Part shown: positions 1-64,000 of the stretch, piece after piece
Numbering within the stretch: position 1 is the first letter of the stretch
Layout: every line of letters starts with the position of its first letter
Source of the DNA: Limnephilus marmoratus
Taxonomy: Eukaryota; Arthropoda; Insecta; Trichoptera; Limnephilidae
Assembly: GCA_917880885.1 (NCBI GenBank)
Contig: OU862910.1
Span: 19,604,710 to 19,668,709 of the forward strand
Reading direction: 5' to 3'
DNA length: 64,000 nt
Made by a program: the position numbers and the translations under genes
The notes under the pieces: model-generated
What the model saw: only the letters and a program-made list of their open reading frames with translations
Told to the model about the DNA's origin: nothing
Databases searched by the model: none

Positions 1-1760
1 TGTTAAATTTGAATTTCTGATAAAAAAAATTGTGAGTACTTAATTATAAACCATATATTTAATTTAACATTTTTTAAATTTCAAATAAGGAATTATACAA
101 ATTGTCCAAGAAAACCACTCCTCAATAACAATCCCTTTTCAAACACTCTTCAGGCAGGTAGGTACCATAATAATGAGAAAAAATTGCGAATAACAAAGTC
201 AAATAAACACGCCGATTTTACACGTGAAAAAAAAATTATTGAACCATTATAACAACCGCCATCTTGAACAACAAACAAACCAACAAAAAGGTAGAGTTAA
301 AACATGACTTCACTACGCTCAGTCAATAATTTTTTTCAAATTTTCTAAATCGGGTAAGAAAAATGGAATGTTATCATTTTCACGGTCGATTTGTAGAATT
401 TAGTGGCAATTTTTTTAATCGATATTATGTCATTAAAAATCAACCTAGAACGTGGTACATACCTAGCAATACCTATTACCGACTTAGATTTTGTGTGATA
501 TAGATATACAGCAACACGCCACACCGTGTGATAACAAAATGGAAGTATGTGTATGTGAATATGTGTAAGGGCACAGCTATCAAACTGATTAAATACATTC
601 TAGTATCAACTTGAATGGTTTCTATTCAAATATTACCATTATCGGCCTCCTCGTATCCCACAATGTTCTCCGCTATCAGAATTCATATAAGAAGATGTTG
701 ATGTCAGTATTATTATTTATTATCTGATAATGTCGACTATATATCGGAGAATCTGCAACAGCCATGTTGATAAAGTTGTAATGCAGTAATATAGATTACC
801 ACTTCAAAGATAATTAGTGCAATTGCAGAATGTGACATTAATACCAACCTATATTTCATATCCCAAAACTCATAGATATCATAATAAATACTTCTCAACT
901 TATCAATGAAAAATGAGTTTTCTTAGAATGCGGTGAATGCTTTTGTATGCAGTGCGGCATGGAATAGGTATTTAACTGTTTATTCTTAAAAAAAATTACG
1001 GTAATGAAGGCATATTTATTTTATTTTTATGTTGACGAATATATTATTTTCTATAACGATTTAAAATGTGCCTTTTTTGATTTGCCGCCAAAACGATATT
1101 ATGTTCGTTTTTATTCGAGAATTCAGCGGCGTTGACGTCACCCTAGGCAACGTTGGTGACCGCCGTCTTACCAACCAGTGGCAGTTCTATGTCATAATGA
1201 CGTTGTAGCCAGTTGGAACCGTTTCGAAACGTGCGCTTTTTTGGATGAAAATATTGAACCTATAAACAACAGTAATAATCAGGTATTAATTGTTTATTTT
1301 ATTTTACTTTATTTTTTCTGTTCTCACTATATAAAATGTGTACGTAGGATTATAATATGAAAGGCAAACACCAGTTACCAACTTATTGTTTAACCATTTG
1401 CTTTTAAGTACACACATATTATTATATAACTTTTATTTATTTTTATTATCATTTCAACAACTATGCTAAACAACCGACGGCTATTTTATGTTTTAATTGG
1501 TTATTTCATTTTTATTTTATTCTTTCTCTTCTCCTTTTCTTTCTTTTTTTCTACAACACATGTAGATATGTTTGTACCTATTTACCTTTTCTTTTTTAAA
1601 TTTATATTATTTTAATAACTATGCTAAACAAATAACAGTTACTAGGTTTTAAATTTTTTTATTTTATTTTATATTTTTCTGTTCTTTTTATTTCCTCTTT
1701 TTATTTCATCAATTTTCTTTCTTTTTTATACAAATCATGTTCCATTTGTTCATACCCATA
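1..1760. other. AT-rich non-coding DNA
   Basis: I see no gene, RNA or intact mobile element here. The stretch is AT-rich with many homopolymer runs and stops in all frames. A slightly more GC-rich patch near 1120-1250 holds only a 60-codon open frame of unremarkable composition. It may be intron or intergenic sequence left of the carbonic anhydrase exon. Confidence 0.6.
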
Positions 1761-1775
1761 ATAATTTACTGTCCT

Positions 1776-1890
1776 AAAACGGGAATACTCCTAGTTGGGC
1801 AGTCAAAAAAATCAATGAATTATGTATATACATATATAATCTTGTACTAAATAAACAAACAAATAAATAAATAAAATAAATATATTTTAG
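1776..1890 (+). repeat. Probable 3' end of a non-LTR retroposon with A-rich tail
   Basis: The segment runs from GGGAATACTCCTAGTTGGG into CTTGTACTAAATAAACAAA and then an (AAAT)n tail, an arrangement typical of insect LINE 3' ends. A closely similar core, GGAGTACTCCTGGCTGGGG, recurs at about 63952-63970 beside an (ATCGT)n tail, so the two are probably the same family or related 3' ends. No coding sequence is attached, so this is a severely 5'-truncated copy. Confidence 0.4.
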
Positions 1891-3370
1891 CCTAATGATC
1901 AGAATCAAAAAAATAAACATTTCTTTCACACATTTTTAACGATATTCGTAGTTTGTGAAAATACCCCATTAGTATTACAAATGAAGAATCCCGAAAATTG
2001 TGTAAGGACATACAGAAATTAGACTATTTTGTGTAACGCGGAAGTGGGTGGTAGAACGAGTCGGGAAAGCCCCGACAGAAACGGCATGATCAAAGCCTGG
2101 TCGGTGATGCCAAGCGTCGGAATAACACAAGAAAATGTTAGAGACGAATTACGAATGTGAATGAAGCATGGAGTGTGTGTGTGCCAATATAAAGTTGTGT
2201 TAAGCATATATTCCGGATCAAAACGATTTCTCTTTTACAATCTAATACTAAATACCTAAGATATCTGTAGGTACAATCTGTAATAATTCAAATACTAGGC
2301 TAGGAAGCTAGTACCTACTTACCTAATCTTATTAGAATTTCCTTTAGGTACACTAATATTTATTATGGCAACAAATTCCACTTTATTAATTTAACGCATG
2401 GCTTTCATGTTGACGTGGATTTTTGTTGACGTAGACAGCACGCCTGAGCCCTTTTCAATGAATAATAGGTATTATTATTTACAGTTTAAAAAATAATCAA
2501 ATTTAGAACAAACTTTGGGTATACGTAACCGAATGCCCAGAAATTAATTGTTTGGTCGAATTCATTAAGAAATTAATCAAATTTGGGAACACGTAACATC
2601 ACGCTCAGATATTCATTATTTGGTCGAATTTTCTATAAATGTGTATATTATGTTTGAGCCAAAGCGTCGAACAAGACGTTCTAAATATTGTTATCAGTGT
2701 CTTATCATAGTATCACTATCAGGCTTTGACACAAATGTGCACAAAGCATCATTAAACCCTTTGATGTGAATAAAGTCAACAGTAAAAGCTAGTTTTATCT
2801 GAAACATAACAAGTTAAAACTGACAGATAAGGCAAATAAAGTAGGAATTTCTTCAATTCCTTGAGAATTGTTAATTTCTAGGTACCTACCTAACAAAATG
2901 TACCTAAAGTAATCTACTAAGCTTTTCCAAAGGTTTTTTTTTGAGAATCACTTAGAAATTGAATATACCTACCTACTGATGCTAGGTCAGGGTTTTCCAA
3001 ACTTGGTGATATAACACACCCACTTTTTAAAAGACGTAAGCGACAATCGCAACAAATCACCCGAACAACCCATCTAGTTTTAGGATGGGTTATTTCATTG
3101 AATTTGAACAATTAATCAAATTTCAAAGATAATATTCAAGTTTTGTGAAAGTCCTGGCCAAGTTTTGTTAAAATCCAAGTAGAAACAACCGTCCAATGAT
3201 TTAATAACAACAGAACTATCATAAGTTGAATATTAACTTGAATGTTCAAGTGGCCTGACAGATCTATGAGTTATTTGTTGCACTTGATAACCTGTGATAA
3301 CCTGGCCGTCATATAAATCCAGTTATTTTGCCGACAAATCTTTATCTAAAGTTCGTTGAGATTATGTATA
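1891..3370. other. Non-coding, no clear feature
   Basis: Only AT-rich sequence is apparent. Positions 2030-2215 are less AT-rich and could be a decayed repeat, but neither strand gives a recognisable protein. Short tracts of TAGGTACCTA-type words occur, as elsewhere in the window. Confidence 0.5.
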
Positions 3371-3748
3371 CTAAGGGTTCCCGACCTTTTTGAGGTTAGG
3401 AGCTACTTTTCCCCTAGTTTTCACGGATCAACTTCTAACAAGAATCTTATAAGATTGTTTGCCTTTCCTTTTTTGGTTCTTCAGAACAGTGACCATAAAA
3501 CCATTTTCCTAACAAAATTAATTTGTCCTGCGATCGGGACATTTTTTTTCCATGGTAGTAGGTAAATTTAAAATGTGGAACTAATTTTTTTTTTTCAAAA
3601 TTCACAATTGAAATCTGCGATCGATACGTTGGGAAGCCTTGATGTATGACATTTTTATATGCTAAAGGTGATTTTTTGTTTCGATTCTGTACATTTTCAG
3701 TGACACAACTAAACTTAGCTCAGCGCACTACAGGTTGGGAACTACTGA
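3371..3748. mobile_element. Degenerate hAT-like MITE
   Basis: The left end reads AAGGGTTCCCGACCTTTTT. The right end, reversed, reads CAGTAGTTCCCAACCTG. These share the GGTTCCCAACCT-type terminal inverted repeat known from Charlie/hAT-type MITEs in many animals. I do not see a matching 8-bp target-site duplication, so the copy is old or its edges are misplaced. The interior of about 340 bp is AT-rich and non-coding. Assignment to hAT rests on the terminal motif alone. Confidence 0.4.
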
Positions 3749-5857
3749 ATATTCTAAAATCCATCTTATAGGCAAATGCTAAAATTAACAAAAATACCAA
3801 ACTATTTTCGAGTATTCATAATTCTACATTCATATTTCGGATTCTAATAAAGACCATCTGATTATATACCCACCTATCAAAACACTGTTGACAATCCTTC
3901 CATCTACATTTATCTAAAATGTCGACTTTGACCTTTAGAAAAAAATTTAAGTTTGTTTTTGTCGTACCTATCAGCAACTCTAATTTATGCCTATTTATAT
4001 TATCAAAATCATCGTTAGAGACAGGTAATTTATCGATAAGCATCGTAATGAGGCTTTAATTTTACAAACACACTCGTAACCTGCAGACAGTTTTTATGAC
4101 TTATGTTTTATACTAGATACTATTTCTTATCTAATAATCCATTTAGGATCTGAAATTAAAATACTTATTTAAATTTTATGTCAAATTAAATGTCACGTTA
4201 CGTAGCCAAAAATTTACGATACTAATAAATATATTTTTAATAAATAATGCATGAATATGGTAAATGCAAACGAAGCAAATTGCATGTTAATTCACTTTTA
4301 TCATGTTCAAAGATGCACAATTACATCATCGGAATATTTGCCAAAAATAATTCTTGCAAACTGTTGACAAAATTGCAATGAGATATTGATTGTGTAATCA
4401 TTTAAGCAGTTTTTGTGTAGACAAAGGAAAGACAAAAACCGGAAAGCGTCTACCTAGTTCTAGCTGGTAATTCAGTTCACTAATGATGTTCAATAAATAG
4501 TTAGTTTTGACGTCGATAGAGAGCGCCACATATAATGATAAATTCTTCTTATTCATTCTTCAAGAATTAACTGGCAAAGTAATATTGGTTGAACCGGTTT
4601 TAGTTACGCCGTCTCTCTCTCTCTCTCGCTAAAGCCAATTAATTTTAGACTAACCACTTGTTGCGAATATCACGGGGTTTTCCCTTTCACCTTCTTAAAA
4701 TTGAACCAAAACAACATATTTACACATTAACTACCTAGGTATCTACGTAAATATTTAAAATATGGCACAAACAACAATAAGTCAAGTAAGGCTAAACTTA
4801 TTTTCGACAACTATCACCGTTGGTTTTTCCATCTTAGCAAAACAACAAGTGTTGCAAGATTAATATGGCCATTGAGCTTTACTTGGAAGTTTAGTTTTTT
4901 TTTAACCTGAAATAATTAAATGAACTATTGAAATAGAACATCAGTTCTCTAAGGAAGTTTTAATTCTGCTCGTGAATGATACGGTTGTATCGAAACCGGT
5001 CGCGGAAAAATTAAATTTAAGTAACAAATGTACATTTAATAAAACTCTTCAAAAAACAAAATGTCTAGAAATTGTTACATAGTTAATGCCCAAGAAATAC
5101 AAAAAACTCTAAGGAAGCGTTACTAACAGTGCAAGCACGAGTTTGTTTAGAATTTGATATTGAAAGCGAAGTCCAACAGATACGTATGAACTGTGTACGA
5201 CAAAGTTGAAGGACAATAAACTGAGTGCAACAAATTATTAACACGGGCAAGGTATGTTTCTATAGATCTAACTTTAAAGTTAGTTAAACTAACATTTATT
5301 ACATGCATATTTGATGCACGAACCAAAAAAAAAAATTTGCCCATGGCGTCAAAAAAATGCTCGCAGCTTTTGCAATCTTAAGTGTATATTTAATATACAT
5401 ATAAGCTATTTTTTAAGATGTTGGTCTTCGAATATGTATTAAGTCAAAAATAAAACAATACCCCGTGCTATTTGTAGGTATTCTTGGGCAAAGCCGGGTA
5501 GTGAAGCTACGTTAAAATCATGAGGTAGATGCACCTTACACCTTCAAGAATAAATTACTTATGTGACAGGCCATGCGAGTTAATTATGATGTAAAAAGAA
5601 GCAAAATATCTAATACGAGTATTTTATCTACTGAAAAAGAAATAAGAAAATATGTTAAAAAAATATATAGAAAATATATGACCCATGTCTATGAAATTCT
5701 TATACAAAAGTTTGGACTGATCTGGTGGTTTGGACGAATACGTTTACATCTTTACTGGGTTCATCGTCATCATCATCACAAGTTTATTACAGGATATGTC
5801 CTCAATGGGTTCCACTAGTGGCCCTGTTACAGTATATTACAGGTGGCTTCTATTTAC
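3749..5857. other. Non-coding DNA, presumably intron
   Basis: This lies on the 3' side of the minus-strand carbonic anhydrase exon. I looked for the next exon, which would carry the zinc-binding HxH region on the minus strand, and found nothing like it, so the intron should run beyond the window edge. A short TC microsatellite sits at about 4615-4628. At 5484-5510 a TGGGCAAAGCCGGGTAGTGA motif resembles the hairpin-like end of Helitron-type repeats common in insects. That second call is weak. Confidence 0.5.
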
Positions 5858-6049
5858 CTGATCCCCTGCCATTTTCTTCGACCTTCCAGCAGTAGCCCGG
5901 GTTGACCAGCGACCTGGTCTGGATGGGGCAGTAGGTCCACTGCAGCGGCAGTAGCTGCGCAGTGGACATGGTGGTGGAAGTGGCTATGTCCACTGGGCTC
6001 TGGCGGGAGCCGCTCGCCTCGGGGAACTTCTCCACCCATGTTGATGGAC
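5858..6049 (-). CDS. Alpha-carbonic anhydrase (CAH1-like), internal exon
   Basis: This is one internal exon of a cytosolic-type alpha-carbonic anhydrase, the zinc enzyme that interconverts CO2 and bicarbonate. The minus strand encodes a G-P-S-T-W-V-E-K-F-P start, the family hallmark RQSPVDI, then a SLVNPGYCWKV segment. Splice signals are good: CTAATC branch-like sequence, a pyrimidine run and TTTTATCAG before 6049, and CAG/GTAAAT after 5858. The exon is 192 nt and symmetric, entering and leaving in phase 1. The residue at the human CA II His64 proton-shuttle position is Tyr (in PGYCW), which to my knowledge is usual for insect CAH1 rather than damage. Zinc-binding histidines lie in a later exon not seen here. 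No stop or frameshift interrupts it, so it is probably a live exon; a pseudogene fragment cannot be excluded. Confidence 0.88.
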
Positions 6050-6612
6050 CTGATAAAACAAAAGAAATCACTGATTAGTTTTAGATACTTCATTGACAAC
6101 CCTTGTAAAATTTATTTACCCTTAGTGTAACAAATAAAATGCCATGCGCCGTCTGAGACTATTTTCGTAATAACTGATGTTTTATTATAAATTGTACCGT
6201 CTTACTAGATAATGTGTTTATGTATTTATTTTACAATATAGGTAGTACCTATATCTACCCTACGTACGTTTCCCAAGGATAGCTACTTATATTTAGAGAA
6301 ATGTTTTTTTCTACGTAATGTAAAATATATAAAATACCAGGGGAGACGACTGAAATAAATATATTCATGACATTATCCAACGTTTGCGAACCAAACACAA
6401 TATTATTTCTTTTCACAAAATATAATTTTTTTTTATTTATTTTATTTATAAGAATATTGTACATTGCTTAGTTTTTTTGTGGTGTTTCATCCGCCATGCT
6501 AGGGATATCCCTGTGTTATGGCGGGTGAAGTTTACAGATTTGAAATTGTACATTTGTAATGGTTGATAAATAAAATTAGAAGTTGTACAGATTAAATTAA
6601 ATTGCAAAATTT
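6050..6612. other. Intronic DNA 5' of the carbonic anhydrase exon
   Basis: The first 40 bases supply the acceptor signals for the exon on the minus strand. The remainder is AT-rich. An imperfect hairpin, with CCGCCATGCTAGGGAT against ATCCCTGTGTTATGGCGG, occurs at about 6490-6523 and may be the end of an old MITE. No coding sequence is visible. Confidence 0.5.
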
Positions 6613-6655
6613 TATAATAATAATAATTAATTAATTAATAATAATTAATAATAAT
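6613..6655. repeat. TAA/TTAA microsatellite at the 5' junction of the R4/Dong-like element
   Basis: A run of TAA, TAAT and TTAA units directly precedes the first retrotransposon-like codons. Dong, an R4-clade element first described from Bombyx, is known to insert in TAA repeats, so this may be the target site rather than chance AT-richness. Confidence 0.5.
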
Positions 6656-7496
6656 GTATAATATTATGTCCTTTTGGAATACAGATTTGCTAGTTAATTT
6701 AAAAGGTAAGAAAATAGTAGTACCGGGCATTTCAATAAAAAGAGGGATTTTTCAAGGAGACTCACTGAGCCCTCTTTGGTTTTGCTTAGCATTGAATCCC
6801 CTTTCTAAAATGTTAATTAAAAGCAAGTTTGGAATAAAAATTAAGGGTAATACAAGAGAGAGTAGTATAGTTTCACATCTATTATATATGGATGATATAA
6901 AATTATTTTCAAATTCTGAATCAAATTTAGAGAAAATGATTAAGGTAGTTAAAATTTTTTCAGATGATATTAAAATGACTTTTGGTTTAGATAAATGTAA
7001 AACTATCCATATAGAGAAAGGCAAAATTGTAGATGGAGACGAGGGTATATTTAGAAATTTCAAAATTCAAAGTATGAAAGGGGATGAGGTTTATAAATAT
7101 TTAGGATACCCGCAATCGAATAGATTAGATCACACTAGTATTAAAAATGATATTAGGATTAAATTTCAAACTAGGATCAGAAAAATTTTAAAATGCAATC
7201 TATCTGCTAAAAATTTAGTAAAAGCAATAAATACTTGGGCAATACCTCTACTAACGTACTCATTTGGCATAATTAAATGGTCCAATACAGATTTAGATAG
7301 TTTAGAACGATTAATTAGAACTACGTTAACAAAATTTAATTGCCATCATCCAAATTCAGCTATAGAACGAATTAATTTACCTAGAAATTTAGGAGGTAGA
7401 GGTGTAGTCAAAATAACATCTTTGAAACACAATCAGGTAGAAATGCTTAGAAATTTTTTCCATAGGAAAGCTATAGCTCAGAAATGCACAAAATAA
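6654..7496 (+). pseudogene. R4/Dong-like reverse transcriptase, partial (first frame)
   Basis: About 280 codons encode the palm and thumb part of a non-LTR reverse transcriptase. GIFQGDSLSPLWF (residues 31-43) is the RT motif before the active site, and YMDD (78-81), followed by IKLF, is the catalytic box. A FGLDKCKT segment and a YLGYPQS segment follow, as in R4/Dong and R2 relatives. The first catalytic Asp (motif A) and the finger region are missing, so the protein cannot be active. Similarity begins at about 6664; the ATG is probably just in flanking sequence. It ends in KAIAQKCTK and a stop, where homologous sequence continues in another frame at 7484. Confidence 0.75.
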
Positions 7497-8440
7497 TTTG
7501 CAAGGCAGATAGAAATATTACACCTTTAAATTTATATGACGAGAATGCCAACATTCTTATAAATACTAACCAGGAATTATTAGATTCCTGGTCAAATAAA
7601 ATTATTCACGCAAAACACTTCAATTATCTTAACCAAACGTATGTTGACAAACTTTCGTCAAACAAATGGTTGAGTATTGGAGAGTTGAGCGCAGAAATAG
7701 AAGGATTTATGCTTGCCATTCAAGATAGAGTCATTAATACTAAAAATTATAGAAAGCATATAATCAAAGATATAAATCAAATTGATGATTTATGTAGAAA
7801 ATGTTTGGCTTTTCCCGAAACTATAGAACATATTATATCGGGATGTTCTATATTAGCGCCTTCCGAGTATACATTTAGGCACAATCAGGTTTTAAAAATA
7901 ATTCACCAAAGTTTGGTAATTAAACATAACTTGATTGATTGCCGTAATGTAGTACCTTATTATGAATATGAACCAAATTCATTTATAGAAAATGAATTTT
8001 ATAAAATATATTATGATAAAACTATACTAACAGACAGAACAATTAGTCATAATAGACCTGATATAGTTTTACATGACAAAATTAAAAAAATAACTTATAT
8101 CATTGATGTAGCTATTCCAAATTCCTGTAATATTCAAAAAACTGTTTCTGAAAAAATTAGAAAATACACAGATTTAGGAAATGAGATTAAAAGAATTTGG
8201 CATTCTCGGACTATAAAAATATTACCATTTGTTATTTCGGCCACTGGCATAATACCTAGGAATCTGATTCAAAATTTGAGCATATTAGATTTGTCAAAGA
8301 ATTTGTATATAAAAATGCAAAAAGCAGTAATTTTAAATACATGTAGGATTACAAAAGATTTTTTAAATATTTATATTGAGGGATCAGTAGGATTTATAGG
8401 TTCAATTAGAAATGCCACAGAGCCGAACCCTCTGATATGA
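7484..8440 (+). pseudogene. R4/Dong-like CCHC and restriction-like endonuclease region (second frame)
   Basis: About 318 codons continue the element after a frameshift. Residues 104-121 form C-x2-C-x8-H-x4-C, the single zinc-knuckle-like motif that precedes the endonuclease in R2/R4 proteins. RPD (191-193) and IIDVA (Asp208), with KY at 227-228, match the PD...D...K pattern of the restriction-like endonuclease that nicks the target. A W-H-S-R-T...VISATG..P tail matches the C-terminus of this group. The endonuclease half is intact with no internal stop. The stop is TGA at 8438. With RT in another frame and truncated, I treat it as a pseudogene. Confidence 0.75.
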
Positions 8441-8603
8441 AAATATCTGGAGTCGGTGAATTATATTCCCATTTGGTCTCTAGTGGGTTGACATGTTGTT
8501 CTTGTATTGTTTTGTATTTATAATACTTATATAGTGCAATTGCATAAGTGGATTCACTAGATGATCATTTGGGGAAGTGTATGAAAGGGTTTAGTTTTTC
8601 CTT

Positions 8604-8636
<33 letters not shown>

Positions 8637-8640
8637 GATA

Positions 8641-11600
8641 TTATTTCCTCGCAAAGCAAATAAAATATATTTTAGTATGATGTTGATAGGAGGTTCAAAA
8701 TACCATAAAATTGTAGTGCGGATAGGTACTAGCAAATTTACGGTGGATTTCTTGGCAGACCAGTGGCAAAGTACGATCAAAGGTATAATACCTACCTACC
8801 ATAGAATGATAAACGGGAGATTGCGGAAACTCTGCAAATCGGGTCCGCATAGTTAATAATAACAATCATAATTTATTATTAAGGTGCCTTATTTGCACGT
8901 CCTAGCATAGCAATTTTCTTCAGTTCTACAAGTGCCCTTCGAGTTTAGGCGATGCAAATCATGTGTCTTGAAAATCATGACAAGTTTTGTCAAGTTTCTA
9001 AAAACCCTCCCAAAAGGCCACACCCCTTCCGATTTCGAATGTTTCAAAGATTAGTGCATCGCTTTAAGGATAATGGCGTAGTCGCAAAACGGGGTTTCCA
9101 AATAAATACGTTTTTTTTTTTTTTGTAATTTGAATAAAGTTACTCTTCCTTCCTTCTTCTTGAGCTAACGTATCATACATATTTAGATTTTCCATCATCA
9201 GGGCTGATGGCCGTCATGTTGCATGCACACTGCAAGATCACTAAGGAAGCGCAACTATCAATATTAAATTTCACGGTGCGAAACTAACTACTACTGTACA
9301 CATGCGTATTTAAAACTAACGCCAAATGTTCAAACTAACATGGCTGAGAGAACTGAGTGATAATCAACTTGCAAACATTATGAATTCTAGATAATCATTA
9401 AATTAAATGAAAAAATTAGGTGCATAATATTGACAGAGACAATTTATTACATATCAATAATTATATACTATATAAAGAAAATCTTAAACGTTTTCAAAAC
9501 ATACCATAATTTAACTAATAATACAGAAATAACCATCGGATTCCAAAGCGAGAATCTTATAAATGTTTACAAGACTTTCGATATAGCCTTTTTTTAGAAA
9601 CCAGCACTTGAAGCTCTGAAAAACCAACAACATCAGATGGCAATCTTTCTTCACCCAAATTAACCATATTCAGCTACAACTTGTGTTGGTACGAATCGGG
9701 TTCGTTGTACCTCGAGAAAAACAACAAAAAAAACCTACTGTAATAAAAAATAGTTTATATTACATCATTCTTGTTTTGTGTACACTCGTACTGCTCGTGT
9801 CTTATAGGAAAATAATAAAATATCTCTGAGAAAATTTTTCAAAAAAAATGCAGGCAAATAAAATTGCTTGATTTCTTCTCGGTGTCCAGTGGTAAGACTA
9901 AGTGATATTTAATAGTTGCTTTTACATGGCATTAAACATTAACGCAGTATATTACGTATAGCGTGCATCTTATTATCAGATCTATTAATAACATCTTATT
10001 GTAAACTAACCACTAATCATAAATCATGGAGTTGCATCATTGCAAAAATAATTAATTATTTAATTTAATTGATACAGAATTTCCGTAGAAAATCTCAAGT
10101 CAGTTATGAAACTGAATCTAACACTAATGAAACTGATTAAATTTTTATTTAGTTGTAGAATGCAGATTTTCTTCTAACTTGTACAGTTATTATCATTGAT
10201 TGAAAGAATGATAATTTAATTACTTTTTCCTGTAATTAGTAGGTACTTAATAAAATAACACAGGTTTATAGGTAGATTGTTGTCAATACATTGAATTTCC
10301 TGTTTATTATTTTCTCTACACTTCTATCGTCTCTTGGTAGGACGCTCGGTAGTACAAGATAATTGTACAGATCGATTTCTAATCTTTCACTGCATGCCTA
10401 CCGGCTTTTCCGAACAAATTAACATGCTTTTTCAGAAACGTTGTGTTTAATCAAAAGGTCAGTACTAAAGTCAAAGGGTTTATGTCTAGCTTTTATTAAA
10501 TTAAATATTTCCTACCATCAAAATAATCTGAGTAGGCAGTACCTAGGCATGAAGAATACCTTCAGTCGTATTATTATCGTTAATCATTAATTTATTATCA
10601 TTGTTTTGTATTAGGTGTATCAGTTTCGAGGGCACTCTAATGTTTTGTTCCTGCATTTGACCATGAAACTGATAACGTTTTTTTTCATAATTTGTTTATT
10701 TGTTGTTCGCATCAAAGGCCTTTCTTTAAGGTTTCTCGATCTCTAAGGTCGAGTGTCAAAGACAGCACAGAATGTGTCTAATCTTGTAAATAATGTAAAC
10801 ACCTCAACTGGTTCCTGGGTAAGTCGGTAAGAAGTAAGCAAGTACCGACTGACTCACTTTTATTGACATGCCAGGGGAGCAATTTACTGTCAGATCAAGT
10901 ACTTGACAGTTGACAACTGTTTCCTCTGGCCTAGGAACTCTGACGCATTGTCATCACGAGTCACATGACGGTGCGAACAAATTAAGCGCATCTTTTAACT
11001 GACATACACTTAATCAATTTGTAATATTAAAACTGGTTTTTATTGGTATTATTATTAAATTAACTACTGGATTGTCCGGCGCATCAAGATGAGCGCTCAC
11101 TTGAGAAAGTTAAATGAATATTATTAACATTTCTCAACAAGTAATGTATTTTGTTGTTACGCGGCTTGAGAAGTTCGTTGAATTGTTTGATGACCATCGA
11201 CGCTCGCCAAAGGAATTTTCGTTATGTAATTGAGAATTTAGCACCTCACTTTCACAATTCATTGAGGATCGTTTAGATTTTATTATGTGACAAAATGGTT
11301 AGATTTTTGTTCTATTTTGTATAACTCCAATCTCCAACTGATAAGAAAACCCTGTTCGTATTGGGAAGAAAAAAGCTTCCGGAGTGTTTTTCCAACCGGT
11401 GACGGCCCCAAAAAAGCATCGCCAATGGTAGCCATTGTTGCCACAACTGTTGTCATTGGTCAAAAAAAGCTGGATCTTTTTTTATTATTTTGAACAGACA
11501 GTTTGACCATGGCACTGGCAAAATAATAAACAAATAGTTAAAATGTGACTTGTGTTTGAAGTAGGTTACAAAACTTACACTATGTCTATAATTTATACCC

Positions 11601-13530
11601 GTACTAATTTTGAGAGTTTATTTTCAATAAAAGAAACAATACAAAGAGAGGTACCAAGAAAACAAACGGACACATGCTTTGCAAAAAAGGCAATTGAATC
11701 AATTGTTCATCTGTTAACGCGTATAATTACATTCATTATTAAAACAACTGACACCAGTCATTGGGTTCGTGACAAATATTGAGCGATTCGTTGCAAGTGA
11801 AACGATAAAAGTGTTAGGTTAAGGCTTACGGCGGTAATGAAGTCCATTATCTGTCAAGCAGCACTTGTCAGGCTTTATCTGTATTTTACTTGTTGCTAGA
11901 GGTACGTATGATGGTGGATAAGCTTTCAGGCCAGACAAGGCCTGCAGTGCCTCAGTTAAGATGGTAATTAGATTATATGCAATAACTCTGCATATTTCAA
12001 GACTTGTTCAAGGTGGGTATTACTGTCCACGTAATTCCGGAATTTGCACTGTCATCGCCATAATTGCATTACCTTCACCTGCATTGTGTCCCTCTTCCAT
12101 CGCTTTCTTTCTAAGTAAATTTGAAAGTAAACTAATAATACATTATTTTGGAGTGAAACATAATTATCCTTTGATATACGAGTGTAATATTAATCGTGAT
12201 GCAATCAGTGTTCTCAATCAATATAAATATTTGAATTATTTATAGGTATTGCTGAACAATTTTAAGCCCACATCACTAGTAAAAAAATGAAAATGGAAAC
12301 AGAAAAATCCGAAAAAGATTCGGTCGCACCTAGGAATTCCTAGATGTGACGAAATTTTCGTTTGACAGTAGCTAATATTGTATTTACGATTAAAACGGTT
12401 GTTAGTGCAATACCCTGCTAAACTGGAAATCAGAAAGAAAAAGGCCACTTAAAAAGGCCGGCCTAACTAATCTATCTAGGTAACTTGTCCAAAACATGAA
12501 ACTTTGGAAAAACACAAGAAGTCCAGCAATGAGTAATAATTAATAATGCTAAAGAAGAATGTGAATAGTTATTTCCACGAAACCCACCTGGAAAATGTAA
12601 CCTTTTGATTGTGACAACCTTTAATAAATAATATCGCATAAGGTAAAGTTTAATCTTTAGCACACTCCTGCAAGGTTACCAAGAATAGAAAAGCATGCAT
12701 ATACCATATATTAGTAGCTTTAGTAGTTGACCTACAGTGAACAGATTGTCAGAAATATCGTAAATTTCTGCTGTTAGCGTGAGTAAGTACTCACACTACA
12801 TACTCACCCACATGTAATAGGTGCAAGTTTAATTGGATCAGATTGATTTGGTGGTGTCAGTAATCAAGTGTTGTTGCAGGACTACAACAATGTTTATGGA
12901 AAAGTGGTCATATGATTTGGCAATTGATAGTCACATGATGGAACGTAAGTAAAGGATGTGGTAATCAGACAATGTCTGGGACTCGTGACGATTCTGGTCC
13001 AGTCCCCCAGCATCTGGTTGCCATCCAACTCCCCTCACGGCAATGGAGCACGGAGGACAGTGACAATATCATTTATAATCTATGCTAATTTATATACATA
13101 ATCTAATGGTTACCGGTCGTGTTTATCTCGATGTATGGCATTGACACGAGAATTAGCTTACAGAGTATTGACCCCAATCATTACAATTCCAATTGACTCC
13201 GGAAGAATATGTCATGTATGATCAACTAACCTAATCCCACCTAATCGAAATTGTAAAAAGAGACAAAATTTTAATAATTACTTCCCGATTAGTCAGGAGT
13301 TGAGTTTATTCAAGTTCCTGCTGCTTTATTTATGAAATAATGTGTAAATTTATTTTTTGCAAAAACTCTTAATTAGTATTATCAAAACCCTTTTTGTCTT
13401 ATTTTTTTGTACTTCACCTAGCCTAGTCTTAAAATTTAAGATTTTGCGTGAAAACAGAAATAACTTCTTTATCTTAATTCTAAAACTATAATCCTTTTCG
13501 GTCGTAGATCGTAATATGTTTGAAGTTGTG
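8641..13530. other. About 4.9 kb with no recognised feature
   Basis: I find no coding region, tRNA or clear repeat boundary. A poly-T run occurs at about 9111-9124. Short open frames at 11287-11493, 11552-11782 and 11961-12245 have no recognisable domain and sit in AT-rich sequence. A 29-nt imperfect palindrome centred on CTAGGAATTCCTAG lies at 12323-12351. A patch near 12965-13060 is more GC-rich but gives no protein I know. Confidence 0.5.
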
Positions 13531-13650
13531 ACCGGACAACTCAGAATAAAATCAACTCAACACCTCCTTTGAAAAGGTCATTAAAAGTGATGAAAAAAAT
13601 ATATAAAAAATTGGTTAAATATGTAGGTTACGTTGGATTAGGTTATTATA

Positions 13651-14021
13651 TATTTTTTTACATGAACACCGCACAACTGCTCCCGTCTGGAGCCAGTGGG
13701 ACTATGGCATCACCAATTGGGGTATGTTGTGTATATTATAGTGGGGAGGGGAAGGAGATAGGGAAGAGGAAGGTGGGGAAGAACCTGGCTATTCAGATCT
13801 GGTCACCAGACACGGCTAAAGCCTATTTAAAGCAACGTTTCAATTCTGAATGGTGAGTGGGCGATACTGAGAGTATCTTCCACTCTGGAACGTGCCGAAA
13901 TTATACTATATATTATTTTAAATTAATAAATTGTGAAATAACACAAATTAATCAAATAAAATTTATTTACCACGGTGCGAGTGCGAGTCAAGAGCCTTAC
14001 CGCTGGACTACGCCGGCCGTC
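13651..14021 (-). mobile_element. tRNA-related SINE (family C), minus strand
   Basis: The 5' end on the minus strand carries GTAGTCCAGCGGTAAGG, a good RNA polymerase III A-box in a tRNA-like D-arm, but the sequence breaks off just where the B-box should come. The body includes a CCCCACCTTCCTCTTCCC-type stretch, and the copy ends in A-rich sequence at the low-coordinate edge. The body recurs at 50279-50580 and in part at 21155-21300. It lies in the core of MITE copy 1. Confidence 0.55.
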
Positions 14022-14272
14022 AAATATGGTTTTGGGCTGTTTTTCAATTATTTTTTTATAGCTTTTAATGACTCTTCAAAGAGGTGTTGAGTAGGGATTG
14101 CAATCCCGCAAAGCGGGATCCCGCAATCCCGCGGGATCCCGCAGCTTTTATTAATCCCGCAATCCCGCACCTTTAAAGCGCGGATCCGCGGATCCCGCAA
14201 GTTAAAAATTTGGCGCAAAAACTTTCGCGTAAATTGAGAGTAGCACGAGCGCAATGTTACCGTTTAGCACAA

Positions 14273-14373
14273 GATAGCCCGCCTGCCGCCAACCGCTAGT
14301 GGCGCTAGTCGCCAGCCACCAGAGGATTGGCCGGGGACTAACGCCACTAGCGGTTGGCGGTAGGCGGGCTATC
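14273..14373. repeat. 32-bp inverted repeat inside the hAT-like element
   Basis: Arms 14273-14304 and 14342-14373 are complementary over 32 nt with one mismatch, separated by a 37-nt loop. The arms are far more GC-rich than the region. This could be an inner MITE end or a foldback nested in the hAT-like element. Confidence 0.85.
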
Positions 14374-14519
14374 CTAGTATCCTGTATCCTGTCGGCGCCT
14401 GCCAGTTGTTCATAAATAGTACTGCGAAGCGCACGTATGAGGCATGAGTTATCGGTATGTTTAATGTTTTTTTTGTGTGGAGACCCTGGTTTTACTTTAA
14501 TTGAGGTTGGATTTGGAAT

Positions 14520-15911
14520 GTGAACTTTATGTTGGAAAAGGATAGTAGTGCAGATTATAGTAATACACACATCGAATCTGGATTCCAGAAACGGCTTAAG
14601 ACTGCGGCAGCGTTCATTGATCTCTCTGCGGCTTACGACACGGTGTGGCACAAAGGCCTCCTTTTCAAGCTCTACGACACCATAGAGGATGGCAACACAG
14701 TACGACTTATTGAGCAACTACTAACTGGCCGTACTTTCAGGGTTTTTCTAGGAGGGCTAAAAAGCAAAAAAATGCACCTGAATAATGGCCTTGCCCAAGG
14801 CTCAGTGCTGGCCCCATCACTCTTCAACATCTATACTCGAGATCTTCCTCACACAGAAGGCAGAAAATTTGCTTACGCAGATGACTTCGCCATCACAGTC
14901 CAAGCCAAAACCCTCAATGCAGTAGAAGAGATCCTTTATTCTGACCTCAAGGCTATGGAAGAATTTTTCCTCAATTGGCGACTAAAGCCAAATGGGTCGA
15001 AAACAGTTGTGACAGCTTTCCATCTCAGTAATTCACAGGCAAACGCAAAACTCTGTGTTCAGTTTGATGGAAAAAATATTTACCATGACCCCCATCCCCG
15101 CTATCTTGGAATAACTTTGGACAGGAGCCTGAATTACCGGAAACACATGGAAACAGTGGGCAAAAAAACCAGGACAAGACTAAACTTAGTCAATAAGCTG
15201 GCTGGTACTAGCTGGGGATGCGACGCCAACACGCTCAGAACGGCATCCATTGCCCTGGTTTTCTCAGCAGCTGAATACTGTGCTCCAGTATGGGCCAGAA
15301 GCGTCCACACTTCCATGGTCGACGTTCAGCTTAATGCCACAATGCGAACCATCAGCGGAACCTTAAAATCGACTCCTCTTCCTTGGCTCCCCGTACTTGC
15401 AAATATAACCCCGCCAAATATCAGGCGAGAGATTGCAACACTGAGGGAATACAAGAAGGCGCTGCAAAAAAGCGAAATACCCTTGCACGATGATGTCGTT
15501 TCTCACCCGGCATGCCGCTTAAAGTCTCGAAAACCCTTCTGGACGGAAGGAGAAAGACTTCTTCGAACACCTCTCACCCCAGAAGATAGGTGGAAGCTTG
15601 AGTGGCAATCAGCCAACGTCAAAAACGCCGATCTCGTGCAAGACCCCACTGAGAGACAGCCTGGGTTCTCATTGCCTCGCAAACTCTGGACTGCCATCAA
15701 TAGAATAAGGTGCTCCCATAGCCGTTGTGCTCACATGATGCATAGATGGGGCCTTAAAGAGTCGGCGACGTGTGAATGCGGTGCGGTGCAGACCACCGAA
15801 CATGTGGTCAACGAATGCCCGCTCCATTCATTCCCCGGCGGGATTTATGAGGTCCACAGGGCAATGCCTGAGGCCCTAGACTGGCTCGCAGACCTAGATG
15901 TCCCCCTCTGA
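14520..15911 (+). pseudogene. Jockey/I-group LINE reverse transcriptase fragment
   Basis: The 463-codon frame holds most of a LINE reverse transcriptase: FIDLSAAYDTV (32-42, motif A), GLAQGSVLAPSLFN (90-103) and YADD (119-122, catalytic). WRLKPNGSKT and YLGITLDRSLNY follow, with AEYCAPVW in the thumb/connection and a C-terminal Cys/His segment CECG...TEH...NEC. The C-terminus WLADLDVPL then stop, followed by an (AAG)n tail near 15930-15946, looks like the natural 3' end. Similarity begins only at about residue 12, so the endonuclease and ORF1 are missing: a 5'-truncated insertion. The frame is still open, so insertion or hitch-hiking in the hAT is fairly recent. The clade beyond the Jockey/I group is uncertain. 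Confidence 0.8.
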
Positions 15912-16400
15912 CCCCCCACCATACGAAAGAAGAAGAAGAAGAAGTAATAATAGTAGCATTTAAGAGAAAGTTGTGATTTGATTATTAGTCATTATATGAA
16001 TAAAACTGAATTAAAAATGTAAAACTGTTAGGAGTAAGTGTAAAATTAAACAAAATTATTAAATTATGCCAATTATTTAAAGATGAATCTAAGAAAACAG
16101 ATAACTAACTACTTAGATAATAGAAAACTTAATTAATACAAACGAATTAATTTCTGTTGCTTAATGTAAGAAATGTTAAATAAAAGTTGATTTTTACCCA
16201 AAAATCTGTAGTTTCAATTTTATCTTATAACTTATAAAATCTGTAGTTTCAATTTGATTTTAAAACTTATAACATTATTTCAAAGATGCGGGATCCCGCG
16301 GGATCCGCGCGGGATTGGGCAATCCCGCATATCAATCCCGCGGGATTGAATTAGCTGCGGGATTGCAATCCCTAGTGTTGAGTGGAGTTGATTCTCGGCA

Positions 16401-17185
16401 TTTAACCGTTTGACGTATATCTATGGAAATAAAAATTAAGTGACGCTTTCCAGGTATGATTGATACGATTTTATTTATTGACAGTTTCTACGTATAGACA
16501 ATACTTATATAAATCTTTTTATAATTTAATCTATAGATCTATCGGTAAAGGTAGATAATTGGAAAAACCTAAATCATTTTTTCATAGTGGTGGCTTCAAT
16601 GCATCTGGTTTTTTGCAGATTTTGGCTTGTGACTTAATTTATTCATAGCCTGATTAACATATCCTTATTTTTCTCGGTATACAGCTAGAAATAGATGTTA
16701 TGCAAACATTAACAGGAAAAACCTTTTTTATGTGGCGGTGGAAAGACATCGCAATCGGGTAAAACGTGGAACTGGAAAATATGAAGTTTATTAGCCATCT
16801 ACACATTTTCATACAGTTTGTAGCTTAGCTGTTATTTAAATACTTAATAAGTATATTTGTGATTTGAGATCAATGAAATATAAAAGACAAGATGAGTCCA
16901 CTATTCATAATTCAATTAAAAATTGGTCTATGTGGATTGTGGATTGTTTAATATTATCGAAGCTTGGGACGGGTTGGTTCAAAGAAATTGAATATATCAT
17001 AAAATTTAGAAGTTAATTTTGAAGTTCTGTAAAAGTTCTAATCAAGTTCTGTTATTATATCATTATAAGCCAGTTACTGACATAATATCAGAACCTGAAT
17101 AGAACTTTCACAGAATCTGAAAATTGACTTCGAAAAGCGTCCCATCCTTCCTGTATATAAAAGATTGTCAAAAAGATATTTCCGC
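16401..17185. other. Non-coding, no clear feature
   Basis: AT-rich sequence between the nested element and the next MITE. I see no gene or repeat boundary. Confidence 0.5.
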
Positions 17186-17188
17186 TAA

Positions 17189-17446
17189 GGGGTCGTCCGT
17201 TAATCACGTGAGGCTCGAAAGGGGGGGGGGGGGTTCGGAAAAAATCAAGAAATAACACGAGGGGGGGGGGGGTATAATGAGATATCACGTGTTTTTATTT
17301 TCGGTGACAATATTCTGAAAATATCAAAATACTTTGTACTAAAAAAAATACTAATAGGGTGGGGGGGTTAATCTAAAACCTCACCACATATCACCAGGGG
17401 GGGGTTAAAAAGTGCTAAAAACATCACGTGATTAATGGACGACCCC
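17189..17446. mobile_element. MITE with TAA target-site duplication, PIF/Harbinger-like
   Basis: The ends GGGGTCGTCCGTTAATCACG and, inverted, GGGGTCGTCCATTAATCACG are near-perfect inverted repeats. TAA flanks both sides (17186-17188 and 17447-17449), as in PIF/Harbinger elements. The 258-bp interior has two long G-runs (17221-17233 and about 17263-17272) and a third at about 17397-17404. No transposase is encoded. GGGGTCGTCC-ended MITEs are common in insects. Confidence 0.75.
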
Positions 17447-17449
17447 TAA

Positions 17450-19100
17450 TGTATCTGACTGTATTCAAATGTACATATAAAAACACGAAACACAATTTGT
17501 CTCCTGCCATTTGACAATTTACATGTATTTGAAAATCCATAGATAATGATGAAATGATAATATGAGTAGAAAATAGCAGCGTTAGCCTGGAAATTGTAGA
17601 GTTCTGTGCAAATTTCGTGATGCCAGAACTCACCGTTTGAGAGTTTTATATAGATCATGCACTTCAGCCCATAGATATATTCGTTCAGCAAACACATACA
17701 ATTCTGACATATTATATTTTAAATCTTCACATGTAGCAAACACTTTGTGGGAATACATAATTATAATAAACACAATTAAATAACTTTGCTTCAATTCCAC
17801 TTTATTATTTCTTAATCCAGCCGGTTTCGGTTCGTCCTATATATTTTAGATATACCCGTAAATAATCATAAAATTGTATACATAACCACTTAAGTTTTTG
17901 TATTAGGTATTTATATTGTATGTATCGTCAAATTAGGTACCCGAAACTATAATATCCTCCTGTATGCTTTTTTTAAACCGGTATAAAATTGTGATCCATG
18001 AAATATTATTATTTATTACTATTACATTTCAAATTAAAAATAACATTACGCCGTGTAATTAATTGTATATGTATATTTCCTCCAAGATTATAATAAATTG
18101 TTCCAAAATACCAAAATAATAACTATCAAAATTTGATCATTATGCTACTGAAAATCATTTCAGTTCCGGTAATTTCAGCCTAAGGCTGCGTATACACACG
18201 CGAACCGAACCTGCGAGCCGAACTACGAATTATGGGAAAGGAACGAAGCAATCGCAAGCGGCTTTTCGCACTGTAATCCGTGCCCGGTGCTGCCCGCCGG
18301 ATTGTGTGTGGTCTTTCGCTGTCATGAGCTGATTACTCATGACGGCTGCTGTCATTTTGTATTACTTTATTTTTTGTTGATGTTACTAACAACTTGTTTG
18401 ACTGTCCATGAGGCTCACTGCTTTTGCATTGACACCTCCATGGGCTTTAGAATTGTAGAGATTGACCATTACAGTACAGTCCTGTAGGCGCGTCCGCATA
18501 CCGCTACCTAACACAGTATGAGGGGACATTGAAGATCTAGATTCGTTACATTAAATGTAGAGCCGTTTATTCAAAAAAATTAGATTCTTGCGAGAACTCC
18601 GAAGGGGCGACCATAAGTTGCCTATACCGGGGTGGGACAGTGGTGGGTACTTCAATGTAATCCGTGGCACGGTTCACGCGTATAATGTTCGCAAATGTAT
18701 ATGCAGCGTAATATATTTTTTGTCAACGGCAAATACACAGGTAGGCACCTATCCACTTAGCATTCACGATTAATTGAAAATTTATTTGCATCACAATGTA
18801 AAGATAGAATCTGTTTATAAATAAAACACCAGTCCAGGGTCAAGCAGGTAAAAAATATTCTTCTCTTTGAATCGTAAAGTTTAGTATTTTTTATGCATTC
18901 GTTCAGGAGCTGCGCGCGCCATCAGGACCGGAACTTGACCGTTCAAGGTTCCGGAGTTGCTCGGGTATAACTGTTCAAATATTGCCGATTGCCAATCTAA
19001 CCTATTGACGAACAATGAGTCAATCTATCAAGATAACATAACTGAAGTACGCAGCAAATTGATGAAACTAACAAAATATCTACCTACTTACATTGTGGTG
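17450..19100. other. Non-coding; weak GC-rich patch
   Basis: Mostly AT-rich. Positions 18185-18310 are GC-richer, with CACGCGAACCGAACC-type sequence, and may be an old transposon end. A bulged hairpin built on CCGGAAC/GGTTCCGG sits at about 18926-18953. No protein is recognisable. Confidence 0.45.
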
Positions 19101-19105
19101 ATCGA

Positions 19106-19260
19106 ACAACTCGACAACAATCAAAACCTCTTTTGAAAAGACATTAAAAGAGATGAAAAAAGGTTAGGTTATAGGTAAGTTTATGGGCTATTTTTCTTTT
19201 TTTTTCATAACATTTAACGACTATTTAATGAGGTATTGAAATGCCACTTTGTTGAGTTGT
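19106..19260. mobile_element. MITE family D copy 2 (uninterrupted)
   Basis: The ends ACAACTCGACAA and, inverted, ACAACTCAACAA bracket about 155 bp. Just inside, AAAACCTCTTTTGAAAAG and CATTAAAAGAGATGAAAAAA on the left mirror the right side and match the arms of copy 1 at 13541-16400. A GGTTAGGTTATAGG core links them. No target-site duplication could be fixed. Confidence 0.5.
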
Positions 19261-19266
19261 CGTGGA

Positions 19267-21150
19267 ACCTTACATTATAATACTTAATGATTTGAAAATC
19301 TTTTACAAAAATTCTCGAACGATGATCGCTGACGTTGTGAAGCTTGCACAGCTTGTACAATTTACTGGTCAACAAATTGTTTTCAGTTCAAAATATCATT
19401 TACGTCTTGAGCTAAGAAACCTCTAAATATTTTGTGTGTGGACGCCATATTGCTTCCCTCCATGTTTTAAAAAATGTTAATTGTTCAATAAGAAAGATAT
19501 TTTGGAATTCGGGTGAAGCTAGTTAGTGACTACTAATAATAGTAATTTATAAATTTCAATATTTTATAATAACTAAAGTTTTTAAAAATTTACAACTTTC
19601 AACTACTTGATCACTATTGATCAGTTTCGAAAATTCGTGTTTTATTTTCGGTGTATTACAAAAGTATCTATTAATCTTTTTACGTCAAAATAATAAGGAT
19701 TTTGTTAAGGGGTGCTATTTGTCTTTATCTTCTAAGAATTGCGTTCAGGACTAAATGAGAATTGTAAATAATTGATTTTTAAATACATTCGTAACCGCGC
19801 CTAACAATCTTTTATCACCGGTGCATACAAATTGTCGCGAATTCGCACATCTTGAAACGGAAATAAAGCGCGCACCAGCCGCAAGGTCTCAGATATCTAG
19901 TCGGAGAGTGGCAGCCGGTGACCTTCCTCGTCTGTAGGTCACCGTGGTAACCACCTCTATTAACCTTGGGTGTTACCCTAAGGACAACAAACAGCACGTG
20001 ATACCATACGACCACACCAACAACTCCTATTTCCCCACAGAAAGTCTGATTAAGCTCTGCAAAGCATTCACATCGAGCGAAAGGCTGGCCATTTGGATTT
20101 GGCCAAGGTGTTCCAAGAACTATAACACTGCTTGACGTATTATTACTTCATTTGCGTAGTATTCAAATCAGCTTTATTAATCTTTGATTTAATTTGCCTA
20201 TCTTTATTTACCGCATTATAATCTTTATTTTTCATCTCTGCAACAGTATCAAACTGAGAATCTGTCATTGTTTTGTTATGTAAATGTGTGAGTAAAAGCC
20301 TTACATAAATAAATATTTACTCGGATAAAAGTTGTGAACCTTATAACCGATCTATTTGGTAGGCAAATTAGAGTTGTCGTTGAATTGGTAGGGTCAGAGG
20401 AACCTACTAAATAAATAACAAATAATTATGCGGTGAATCGATGAAATTGGTTTTAAGGCCGTGGCTTTTTTACAAAAGAAAAACAAACAAATTAAAGGCC
20501 TGCATTCTTGGAAGAGTGCATGTTACTAAAAACGTCATAAATCATTGTTTTTTTTTTCAATTCTGAAGTGTTACAATCTATGAGTAATTTGCACAACAAC
20601 TAGACATAGGTACGTAAATGACAATAGGACATTGATCGGTTGAGTTATCTTGATTCTTATCTGCTTCACAATCATTGAAGTGGTAGGAGATGCTTAGGTA
20701 GACATGTATTCGCACATGCTCCTAAAAAGCAAAGATAATTTGTTATGAAGAAACACGTTCTTGGGCTATTAGATAGTAATGGATAGCGATTTGTCTCCAA
20801 TCTTGGGAGTAATTACCGAACAAAGTAAGCCAGAAATGGTGCTCTTATTTGGTCATCCATCACGCAAGAGTGCTTAAATATTTAACAGTAATTGTTGTTT
20901 TGATTCTTTTCTCTACATAATGGATGTGTTTACGTCGTTTATCCATCAAACTGACTTTATAATTCATACTTAAATTGCAGATGTGAGTCGCTTGTTTGGA
21001 CCGATTAAGGTTCCGATGACTTAACTGAAAGTATTCACGAAAACAAACCAAATAACACTGTACCTCGCCTCCCTCATGAAGCACCGAATCGGTGGTCTCA
21101 TGAAAAACTCAGAAAAAGCAATAACATAAGGTCAATTTTGACCAAGAATC
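19267..21150. other. Non-coding, with an unexplained GC-richer island at 19820-20130
   Basis: Positions 19820-20130 stand out by composition. They hold a strong splice-acceptor-like CTATTTCCCCACAG ending at 20040 and an AAG/GTGTTCC donor-like site near 20107, bracketing 67 nt open in more than one frame. The peptide around it, containing VIPYDHTNNSYFP, is not one I recognise. It may be a small host exon, a promoter/5' exon or chance. The remainder, 20141-21150, shows nothing. Confidence 0.35.
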
Positions 21151-21154
21151 CCAA

Positions 21155-21300
21155 TTGCTCCCAGCTATCCAAAGCTGATACTATGGCACCCCCAACAATG
21201 TGGGGTTGATGGCAGTGGGGATGGAAAGGAGATAGGGAAGAGGAAAGATAGGAAGTACCAGGCAGATCTGGTCTAAGTGTTGGTGCTAGCGTGCTGTCAG
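21155..21300 (-). repeat. Partial, diverged copy of SINE family C
   Basis: The segment contains ATACTATGGCACC, GGAGATAGGGAAGAGGAA and AGATCTGGTCT in the same order as the body at 13690-13810. It lacks the tRNA-like head and is more diverged than the other copies. Confidence 0.5.
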
Positions 21301-21995
21301 TTTGTTGAACCAATATCTCCCACACTTAACACGGAAGCTGATGTGCAAAAATCAAAAGTCTGTTTGATATTTCCGTCTGTTCCGGCTGCTGATTGACTGA
21401 TTCCGAACTGTTGCCCCCATCGATACGAGTGCTCCCCTCCAATCTGGCTGGGCCGCTCCAAACTAAGTGTGATTGATCTGTTTTTAATCTAAAGCGATTA
21501 TCCCGTTAAGCGGAGATAATAAGATTTGCTAATTATATCATATGTTGACATTATTTGACAGGCGAACCCACATACGTTAACGAAAAAATCATAAATCTTG
21601 GTTTGACAGATTTTAAATAGATACATATTTTGTCGTGGCAAATGGTCCAAAAATGTAATTTTAACTTCAACATGGGGAATCTGTTTACTTCTTAAAAAAA
21701 CTGTTCGGTAAGCTCTGGCTAAGAAATTTTCAAATATTTATTTTTTCCATAATTTCGTTACACATTGTAGTTATTTTTCAAAAGTTAAGCATCGGCTCCA
21801 TATCATTATAGTCAAAAAAATAATTCAAGACTCCATAATATTGTTTGGAAAATATAATAATCCAATAAGAAAAATATTTCGAAAAGAGATTGTTTCAACT
21901 CGGGCGAAGCCGGGTGGCAACCATTAGTTCCAAATATAACAATGTGATTAAGTCTACACGTGTATTTTAAACTAACACAGGAATTTCGGTGGATA
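21301..21995. other. Non-coding; possible Helitron-type end at 21898-21929
   Basis: AT-rich sequence without genes. The motif ACTCGGGCGAAGCCGGGTGG, then CAACCATTAGTT, resembles the hairpin plus CTAGT-like end of Helitron-type repeats in insects, but the terminal CTRR is imperfect and no 5' end was found. Confidence 0.35.
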
Positions 21996-21999
21996 TGTA

Positions 22000-22176
22000 T
22001 TTTTTTTTTAAAAGAAAGACAAACATTCCCGGGTAACGAATAACACGACAATATTTGAAAATCTCCTACTACCACCACAGTAAGCCGAAAATGTTGCTCG
22101 AGTCGTGATGGAGGACTTGAACACGGAACGCCTGGGTGGGACCCAAACGCGATGCCCACCCAACCACTGACCGATA
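22000..22176 (-). mobile_element. tRNA-derived SINE (family A), copy 1
   Basis: Read on the minus strand, a tRNA-like head has TCAGTGGTTGGGTGGGCAT in the A-box region and GTGTTCAAGTCC as B-box. The body contains GGTGGTAGTAGGAGATTTTC and ends CCCGGGAATGTTTGTCTTTC followed by an A-rich tail. A second copy lies at 58492-58686 inside the LTR retrotransposon. Pol III transcription and LINE-driven mobilisation are inferred from the SINE structure. Confidence 0.7.
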
Positions 22177-23519
22177 TATATTGTATTGTATCTAAATAGA
22201 ATAGTTGTAAGTATAGTATAAAGTAATGCAGGTGTGTTAATTCTGAATCAACAATCAAAATTACTATTAAATGATAACTTTTTAGCGAAGTAAAGTAAAC
22301 AGTTACTTACATAGGTATTCATTGTCTGTAGATTGTATAAACAAGTATTGTTTATGCTCTTATTTGGTTTTTCTATAATGTAAATTCATTGTTATTTACA
22401 AAATTATTGGGGTGTAATATAAAAACAAGCTCAAAGTCATAAGCGCAAAAACTAAATCACGAACGTATTTTTTACATGCTTTGATGTTTATAATTAATTC
22501 AGATACCTACAGACGTATCTATATAAAAAAAGTATGTAGCACAAATAAAAGAACCATGTAATGTACAAATAGAGTGGGCTCCAAAGTAAAACGCTTAATT
22601 CCCTTTATTAATTTAAAATATAGGTCTGATTAATGAGAAATTCACAGAGTTTTCAAATTGGATGATCTTTGATCCCCGCGCAGACGAAATTATCCCAAGT
22701 TACATTTTCCTCAATTACACACCTACCGCACAAACGCTACTAATTTGGGTGACGACTTCATCGCGTACTTTCATCAAAAATCGTCCAAATTTGTCAATTT
22801 ATATTTTAAAATAATAATACCCCATGACTCTTCAAAATTGTGATTCGACCAAATTACTAGATATAAAAATTCGTGATCACAAGATATGCAAATAATGATT
22901 ATAATTATAAGTAATAAAGTCTTCGAACAAATCTAGACTTATGGGAGTAAGATTTAATTTGACTTATTTACAAAATATGGAATGTCGACCAAGACACTGT
23001 TTGTCACATTTGTCCCTTGAGTTTTTTTCTAATTTGATAAAGAGTAAATCTAATATATTATCCGACGATAATTATATTACGTAGACTATATAACTTAACA
23101 ATGTGCGATGATTATAATCACCTAGGATTAAAGCATTTATTTATGACCTAGGATACAATTTCCAGTAAATGGTGGTTACCGAAAGAATAATTACTGATTA
23201 GGTACAGGCTGTAAAAACACTAATCTTGTGATTTTGATTGATTTATACATTAATTTGATGCTTTTTTCGCTTAGTCTGGGAATAAAATGAAACACAATGG
23301 GATGGACTGTACTATTTGAAAGCGTCTGGCGTCAAACAGCTGTTACTCTTTGTACTTATGATTTGCTGTCAGGGTTTTTGGATAATGAACATTTGAGTAT
23401 CCGAATAATCCTAAAAATCCAAATATGTATGCAAATATGCCGAAATAATATTATGCACTATCAAGAAGACAAGAAAGGCTCAATTTTGCTTAAGTACTTA
23501 TGTAAAAGCGTCTAGTTAT
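22177..23519. other. Non-coding, no clear feature
   Basis: AT-rich sequence. An open frame at 23297-23515 has no recognisable domain. No RNA gene or repeat edge is apparent. Confidence 0.5.
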
Positions 23520-23669
23520 AAGGATGCCAGCAGAAAGACTGCCGAAAAGGCCCTATCGGCAGTTCCAGAGGGAAGACATCCAATTGGTCGCCAAGTCAAA
23601 GCTGAAGAAACAAAATGCAGACAAAAACAACAAAGCGAGAGGCTCGATCGTACTAGGGGAGCTGGATAA
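23520..23669 (+). pseudogene. Small LINE RT C-terminal remnant
   Basis: Fifty codons read RKTAEKALSAVPEGRHPIGR and then degraded residues to a stop. The PEGRxPIGRP-type motif with an upstream R/K-rich helix is typical of the extreme C-terminus of insect non-LTR reverse transcriptases; here the expected RPRxRW has become RQVKAEE. It is an isolated relic in opposite orientation to the RTE-like element just downstream, so they are separate insertions. Confidence 0.45.
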
Positions 23670-23796
23670 AAATTTAGGTAACTGAAGGACCATTATAAAA
23701 AGCTGATTGATTTTTTTTTTTAACTTGCTAACTTTGTTTTAATATCTGGGTTAATAACCTTCACAGGTGTCATCAGTCGATTAAGTATGTCTGCAA

Positions 23797-24840
23797 TCAT
23801 CATCATCATCTGTGGCTCTACAACCCAGGTCGGGTCTTGGCCTCCAGCAGAGCCTGCCTCCATGACTGTCGGTGTTGTGCTGCGTTGCGCCAGTTTCGGA
23901 TGCCGATGGTGCTTGCATCCTTCACCACTCCATCCAGCCATCGAAGCTTTGGTCTTCCAACTCTTCTCCGACCCCCAGATGCACCATCCATAATTCGCTT
24001 TGGGATATCTCCTTCGCTCATTCTCTGGATATGTCCAGCCCACCTGAGTCTTCCAGTTTTGATTTCCTTGGAGATATTAGGGTCCTCGTAAAGATCGTAT
24101 AGCTCCTGGTTGTATCTGATACGCCATTCTCCATTATCACAGACTGGGCCGTAAATCCTTCGCAGCACCTTCCTTTCAAAACTTTCTAGGGCTCCTTCAT
24201 CACCCTTACTGATTGTCCAACATTCCGAACCATACATAAGAACAGGTCGTATAAGGGTCTTGTAAAGCAGGACTTTAGTTCTTCTGGTAAGGTGGCGAGA
24301 TTTCATATGCTTCTGTAGCCCAAAGTAGTATCGATTTGCAGCTACTATTCTTCTTTTGATTTCGCTGGATACATTGTTGTCATTTGTCACCATAGTACCG
24401 AGATATACAAACTCGTTGACAGTTTCAAATGTATAATTATCTATCTGTATACTTGGTGGTTTCTGGCGTCCATGTACGGGCATATATTTTGTCTTCCCCT
24501 CGTTGATGACCAATCCCATGTTCCTTGCCGACGTAGCTAAGCTTTTAAACGCCGATTTTAGTTCATATTCTGAGCGTGCGATGATATCTATATCGTCAGC
24601 ATAAGCAAGGAGCTGAACAGACTTGTTAAAAATATGGCCTGTGGTTTGTATACCTGCATTTCGGATGGCCTTTTCCAGCGCTAAATTGAATAAAATGCAG
24701 GCAAGTGCATCTCCTTGTCTTAGTCCATTGAAGGTCTTTAGGGTGTCTGACAGATCCTGTTGTATTCTGACTCGGCACTCAACATTAGACATTGTGAGCC
24801 TTACTAAGTTTACCAGTTTTCTTGGGATATTAAAAAATCT
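23797..24840 (-). mobile_element. 5'-truncated RTE-like retrotransposon
   Basis: The minus-strand element ends in (GATGAT)n at 23797-23810, immediately after the stop codon and a GGTTGTAGAGCCACA-type end, as in RTE-clade elements that have tiny 3' UTRs and short repeat tails. The 5' end is lost within RT near 24840. No target-site duplication was found. Confidence 0.75.
23818..24840 (-). pseudogene. RTE-like reverse transcriptase, C-terminal part
   Basis: The frame is open from RFFNIPRKLVNLVRLTM to the TAG at 23818; the first Met is at 24792. Counting from it, GLRQGDALACILFN (23-36) is the pre-catalytic RT motif and YADD (64-67) the active-site box. FVYLGTMVTN, LIRPVLMYGSECW and RLRWAGHIQRM follow in the usual RTE order, ending in WRQALLEAKTRPGL. 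The endonuclease and motif A are missing, so the product would be inactive. There is no internal stop, pointing to a moderately young truncated insertion. Confidence 0.8.
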
Positions 24841-25148
24841 GCAATATGGCTTATTATTGACAGAAAGAAGCTTTTTTATCTGAATAATGCTTGTAAACGT
24901 CAGTCACGTGGAAAGATAAGTCCGAAAAGGTAGTAAAAATGGAGGCTGATAATGTCAATTGTCCACATTCCTAACCTCGCTCAGCTGATAGCTCCTCAAG
25001 TCTCGAACATACACATGTGTCATGTCCTCGTGACTATATTTTTTATCTTGATATTGAGATAACATTATTATCAATTATGTGTTTTATGATGCAAAAATAA
25101 TAAACATTTTGTTTCACACTCATCAGTTGTAGCAGCTTTTTACCGCAG

Positions 25149-25741
25149 CACCTGTTGACTTTTTTAAAAATCTTAGTGAACATTCAATTTTTATTGTAAT
25201 GTATTTTTAATATCTTTTAAAGGTTATACCCATCAATATAACATATCATTGACGAAAAAGATAATGCCAATATATGTATCTAAACCAAAATTGAAGCAGA
25301 AGAAGACACAGAAATGCTACTGTTACCATTTTAATTTTCTTGTTCCGTTTCATGTTTCATTTAGATTTATTAGTACTATCTTCTTCTTTAATCATATCTT
25401 ACTTTCTTTAAAAGTTTTTCCAATTTTTATCGGAAAATTTTTATTTAAAAGTTTTTCCAATTTTTATTGGTAAAACTTTTAAATAAAGTAAGATATGATT
25501 AAAGAAGAAGATAGTACTAATAAATCTAAACGAAACATGAAACGGAACAAGAAAATTAAAATGGTATCAGTAGCATTTCTGTGTCTTCTTCTGCTTCAAT
25601 TTTCGTTTAGATACATATATTGACATTATCTTTTTCGCCAATGATATGTTATATTGATGGGTATAACCTTTAAAAGATATTAAAAATACATTACAATAAA
25701 AATTGAATGTTCACTAAGATTTTTAAAAAAGTCAACAGGTG
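25149..25741. repeat. Long foldback 1, arms of about 270-290 bp
   Basis: The 593-bp block is an almost complete inverted repeat, starting CACCTGTTGACTTTTTTAAA and ending with its complement at 25741, with the centre near 25445. The arms differ by scattered substitutions. Near the centre AAAAGTTTTTCCAATTTTTAT is duplicated in tandem. The outer arm, with CCCATCAATATAACATATCA, matches the outer arm of the foldback at 37137-37390, so this is a family. No coding capacity and no clear TSD. Confidence 0.8.
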
Positions 25742-25897
25742 TCCCATATAAAAACGGATATGTTTTTCCGAGACACGTTACAAATAAATTCGTTAAAGAA
25801 CTTTTTCAAAAACATGACTGCCAAAAGTATGGAAAAAATTAGTTGAGGATAATATTTTTAATTCTGAATTTGAAATATGAGATCGACAAAAATTACA

Positions 25898-26255
25898 GAA
25901 ATAAACAAAAATTTTTACAAAACAAAAACGACTTCAAAAAATGCACTAAAAAGTAAAAAAATAATTTCGTATTCTTCTACAACTTTATAATCAACTTACC
26001 TTTTCTACTCATCAATATGTACGTACGATTGTTATTTTTGGAGTCGGTGTCGGCGGGAGAGGAGCTGTCAAGTGAACACGCCGGGCCGCGGGTACCTTGG
26101 TTGACACCGACTCCAAAAATAACAATCGTACCTACGTATTGATGAGTAGAAAAGGTAAGTTGATTATAAAGTTGTAGAAGAATACGAAATTATTTTTTTA
26201 CTTTTTAGTGCATTTTTTTAAGTCGTTTTTTTGTTTTGTTAAAATTTTTGTTTAT
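25898..26255. repeat. Long foldback 2 with GC-rich loop
   Basis: Left arm 25898-26051 and right arm 26103-26255 are inverted copies of about 150 bp, including CTACTCATCAATATGTACG against CGTATTGATGAGTAG and a GGAGTCGGTGTC end. The 51-nt loop (26052-26102) is strikingly GC-rich in an AT-rich region and includes GCCGGGCCGCGGG. The arms carry a few substitutions and indels. No ORF lies inside. Confidence 0.8.
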
Positions 26256-26279
26256 TTTTTGATTTTTAGTGAATTTGAA

Positions 26280-26735
26280 GTACACTAACTAATTCGATTA
26301 AGATTCGGCCGAGTATCGTAAATTTTTTCTTCAGAATTGGAGAGTTCCGTTACTTTGTCATAGATCCCATAATCAGAACCTAACCAAACTCTCATCAAAC
26401 TACCCTTGAAGTACATCCTTTCCAATAAAAAAAGAATCATCGAAATCGGTTGGCGTGATATTGAGTTATTCGTCATTTGTCGAGCACATACTTGATGCAA
26501 ATTTAAGACTTATATGATTTTCTCATGGATGCCATTGTCAGAACTGGACCAAATTAAAATGGGACCACACGGGAAGCACCAGCTTTCAAATAAAAAAGGA
26601 ATCATCAATATCGGTTCACCCAGTCGAAAGTTCTGAGGTAACAAACATAAAAAAAAAAAAAAAAAAACAGTCGAATTGAGAACCTCCTCCTTTTCGAAGT
26701 CGTTTATAAATATAGGTCTCAATAGGCGCTGTGTT
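26280..26735. repeat. Two diverged tandem units of an insect interspersed repeat
   Basis: Two units of roughly 190-200 bp share TCAGAAC..A.CCAAA, then CCAATAAAAAAAGAATCATC against CAAATAAAAAAGGAATCATC, then AATCGGTT. After an A-run, GAATTGAGAACCTCCTCC and TTTTCGAAGTCG follow. I know this ending from repeats widespread in Lepidoptera and some other arthropods. Open frames on the minus strand across it are not credible genes. Confidence 0.55.
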
Positions 26736-29700
26736 CCGGTAAGACAAGAGACCTGAACCTTGAACCAAAGATATTGAAATATTTATCTTTGGTTTGAGCC
26801 CAGTTTATATTTTTATTTTTCTGTGTCTTGTTCTGTTTCATGATGCGTTAATTTTCCACTTCGTTGCACTCAGATTTAATGATTTGTGCAAATGTGTATT
26901 ATACATATAAAAAGACGGAAAAAGGTACAAAATTTTATTAAAAAGAATTTATCACAAAACGATAATTTTTGCATATCTTTTTTACCTTTAATAAAATGAC
27001 CTAGCGCGCACGAACATACATTGTCTTATAATAATGTAAATAATACTTGCATGCACTGGCAGTACGGAATTAATTTATGGTTATCATTGGCCTTTATTCA
27101 AGGCCATCTGGCCCTCAGTTATTTAAGGGTTCTGAAATTGGCACACTTTACAATGTAATGTCCTGATTGCCTTGGACGAGAATCGGTGTAGAGACTGTAG
27201 ACTGGAGAGTTGGAGAGTGTAGGCAGTGCTTTTATCAAAAGTACTCTTGCTTTACAAATCAGAACCTTATACATGTATTAATTATCTTGCACAAATTTGA
27301 AAAGAAACCTGATTTTTTGACACTGATTTTAAGCAAATAAACTTTTGAATTTTTACTGCATCAAAACCTAGTTGCGAGTTTGACGTCTTATTACTTTTAT
27401 TCATGGTAGGTTCGTATTACATACGCTTTTTTATGTGAAAAAGTGCCAACTGTTCTCAAACAGTGGGACTATTACATCCCCGATTAAGTACGTTTTTGGA
27501 CGGAAAATAGTTCGTAAACAAATAAAAATCAAATTATTCGAGTACGCAAGAGACATTCTTGTTTGTGAGCAAGTCATCGGTTACTAAAGAATGATCGTTT
27601 TAAAGGCATGTGTCAATTTCTTTATCGCCCAAATTCCTGCTAGATTAGGTTAAATTTAATGAATTTTACGTTAACTTCGGTATTATGACAAATAAATAGA
27701 AGTCATTGCTTTATGATGAAACCGGAAGTACTATTGTGTAAATGGAAAAATAGTGATTAAGCAACTAAATAAGGATGTACTATAATATACCTATGTAAAA
27801 CCGCAATTTTTTAAAAAGCTTTTCAGTCAAATGAATCGCATTATTCATATAATTTCCAAGTTAAATAAAACTATTAAGCATTATAGAAATTTAACTACCT
27901 ACAAAATATTATGACAAAGATATGACATGTTTATCGAGTTCCTTACATAATGAAACATATTTATTACAAAAGTTGCTCCATAGTATTGTCGTTGAAGATC
28001 TCAAAAAATTAAATTGTAAATATTTACATACATTTTATTAAATTGAATCAATTTATATCAAAGGAGTTTATTGGCATGTTGGAGAAATTAATTGATTAGG
28101 CATGTAATATATTATATAATGTAATGGGATAGCACAACGACATGGTATTTTCCGTTGATCACTAATGTGAAATGACGCACCATGAGGGCAATTACCTCTC
28201 AATCAATGGTGACTGATAGTGTGTTGATAAGTATGTCAATCACGGATTGTCATTACATCATTTGGGCCAACTATTCAATGGGTCTCCGTACAATAATTCG
28301 TGAGATAGGTACGAAATTTGGCACAAGCTGATAATAGAAGTGCACTTAAAAACACGTGCCTAATAAACAGAATGGTATAGAAAATGTATTAACGCAGGAG
28401 ACCAAACGCGGAACTAAAACTTCTGTCAATTTGCGTAATGCTTTTGGCGTAACAGCTATTTCGGATTCGAAACCGTTTTCAAAACATGGCCGGGTATTTC
28501 AAATCATGTTTAATGTAATGTTACCATATTACTTGAAGCCCCGCAACCGCGCACAAAAAGAAGAAGATGGAGAGATATGTAATTACGAATGTTAGAGGAG
28601 CGCGCTAATATTTAAAGCGATGAAATCGATGCGAAAATTGACGACTCGTTTAAAATAGAGCAAAAATCTCGCGGGGGTTGTCTTAAACAGCATTTAAGGA
28701 AACACTGTGAATTATTTCGTACATATAACTTGTAAAATAACTGAAACAAACGTGTTTATAATAATTTTCTATCGAGGGAATTTTATATAATTTGCGTTTC
28801 GGCGCGACATATGTCTAGATATTATTTTAAAAAATAACACATATTTTTTTAAGAGCTTGATAACTTCAAATGTTTAAGGTAGGTTTGCAAGAAATCGGTA
28901 GAAATTCGGGTAGTACCGTCTTAGAAGGTGTTCACTTAGCGCGAAGTGTTTGAAGTAATTAAACATTTTGTGATCCCTGTACTTTTGGAAAACGGATAAA
29001 TTTAATCAACTGTTGAAAAGGTTGTGAAACACTGTCGTGAAATATCTTGGGGTTGAGTACAAAAGCGATTTAATCATGTATTTAGTAGCAATTTTGCGAG
29101 AATTTATCTGATAATGTCAACATGCAAAATTTTATCTCAATCACCTACAATAAATACTTCACAATTGAATGCCTGCCAATATTACCAAAAACACAAGCGC
29201 GTTGTCAAATCGTTCAAAGTTCACGATGACACAATAATTTTTGTTGAATTAAAATCAATTTGTCATATTTCAAAAAGGATGATCGATTATGCGAATTTAA
29301 ATCCTCAAGGTCGACATTATTTTGGAAAAATCCTTCCTGGTTCACTGTTATCGTACATTTTATATAATTGAGTCACACTCATTACTATTTCATTGAATTT
29401 GATAATTTATGATTGCATTAGATTTTCTAAAATTAAAAAGAAAAAAAATAATGCTTTAAAAATTGTTCCCTGAATCCAGGAGCCTCTAGACAGCGTTACT
29501 TATGGTCCTGCCGGTAATAGATCTATTATAACCACTCTTTCTAATACATGCTGAAAGGGAGAGATTACAATGGAGTTACAAGTGGAATGCCGATCAACTT
29601 CTTTTGTTTGCGTACCCCCTAAGAACTCCGTTTTTTTAACCGCCTCAGTTTAGGGGTAAATTTTATTAAATTTATTGACGAGTTAATACGATTTATTCAT

Positions 29701-32700
29701 AATATGGTTAACCAGGACGACGATAAGAGCCTTTTGAAATATTTTGTGTTGCTAATTATCTACACGAGGAAACAAATGAATCGGACATTTTATTATTCGT
29801 GACAAAATAGTACAATTTGATTCGCGGTAAATTTCAATTGTTCTAAAGTAACATTACTTTTGTTAATCTATCGGATAATCATGCTTGAATAACTCTGAGA
29901 TAGATTACTCACGACAACCGTTCGTGCAGGTTGCAAAGTTAAATATTGCACCAATTTAAATCATAGTTTACTTGCAAAAAATCAATAATATCAATACATT
30001 ATTAGTTTTTCAATACCTTTTACGGGCATGCGCCTAGATACGCGTACACCTACGTAATTATAATATTATCTAATCATTTTGACCAGTTTTCGTAGTGACA
30101 AATCACCTATGGTGTAGAACAATCTAGATTGGAAAAATAAACAATTTCTTATCACCTTATTAACACATTCAGTTAATTGAAAAGTAAATTCAATTTAACT
30201 GACATTCAGAAAATTTACTACAAAGTACCTATCTTACATTATGATTAGGTTATTTGAATTCGACTTATCGGTACACAAAAGTGATATAGCAAATAAGCAC
30301 ACAATAATGAAAAGTTATCCAACAGTTAGAATAACGTGTCATATGTATTATGACACGTTAATACGTAACTTAATTTACACATTATAAGAATTTTACTAAA
30401 GATATAAAAATTGTAGATGAAATTTTCGGCGCCTGACGCAAGTAGAAAAACTCCATCAAATTTTAAGGGAGGTTCTTACGTATAGAAAAGTGTTACGAAT
30501 TGACGATTACGTAAATTCCCCCAACCGAAATACTCGTCTAAATAAAATATACGATTAATATTTCAACGCTTTCATTTGGAATCCAAATTTTCCTGAATAT
30601 TTGTTTACATTATTCTCCTTTGAATGTTTCTGGCACCCATCTGAAGGCGCCTTAAGAAAACATCTTTCGCATCCGGGATGCAGCATTACATAAGAAACTA
30701 CACAAACTTCAATTGCGGGTGCAATTTGTTTAAGTAAAACGGTAAGTTAGTAAGAATATAATTTCAATAAACGAACTCTGATATAATATTGAGATCTACT
30801 TTATATTTTCCACGAATCCGCTCACAAAATGCCACGAAGCTGAATTGGATAATTATGTCTTCAAAGGGAAATAAATTGGTAAGTAACCGGGCAATCTATG
30901 CCACAAATTGTAGACACTGTGTTTCAAATTATTTGAAATGATTTTTAGATTGATCTTGTGTAAATATATCTACTTCATTGTTTATATTTTATCAAAGGAC
31001 AAACCGCAACCTAGGAACAATTATTCTTCCTGGGGCTATAAATTAAAGCAATTACAATGACACCGTCTGTTTATTGACTATGTTACAATAGTCATAAACT
31101 TTATGTTCATTAAATAGCTCTTTGTTACCTTCTCTGTCTGGCACGGCAGATATAAATCATTAATTTAGCTGGCGTAAAAAATGCAATGCGAATGCTAAAT
31201 GAGAAAGTGGGTAGGTACCGAGATAATAACAGTTTGTGCGAAAAGTTTAATTTGTAAACCGGAAGCAATGGAACTATTGGCCCAATAATATGATAATTTG
31301 GTTATTATTAGACAAAATCAAGCGCAGTATTCCGGTAATTATGGGGAAAACATAAAATAACTTTTGGTGACAATGAAAATTATTGCATTTATTAAGGAGG
31401 TCAGAAATCAGATGCCATTAAAATGAACAACAAATTTAGTTTTCAGAAGACATCACTGTAGCAAAATGTCAATGAAAGTGCCGAATGGTAAGTAGATGAG
31501 TTCGTGTTTACCTTGGCAAATATTACAGAAAACAAAGACGTGAAACAGATTAGTTTAACGTATTAAGCTCTAAGCTAAACAAATCTATTAATAAGCTATT
31601 AAATATGTTAATTTGCGAAGTAATTTTATAATATTAGATTTACTTGAAAGGTAACATCTTGATGGCTTGCATTACTGCGTCAACGCTAAAGGCAATATGG
31701 AATTTTGCAATAATACATGAATTATTTTGTAGATTAAGAAAATGACCTTTTAATGTATTTTATTGCACACACATGTGTATTTACTACAAAGCTGGCATTT
31801 CAACGCAAATTATTTAAATTAGAATAAAACGTGGTTTTCCTTATATCCGTGAGGAAATATGCAAATCAAATCAGTATCACCGTTATTTTTTACATAAGAA
31901 GAAGATTCGTGCATTTCCGTGGGATAATTATATTTTAATTAGTTAACTAATTTATCTTGTAGACTACCATATTTTAATTTGAACAGAAATTAAAGCATAC
32001 GCTTTCATAGGGTGTCAATAATGCGTTTCTAATTAATATTGATTGATTATTTTAAACAACCTTTTATGAAAGTACTAATGATCTAAAAATTACGCAACTG
32101 CGCAAATAAACTGGGCTTTCATATCTGCAGGTGGCTATATAATTAAAGTGCTAAACCGTATCGGAAATAAATAACAGATCGTGACTAAAGAATTTGCATG
32201 AAATGGTACTGGTTATTAAATAGCAATGTTCACTTCCGTAAATGCTGATAAGAGGAACCCGTATTGACGAATACAACTCGGTTGGTGTAACCAACGAATG
32301 AATCAGTTTCAGAGACAAAGCGGGCTCTATTGCGGATTATCACCAAATGACAATCTGAAAAAATAAACTCAGACACAACATACATTTGATAAAGCTGTGC
32401 ATTTTAGACAATTACGTTGATCATTGAATGTCGAACTAATCCACTAATTTTGCATGACGTCGAAAGTACCGTTTTGATGAAACAGTAGCATTTTTATTAA
32501 GAAGTCTTTGGTAATAAATCGGTAATAGAGAGAAACTTAATACTTTCTACTAATCAATTATTTGTTTCAACGTCAGATTTCAGCTAAGAAATTAGCAAGT
32601 CCAAAAGTGTTCCGAACAATTTGATGGCGCAGCCAGAGAATTTTGCAAAGATGTGGGTCGTGTTTAAATCCAAGGAGAATCCAAATAATACACATAGTGT

Positions 32701-34700
32701 TGGGATGTCCCTACTTTACCGGAACCGCGCCTGACCTTGGCCGTCTCTCGGTTGAAAACTAACGACATTTTACGGTGTAATTAGATACGCAAGAACACGT
32801 GCGATTTAATACCTGCAATCGCAATACACAATAACTATCAGCGGGAGTTTAACAAGTCTTCGAGAGATCACTGCTGCAGATGCCGTGACTCTAATGAATG
32901 CATATATCTACCTTTGCAATAGTAGTAATTAGGTGCCTACTACGTATTTGTTTCAAATTAGACGTATTATTAGAGCTTCATATATGATGTCTTGTCATTA
33001 TTGAAACGGTAATTTAAATTCAATTAGTTATACATTGAGGCGGTACCTAAGTAGGTACCTGATTTGTTCATTTGACGACATTAAAATTAATGGCTTCATG
33101 AAAGTCCCTCCACATAAACACAAAGTTAAATTTATGTCTTTGAAAACCGTCACCAAACGAAAGCCAAAATTCCGTGTGTTGATTTTTCGATGCCAATTTT
33201 TTATTTATTTTTTCATTTTTAACAAAATATGATGGAAAACTTCCCAAGATTTACGATTTACCTTCTTTCCAGAGTACGAAGATCTCCTCTGCAGGTCGAG
33301 GAAACGACCTTTAACTTCGTAATAAGTATAAGTAACAAGAGCAAACCTTGTTCCAATATCATTAAAAAACTCAAATCACTGACTTCACTGATCAGGTCTA
33401 AAACCTTGGGAATACTTATACACGGATGCATAAAATCACAAGAACTCATTGATTGGATACAAAATGATATTATACCAACTATATTTTCATTTTCACTAAC
33501 TATTACTGTGAAGCGCAAGTGAATTCTCGCAACGTTATATGTTTACATATAAATTTGTTAAAAGTTGCAAATTGTTTGCGAAGATTTTTAATAAGTTTAT
33601 AAAATAAATATAATCCCGTATCCAATCAATTTCATTGGCATTACAATGTTATCAAGGTCACAAGCCACAACGGATTTGGGAAAAAAAAGACGGAATAAAA
33701 AACTAACTACGACAAATAATTCAGTGTGATTTTGGAAAAAAAACCTTTTGAGACGTGCGTCCTCGAGCATAACGGGATGTTAGATTACGTTTATTTATTT
33801 TTATACTTGTATGTTTAAAAATTAGTTATTCCCAAAATATGTTTTTAATATAAATCTATATAAACCCGATTTTAATTCCGATACTTCTTTTCGTTACCGG
33901 TTAATTAAAATTGCTTAGTTGATCTTTTCGCTTAAATTTATGTGCTATTGTTTTCTACTCGGTCTGATCGGTTTGGATGCTGTTTTATCAATTCCATGTT
34001 TATAGTTATAAGTTTTCATGAGCAAAAAGCTGTTATTTATGAATATTTAAAAAAAAAACCTGATTTAGCATCGTGGTAATAAAATAAATTGCACCAGCAT
34101 CATTAGGTTTTATGTATTTGCAATAATTGGCATTAGATCTTCTCTCATAACGAGTTTGCATCAAATTATATTTCACATTCCTGCATAAGTGCAAAAAATA
34201 ATTGTTATGTAGATATCTTTTGAAAAATTTATTGTACTTTTTTCCCCTTAGTTCTTCTACGCCGTGTGCGGATTTCCAAGTTCACGAGTTGAGTGTAAAA
34301 AAGCGTTAAAAATAATTTTTAATTTTTTCTTAACTTAAAATTTGAGTTAGAACATAATTCAGTACGTTGATTGATGAAATATGAAGAACCTATAATGAAA
34401 AGAATTGACACAATAACTAAGAAATATGCACAAAGACTGAATGAGGAAACCAATAAACAATAATGATGTATTGATTACCTTTTTCAATTATTAGATACTA
34501 TTATTAAATAAAAATGATAGTACGTATTAAAAGAAGGGTTTTATTCTAACTATGAATTGAATTTTACAATAATATAATGCCTAATTATATTATCGCTGAT
34601 GTTGCATTACTTAGTAATGAATAACTACTATAATCTTGATTGCACGTTTGCAGTAAAGAAAACGTCAAAGATTATACTGATCTAAATCAGATTCACTAAT
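26736..34700. other. About 8 kb with almost no recognisable content
   Basis: I read both strands and found no conserved protein, tRNA or MITE with clear ends. Near 26818-26850 a TTTCTGTGTCTTGTTCTGTT stretch matches arm sequence of the 37-kb foldback. Open frames at 28356-28595, 29114-29371 and 33035-33522 lack recognisable domains. A perfect small hairpin at 30332-30360 is listed separately. The stretch is the least repeat-marked part of the window, so any regulatory elements of a host gene could be here, but nothing shows it. Confidence 0.5.
30332..30360. repeat. Perfect 12-bp hairpin
   Basis: TAACGTGTCATA and its exact complement flank a 5-nt TGTAT loop. The position is isolated in AT-rich DNA, without a U-run or other RNA-gene signal. 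Confidence 0.7.
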
Positions 34701-34780
34701 GATTTTTTTAAATTTTTTTTTTTTTTTTTTTTATTTTTATTTTTATTTTAACTTTATAAGTAAAACCTCAAATTGTAATA

Positions 34781-35051
34781 TTTAATTAAATGAAGACAAT
34801 ATAAGCGAAACTCAATCGAAAATCTGAAAACAGAAAAATCAGAAAAAGATATTGACACATCTGGGACTCGAACCCAGGACCTCTCGCTTACCGGGCGAAC
34901 GCGCTAACCGCGGTGGCGCAGTGGTTAGCGCGTTCGCCCGGTAAGCGAGAGGTCCTGGGTTCGAGTCCCAGATGTGTCAATATCTTTTTCTGATTTTTCT
35001 GTTTTCAGATTTTCGATTGAGTTTCGCTTATATTGTCTTCATTTAATTAAA
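34781..35051. repeat. Perfect 129-bp-arm palindrome carrying tRNA-like sequence
   Basis: Left arm 34781-34909 and right arm 34923-35051 are complementary along 129 nt with no mismatch that I can find. They are separated by only 13 nt. Each arm holds the 3' two-thirds of a tRNA-like sequence, so two B-boxes, GGTTCGAGTCC, point in opposite directions. The centre completes the D-arm on the plus strand only. Poly-T-rich DNA (about 34708-34740) lies just to the left. Perfect arms suggest recent formation or ongoing gene conversion. Confidence 0.88.
34912..34980 (+). pseudogene. tRNA-Thr-like sequence without acceptor pairing
   Basis: A D-arm (GCGC/GCGC around AGTGGTTA), an anticodon arm (TTCGC/GCGAG) with loop CCGGTAA, a 5-nt variable loop and a T-arm (CTGGG-TTCGAGT-CCCAG) all fold correctly. 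The A-box TGGCGCAGTGG and B-box GGTTCGAGTCC are intact. The loop would read GGU, a Thr anticodon, but position 33 is C instead of U. The 5' strand of the acceptor does not pair with ATGTGTC, and the cognate strand is inside the opposite palindrome arm. I therefore call a tRNA-derived SINE head or pseudogene, not a working tRNA. Confidence 0.65.
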
Positions 35052-37130
35052 GATTTTTTTAAAGTTTCCCAGCGGTGTTCATTCGAAAGATCGTCCCTCT
35101 AATTATTTTTTATGATAGGCAATGTGATCCTAGGAAAATAAGTATTTCATAAACACTTTCTGCTTCACAATTCCTGCAAATTATAATATCTCATGATTTT
35201 TATGACTCTAAACTATTTTGAAATAATATCCATGAACAAAAATAGTTCAAAGGGGATAATTAACAAATTTAAGATTTTTTTCAGAAATTATTCACATTGC
35301 TCGTATTTCGTATGAAATTTATGTGACGAACATATAGGCGTCCTTATTTTTGTGCCATTTTGGTAGAAGTGGAAAACAACAATAGAATTTATCAGTATTG
35401 AAAACAATGAAATACGTCATAAGGAAAACAGTACCTACAAAACGAACTTCATCAAAATTCTCCCCGTTGTGTTCAGTGGGAGGATGTAAAAGGACCTATT
35501 CAATTAGTATCCTTTTAAGGGATAATTTAATCTATAGAAGTAAACTGAATGCCCGCTACATCCTTATGCATACAATACAAAACAGATGCTATAATATTAT
35601 CGTAGCTCAGAATACTCAGTGAGTAGGTATAAACACAAAATTTATAATTTAAATTATAATTAACATTCATTGCACCAGGAGAAAAAAGTGTGGAATTTAA
35701 ATGACTAATTTTAAATTCCCAGCTTCAAATATTTATTTTTGGCATGATTCGATGTAAAATCTGTATAAGGCATTAAAATTTCATGATTATATTCACAGTT
35801 TTTGGAAAAATTAATTTTCTAAAAAAATTATTCCGTTAATTATTTTTTATTTCTTTTCCGACGTATTTCTTATGCATGAATCCTGATTTTCAGTAGATAT
35901 TATGGATTTAAGACGTTTGAAGGATGGTTCATTTTCGATGGATACATAATTTTGTAAATTTAAAAAATTATCTGAATAAATTTATTTCGTGGAGTTACCA
36001 GCTGGGAATTTATTTTTATTAATACACCTAGATTCTTACAGTAAAAGATAATAAAAGACTGTTTATTTCAGTTCATCAGTAAACATTGTAATGTAATTAA
36101 AAATATTTTATGATAACTTCTGAAAAAAAAAATTAAAATTAAATTGATGCTGTCGAAAACTGCCCTAAAGATAAAAGCAAATACAAGGCGTAAAATTATC
36201 TGTAAATAAAATAATCAAAATGATTTAGTCAGACTGTAAATCATGTTGTAGGAAATCTTTCAGTTAACTTCCGAAATAAAAATGGCCAAAATGGAGATTA
36301 ACGACTATGTATGCACGTCACATGACTCGAATCACGAGTTATATATTTACTATTAACAAGGCAATGAAACTCTTTAGGCTGTAAAACAATACATAACATA
36401 TTTATACTAAACCAATTTATCTTCCCATGTTTAACGACTGTTTACAAGTTTTAAGACACACTGTAAAAACGTCAAGCGTTTAATGACGTCAAACTTTTGC
36501 CAAACTTTTTGGAGATAATATTTTGAACAAAGTAAAATAGTACCTATGCCACGTAAAGCCCCTAATACTGTTCAAATGGAAACCCACATATTTTTTATCA
36601 GTGGAAAATATGCGTTCTTTAGTAAAATAATATAAAACTCTTAAGTCCGGTAGTAAAACCAATTTCAAGAAAATTTAACTTGAAGGTAAATATTTTTTTT
36701 AAATACGTAGGAAAATTACCTGCATTAGTTACGTTTGTTTATTTTATTACTTGGCTAGACTTGTTGGGGCTTAGATTGAAGAAAATATAATTATTACAAT
36801 TATTAATGTAGCCGAAATTTAGCTGATTTTACGAGTAAATTCTGCATTGTGATGCGTTTTTTCTCATTGTAAATATACATTTGGGGGCTGATCGTAGAAG
36901 TTCCTATGTCAAACTTGAAAATCGCTCTGAAATCAAGATTGTTTGACGATTTCTTGGCTTAAAAAACGCTGAAATAATATTTTGATTTCTAGACTATATA
37001 GGTCAAAACTTCATCAATCTGGGGCACCTGCCATTGGTATTCATAGCATTCAAATAAGGGACGTTTTAGAGTACTTTCTATTTTTTTACTTCTCTCGAAT
37101 TAAGTAAACATTGAAATATTTAATTTTTTA
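35052..37130. other. Non-coding, no clear feature
   Basis: AT-rich. The open frame at 35398-35622 has no recognised domain. Nothing else could be supported. Confidence 0.5.
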
Positions 37131-37136
37131 TAAAAA

Positions 37137-37390
37137 AAACTCTCTTTTTTTAATAACTTTTGAAGATTGTTCCCATCAATGTAATATATCATTGAAGAAG
37201 AAGAAAACAATAATAATCTAAACGAAAATATGAAAAAGAACAATACACAGAAAAATATAAAATGATAATGGTCGCAACTGGGACTCGAACCCAGAACCTT
37301 TCGTGCCACCATTATCTTTTCTATTTTTCTGTGTCTTGTTCTCTTTCATATTTTCGTTAAGATTTTTATTGTTATCTTCTTCTCCAATAT
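37137..37390. repeat. Foldback 3 with tRNA T-arm in the loop
   Basis: Arms of about 75 nt, for example GAAAACAATAATAATCTAAA against TTAAGATTTTTATTGTTATC, flank a loop that on the minus strand contains GGTTCTGGGTTCGAGTCCCA. The T-arm CTGGGTTCGAGTCCCAG is the same 17 nt as in the 34.8-kb palindrome. The outer left part, with CCCATCAATGTAATATATCA, matches the outer arm of foldback 1. A tRNA-derived head seems to have been captured in, or given rise to, this foldback family. Confidence 0.65.
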
Positions 37391-37889
37391 TTTGAAATAT
37401 TTCTTTAGAAAGGTATTTACACAAGTACAATGCGATATAATCAAAGAAATATTCAAACACCACATCTTCATCAAGTTTTTTGTTCAAATCGAATCGACTG
37501 AATAATAAATATTTCAGGAAAAGCAAAATCCCTGAAAACTACGGTAGCAAGGAATCAAAGATTTCAACGAGCGGGTCCGTCGCGCATGCGACCGTGTACT
37601 TGAAATAATAATGAATAAAATGTACCTGTCTTATGATTAATTATATTTCATTAATTTTTCCGGAATTTCCCCACTTTATTGCAATCCCACACATCTCATA
37701 AAGAATGCATAATATACATAAACACAAAAAGTAAATAACAGTGAAAAGGATAAATAATAATGATTAAATAATAATAATAATTCGTTGGGTACATTATTAT
37801 AAAGGTGAATGTTAGACATTGTCAATTATTATTTTCGTTTACATAAATTATTTTATGTTAAGGCGACAATATACCCTAAAATATATTCA

Positions 37890-38120
37890 GAATCTTAACG
37901 ACATAAGTAAAGAAGCCGTGTACACAAATCGCGACACGTGCACTGGACGGAACTACTGTCGAATTTGCCGTATCAAAGAAAAGAAGAAGAAGATAAATAA
38001 TGTGGGAATCTTAACGACGTAAGTGAAGAAAGCGTGTAAACAAATATACGCCGCAGGACGGCGTATTGTACGAACGTACGGTCGAATTCACCCTAAAAGG
38101 CCTGGAGATTCGACCTTTCT
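37890..38120. repeat. Two-unit direct repeat, 116-bp period
   Basis: GAATCTTAACGACATAAGTA at 37890 and GAATCTTAACGACGTAAGTG at 38006 begin two diverged units that continue with AAGAAGCCGTGTACACAAAT-like sequence and end with GGTCGAATT. The second unit contains the palindromic TACGCCGCAGGACGGCGTA. An AAGAAG run separates them. The CpG content is high for this neighbourhood. Confidence 0.6.
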
Positions 38121-39359
38121 GCCGTGTTCATTTTAATTAATTCTGAAGAACGTGCTACAAATATTTAAAATGTGTCTCCATGTTGTCCTCCCGAAATTAT
38201 TAATTCATCGTCTAGAAAAATAAAATCTGGTGCTCACCGCTAACTTTATTGTTGAAAAACGGGTTATATAGTTTTGAAATCGTTGTACGTAAAATATATT
38301 AATGATAAGGTACTGTTTTTATTAATCTAATATATAAATAACTCGCATTTCTTGTGCGGCATAGAAATAAAAAAGTTATCATAGTTACGGATTCGCCGGA
38401 AACGATTAAAATGTGAGTTTTGAGCAAACAAAAATTATTAGGATTGTGTACCGCCTTAACAAAAAGCGTTTTACGGAATCAGCTAATTAATGTTTCTTTA
38501 TGTTATCTAAAAATATTTTTCTATTTTCTTACTTAATCATATGTTTAATCTTTTCATTACTTTTGTGTTTTTCACTTTTTTTTTTTTTGAAATGCGTCAG
38601 TGTTTTACCGTTTGTTTATCTCGGTTTTAAGAAATCTATTTGAACGACTGCATTGCTTAAGCGTGTGTATACTTTCTGTTCACTTCAATTCAATGTCATA
38701 CAACTCAAGAACGCACGGTAACGTGTAGGTTTACTAGGTACGATAGTGTTTTATTTTGTTATATTTCCTGTTAACAACCAAACAGTGAGCTAGTTTTAAA
38801 GGCAACAAGTCCTTCTGGTTCTTCTGAGAAAAACCTTACAACATTCACTTATGCAAAGTTTTGAGGAAAAAGTTGTCAATATTTACTTGAAAATATCAGC
38901 GGATTCAACGAATTGTATCCGATAGCCTTAAAAATATTTTTATCCTCTCTTATTGCGCTTTGTTATAAGAATTTTCTTGATAAAAAAACATTGCAAGCTA
39001 AAAACTATTTTTATCCTCTTATTCATTGCATTACGTTGCAACACATATTATGTAGAAGTAGGTGCACATTTTATGTAGTTTTATTTACTAAAACATTACA
39101 TTCTGTTTATTTACTAAAACATTATATTGACACATATACATACTGCTCTGAGCACAATTCTTTCAATCGGATCATATTGATAACTTAGTACAAATAAAGT
39201 ATTTTTTTAAGTCAAACAATTCGGTATAGAATGAGTCGCGGTTGAATTGACACCTGTTTAAATCTAGTAGTGTTATAATTTTAGAAAAAAAAAACAGATA
39301 ATTTGATAAATAACATTATGCTTACGCATGTTAAATACTGTGACCTAGTAGGACCACTA
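38121..39359. other. Non-coding, no clear feature
   Basis: AT-rich sequence with spurious open frames such as 38913-39188. No gene or repeat edge supported. Confidence 0.5.
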
Positions 39360-39701
39360 TTTTTTTTTTTTTTACATGAGCTCCACACAGGAGGCCCTGA
39401 GGAAAATAATTTCCCTCAGGGCCTATGTCATCTTTGGGAATGCTGTGTGGAGGGTTTTTTAAGGAAAGGAAGGAGAGGAGAGTTCTGGGAAGGAAAAGGG
39501 TTTAGGGGTGGGTAGGAATCTGGAGTTCAGTGTGTCCTGGTCATCCTCCTCCAAGACCTAAACAAACCTCACCCCATGAACCCGGGCACCCCTGCTAAAT
39601 CACCAAACGTAGCGAACCACTTGGGGTGACCTATGGCAGAGGTGTTGGTTATCCAATAAAGGTTCCCGGGGCGACGGTACCCATTCCCGCCTCCCAAATT
39701 G
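39360..39701 (-). mobile_element. Poly(A)-tailed retroposon family B, copy 1
   Basis: On the minus strand the unit starts AATTTGGGAGGCGGGAATGG and ends in an A-tract at 39360-39373. A stem-loop of CCCTGAGG with CCTCAGGG lies near the tail. A second copy at 50681-51000 is about 90% or more identical by eye, including both ends. No ORF is present and I see no convincing A/B box, so it is either a SINE or a fixed-length 3' end of a LINE. Confidence 0.7.
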
Positions 39702-40601
39702 AAAAGCTTGGTTTCATAGTGCTTTCACACAAACGAAGTATTGAAATCCGTAAGTCTAAACTTAAACTTTAGAAATAAAAATCTAAAAAAAATAAAAATC
39801 TATTGTAAGAGCTTAGAAAGGAATCGGATTTACTTATGAGATCATACTACATTATTCACTAAACTATTCTTATAAGAATTGAGTAACAAATGGTATATTT
39901 CTTATCTATCTTCTATTTACATAAATAAGAAAGTCTAATGGCGGGCGGTCACGTGGCTGACAACTGGCAAGCGGTGTTTTTTTTTTTTTTTTTATAAAAA
40001 CCTACAGTTTTATTCCGATGTTGATGAGATTTTGCATACTTCACCACCAAAAATGAAGGAAGGTCACTGTCTAAGTCTGATTTCGAAGAACTCTCTGTAA
40101 AGCCCGGGCAACGCCGGAGACTTCAGCTAATGTCTAATAATCATTGGCAATCTATTTCACAAGAGCCCAGCCTAAAAAAATATCACTATTTTTACGAATG
40201 TAAGTAATAATTACTGTATCTGTCAGTATCATTATTTGGACATTACAAATTACCATTCAAAGTTGGCAACATTGAATCAAGTGGTTATGACTCAGTCGCT
40301 AATTTAAATTCTTGATTAATCTAACAGCTGGTGCAAATAAAAAAAATTTATTGAGCATAAAAAGAGATTGTAAAGAAAAATTTTAAATTGCCAAATTATG
40401 TACATACACTACGTACCTCCTGCTTACGAAAGAAAAATACCTAAGAACATATTATTTTATATGTACCTACTTTTGAATAAGAATTTTTATTTGTTAGTAC
40501 TTGCCTACGCAATTGTGTTTGATTATTTCGCCGGCAAGACGAAATAACTCACCTAAGATTCATAATTATTTTAAAACCAAGTTAATCGTAGACAATACAC
40601 A
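39702..40601. other. Non-coding; possible Helitron-type end at 40099-40131
   Basis: AAAGCCCGGGCAACGCCGGA, then GACTTCAGCTAATG, resembles the GCCCGGGCAACGCCGGGT...AGCTAGT ends that recur in invertebrate genomes. A related but poorer motif lies at 40932-40965 inside the next MITE. No matching 5' terminus was found. Confidence 0.4.
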
Positions 40602-40603
40602 TA

Positions 40604-41279
40604 TAGTCCGTCAAATAAGAGTAGAAAATATAAAAACTTGAACTACTAAATTTGTAGACTGGCAACACCAATTTAACTGTCAAATATTTTTGTGAAGTGC
40701 AATGACACTGGATGTATAGAACACAGTAAACCACATTTTAAAAAACATTTTTTCTTCATGACATAAATTTTATTAAAAGGTGATTTATAAAGCGATTTGC
40801 CTTAATTTAATTTAACATTAATTTGAATTTAACAATAGATAGAAAGGAAGAATCACTAATGGTAAGTTTAGTTACACTACTTTTAGATCTGAATGAGTTA
40901 AATATATTCAGATCTAAAATTAGAGATATGATCTAAAGCCCAGGCAACGCTAGGTACTTTATCCAGTTTTATATAAATGTGAGCAATTTCTAAACTGTGC
41001 TTTATATTTTAGTACATTATAGTTATTCTTCATTATGTTAACACAAAATTGCAAAGGTACCTATAATAATAATATACCTATATGCAATTATAATTTAGAG
41101 ATCGGCGGGTATCTATACTGCAATGAAAAAATATTTTTTCCACTATTATGCCTTTTTAATTTTTTATAAAAATGTAGGTTACACAGCTTTACTTTAACAC
41201 CATGAGTTATGTGTTTAGTATTGCCATTTGATCAACAGTGGCGCCCTCATATATTTTCTACTCTTATTTGACAAACTTG
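40604..41279. mobile_element. TIR element, Tc1/mariner-like non-autonomous
   Basis: GTCAAATAAGAGTAGAAAAT near the left end is exactly inverted near the right end. TA dinucleotides at 40602-40603 and 41280-41281 fit a TA target, though the outermost 8-9 bp differ between ends. The 676-bp interior has a 14-bp perfect hairpin (40881-40894 with 40906-40919) and no transposase. Confidence 0.6.
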
Positions 41280-41428
41280 TACATTTGAATGATGCACTTT
41301 TATACTCATTGTAGGTACATATTTTAATTAAATTATTGTATTGTTCATTTCGCAGGTGAACAATGTTGTTGAAACATGTCATTATTTTATGAGCACTGTT
41401 ACTTATTATTGTTGATAAATTTTATTAA

Positions 41429-42022
41429 CCCTCCGCCCGTCGCGTCTTTTTTTAACGCGAGGTGTCGCGCGGGTCGCTGTGGACCCCAAAACTAAATATG
41501 ATTAAATTGTTGTTATAGCTTACATTTTACGTGTTATTTTAACTGTTGTAGTCAGGTGATAATGACTGCATTGAAATAAAAAGAAATATTAAAAATTAGA
41601 TATTTATTTTCAATGTAAAAGCTTAAAAATCATCAAAGATCATTTTTTCACTATTTTGAATCAGACTTTTTGAATAGAAAACTTTAAAAAAAAATTTAAC
41701 CAATTTTTATCAAACTCATAACTATTTGAGATTGATACAGACTTCTTATTATTACAAAAAAAATCTATAAAATATAATGAAAAAAACGTATGAATTTAAT
41801 TTTTCATTATATTTTGTTGATTTTTTTTAGCCTCACGCCGAAACACAAGTCTGTATCTCACATCGCACATGCGCAGACTGAATGTTGGCGGCGCTAGCGT
41901 CACGTATAGTCCCTTTTAGGAAGCTACCTAAAGTAAGGAATCATTGGGAACATTTTAAATGTACATAATTAGCATTCCTGTAAAATCTGGGCTTTTAAAG
42001 ACCCCACGCGACGGGTCGAGGG
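41429..42022. mobile_element. piggyBac-like MITE with TTAA duplication
   Basis: The ends CCCTCCGCCCGTCGCGT and, inverted, CCCTCGACCCGTCGCGT differ at two positions. TTAA flanks both sides (41425-41428 and 42023-42026), as piggyBac transposition requires. The left subterminal region repeats GCG-rich words. The 594-bp interior has no transposase, so it would need one in trans. Confidence 0.82.
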
Positions 42023-42026
42023 TTAA

Positions 42027-42840
42027 CAGACTGGGAAAGGCCTTCCTGATCGAAATATTGCATTACTCCCAAAATATTGACAATTTTGATAATTGACAAA
42101 TTTGACATTGACAATTAATAATAATTTATGAAGAAAATGGCGACTTCTTTACACTGTTTATAACTGGTAATAAATAATTGTCCAGCATAAGTATGTGTGT
42201 TCATCGTAAGATTATCAAGGCTCATTTTCACTACATCCGAATGATAATCAACGTTTCGTAATATGTTTTTAGCAGGTATTCTTAATTGAATGGATCAACA
42301 CAAAAGTTGTTATTACTTACAAGCAAGTCCGCGAATTCGTCAGTAGAATGGCGTTTTTTAACGTTTCACAACTTCTTTTGTTGCCAATATGAGCGCGTAG
42401 AAGGCACAAATGTACCTACAACTTACATGGGACAACCAATTTGCACGCCATCTTATGTGAAAAGAAATATTCTTAAATCTGACCAGATTCTTTTTGGATA
42501 ACAAAAAATAATATGAAAAATATATACATTTGAAATAATCAAAGGTTATATAAATTGCGAACTACCTCTTCTATTCCCATCCAAGTTGACAGATATACAG
42601 GTATGTATATAATTTAATTAACAGTTTGAGCACACACAAAGTGACGAACAAAAAGCGTTCTAAAAAATGTGTGGTGGACCAATTGGAATACAATTTGTTG
42701 AGGCAAAAAATTCTTTGATGTGTTCACCTTTCGAGCAATAAATTTAACGCTTTTACCGAATGCTATTAATAGAGCACCATAATTCGTCATATTTTCTTGA
42801 GCGTTGAGTACTACTTCGACGTGTATAGCCCATTCACATG
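42027..42840. other. Non-coding, no clear feature
   Basis: AT-rich sequence. The open frame at 42286-42501 contains nothing recognised. Confidence 0.5.
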
Positions 42841-42921
42841 ATTCATTTATCGTTCATTTCGTGATTTCATTCCGCCTCTTTCCCTCGAAATGAACCGTGT
42901 GAACACGAAAGTGAATAGAGA

Positions 42922-42972
42922 CAGTGCCGAATGAAGCATTCCAACAATGTTGGAATGCTTCCTTCGGCACTG
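42922..42972. repeat. Hairpin within a GC-richer island
   Basis: CAGTGCCGA and AAGCATTCCAACA are followed by TTGGAATGCTT and TCGGCACTG, giving a nearly full stem of about 23 bp with a tiny loop. The neighbourhood (42840-43110) is GC-richer, with repeated GTGAACA and TCACTCG words and CGTGTA(TA)GCCCA at both 42821 and 43081, so it may be a small transposon whose ends I could not fix. Confidence 0.6.
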
Positions 42973-43099
42973 TTCACTCGCAACCGGAATCGACGCGAAT
43001 GATGTGTGTGAACACTCAAGTGAACAGTTTTTCACTCGCAAATTAGTCGGCCCGTCGGCCGAAATGTTCTGGCGTGAGAACGTGTAGCCCATAAATGAA

Positions 43100-43790
43100 C
43101 TAATACCTAGATCGATATCTTCCGGCTTTTTGTTCCCAACTGGTTTCAACACTATTTTAACTGTCAAAATGAAAATTTTATTACTCTGACGTCACATACC
43201 ATCGACAAGAATAGTGAAAAGTAAAAAAAAAAGGGGGTACTACCATAAACAATATAAATCCCTACCCACTACCCAATTTATCAGCCTAAAAATTATTTTA
43301 AAAATAAAATATCCAAGATGTTAAAAGTATTTATTTATTAATCCACATATGTATAAATTCACAAAATAATATACAAACATATTTTAAAGGTGTTGAAAGA
43401 TATTCATTACAAAGCAGTCTTTTTAGGATAATTTTAAAAAGATGTTCATTGTGATGTCTTATAAATAATAAAAAAGAACAAGACAAGTAAGATAAATGAG
43501 GACAACAATTTCATCCTATATTGAGTATACTTTAAATATATGCATTCAGAGAGAGCCGGAAAGAATTCAATACTCGTAGCGATGCGTTCCGTTGCATTAT
43601 TTTGTTGGGCGTATCTCAATTGACGCCTGGTCCCCGCCATTTGCAACTGCATTCTCCTCTTTCTGGGTGTTAGAGTTGAGACTTCCTCTTACCTAGAAAA
43701 ACACAATATTTCAAACAAATTACCACATTATTCAAAACAAAAACCTATAATTGCACCGTGTAAAAAGGTAGTCCAGTTAAATGACCAACT
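43100..43790. other. Non-coding, no clear feature
   Basis: AT-rich with an A10-G5 run near 43223. The minus-strand frame 43446-43652 is not recognised. Confidence 0.45.
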
Positions 43791-43794
43791 TTAC

Positions 43795-44267
43795 CATCAT
43801 GCTGTTTCTGCAGGGGTAGGCAGAGAGGACAGACCACCAAACAACTCAATCTTGGCACACACTCCTTGCCTCGTTCACATTCATACATGCTATTCTATTA
43901 TTCTGACTCTTGACATGGCCTGACTCAAGTATCAGATTCACTTGGTCATGCCATGTCTTCCTCGGCTTCTTTTACCATTCACATTTGGAACGTGTACACT
44001 ATTTTCCTCGTTCATTCGCTTTACATGGCCAAACCATCTGAGCGTCTCTTTCTTAACCTTTCTCAGTATGCTTACATCAGCCTTGCATTCTTTGCGGATC
44101 TCCACGTTTCTCACACGATCATGGATGGTTTTACTACACACATGCCTCAGGGATCTCATTTCTACAACATTCAATATACTTTTTTCCTTCCTCTGCCAGT
44201 TCAATGCCTCACTGCCATACATCAGGGCAGGTACCAGCAGTCCATTACAGACGAGGTGATTTTTCAC
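43795..44267 (-). pseudogene. LINE reverse transcriptase C-terminal remnant
   Basis: On the minus strand a 109-codon frame (43938-44267) holds LVPALMYGSEA, VEMRSLRHVC, DRVRNVEIR and LRWFGHVKRMNEE. This is the connection region that follows the RT catalytic core in a group of insect LINEs. Downstream, out of frame, NEARSVCQD and a SAYP-like end near 43800-43870 correspond to the natural C-terminus. The YADD box and everything upstream are missing. It is diverged from the RTE-like copy at 23818-24840 and belongs to another subfamily. Decayed relic. Confidence 0.65.
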
Positions 44268-44920
44268 AAAAACGGTGCTCTACAAATCATCCAAATATTA
44301 TTAAAATGTACTTATACCCAATATCTGATTTCATCATCTGCCTCTTCTTTGAAGTCGTTGATTTTGTCCTCGTCAAAGGTAAAGCTCTTGTGGAAGTCCT
44401 CCTTGTATCACTGATATTACATTCTGGTATTGATTATCAATTATTTTATCTAGAAAAACACAATATTGCAGGTCAATTATCACATTATTCTAAACAAAAG
44501 ATACCAGACGCCGATTACCAAGCGAACGCTTACCCGGGATGCTTTTGAGGATCGAATTGCTGCTGCTGGGCTTCGGGACACTCCTTAAGTGGGTCGGTAA
44601 CTTATGTCGAATTGAATCAATATCTTCACAGCCACAGACACCGCAATGATATCAAGGAATCATTTTCACAAATATTTACGCCGGTGTTGGGAGGTTAGGA
44701 ATATCCGGTTCGAACAATGTGCTATCTCTATTTGACAATTTTGACATATAATACCACAGATATCCTACTAGATATACTACTCAGTTCTCAACAGTGTTTC
44801 TATGGAAATTTGGACCAATAAAATGATATTTTCATTAATCATACGTCACGACATGGTCACGACACAAAAAAGTTCGGAGTTATACCCCCCTGGTGTAGCC
44901 GGAGCGGCTTAAATGTCAAA
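44268..44920. other. Non-coding, no clear feature
   Basis: No gene or repeat boundary supported. Frames running through 44204-44548 overlap the RT relic on the other strand and are incidental. Confidence 0.45.
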
Positions 44921-44926
44921 ATGCTC

Positions 44927-44983
44927 CGTTTAGTTCGCTTTTCGGAATAACTGTAGGAGTTATTCCGAAAAGCGAACTAAACG
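44927..44983. repeat. Perfect 26-bp hairpin with 5-nt loop
   Basis: Arm 44927-44952 (starts CGTTTAGTTCGCTTTTCGG) is exactly complementary to 44958-44983, around the loop GTAGG. Sequence on either side is not complementary, so the symmetry stops abruptly. It could be the relic of a minimal foldback MITE or encode a short hairpin RNA. Confidence 0.85.
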
Positions 44984-47760
44984 TCATAGAATAGTCATTC
45001 TCATAGAAATCGTTGTTTCTCCCTTACTATCATAGTGAAAAATATGATCTAAACGGTATTGGAATAAACGGTAATGGAAAGAGAAAATAATGCTCTATAT
45101 ATTCAATATAACAATTACAAAAGAACAAAGTTTCTGATCGAATTTGAAAAAAAAATTATGAAACATTGTGAATTTTTTATGAATTATTTTTATATGAAAC
45201 GACAATAAAGTGAGGTGACAGAAACGTTTATAATTTATTTGTCTAACAAAATAAGTGTGTGTTTTAATATTTTTTTGTTACCAGTAATTTTAGTTAGAAT
45301 AAAAGCAAGGAGAGCCATTTTTTTTTACTTTTCAAAGTTTACATTAAAAATTATTTTTTTTTAAAAATTACATGGTTATTTCTAATAATAAATTTTCGAA
45401 GCATATTTCATCACCTTTCCAAAACAATTTTTGGTTTTTGGATACGTTAATAAATATTCCATTTATATGGATTTTATTGCAAGCTGAGGCCTATTTTGGA
45501 ATAAAAAAATTTTCATGGTAGAAAAATACTGGTAGATATCAGTTTTCAGGTTATTATTTAACCATATGTTCATTTTATAGTGCTGAAATTTATTTACTGT
45601 TTACAAGAATCGCCAATTTCTCGTAATTTAGTTTGACGTTATCGGAAATGTCAATTGAAATCGTAAATATTCCCGAAATTAGCCGTCAGCGCCGGACGAA
45701 TTCCAATGCGCGCCGCGACTACGCTCGACGACTTCGTAGCGGAACTCTTCCTTCGAAGGAACGGTCTGAACACTCGGTGAAACGAGAATGGAACATTTCA
45801 TCGAGTAAACCTTCATCCGAGTGAACCTTGTGACTTCAGCATTACGGCTGTACGAATAGCAATAAAGAGTAGATGAAAAATCAATTATTGTTACAAAATG
45901 ACAGGCATAGACGTAGGCAGAGTGAGAAATGGTCCATCATTTATGAAAATTGTGTTAAAACGACTTTTATTCACCGAACGAATGACAATGACATAAATTT
46001 ATCAGTTATTGGACTGTGAAAGTACTCTAAATCATAATACATATTATACTTTAATTGATTACAATTTATTTCTATTTTAAATCGTACTTTGCACATTGAA
46101 TCTTCCATAAAAATGGTGTGTTTATTATATTTAAGAAAACAAGGAAATATATTTCTCAATCATGTTGTAGCAGTCGAGAATTTGCGCAAAATCAATGCAG
46201 TCTTGAGATGAAAAATGCTCAAAAACGCTCACATTTCCACACAGAGACATCATATAAAATTTCAAGTTTACGCTTTTCTTTCTTTTTCCAGTCGTTCTCT
46301 GATTTTAAAAGGCACATGTTGTAGAAAAAAACAGATCAGAAGATACATTACAAAATGTTCTTATTTATTACGATAATATTATTTATTATTCATTGGAATA
46401 TTTATGTTAATATGATAAACAAAAAATATGGCCGCAGTGTTTGTCTTTTGTTCTTTACGACTAGGTGAGCCCATGAAAATTTTACTTTAACACGGAAAAT
46501 GTTAATGCGGTCCCCGAGATAGACTCTTTGTCAAAAGACAAATTTACATTAATTAAGCATTCATCACTTTAAAATTTTGTTAATTTGTCTGAGGACATAC
46601 AGGTGTATCGGGTGATGGATGGGTAATGTGTTTTTCTTCAATTCAAAAACTTCACACTTCATAGGACAACTAATATGGTTGGGTACTTATATATTTATTT
46701 AAATACGTACTTAATGTTGGTACAATCTACTGACATTTAAAAAAATCTTTCCTTGAATTTAAGTACCTAAAAAAAAATCGCAAACACACAATTCGCTTTA
46801 CAAATGTGCGCTATGAGATATGGCGTGGCTATGACTCCGTGAAGGCATATTAATAGTTGAGAGGCCACATTTATTTCTTTATTCTTTTCTAACTCATGGA
46901 CGAAAAAACAGAAAGAGATGTTACACCAGATTTCAGTGCAGTCAATTTAGTGCCATTGATATTAATTCTTAACCCTCTACTTTTATGTAACTCTCCAAAA
47001 TTTTAAGTCGGATTCCACATAAATTCTTGACGCACGTGGGCTTGCACTCCTACGCTAATTACGTATTTTAATTTGATTTCTTACTTTAAAGTCGAGGCAT
47101 CATTAAATTGTTGCTGAATAACAAATTTCTCATTGGTTTCTTAAATGTAATGAAGGTGACGTATCTGCCAAATCTAAGAACACTATCACAAAATATGTTT
47201 CTATTTGCTTTCTCAATAATCTCAGTATTTAGGGTTGAAGTGATATAATGAGTAGTAAATGACAGTCCATCAGAAAAGTTGAATGGTTTACGGTTAATAA
47301 ATTTGATTATATTTTATTTCACCCAAACCAATGGACTATAGAAAAAAAAACAGTACATATTGCAAGTAGCCAATGACATAACTTTGAAATAGTAATGAAT
47401 GACGAAATATTTACGTCAAACAATAATTAATGAAATGATTTTTTTTATTGGTAAACAAAATTTCATGGACATATTGTTTTGATAATTGCATTATCATGTT
47501 CACAGATTACGGTCAATGATTTGATCGCTGCGATAGTAATGTTTACAGTTTACCTTCTGTTTTGTTCTGGAATAATGTCAGATGTCGTGATTTTACAACA
47601 ATCTCTTCATCTTCTCAGATTTGATGAAAAGATGTTATTAAGTATTGCGACATATAGATACATGATCTCAATAATTGGCATAAAAAATCTTTGATTTTGA
47701 AATATCTAAAAATCTAAAGAAATCTTTCAAATTTACGTAGCAGATGTTTTAGATCATAGG
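44984..47760. other. Non-coding; GC-richer patch at 45630-45830
   Basis: A less AT-rich patch at 45630-45830 gives a 63-codon frame of low-complexity basic residues that I cannot assign. The rest, including 46118-46324 and 47479-47694, is AT-rich with spurious frames. Confidence 0.45.
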
Positions 47761-47764
47761 CAAG

Positions 47765-47850
47765 ATTGTCTATAGCAAAGGTTCTCTGTTCTCTATATCA
47801 AAGGTTTTGTTTATAGCAAATAATATTCTCTAAAGCAAATTTTCTACATA
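47765..47850. repeat. Short degenerate minisatellite
   Basis: TCTATAGCAAAGGTTCTC, TCTATATCAAAGGTTTTG, TATAGCAAATAATATTCTC and TAAAGCAAATTTTCTAC are successive diverged units of roughly 20-25 bp. Confidence 0.55.
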
Positions 47851-48212
47851 TATAGCAGGCCTGTTCGAACATTGCGAATGCCTACTGAAAAAAAAACCGC
47901 CTTGTACTATATATTTAAGTCACGGAGATGATAAATGTAAGCTTATTGATGCTAATACACAGCTTGAGCAACTATGTTTAATAGTCATATTTACATAAAA
48001 CAAATCGAATAAATTCGTAATTCATTATATCTAGCGATGTTCGAAATGGTTTTCCAAACATACCTAATAACTCGTGTATATAGAATTTATTACTCTATCT
48101 CTATAAATGGATGTGTGGATTCTACACCATAAGTAGGGTTACCAATTTGGTTCCGACTGGAAAACATTTTTTATAAATATTTAATTAATGGAACCTTACA
48201 GTACCCGAGATG

Positions 48213-48410
48213 GATATTAAATTGCGCGTCTCAACCTCCGAAGGGCTGAGTGAAAAAATGAAGCCTTAAAATGGGGCCTTTTTTAGAGTGTCAGCCACCG
48301 AAATGGCTCAGTGGACGGAGTCATCGATGGAATAAGAAAATAGGCGATATGGGTATCAAACTATGCGTACCAACCTACGTAATCCGAAGGATTCAGTGAA
48401 AAAATGTGTT
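48213..48410. repeat. Partial tandem repeat, period about 140 bp
   Basis: GATATTAAATTGCGCGTCTC and TATCAAACTATGCGTACC each lead to CAACCT.CG, then GAAGG..T.AGTGAAAAAATG. Between them lies GTCAGCCACCGAAATGGCTC. Two unit starts are visible, so this is a dimer remnant of a tandem array. Confidence 0.55.
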
Positions 48411-48542
48411 GAAAGCTCCTAGATTGTAAAAAGCTACAAACGTAAAGAACGTAAAGCTAAAAACCAGCTTTTTTAGCAGTCAACTAAGACAACAAGAAAC
48501 GAAGAAACGCTTATTATTTTTTGTATAGTACAGGGACTACGC

Positions 48543-49354
48543 TAGGCTTGTTGAAAAATTATCGATATATCGATGTATCGATATTTTTAATTCGAAACAT
48601 CGATATTTTCAGCCGATATATTTTGATCCGATATATCGATACATCGATACAAAATATCCAATATCGAAAATTGTATCAAAAACGATATTTTTTTATTTAT
48701 GCAACTAAAGTCACTAGAATCCAAAACCGTACAGGAACGAACGGAAAAAAAGTAACTGTATTGGGTCATGACATCTGGCGGTTGAAATTTTAACTATTCA
48801 TAGCTTACAAATCCATTGTCTTTGCATTAATATTTGTGAGGACTAATACTATCTCGTATGTGTAGGTACATACATAGAAATGTATGCTATTTTTCGCCAT
48901 TTATTTCTAAGCCATTCCTATGTGTTGGTTCCCAATTGTCTATGATTATTGACTATTATAACTTGTTCAAAACACAAAGTCCTTTTTGACAAATTAATTC
49001 GCCAATAGAATTTTACTGAGAAGCATACAAACTTTGTATGCATCTCAGTTTACATATAAGTTAGAAGACAGCTTTTTAGTTTTTGATATTTTTGTAATTA
49101 TTACCTAATACAAATGAATACTGATAAAAATACCTTAATTTTTATTGAGATTTTTGTACATTGTGTATAAAAATTACTATTGATAATATTGAGCTGAATA
49201 CACTATTATTTTAAAAACACAAAATCTTTTGAAAATTTGACCGATATATCGATACATCGATATTTTTTCCTCGATATATCGACGTCGATATTGATATTTT
49301 AATAAATATCGATAAATCGATATATCGATATTTTTTTCACTTTCGACATCCCTA
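48543..49354. mobile_element. Second hAT-like MITE with perfect 8-bp TSD
   Basis: GACTACGC occurs exactly on both sides (48535-48542 and 49355-49362). The ends TAGGCTTGTTGAAAA and, inverted, TAGGGATGTCGAAAG are imperfect inverted repeats. Subterminal blocks on both sides are built from ATCGATATATCGAT-type words, themselves palindromic. The 812-bp interior is non-coding and includes an inverted repeat at 49015-49049. hAT assignment follows from TSD length and TAGG ends. Confidence 0.82.
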
Positions 49355-49362
49355 GACTACGC

Positions 49363-49850
49363 CTCTTTAATGAATTTTTATTATAATAATTATTTTGTTT
49401 GTAAATAAACCAGAATGATTCACTCCATATTAAGGTAATGCTTGAATGCTTCCAAGGCTGGTAATTATTAATGCATCTCGTTGTATTAAGAAAAATACGT
49501 TTCCAGCCTCCATTACTTTTTATCATTTATTTGTTTTCAGACACCTACTTTTATTGTTTATATTATTTAGCTTAACCTTGTTTTCCGGCCATTTAACCGC
49601 TGAAATTCATTTAATGATATCTTCTTGCCAACGTTGGTAGCTATTTTTATAAAACCTTAAACTCATAACCGCAACAATGCGTCTTATCCTCGAATTATAG
49701 TAATAGTAATATAGTATAGTAGTACCTATAGTAACATTATTAAAACGTAGGTATGTTGGTATATATTTAAGAACCCTTTTTTCATACTTTCATAAAATAT
49801 TACTTTTTTTAAATATATGTGATTACCGCACAAGAGCCCCAATTGCGACT
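49363..49850. other. Non-coding, no clear feature
   Basis: AT-rich sequence between the hAT-like element and the inverted minisatellite. Nothing recognised. Confidence 0.45.
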
Positions 49851-49858
49851 CCAGTTAC

Positions 49859-50270
49859 TAATATCTACAGCCTGTATGTCGGACGAATATCTACAGCTCA
49901 TATGTTGAACTAATATCTACGAACTTCAGAGTGTTGACTGATATCTACAGAGCGTAGGTTGAACTAATATCTACAGAGCGTAGGTTGGACTAATCAGCTA
50001 AATGTGTCCAATAATCCGATATCAGGGATTTTTACATACATACTTACATAAATTAAGTTCTTTAAACTGCATACGCAATATTACGTTATTCCAATATGCT
50101 ATACATAATTGCAAATCCAACCTCTGCCAGTACTGTAGATATTCGTCAACACTTTGGTCCTCATAGATATTAGTCAACAGTTTGAGCTGTAGATATTCGT
50201 CAACACTTTGATTCTTACAGATATTAGTTCGATTTTTTCAGTTTTTGGAATTCCTGTAGATATTAGTAGA
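49859..50270. repeat. Inverted pair of minisatellite blocks
   Basis: The left block (49859-49995) has five direct units of 26-29 bp built on TAATATCTACAG and a GTTGAACTA end. The right block (about 50143-50270) holds several units in reverse orientation, such as CTGTAGATATTCGTCAAC. About 145 bp of unrelated DNA separates the blocks. Long inverted ends made of tandem units are the structure of Foldback-type transposons. I see no TSD or transposase. Confidence 0.65.
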
Positions 50271-50278
50271 CGCCTCCA

Positions 50279-50580
50279 TTGCTCCTACCTGAAACCAGTG
50301 AGACAGAAGATATCCCCTGTTGGGGTATGTTGTAAGGCTGCAAATAGTGGGGAAGGGAAGGAGATGATGAAGATGAAGGTGGGGAAGTATCTGGCATTTC
50401 AAAGCTGGTCACCAAACACGGATAATGCCATTTCAAGCAACGTTTCAATAATGAATTGTGGTCTTACACCAGGGCGATACTGACAGTATCTTCCATGCAC
50501 TCTGAAACGTGCCGCAAATATACTGTGTTAATTTATAATTAATTAATTAACTGCGAAATGACACAATTTAATCAAAAAGA
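50279..50580 (-). mobile_element. SINE family C, copy without tRNA head
   Basis: The sequence follows 13690-13955 in order, with TTGGGGTATGTTGT, GTCACCAAACACGG, AAGCAACGTTTCAAT and GCGATACTGACAGTATCTTC. The tRNA-like 5' part present at 13990-14021 is missing. It directly abuts the inverted minisatellite. Confidence 0.6.
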
Positions 50581-50680
50581 ATACGTCAATTGACTACATA
50601 AATTTTGGTTTGAAGACACTTGACAGTATGTATACAAGTATTAAATAATATATTTATTAAAATAAAGTTTCTGAAAGGTA

Positions 50681-51000
50681 TTTTTTTTTACATGAGCACA
50701 GGAGGCGCTGAGGAAAATAATTTCCCTCAGGGCCTATGTCGTCTGTGGGGATGCTGTGTGGTTTTTTTTTAGGAAAGGAAGGAGAGGAGAGTTCTGGGAA
50801 GGAAAAGGGTTTAAGGGATGGGTAGTTCAGTGTGTCCTGGTTATCCGCCTCCAAGACCTAGACACACCTCACCCCATGAACCCGGGCACCCCTGCTAAAT
50901 CACCAAACGTAGCGAACCACTTGGGGTGACCTATGGCAGAGGTGTTGGTTATCCAATAAAGGTTCCCGGGGCGGCGGTACCCATTCCCGCCTCCCAAATT
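50681..51000 (-). mobile_element. Poly(A)-tailed retroposon family B, copy 2
   Basis: Same start (AATTTGGGAGGCGGGAATGG on the minus strand) and same A-tail end as the copy at 39360-39701, with a few deletions near the tail. Shared termini at two loci show that this is a real retroposed unit of about 320-340 bp. Confidence 0.7.
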
Positions 51001-51792
51001 GTGAACGAAATGAAAACATGCGTAAATATTTCATTAAAAGTTATTTTAATTAAAATACATCTTTGGTAATATTTATTATGCAGTTACGGAAATCCTGAAA
51101 ATATCAAAATAAATCGAATTTCTTTAATACCTACTTTTTGCAATAATAGAAAACATTAAAAAAATTGTCTACAATTTTTTTTTAAATGTAGTTACCAAGG
51201 TAAGCTGTAAATTATGGGTAATATTTGGAAAATATATCATTACAGTGTCCATCATCAGGGCACATGTGATATCACGTCTGCTCTTATCACATCCTTATCA
51301 CATGATGATAGACTCTAACACTGTCCGAAACGTTGGTTAAATAAGGAGGTAACGCAAAACACGCCATAATACTCCAAAAATAAATATTGATAAACAGATA
51401 CTTTAAAGAAGTTCAGTTGAAAACATCTTAAGTGTGTCGTATCAGACCGATAGATAGTCAGACAGGTTAAGTCCATACGTAAAACATGTACACATCAGCA
51501 CATGTACATTTACATTTACAGTAGGTACCCTAGTTGCATTAACATGTTTGTAATATAGATCAGTGTGTGTGGCGAGTGTTGGGCGAGTGCTTGCCCGATA
51601 TCAGGCCCAGTGACACTGGTTGGCCATACGGGCATAATAATTATTATTGTTAACATATCAATCCATATAACACTCCGTTCACACACTTACGCAACTTTTA
51701 CATGCATATGCGTTGGTCACAACGCCAGAGAGAAGTTATAAAAAAGCCATCTCTTCCTTTTCTTATATTTTTTTTCACTAGTGATGTACTAC
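51001..51792. other. Non-coding, no clear feature
   Basis: AT-rich sequence; nothing supported. Confidence 0.45.
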
Positions 51793-51794
51793 TA

Positions 51795-51953
51795 ATGGTG
51801 GGTTTCTTCATTTACGGAGAATGCTAAATGCAATGCTAATTGTAAAAGTAAACGGTCAAATGCATAGATTTCGTTTTAATTTTAAATTTCAATCGTTTAC
51901 TTTTTCAATTAGCATTGCATTTAGCATTTTCGGTAAATAAAGATACCCACCCT
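51795..51953. mobile_element. Small foldback MITE with TA duplication
   Basis: Most of the 159 bp is two arms: GCTAAATGCAATGCTAATTG on the left is exactly inverted as CAATTAGCATTGCATTTAGC on the right, and GGTGGG/CCCACC lie at the tips. TA on each side (51793-51794 and 51954-51955) suggests a Tc1/mariner-type mobiliser. No coding content. Confidence 0.7.
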
Positions 51954-51955
51954 TA

Positions 51956-52825
51956 GTAATGCAAAATCTTGTGTTTTTGGTTTTGAAAATTAGAACGCTT
52001 AGAAATATTGTGGATGCTTTAAGTAAATACAGCAAGTAGAACACACCTTTGAAATAATTGAGTATTTCTTTGATTAGTCATTTTTACAGGGCCAAACAAA
52101 ATATCAGTATCATTAGTATAACGCCTATAAAAAATGCTTCAAAGTTCAAAATCTCCTACATTCGAACCCTTCTTCGGTTTTAGTTGTATTGTATATTGTG
52201 GGAAATTAAATTCTTTATAAAATGACCGTAAAACATTTAAATAATTGTGTTTGGTGTGTTATTTGTGTGTGATGTTTTGATCCTGAATAAATGAAAACAG
52301 GCGGCTGGTGTTAAACGCGAATTTAAACCTTATCGCCATCTACATAATAAGTCTTCGACATCTCAAGTGGTGTTAACCAACCATTAAGAAAACAAGGAAT
52401 GCATCACAATGATAAGATAGTATACTCGTATATTTTCTTATTTATTGGTTGAAGAGTTTTGTTAATTTTGTTGATGGTGTGAAGATTTTTTATTTTCATA
52501 ATACACTCACCTTGCAATAGCGATCTCAAAACATCATTTATAACAGAGAGCACTGTTTTAAAGATATTTTTCTGAATTGTTTATGCTTTTTTCCTGTCGG
52601 TCTTTACTTATTAACATTTCAGAGAAGTGTCATTTTGTTCGTACATGGAATTTGTGTATAGATAAAGAATTTTTTTTGTATATTTCACGGAAACTGATTC
52701 AAGGGAAGAAATCGGATTATTTCAGAAGCCATTACCACTGGGTAAAAGTAATGAGAAAGTGAACGGGTGGGAGTGGGGTGGGGTTGCGTGGCGGAACAAA
52801 GTGGCTAGTTCCAATCCAAAGCTAG
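51956..52825. other. Non-coding, no clear feature
   Basis: AT-rich until about 52740, then GGGTGGGAGTGGGG-type G-rich sequence near 52765, leading into the purine minisatellite. Confidence 0.45.
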
Positions 52826-53446
52826 ATCCAAGAAGAGTACAGAAGAGCCAAGAATGGGCGGTAAGAAGTAAGAAGACTCAAAAAGAGTCAAGAAGAACCA
52901 AGAGGAGAAAATGCGAGTAAAGAAGAGCCAATGGAAACAAGGCGTGCGGAAAGGGTCCCAGGGGGGGGGAGATGTAAGCAGAGTCACGAGTCACTAGAAG
53001 AGACAAGTAGAGATAAGAAGAGACAAGAAGAACCAAGAAAAGACGAGAAGATCCCGGAAGAGACAAGAAGACATAAGAAGAATCATAAAGAGACAAGAAG
53101 ATCCGAGAAAAGAGCAGAAGAGACGAGACGATTCAAGAAGAGGCAAGAAGAGACAAAATACCAAAGGAGCCAAGAAGAGGCAAGTAGATCGAAGAAAAAC
53201 CAAGAAGAGATGAGAAGATCTCCGGAGAGACAAGATGACTCAAGAAGAAGCAAGAAGAGACAAGAAGAGCCGAGAAGATTCAAGAAGAGACAGAATACCA
53301 GAAGAGCCAAGAAGAAGCAAGAAGATCCAAGAAGCAAGAAGAGACCAGAAGATCCCAGAAGTCACAAGAAGAAACAAGAAGAGACAACAAAAGCCAAAGC
53401 GGCAAGAAGAGCCAAGAAAGGCAAGAAGAGACACGAAGGAACAAGG

Positions 53447-53479
<33 letters not shown>

Positions 53480-53496
53480 AGAAGATCCATGAAGAT
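52826..53496. repeat. Purine-rich AGACAAGAAG minisatellite
   Basis: Hundreds of bases of diverged 9-10-bp units such as AGACAAGAAG, AGCCAAGAAG and AGATCCGAGAAG run along the plus strand, ending with an A30 run (53447-53476) and GAAGATCC units. A 200-codon open frame rich in Lys, Arg and Glu (52931-53533) is an effect of the repeat. The array is interrupted by the LTR retrotransposon and resumes at 63703. Confidence 0.85.
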
Positions 53497-55315
53497 TGTG
53501 ATGAACCTGCTTTGTCAGATGGTTGGCGAATAATTTTTTTTTATATAACAAATATTACTGAAAGCGGAATTAAAGGGGTCTGAAGCAATTGGGGCTGGCC
53601 TGTCGAGGAAGGATTTATCTACTAGGGTAACGAAAGCGTTCAACAAATCAGAATAAGTATCGAACCATATTAGGGGCGTCCCATCGATCACAGGAAAGGG
53701 CGAAATCTGATGCCTCTTGGTGGATTTAGAACAAAATATTGTCCCACGTTTTAGGGGATGGTAAATTTTAAGTGGAAGGAACCACTTCGCTCGAGTCATA
53801 AATCGGCGAGAAAAAGGCTCAGGTTTCAGATTGGATTTTGGGTTATTTAGATAACGCAGATGAAAAATGTGTTCGATCCCTTGTATTTGAGTGGGTTGTC
53901 AAGATCGATACATTAAAGCTGAATTTATCTCTTGATTTTACGTGTGCGAGATTCAAGAAAGTAATTAGTGAAACTAATAAAAATTAATGTCCTGTCAGAA
54001 CTTTAAATTATGTGCAAATTCAAGTATTTTTCCTGAAGTGCAGTTCGCATAACTGTGAGAATTTATGAGGGATAAATTAATGTAAAAAACGTTGGAAGGT
54101 AGGTTTGACATTGGACCTACAAGATGGAAATAGGGAATAAGGGACAGACATCCTTGAGTCGGAGAAGAGGCTGGTCGTGGAATTTCGAAAAGAGTGTTGT
54201 GGCTCGCTGTGGACTTAGCGAAAACGAGAAGTGTTTGTTAAAACTAACTTCAGTGAAGATTTTGCATTTATGGTGTAAGATAAAGAAGTTCGGTGTTGTG
54301 TTACTTAATAAAGATAATCGTTGTTAAAATTCGCGATTGCCGCGCGATAAACATTTAAATTTGGGAATAGAGACTTATTAAAGTATTGGACTCCTGTCAT
54401 AATTAATAATAATAACAATAATATCCTTAGTGAACGAGATCTGCGAGATAATAATAAAAAAATACAGACTCAGTGTTAATGCTTACAGTGGTTTTAAAAT
54501 TACATAAGTACAAAAAGGGATATCAACTGAAAACCCTAAATACGAACACTAGATAAGTGAAGAATATAAAACGGTTATAATATAGGTTTTCCCAATAATC
54601 CGCCACTGGACTAGCCGTGTTGAGGCCGTAAATTATAAGTCGACTTATAATTCTCGTAAACAGGCCTACATTGAAATGTAATCACATAATAGATTGGTTA
54701 CATAAATAATAATTGCAACTTATCATTCATTATGTAGAGACAAAAATATAAAAATAAATATTTACCTTGAGTAACGACAATGGTCCCGGATCATAATAAT
54801 AATCCCGTAGAAAACATTCCATCCTTCATTTAAGGACAGTGCAACGAATAAAATAATGATAATAATAAAAATAGTGGAAAAATGGTGTTAATTCGGTTGA
54901 GAAGTTTTAGCCAGAATAATTAGAGTTTAGATAATAAATGTACAGTCAGTCGAAAGCTAGAAATGCAGTTTTGAAAGGAGGCTTTTTAAATATAAAGTAG
55001 GTCTGACGTTACCGTGTATAGTTAGGGGGGGAGGTTGGGAGTTATGATTGCGCAATAGTCTGGTAAGGGGCCACAGGACGTGAGAGAAGATCTTCCCACA
55101 ATGCAGCTTAGAGAAAAAGGGGTTTTAAAATTACAGTACCTACATTAAGACCTTGTACGATGATAAGGAAAGCAAGTAGGGAGTTTGATCATTTATAGGG
55201 AGGACGTGTGATTAAGACGCGGAGTTGCGTTTACCCTACCGGGAGTCGCGGTTTTAGCAACCATGTTCTTGGTAAGTCAAATAACTTTAACCTATATTAC
55301 AGGACCTCACTGATT

Positions 55316-55744
55316 GCAGGATGGAGTGAAGAGAACGCTGACCATGTATTATTTAACTGTACCAGCCTTGAATGAACTGATGTTTTGGTTACTCCAGAAT
55401 AGGTACCAGGCATAATTCACAGATGTTATCAACAAGAACAGCTACCTTCCCTCGGCAGACAACTGATGCCGAGCTAGACCAATACCTGGCTCTCGCCCAG
55501 TGGGCTCGGGTTCGATTCCCGGTACCGGAACCTATAAATCTATAATTGAATTAGGTACATGTACTTGTTTGCAGAGTGACGTGAATAGAACGCGAATCTT
55601 GGACAGTTAATTGCATGAGTGTCTGTATCGAATAGATTGATGTACTTTTTATCCCAGAATAGGTACTAGGCGTATTTCACAGATGTTACCAGTCACCACC
55701 CTGGACAGTGACCTTTTCTCGGCACTCGGCTGATGCCGAGCTGA
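55316..55744. repeat. Diverged internal duplication in the LTR
   Basis: Units at about 55316-55472 and 55571-55744 share GAGTGA.G.GAA.AGAACGC, CCAGAATAGGTACNAGGC, TTCACAGATGTTA and TGATGCCGAGCT in the same order. The tRNA-Glu-like segment lies between them. The same arrangement recurs in the 3' LTR at 61625-62053. Confidence 0.65.
55485..55530 (+). pseudogene. tRNA-Glu-like 3' half inside the LTR
   Basis: CCTGG, loop CTCTCGC and CCAG form an anticodon arm with CUC, followed by a T-arm around GGGTTCGATTCCC and CGGTACCGGAA. This closely resembles the 3' half of animal tRNA-Glu. The 5' half and acceptor pairing are not evident. The B-box GGTTCGATTCC is perfect. An identical copy lies at 61794-61839. 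It is not the primer-binding site and reads in the sense orientation. Confidence 0.6.
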
Positions 55745-57391
55745 CACAAAAAATGAACCTGACACAGAGAATACAGTCAACCAAATGGGGAGCGTCTCGA
55801 GAGTACGACATATCAAATTGGAGGCGATTACCTGCAACCCGAACAGACATCTTTAGACAAGGGAGCAGAAGAGCAGAATCACGATATAAAATATGAAACA
55901 AATAAAACTAACAGGTACTCTGCTGAATTCCTACTTCTTGAATTACGCTTTTTAAGTTCTTCATGATTGACGAATGTGTTGGTGACACCGAGACTACACA
56001 TTATGTGAGAAATTGGTGGTCGAGTGGTAAGGGTCCTTCCCACATTGTCATGTTAGGAAGGAGGAGGGTTGCCCACCATAGACTGATCGGGTCTCGCGAG
56101 GTGCCGGAAGCAATTCCCTTTCGCGGGACTATGTCGAGCGAATGGGCGCAACAGGGTCGTATGAAATGAGATGCCAATGGTAAGACAGGGCATGGTTCGC
56201 AGACGGAGGCGTTTGGCCGAAAGCATCTCGCGTTGCCTGCAAGGTAGTATGGAAATGCGCCAACAGGTCATCTGTGGGACGGGTTCCTGTAGCATCATCA
56301 CATTTTTTAGTCCTGTCGACCCAGAAGCAAACGTAATGCCCACAAGGTGAGGATTATGTCAGCTCCTGGAGGTGGAGTGTAACGCTAGGTCGGTCACGTG
56401 GGAGGACGGATCTGCCTGTCACAAGCTTACCCCACTTGTACCGTGAATAGAGTCGTGATAAGGGACGAAATAGATTACCCCTTCTAGAGCCAGTAAAGTA
56501 GTTCCGGAGGTGTTCGATACTGGAGTTGTCTGGGAAAGGTTTGAAGGCATGCCGTTCTTCTTCTGTTATGGCGGGGTCCGGGTATCTGGTTTATCGTCAA
56601 GAGATTTTCCGGGTGCCATGGGTATAGCCTCATCATGCATTGGTCGGAGGGTCGTGTTCTGAGAGCTGGCCACCTAGTCAACTTGGTCAAGTGGAGGAGC
56701 CAGTATTTGCTTGCAAAAAATTCCTCTCCATCACCATCCATTCCATCCTCTATCCCGTCTTTATACTTCCATCCTAGGTATAAGTTTGTGTTTACTAACA
56801 ACAGAACATATTATCACGATTATGTATAGCATATAGCCATGGAGAGCGGTGCAGAGAATCGCCAATTATCCACATGAAATGAAACATTCCAGGTACGTAC
56901 ATTAAAACTTATTAGGAAGTAGAGGGGGAGAGATCAATTTTATAGCCTAGCGAGAGTAATAACGACAGTGCTCATTATGTGAATATTGGAGCAGTGTATA
57001 TCATTAGAATCATAGCGGGGACAAGTTTAGGACAATCTAGACAGGGCGTGTCCTTCAGACGTCTAAGAGATACAGAGTAATTCTTCCACACCTTACCTAA
57101 AAGAACCGAAAGTTACCACAAAAGACATTAAATACCTATCCTAGATGTTCTAGGTGCTCCGAAACAAAAAATTACACAACGTGGAGAAAAGGGTTTATTG
57201 TAAGAATTTCCCGGAAAACTACCTTTTACTGTGTTCAGTCACAGGGGTGGGAAAAATAAGTCATGATTCAAAACATTAATGGCGAATCATTCAGGGTACG
57301 AGAGTAAGATCTACCAACCGGAGATCTGAACGCACGAGAAGAAGAAATATTTTAAAAGTTTTCATTAGGGGGGGGGTTGAACCATCACAAG

Positions 57392-57406
57392 TGGTGCCGA
57401 GAGACC
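57392..57406 (+). promoter_or_regulatory. Primer-binding site of the LTR element
   Basis: TGGTGCCGAGAGACC starts 2 nt after the 5' LTR. TGG pairs with the CCA end of a tRNA, and TGGTGCCGAG-like sites are common PBSs of LTR retroelements. I did not identify the matching tRNA. Confidence 0.75.
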
Positions 57407-58179
57407 AGGAGGTGAGGTTTTAAAAGCTGGAGGAATTTCAATGTATCTTAGTGCAATTCGAAAGATAGTTACGAATTATTACGTAAGAAGAAAAAAATAA
57501 ACAAATAAAATAAATAAGTATGCTAGAAAAAGAATATATTTAAACAAATCAGTAGCCAAGAATTTTAAATCTGCAGATGAAGGTCATTGCCTCTTAGACG
57601 GGTAGATAAAATAAATAGGAATTTTGTAAACAAAACATAAACGAAAGTTTACAACCACGACGGTTTGAATGTAGGTCATTGCCAAGATGCAACAAAAAAA
57701 GGTACAGGGTGCACATCATAAAGATCGAAGATTTATGACCTTGCGTTTGCCTACCATAACTAGGTCAGGAATGCGACGCCCGGGGTGGAAAAAAAAATAC
57801 TACGGTTAATGACCCGGGACAAGATAAACAAACTTTAGTTAAAATTTCACGACACAAAAAAAAGGGTAGGACAAATTTGAAAACCCCACACAAAGGAGCT
57901 ATAAGTAGGTCATTAAACCAAGAACCAAGTAGGTACGGAAATAGTGCGGTATGCGATTAATGTAAAACTGAATAGAATAAAACATTAATAAAACTAACGA
58001 GTAGGTAAACGTAAAGATAAATAGGTAAGCGCAAAATAAATAAATGAATAAAACAAATAAGAGCAACTGAAATTATGTTCGCGCGGAATAAAAGGGAACA
58101 TACGCGTATGTGTATGAGGACGCGTATACATACATATGTGTTTCTGTGTGAAGAACAAACAATTTCATTTTATGAAACG

Positions 58180-58420
58180 GGATTTTAGTGGGTTAGGGAG
58201 GGGATGAGACCAACCAAATGGTTACTACATTCCACGTGTTTAGTTTAGAACAAAAAAAAATTCATGTTAAAGGAATAAGGAGTTTTTATGGCTTAGGGAG
58301 GGGGCGGAACCAATCGGTTGGTTATTAAATTCAAGCATGGTTAGGTTAGAACAAATTCATGTTTAAAGGCGATAAAAGGAATTTTTTAGGCTTAGGGAGG
58401 AAACGTAATCAGCAAAGAGC
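58180..58420 (+). repeat. Three tandem units of about 99 bp
   Basis: Units begin near 58180, 58279 and 58378 with GG(A)NTTTTTNGGCTTAGGGAGG-type sequence, continuing through ACCAAN.NGGTTGGTTA and AACAAATTCATGTTTAAAGG. The third is incomplete. Confidence 0.65.
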
Positions 58421-58491
58421 CTTTAGTGGATTTAGACATGTTCGGGTCACACTAAACTGGTAGGGGAGATATTGAATCAAATGGGTTGGGA

Positions 58492-58686
58492 TTTTTTTTT
58501 TATAAAAGAAAGACAAACATTCCCGGGTTACGAATAACCTAACAATGTTTGAAAATCTCCTACTACCACCACAGAAAGCCGAAAATGTTGCTTGTGTTGT
58601 GATGGAGGACTTAGCCAGCCGAGGAATTGAACACGCGACGCCCAGATGGGATCCAAGCGCTATGCCCACTCAGCCACCGACCAATC
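58492..58686 (-). mobile_element. tRNA-derived SINE (family A), copy 2, inside the LTR element
   Basis: The minus strand has A-box TGGCTGAGTGG, B-box-like GTGTTCAATTCC, then the GGTGGTAGTAGGAGATTTTC body and CCCGGGAATGTTTGTCTTTC end with an A-tail. It carries an extra TCGGCTGGCTAAG-like segment after the B-box compared with 22000-22176. It shows that SINE sequence has become part of the element's interior. Confidence 0.7.
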
Positions 58687-59797
58687 ATCAGTGAGAGTTG
58701 CGCCGTACGTCAATTAAAATAAAATTTTGAACATTATAAGTAGGGTATTTAGAGGTATTCACCATTCGATATGAAGCAGCGAGAAAGTATGTCATGTATT
58801 AGGGCAGATAGTTCTTCGATGATTCATTTCAGTGTCGATTCACCGTAGCGAGTATAATTTTGGTTAGTTGACCTACAATAAGGTTTGAAAATTCTTTAAA
58901 CTGGGGTGACCGGACAACAAACCAGTAGAAACAATGATGCAATCGGGCCAACATTGAGTAGTCCTGTTCATACACTGTTTGTTATATTGAATGGAGACGG
59001 TCTAGCGCACGACAAAAACAAAAAATTATATTGATAGGTAATAATGTCTTTTCTAAGTTTATCAATGGGAAAAAAGGTTAGTTTATTTTGAAGGGAGACC
59101 GTAGAGATAGCCTAACGAAGGAAAAAAACAATCAAAGAAAAAAAAGGAGGGCATAAATTGTTTTGAAATGACGTGTTTCATATCAAGATAATTAGAATTC
59201 ATTAAATAAACCAAATATGAAACAAAAAGATAGTTAAGTTTTAATCAGCACACCAGATTTTGTTGTTTTATGACAAGAAACAAAGAGAGGGACGGTCACA
59301 CTCGTAAAATTGCGCACGAGATAGCAAAAAATTAAGATAACCGATAACAGACATTAACAAAAAAATACACTACCCTATGTCGGAATAGCGAAGAATGCAG
59401 GAAAAAAAAATGGTTACAGGAACGGTCGGCGGGCGTAAACAGATGTAAGGGTGAGGCATAAGTAGGTAAGACCGATGGAGGCAGGGCCGAATTGGAAAGA
59501 CGCTCAAGAGTTATTTTAAAGAAAATAAATAAATTAATTAAATACAGTAACCGTCGGGTTGTGGGACAGTGGAACGTTTGTGTAAAGTTAAATTGTTGAA
59601 AGAAAAACGGAGGAAGAGAAGGGGGTAGAACGGACAGTTAACCTGCGAGGGATAGGGATACACAACATTTAGGTACGACAAATTTTGGGAAAGAGAAAAC
59701 ACGGAGGGGAGGGGGAAACAAACCAAAACCTGTATTTAGAAATGACTCCACTGACCAACCACTAATAGCGTGTTTTGACACTGGAGATAATTTCTAT

Positions 59798-59805
59798 AGG
59801 GAGGC
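59798..59805 (+). promoter_or_regulatory. Candidate polypurine tract
   Basis: AGGGAGG followed by one C abuts the 3' LTR. The tract is short, but its position is where plus-strand priming is required. Confidence 0.55.
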
Positions 59806-62800
59806 TGTGATGAACCTGCTTTGTCAGATGGTTGGCGAATAATTTTTTTTTATATAACAAATATTACTGAAAGCGGAATTAAAGGGGTCTGAAGCAATTG
59901 GGGCTGGCCTGTCGAGGAAGGATTTATCTACTAGGGTAACGAAAGCGTTCAACAAATCAGAATAAGTATCGAACCATATTAGGGGCGTCCCATCGATCAC
60001 AGGAAAGGGCGAAATCTGATGCCTCTTGGTGGATTTAGAACAAAATATTGTCCCACGTTTTAGGGGATGGTAAATTTTAAGTGGAAGGAACCACTTCGCT
60101 CGAGTCATAAATCGGCGAGAAAAAGGCTCAGGTTTCAGATTGGATTTTGGGTTATTTAGATAACGCAGATGAAAAATGTGTTCGATCCCTTGTATTTGAG
60201 TGGGTTGTCAAGATCGATACATTAAAGCTGAATTTATCTCTTGATTTTACGTGTGCGAGATTCAAGAAAGTAATTAGTGAAACTAATAAAAATTAATGTC
60301 CTGTCAGAACTTTAAATTATGTGCAAATTCAAGTATTTTTCCTGAAGTGCAGTTCGCATAACTGTGAGAATTTATGAGGGATAAATTAATGTAAAAAACG
60401 TTGGAAGGTAGGTTTGACATTGGACCTACAAGATGGAAATAGGGAATAAGGGACAGACATCCTTGAGTCGGAGAAGAGGCTGGTCGTGGAATTTCGAAAA
60501 GAGTGTTGTGGCTCGCTGTGGACTTAGCGAAAACGAGAAGTGTTTGTTAAAACTAACTTCAGTGAAGATTTTGCATTTATGGTGTAAGATAAAGAAGTTC
60601 GGTGTTGTGTTACTTAATAAAGATAATCGTTGTTAAAATTCGCGATTGCCGCGCGATAAACATTTAAATTTGGGAATAGAGACTTATTAAAGTATTGGAC
60701 TCCTGTCATAATTAATAATAATAACAATAATATCCTTAGTGAACGAGATCTGCGAGATAATAATAAAAAAATACAGACTCAGTGTTAATGCTTACAGTGG
60801 TTTTAAAATTACATAAGTACAAAAAGGGATATCAACTGAAAACCCTAAATACGAACACTAGATAAGTGAAGAATATAAAACGGTTATAATATAGGTTTTC
60901 CCAATAATCCGCCACTGGACTAGCCGTGTTGAGGCCGTAAATTATAAGTCGACTTATAATTCTCGTAAACAGGCCTACATTGAAATGTAATCACATAATA
61001 GATTGGTTACATAAATAATAATTGCAACTTATCATTCATTATGTAGAGACAAAAATATAAAAATAAATATTTACCTTGAGTAACGACAATGGTCCCGGAT
61101 CATAATAATAATCCCGTAGAAAACATTCCATCCTTCATTTAAGGACAGTGCAACGAATAAAATAATGATAATAATAAAAATAGTGGAAAAATGGTGTTAA
61201 TTCGGTTGAGAAGTTTTAGCCAGAATAATTAGAGTTTAGATAATAAATGTACAGTCAGTCGAAAGCTAGAAATGCAGTTTTGAAAGGAGGCTTTTTAAAT
61301 ATAAAGTAGGTCTGACGTTACCGTGTATAGTTAGGGGGGGAGGTTGGTAGTTATGATTGCGCAATAGTCTGGTAAGGGGCCACAGGACGTGAGAGAAGAT
61401 CTTCCCACAATGCAGCTTAGAGAAAAAGGGGTTTTAAAATTACAGTACCTACATTAAGACCTTGTACGATGATAAGGAAAGCAAGTAGGGAGTTTGATCA
61501 TTTATAGGGAGGACGTGTGATTAAGACGCGGAGTTGCGTTTACCCTACCGGGAGTCGCGGTTTTAGCAACCATGTTCTTGGTAAGTCAAATAACTTTAAC
61601 CTATATTACAGGACCTCACTGATTGCAGGATGGAGTGAAGAGAACGCTGACCATGTATTATTTAACTGTACCAGCCTTGAATGAACTGATGTTTTGGTTA
61701 CTCCAGAATAGGTACCAGGCATAATTCACAGATGTTATCAACAAGAACAGCTACCTTCCCTCGGCAGACAACTGATGCCGAGCTAGACCAATACCTGGCT
61801 CTCGCCCAGTGGGCTCGGGTTCGATTCCCGGTACCGGAACCTATAAATCTATAATTGAATTAGGTACATGTACTTGTTTGCAGAGTGACGTGAATAGAAC
61901 GCGAATCTTGGACAGTTAATTGCATGAGTGTCTGTATCGAATAGATTGATGTACTTTTTATCCCAGAATAGGTACTAGGCGTATTTCACAGATGTTACCA
62001 GTCACCACCCTGGACAGTGACCTTTTCTCGGCACTCGGCTGATGCCGAGCTGACACAAAAAATGAACCTGACACAGAGAATACAGTCAACCAAATGGGGA
62101 GCGTCTCGAGAGTACGACATATCAAATTGGAGGCGATTACCTGCAACCCGAACAGACATCTTTAGACAAGGGAGCAGAAGAGCAGAATCACGATATAAAA
62201 TATGAAACAAATAAAACTAACAGGTACTCTGCTGAATTCCTACTTCTTGAATTACGCTTTTTAAGTTCTTCATGATTGACGAATGTGTTGGTGACACCGA
62301 GACTACACATTATGTGAGAAATTGGTGGTCGAGTGGTAAGGGTCCTTCCCACATTGTCATGTTAGGAAGGAGGAGGGTTGCCCACCATAGACTGATCGGG
62401 TCTCGCGAGGTGCCGGAAGCAATTCCCTTTCGCGGGACTATGTCGAGCGAATGGGCGCAACAGGGTCGTATGAAATGAGATGCCAATGGTAAGACAGGGC
62501 ATGGTTCGCAGACGGAGGCGTTTGGCCGAAAGCATCTCGCGTTGCCTGCAAGGTAGTATGGAAATGCGCCAACAGGTCATCTGTGGGACGGGTTCCTGTA
62601 GCATCATCACATTTTTTAGTCCTGTCGACCCAGAAGCAAACGTAATGCCCACAAGGTGAGGATTATGTCAGCTCCTGGAGGTGGAGTGTAACGCTAGGTC
62701 GGTCACGTGGGAGGACGGATCTGCCTGTCACAAGCTTACCCCACTTGTACCGTGAATAGAGTCGTGATAAGGGACGAAATAGATTACCCCTTCTAGAGCC

Positions 62801-63698
62801 AGTAAAGTAGTTCCGGAGGTGTTCGATACTGGAGTTGTCTGGGAAAGGTTTGAAGGCATGCCGTTCTTCTTCTGTTATGGCGGGGTCCGGGTATCTGGTT
62901 TATCGTCAAGAGATTTTCCGGGTGCCATGGGTATAGCCTCATCATGCATTGGTCGGAGGGTCGTGTTCTGAGAGCTGGCCACCTAGTCAACTTGGTCAAG
63001 TGGAGGAGCCAGTATTTGCTTGCAAAAAATTCCTCTCCATCACCATCCATTCCATCCTCTATCCCGTCTTTATACTTCCATCCTAGGTATAAGTTTGTGT
63101 TTACTAACAACAGAACATATTATCACGATTATGTATAGCATATAGCCATGGAGAGCGGTGCAGAGAATCGCCAATTATCCACATGAAATGAAACATTCCA
63201 GGTACGTACATTAAAACTTATTAGGAAGTAGAGGGGGAGAGATCAATTTTATAGCCTAGCGAGAGTAATAACGACAGTGCTCATTATGTGAATATTGGAG
63301 CAGTGTATATCATTAGAATCATAGCGGGGACAAGTTTAGGACAATCTAGACAGGGCGTGTCCTTCAGACGTCTAAGAGATACAGAGTAATTCTTCCACAC
63401 CTTACCTAAAAGAACCGAAAGTTACCACAAAAGACATTAAATACCTATCCTAGATGTTCTAGGTGCTCCGAAACAAAAAATTACACAACGTGGAGAAAAG
63501 GGTTTATTGTAAGAATTTCCCGGAAAACTACCTTTTACTGTGTTCAGTCACAGGGGTGGGAAAAATAAGTCATGATTCAAAACATTAATGGCGAATCATT
63601 CAGGGTACGAGAGTAAGATCTACCAACCGGAGATCTGAACGCACGAGAAGAAGAAATATTTTAAAAGTTTTCATTAGGGGGGGGGTTGAACCATCACA
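59806..63698 (+). repeat. 3' LTR (3,893 bp)
   Basis: Sequence and all short frames match the 5' LTR, from TGTGATGAACC to GAACCATCACA; the only difference noted is T at 61348. Near-identity implies a very recent insertion, recent gene conversion, or a mistaken assembly copy. The tRNA-Glu-like segment recurs at 61794-61839. Confidence 0.85.
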
Positions 63699-63702
63699 AG
63701 AT

Positions 63703-63775
63703 GCAAGTGACAAGAAGAGTCAAGAAGATCCAAAAGAGCCGAGAAGAGGCAAGAAGAAGGAAGATACATAGAAAG
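63703..63775. repeat. Purine minisatellite resumes after the insertion
   Basis: GCAAGTGACAAGAAGAGTC and further AAGAAG-type units continue the array seen at 52826-53492, showing that the LTR element inserted into it. Confidence 0.75.
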
Positions 63776-63789
63776 GGGGGAAAAAACAA

Positions 63790-64000
63790 CGCTCAATCCG
63801 TTCCTTTATTCCTGCCCATCCTTAATTCCAATATTGGCTTATTAGGTTGCCATGTATACCGGTCGATTAAACTCCAACCTCCTTCCCATCCTCAGAGCAT
63901 GTGTTCCAGTCCTAACAAATCAGTGCCCCCTGGTGTACCGGTCTCACCGGGACAGGAGTACTCCTGGCTGGGGTGGTACAATCGTATCGTATCGTATATC
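63790..64000 (+). repeat. Probable non-LTR retroposon 3' end with (ATCGT)n tail
   Basis: A GC-richer segment ends GGAGTACTCCTGGCTGGGG, then TGGTACA and (ATCGT)n up to the window edge. The core matches the LINE-like tail at 1776-1890. CACCGGGACAGG-type sequence precedes it. No coding frame is visible in 210 bp. The right boundary may lie beyond the window. Confidence 0.5.

Follow-up and report, generated by a model that had tools for sequence, protein, structure and literature searches.

The window, the 64,000-nucleotide stretch of caddisfly DNA analysed here, contains a 10.2-kb element that is best explained, with a probability of about 0.87, as a young LARD-type, non-autonomous Ty3/gypsy LTR retrotransposon, mobilised in trans by a coding sister subfamily that has been identified in the same genome. 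According to PMC7215508 and PMC6696364, LARDs are large non-coding LTR elements that depend on others. The anatomy and the proposed mechanism therefore belong to a known kind, and the new contribution is a case from an animal, with a probable helper and with sequence traces of exchange between the two kinds of element.

Terminal repeats and insertion site

Comparison of positions 53001-64000 with themselves by blastn gives a single direct repeat, whose alignment spans 3,895 columns and contains 1 mismatch. The repeats are the LTRs, which lie at 53497..57389 (5' LTR, + strand) and 59806..63698 (3' LTR, + strand). Each is 3,893 bp long and runs from TGTGATG to CATCACA. Their alignment has 1 transversion, at LTR position 1543, and 0 gaps. 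Repeats of 3.9 kb that are so nearly identical do not arise by chance, and the same ends and the same start of the interior are found in other copies. The AG by which the blastn match is longer than the LTR is fortuitous, since AGAT comes after the 3' copy and AGTGGTGCC after the 5' copy. Reading of the flanks places AGAT on both outer sides, at 53493..53496 and at 63699..63702 (no strand assigned). The repeats, their ends and the flanking tetranucleotide are thus as the initial annotation had described them, and an element with TG...CA terminal repeats and a target-site duplication is an LTR retrotransposon. No tRNA-like sequence was found in the 5' LTR or the interior by Rfam at an E value of 1 or better.

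The non-coding interior

The interior, 2,416 bp on the + strand (57390..59805), starts with AG followed by TGGTGCCGAGAGACCAGGAG and ends with ATTTCTATAGGGAGGC. The former is the primer binding site (57392..57411, + strand), which is of the tRNA-His type but has AGA in place of T when compared to the exact 18-nt complement. A primer-type site had been claimed 2 nt inside the 5' LTR, and TGGTGCCGAG is indeed found there. The latter is a short polypurine-tract region (59790..59805, + strand), the 16 bases of which are the same in all 12 copies compared. A purine tract is therefore present before the 3' LTR, as had been claimed, but it is weaker and shorter than that wording implies, being a 7-base purine run plus C; this short AGGGAGGC region has the sequence of a polypurine tract and putatively functions as one.

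The open reading frames that lie wholly within the element are at most 105 residues long. Searching with the first frame and the Pol of the helper (tblastn) produced 1 match in the interior, with an E value of 0.79, and none in the LTR. A gag-pol remnant in either part was rejected, as there is no credible match, and the absence of a gag or pol frame that had been read from the sequence holds. An element longer than 4 kb with such an interior falls into the LARD class. A frame of 200 residues enters the element from the purine-rich flank and was not counted among the frames within it.

A SINE-like dispersed repeat of 195 bp is inserted in the interior at 58492..58686 (- strand, orientation assigned by eye). 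It occupies the same site in four non-coding copies (the window copy, C16, C18 and C1b), whereas the site is empty in the five others read, namely C29, C2, C5b, a non-coding copy on C4 and the coding C19; the site is not included in the C12 locus. An insert shared at one site by four copies that reside in different places must have been copied along with the element. The stretch 470-760 of the window interior is present in 7 of the 12 other non-coding copies and absent in C29, C12, C17b and C1b, and C3 could not be called. The existence of two interior forms suggests that the loss of gag-pol may have been repeated or stepwise, and it makes a single origin of the non-coding copies less certain.

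The family in the genome

The assembly searched comprises 1.63 Gb in 67 contigs. Its COX1, on contig C67, is 100% identical over 446 residues to two Limnephilus records and to a large Trichoptera cluster, which makes the host a caddisfly, probably one of the Limnephilidae. A 1-kb LTR query gave 313 first-look candidates, and queries from the start and the end of the interior gave 56 and 57, respectively; the best 40 of each were scored. Exact patterns occur at 44 LTR/primer-site junctions, a few of which are helpers, and at 276 LTR starts. These counts miss diverged sites, such as the junctions of helpers C25 and C27 (TGTTACCG), which are outside the 44. The search for further copies that the initial annotation had proposed has therefore revealed a dispersed family with differing flanks. 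Twelve of its non-coding members were read in part, and these related copies are the multi-copy family expected of a LARD. The copies read are the best matches of the LTR and interior queries and thus a non-random sample.

Among the first 100 LTR starts listed, 97 are on C1-C9, where they form 20 pairs and 57 singles; two of the pairs come from a single element whose start is doubled. Solo or broken LTRs consequently outnumber paired elements there by about 3:1. The spacing of matches suggests tandem arrays of the type LTR-interior-LTR-interior on C30, C17 and C14. An empty site corresponding to the window locus, sought by its flanks, was not seen among the loci examined.

All 16 copies in which both ends were read are flanked by perfect 4-bp target duplications, the sequence of which differs between copies. 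Eleven of the 16 are non-coding (the window copy, C16, C29, C3, C17a, C1a, C12, C2, C17b, C1b and C18) and five are coding (C17, C25, C4, C19 and C27). C5b and C30 were left out of this count because of an unread end and a tandem arrangement.

The two LTRs within a copy are very similar. Full alignment of the LTR pairs of 12 copies gives K2P divergences of 0 to 0.0021, and the partly read pairs of C18, C4, C19, C27 and C5b are 99.93-100% identical. Identity between the two LTRs of one copy is 99.8-100%, while the divergence of other copies from the window LTR reaches about 10% in long blocks. Copy C2 is the most instructive, because both of its LTRs lack the same ~1.9 kb of the window LTR, yet they are identical to each other, as re-synthesis of the LTRs predicts.

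The mutation rate of insects is near 2.9e-9 per site per generation, although the caddisfly rate may differ. At this rate, one difference in 3,893 positions corresponds to an age of about 44,000 generations, and the upper Poisson limit is near 250,000. The near-identity of the LTRs had been taken as a sign of current activity. The identity does show a recent insertion, whereas activity of the window element at present is plausible.

A coding relative with common parts

A coding relative that has the same primer-site and polypurine-tract regions had been suggested as a target for searching, and one was found. The helper set consists of five elements in which the distance from the primer site to the 3' part of the interior is about 7 kb or more; they were fetched in separate pieces. 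Their first frame is up to 333 residues long, overlaps Pol and has no Pfam match in the one scanned; it is putatively Gag, judging by its position only. The Pol frame is up to 1,217 residues long and is split between loci in three of the five elements. The one Pol scanned whole contains a G-patch, protease, reverse transcriptase, RNase H, an H2C2 zinc-binding domain and integrase. The succession of protease, reverse transcriptase, RNase H and integrase is that of Ty3/gypsy elements. The best relative of solved structure is Ty3 Gag-Pol (E value 3e-85). The nearest named insect Pols are lepidopteran and 43-50% identical, and the nearest unnamed one is 81% identical.

The best 38 of 11,715 first-look Pol candidates fall into three groups, with 6 at 98-100%, 23 at 88-91% and 9 at 65% identity. 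The matched part is free of stops in 34 of these 38, including all six of the 98% group, whose Pol is a Ty3/gypsy protein of ~1,217 residues. The sixth close Pol copy is on C6, and pattern and query matches around it give the same parts as in the five helpers that were read.

In all five helpers read, the LTR tips, the 3' half of the LTR, the primer-site region and the ends of the interior are common with the window element. The helper LTRs are about 4.5 kb long. Comparison of four of them to the window LTR shows that the first 44-50 bp are shared at 86-91% identity and the 3' 1.7-1.8 kb at 87-95%. The latter part corresponds to LTR positions 2085-3893 (55581..57389, + strand). In the interior, the common parts are the first ~450 bases and several blocks between the pol stop and the 3' end, including the last few hundred bases.

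The U3 part of the window LTR (LTR positions 45-2084; 53541..55580, + strand) is, in LTR comparison, of the type of the non-coding copies read. It cannot be aligned to the four helper LTRs, except for ~150 bp at ~70% identity and short pieces at its 3' end. This middle of U3 is presumably the promoter region, and its difference from the helpers, which makes co-expression with them less certain, counts against mobilisation in trans. The simplest history is that a helper-like element lost gag-pol and that its U3 diverged or was replaced.

Recombination between coding and non-coding copies

The sequences show that the coding and non-coding kinds recombine, because trees of the 3' LTR half and of the leader conflict, and because the window copy carries a 42-nt patch of the helper type. 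The tree of the 3' LTR half comprises 11 non-coding and 5 coding copies, 16 in all. The coding copies appear in it at three places among the non-coding ones, and a single clade of them is rejected (AU p 8e-41). The leader tree (16 copies, 12 non-coding and 4 coding) places them together, with a support of 81/82 that is not firm. The coding C25 and the non-coding C17b form a strong pair in the LTR half, whereas joining them in the leader is rejected (p 6e-14). The two pair-wise clade tests were chosen after a first tree had been seen. C2 was left out of the LTR-half tree, its LTR being without that part, and C27, which is interrupted, was left out of the leader tree.

The leader contains 63 diagnostic columns, in which the allele of the coding C17 and C25 is absent from the 11 other non-coding copies. 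The window leader has the C17/C25 allele at 15 of these columns; of the remainder, 47 show the non-coding type and 1 a private base. The 15 columns (8 base and 7 gap columns) all lie within columns 96-173, where 2 columns differ from the coding type. When the other 11 non-coding copies are judged by this rule, 10 have 0 coding-type columns of 48, and C2 has 1 of 49. The patch is at 57483..57524 (+ strand), and its exact 42-nt sequence occurs at four places in the genome, namely in the window copy and in the coding C17, C25 and C27. The stretch is A-rich and aligns poorly, which counts against the trans-mobilisation reading. U3 types may be exchanged too. An element at C3:1856371-1862480, known from pattern and query matches, has a U3 of the helper type, a 6.1-kb spacing and an interior end 96% identical to that of the window element.

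The mosaics could also have arisen by gene conversion between copies in the chromosomes, and not by template switching in helper particles. The conflict of trees and the 42-nt patch fit both processes. Moreover, in C12, C16 and C1a the last 25 bases of the 5' and 3' LTRs are unlike, with variants that resemble those of other copies, and conversion of one LTR could explain these differences. However, the larger private variants, such as the deletion of C2, are shared by the two LTRs of a copy, which fits an exchange before or during reverse transcription, and the copies compared are mostly on different chromosomes. Conversion is an unlikely source of the mosaics.

Probable mobilisation in trans

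Mobilisation of the window family by the helper described above is very probable. Transcription of the element would start in its own LTR. The RNA would retain the primer site, the 5' leader, the polypurine region and the LTR tips of the coding sister subfamily, and would be packaged and reverse transcribed by Gag and Pol of that subfamily. The helper integrase would then insert the product, creating the 4-bp target duplication that is observed. The polymerase probably changes template during reverse transcription, between helper and non-coding RNAs that are packaged together; the sequences show that recombination took place, and its timing is presumed. Such switching would keep those parts of the parasite that are recognised matched to the helper. 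The initial annotation had proposed an insect LARD-like family mobilised in trans. With a dispersed LTR family and a coding relative with common parts in hand, this is the favoured reading, in which the mobilisation itself is what we infer.

A different coding subfamily might instead mobilise the family, for example that of the Pols at 88-91% (23 of the 38) or at 65% identity (9 of the 38). There are many of these Pols, and the matched part is stop-free in 28 of the 32. Nevertheless, the LTR tips, the leader, the ends of the interior and the patch of the window copy are common to the 98% group, and in the 9 kb that follow one 90% Pol copy (L055) the only match to the window element is one of 193 bp, at 80% identity. 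There is accordingly little likelihood in this alternative. The U3 of the non-coding copies was also considered as a derivative of the 90% sister Pol group, but it is absent downstream of L055, the one element examined.

It is very improbable that the non-coding copies are dead deletion products of the coding element, which originated repeatedly and never multiplied on their own. Deletion would account for an interior that retains both interior ends of the helper without gag-pol between them, for the two interior forms, and for at least one element (C2:5471059-5479253) with a helper-type U3 and an 8.1-kb spacing. In contrast, the distinct U3 is common, at least partly, to the 12 non-coding copies read. 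Together with the shared site of the SINE-like insert in four of them, this indicates that these non-coding copies descend from each other. Furthermore, only 2 of the 19 paired elements on C1-C9 have the 12-kb spacing of the helper, the other 17 being at 2.7-8.1 kb, and the non-coding LTR pairs are as young as those of the helpers.

A segmental duplication or an assembly error in place of LTRs, which a single locus alone could mimic, is next to impossible and was ruled out by the dispersed copies, with 44 exact junctions, differing flanks and perfect, varied 4-bp duplications in 16 of 16 cases.

Relation to known non-coding LTR elements

The barley LARDs of Kalendar et al. (2004) reportedly have LTRs of ~4.4 kb around a centre of 3.5 kb, and their priming sites and gypsy affinity are said to be like those of the window element. 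LTRs longer than the interior, which had been called unusual, are a true feature of the window element, but by these lengths they are typical of LARDs and hence less odd. A conserved RNA structure of the central domain, a trait of LARDs, is unsupported in the leader here. In an alignment of 16 copies the covariation term is -2.04 of -51.93, and 1 of 87 predicted pairs shows a compensatory change. Sukkula and its relatives in barley are described in PMC7215508 as having large LTRs, a centre without protein genes and a presumed mobilisation in trans, all as in the window element. The present element differs from them in having an insect host and a likely coding helper with common LTR parts in the same genome.

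LARDs had been regarded as mainly plant elements. The class has, however, already been annotated in insects, as the bumblebee (PMC4414376) and Drosophila (PMC12694884, PMC9005704) reports indicate, and one LARD-like element is mentioned for Culex (PMC3286476). The non-coding LTR elements described in the Culex report likewise lack coding sequence, but their LTRs are 208-315 bp in the table rows available, they contain internal tandem repeats and they have no known master, whereas a likely helper is present here. Animal TRIMs, such as PbTRIM of the harvester ant (PMC3532108) and Helenus, which makes 4-bp duplications (PMC10886601), are described as non-coding LTR elements that also depend on others. 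They are miniature, however, compared to the 10.2 kb of the window element. Among the open-licence papers found, no title or beginning of an abstract describes LARDs in caddisflies, and these papers offered nothing useful on the G-patch in insect gypsy elements or on tRNA-His primers.

The closest parallel for the exchange is in wheat, where the LTR and interior trees of Angela are reported to differ and gene conversion or template switching was proposed (PMC9744471). In the account given there of Angela and of Wilma, Sabrina and WHAM, non-coding partners are tied to autonomous elements via LTRs and the primer site, as they are here. Unlike in wheat, the helper is deduced here from common parts and from a patch that one copy carries; copies are few, and the core of U3 differs.

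Trans-mobilisation of large non-coding LTR elements has often been assumed without a known master copy. The presence of a young non-coding copy, a likely helper with several uninterrupted copies and footprints of recombination in one chromosome-level insect genome means that the use of the helper, co-packaging and template switching can be tested directly in an animal. The family is also one contributor to the growth of repeats in a caddisfly genome.

Primer site and LTR tips

The 3' end of tRNA-His, GTTCGACTCCTGGTCACGGCA, is found at 12 loci, and ARAGORN calls tRNA-His at the two looked at. The primer site expected from it, TGGTGCCGTGACCAGGAG, fits 5 of the 44 junctions, including that of the coding C17; three of the five belong to one array on C14. 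At the other 39, T is replaced by AGA (37) or CGA (2), and 38 of these 39 also have TGT for TGG. The window copy is alone among the 44 in combining TGG with AGA. The deviation of 39 junctions from the exact complement counts against the trans-mobilisation reading.

The tips of the LTRs are variable as well. Across the 12 fully compared LTR pairs, 41 columns differ (6 trimming-artefact columns at the ends of C1b and of the coding C17 and C25 are left out), and 27 of these are in the last 30 LTR columns, which make up ~1% of the length. The 5' and 3' LTRs of C12, C16 and C1a differ at their 3' tips by more than the length of a G run. The window pair has no difference in its last 30 columns. Some of the tip columns are G-run length differences, which could be errors of assembly.

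In standard reverse transcription the end of the tRNA is copied into the new element. The mismatched junctions, which include those of helpers C4 and C19 with their near-identical LTRs, and the clustering of differences at the tips, where C12, C16 and C1a seem to carry alleles of different copies, raise the possibility that the junction of the 5' LTR and the primer site is inherited from genomic RNA and not rebuilt from the tRNA and strong-stop DNA. Both observations would follow if minus-strand synthesis proceeded through the primer site into the still intact 5' end of another RNA packaged in the same particle. Such inheritance is unlikely. A tRNA exactly complementary to TGTTGCCGAGAGACC, if it exists, would also explain the mismatch. 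The T-loop position of the caddisfly tRNA-His reads GACT, and a tRNA-His pattern with a different T-loop had no match. A primer tRNA ending in TCTCGGCA was rejected, since neither of the two loci with this sequence is called a tRNA by ARAGORN or Rfam. One of these two loci resembles a fragment of tRNA-His.

Primer-site junctions and insertion surroundings

A genome-wide pattern search for the junction between the 5' LTR end and the primer site, which in the window element lies at 57392-57411 and is of the tRNA-His type, recovered 44 exact LTR/primer-site junctions. In 39 of them the tRNA-His complement is not exact, the departure being at the same place in every case. Such off-complement primer sites occur despite the young age of the copies that were dated. 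Positions at which the paired LTRs of one element disagree are concentrated next to the primer site: in 12 LTR pairs, 27 of the 41 differing columns fall within the last 30 bp of the LTR, as exemplified by the loci L036/L037 (copy C12), L024/L025 (copy C16) and L034/L035 (copy C1a). The window element itself is embedded in a purine-rich imperfect repeat of the AAGAAGAGAC type, seen on either flank (52996-53438 and 63711-63757).

Copies and possible derivatives of the probable helper

The Pol (L022:2448-6098) of the helper, a coding Ty3/gypsy relative, has a G-patch domain preceding the protease, and this domain is also found in many homologues among the matches listed. The coding copy on C27 is broken up by a different Ty3/gypsy element, with a 1,281-aa open frame containing Pol (L021:5156-8998, minus strand). 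An element with a helper-type U3 and a doubled LTR start, spaced by 8.1 kb (G000:C2:5471059-5479253), is perhaps a partial deletion derivative.

Other repeats and organellar sequence

Elsewhere in the window, reverse transcriptase frame pieces (6645-8437, 14505-15908 and 23821-24903) are probably LINE remnants; RVT_1 was found in three of the four frames scanned. A tRNA match at 34907-34979 (Rfam, 42.4 bits) was not called as a tRNA by ARAGORN in its bacterial setting. Sequence adjoining and overlapping this match recurs beside the coding copy on C4, so the match could belong to a dispersed repeat. The chromosome-sized contig C28 carries a COX1 copy (G000:C28:25770511-25771848) scoring equally to that of the mitochondrial contig; it is either the product of an assembly join or mitochondrial sequence that entered the nuclear genome recently.
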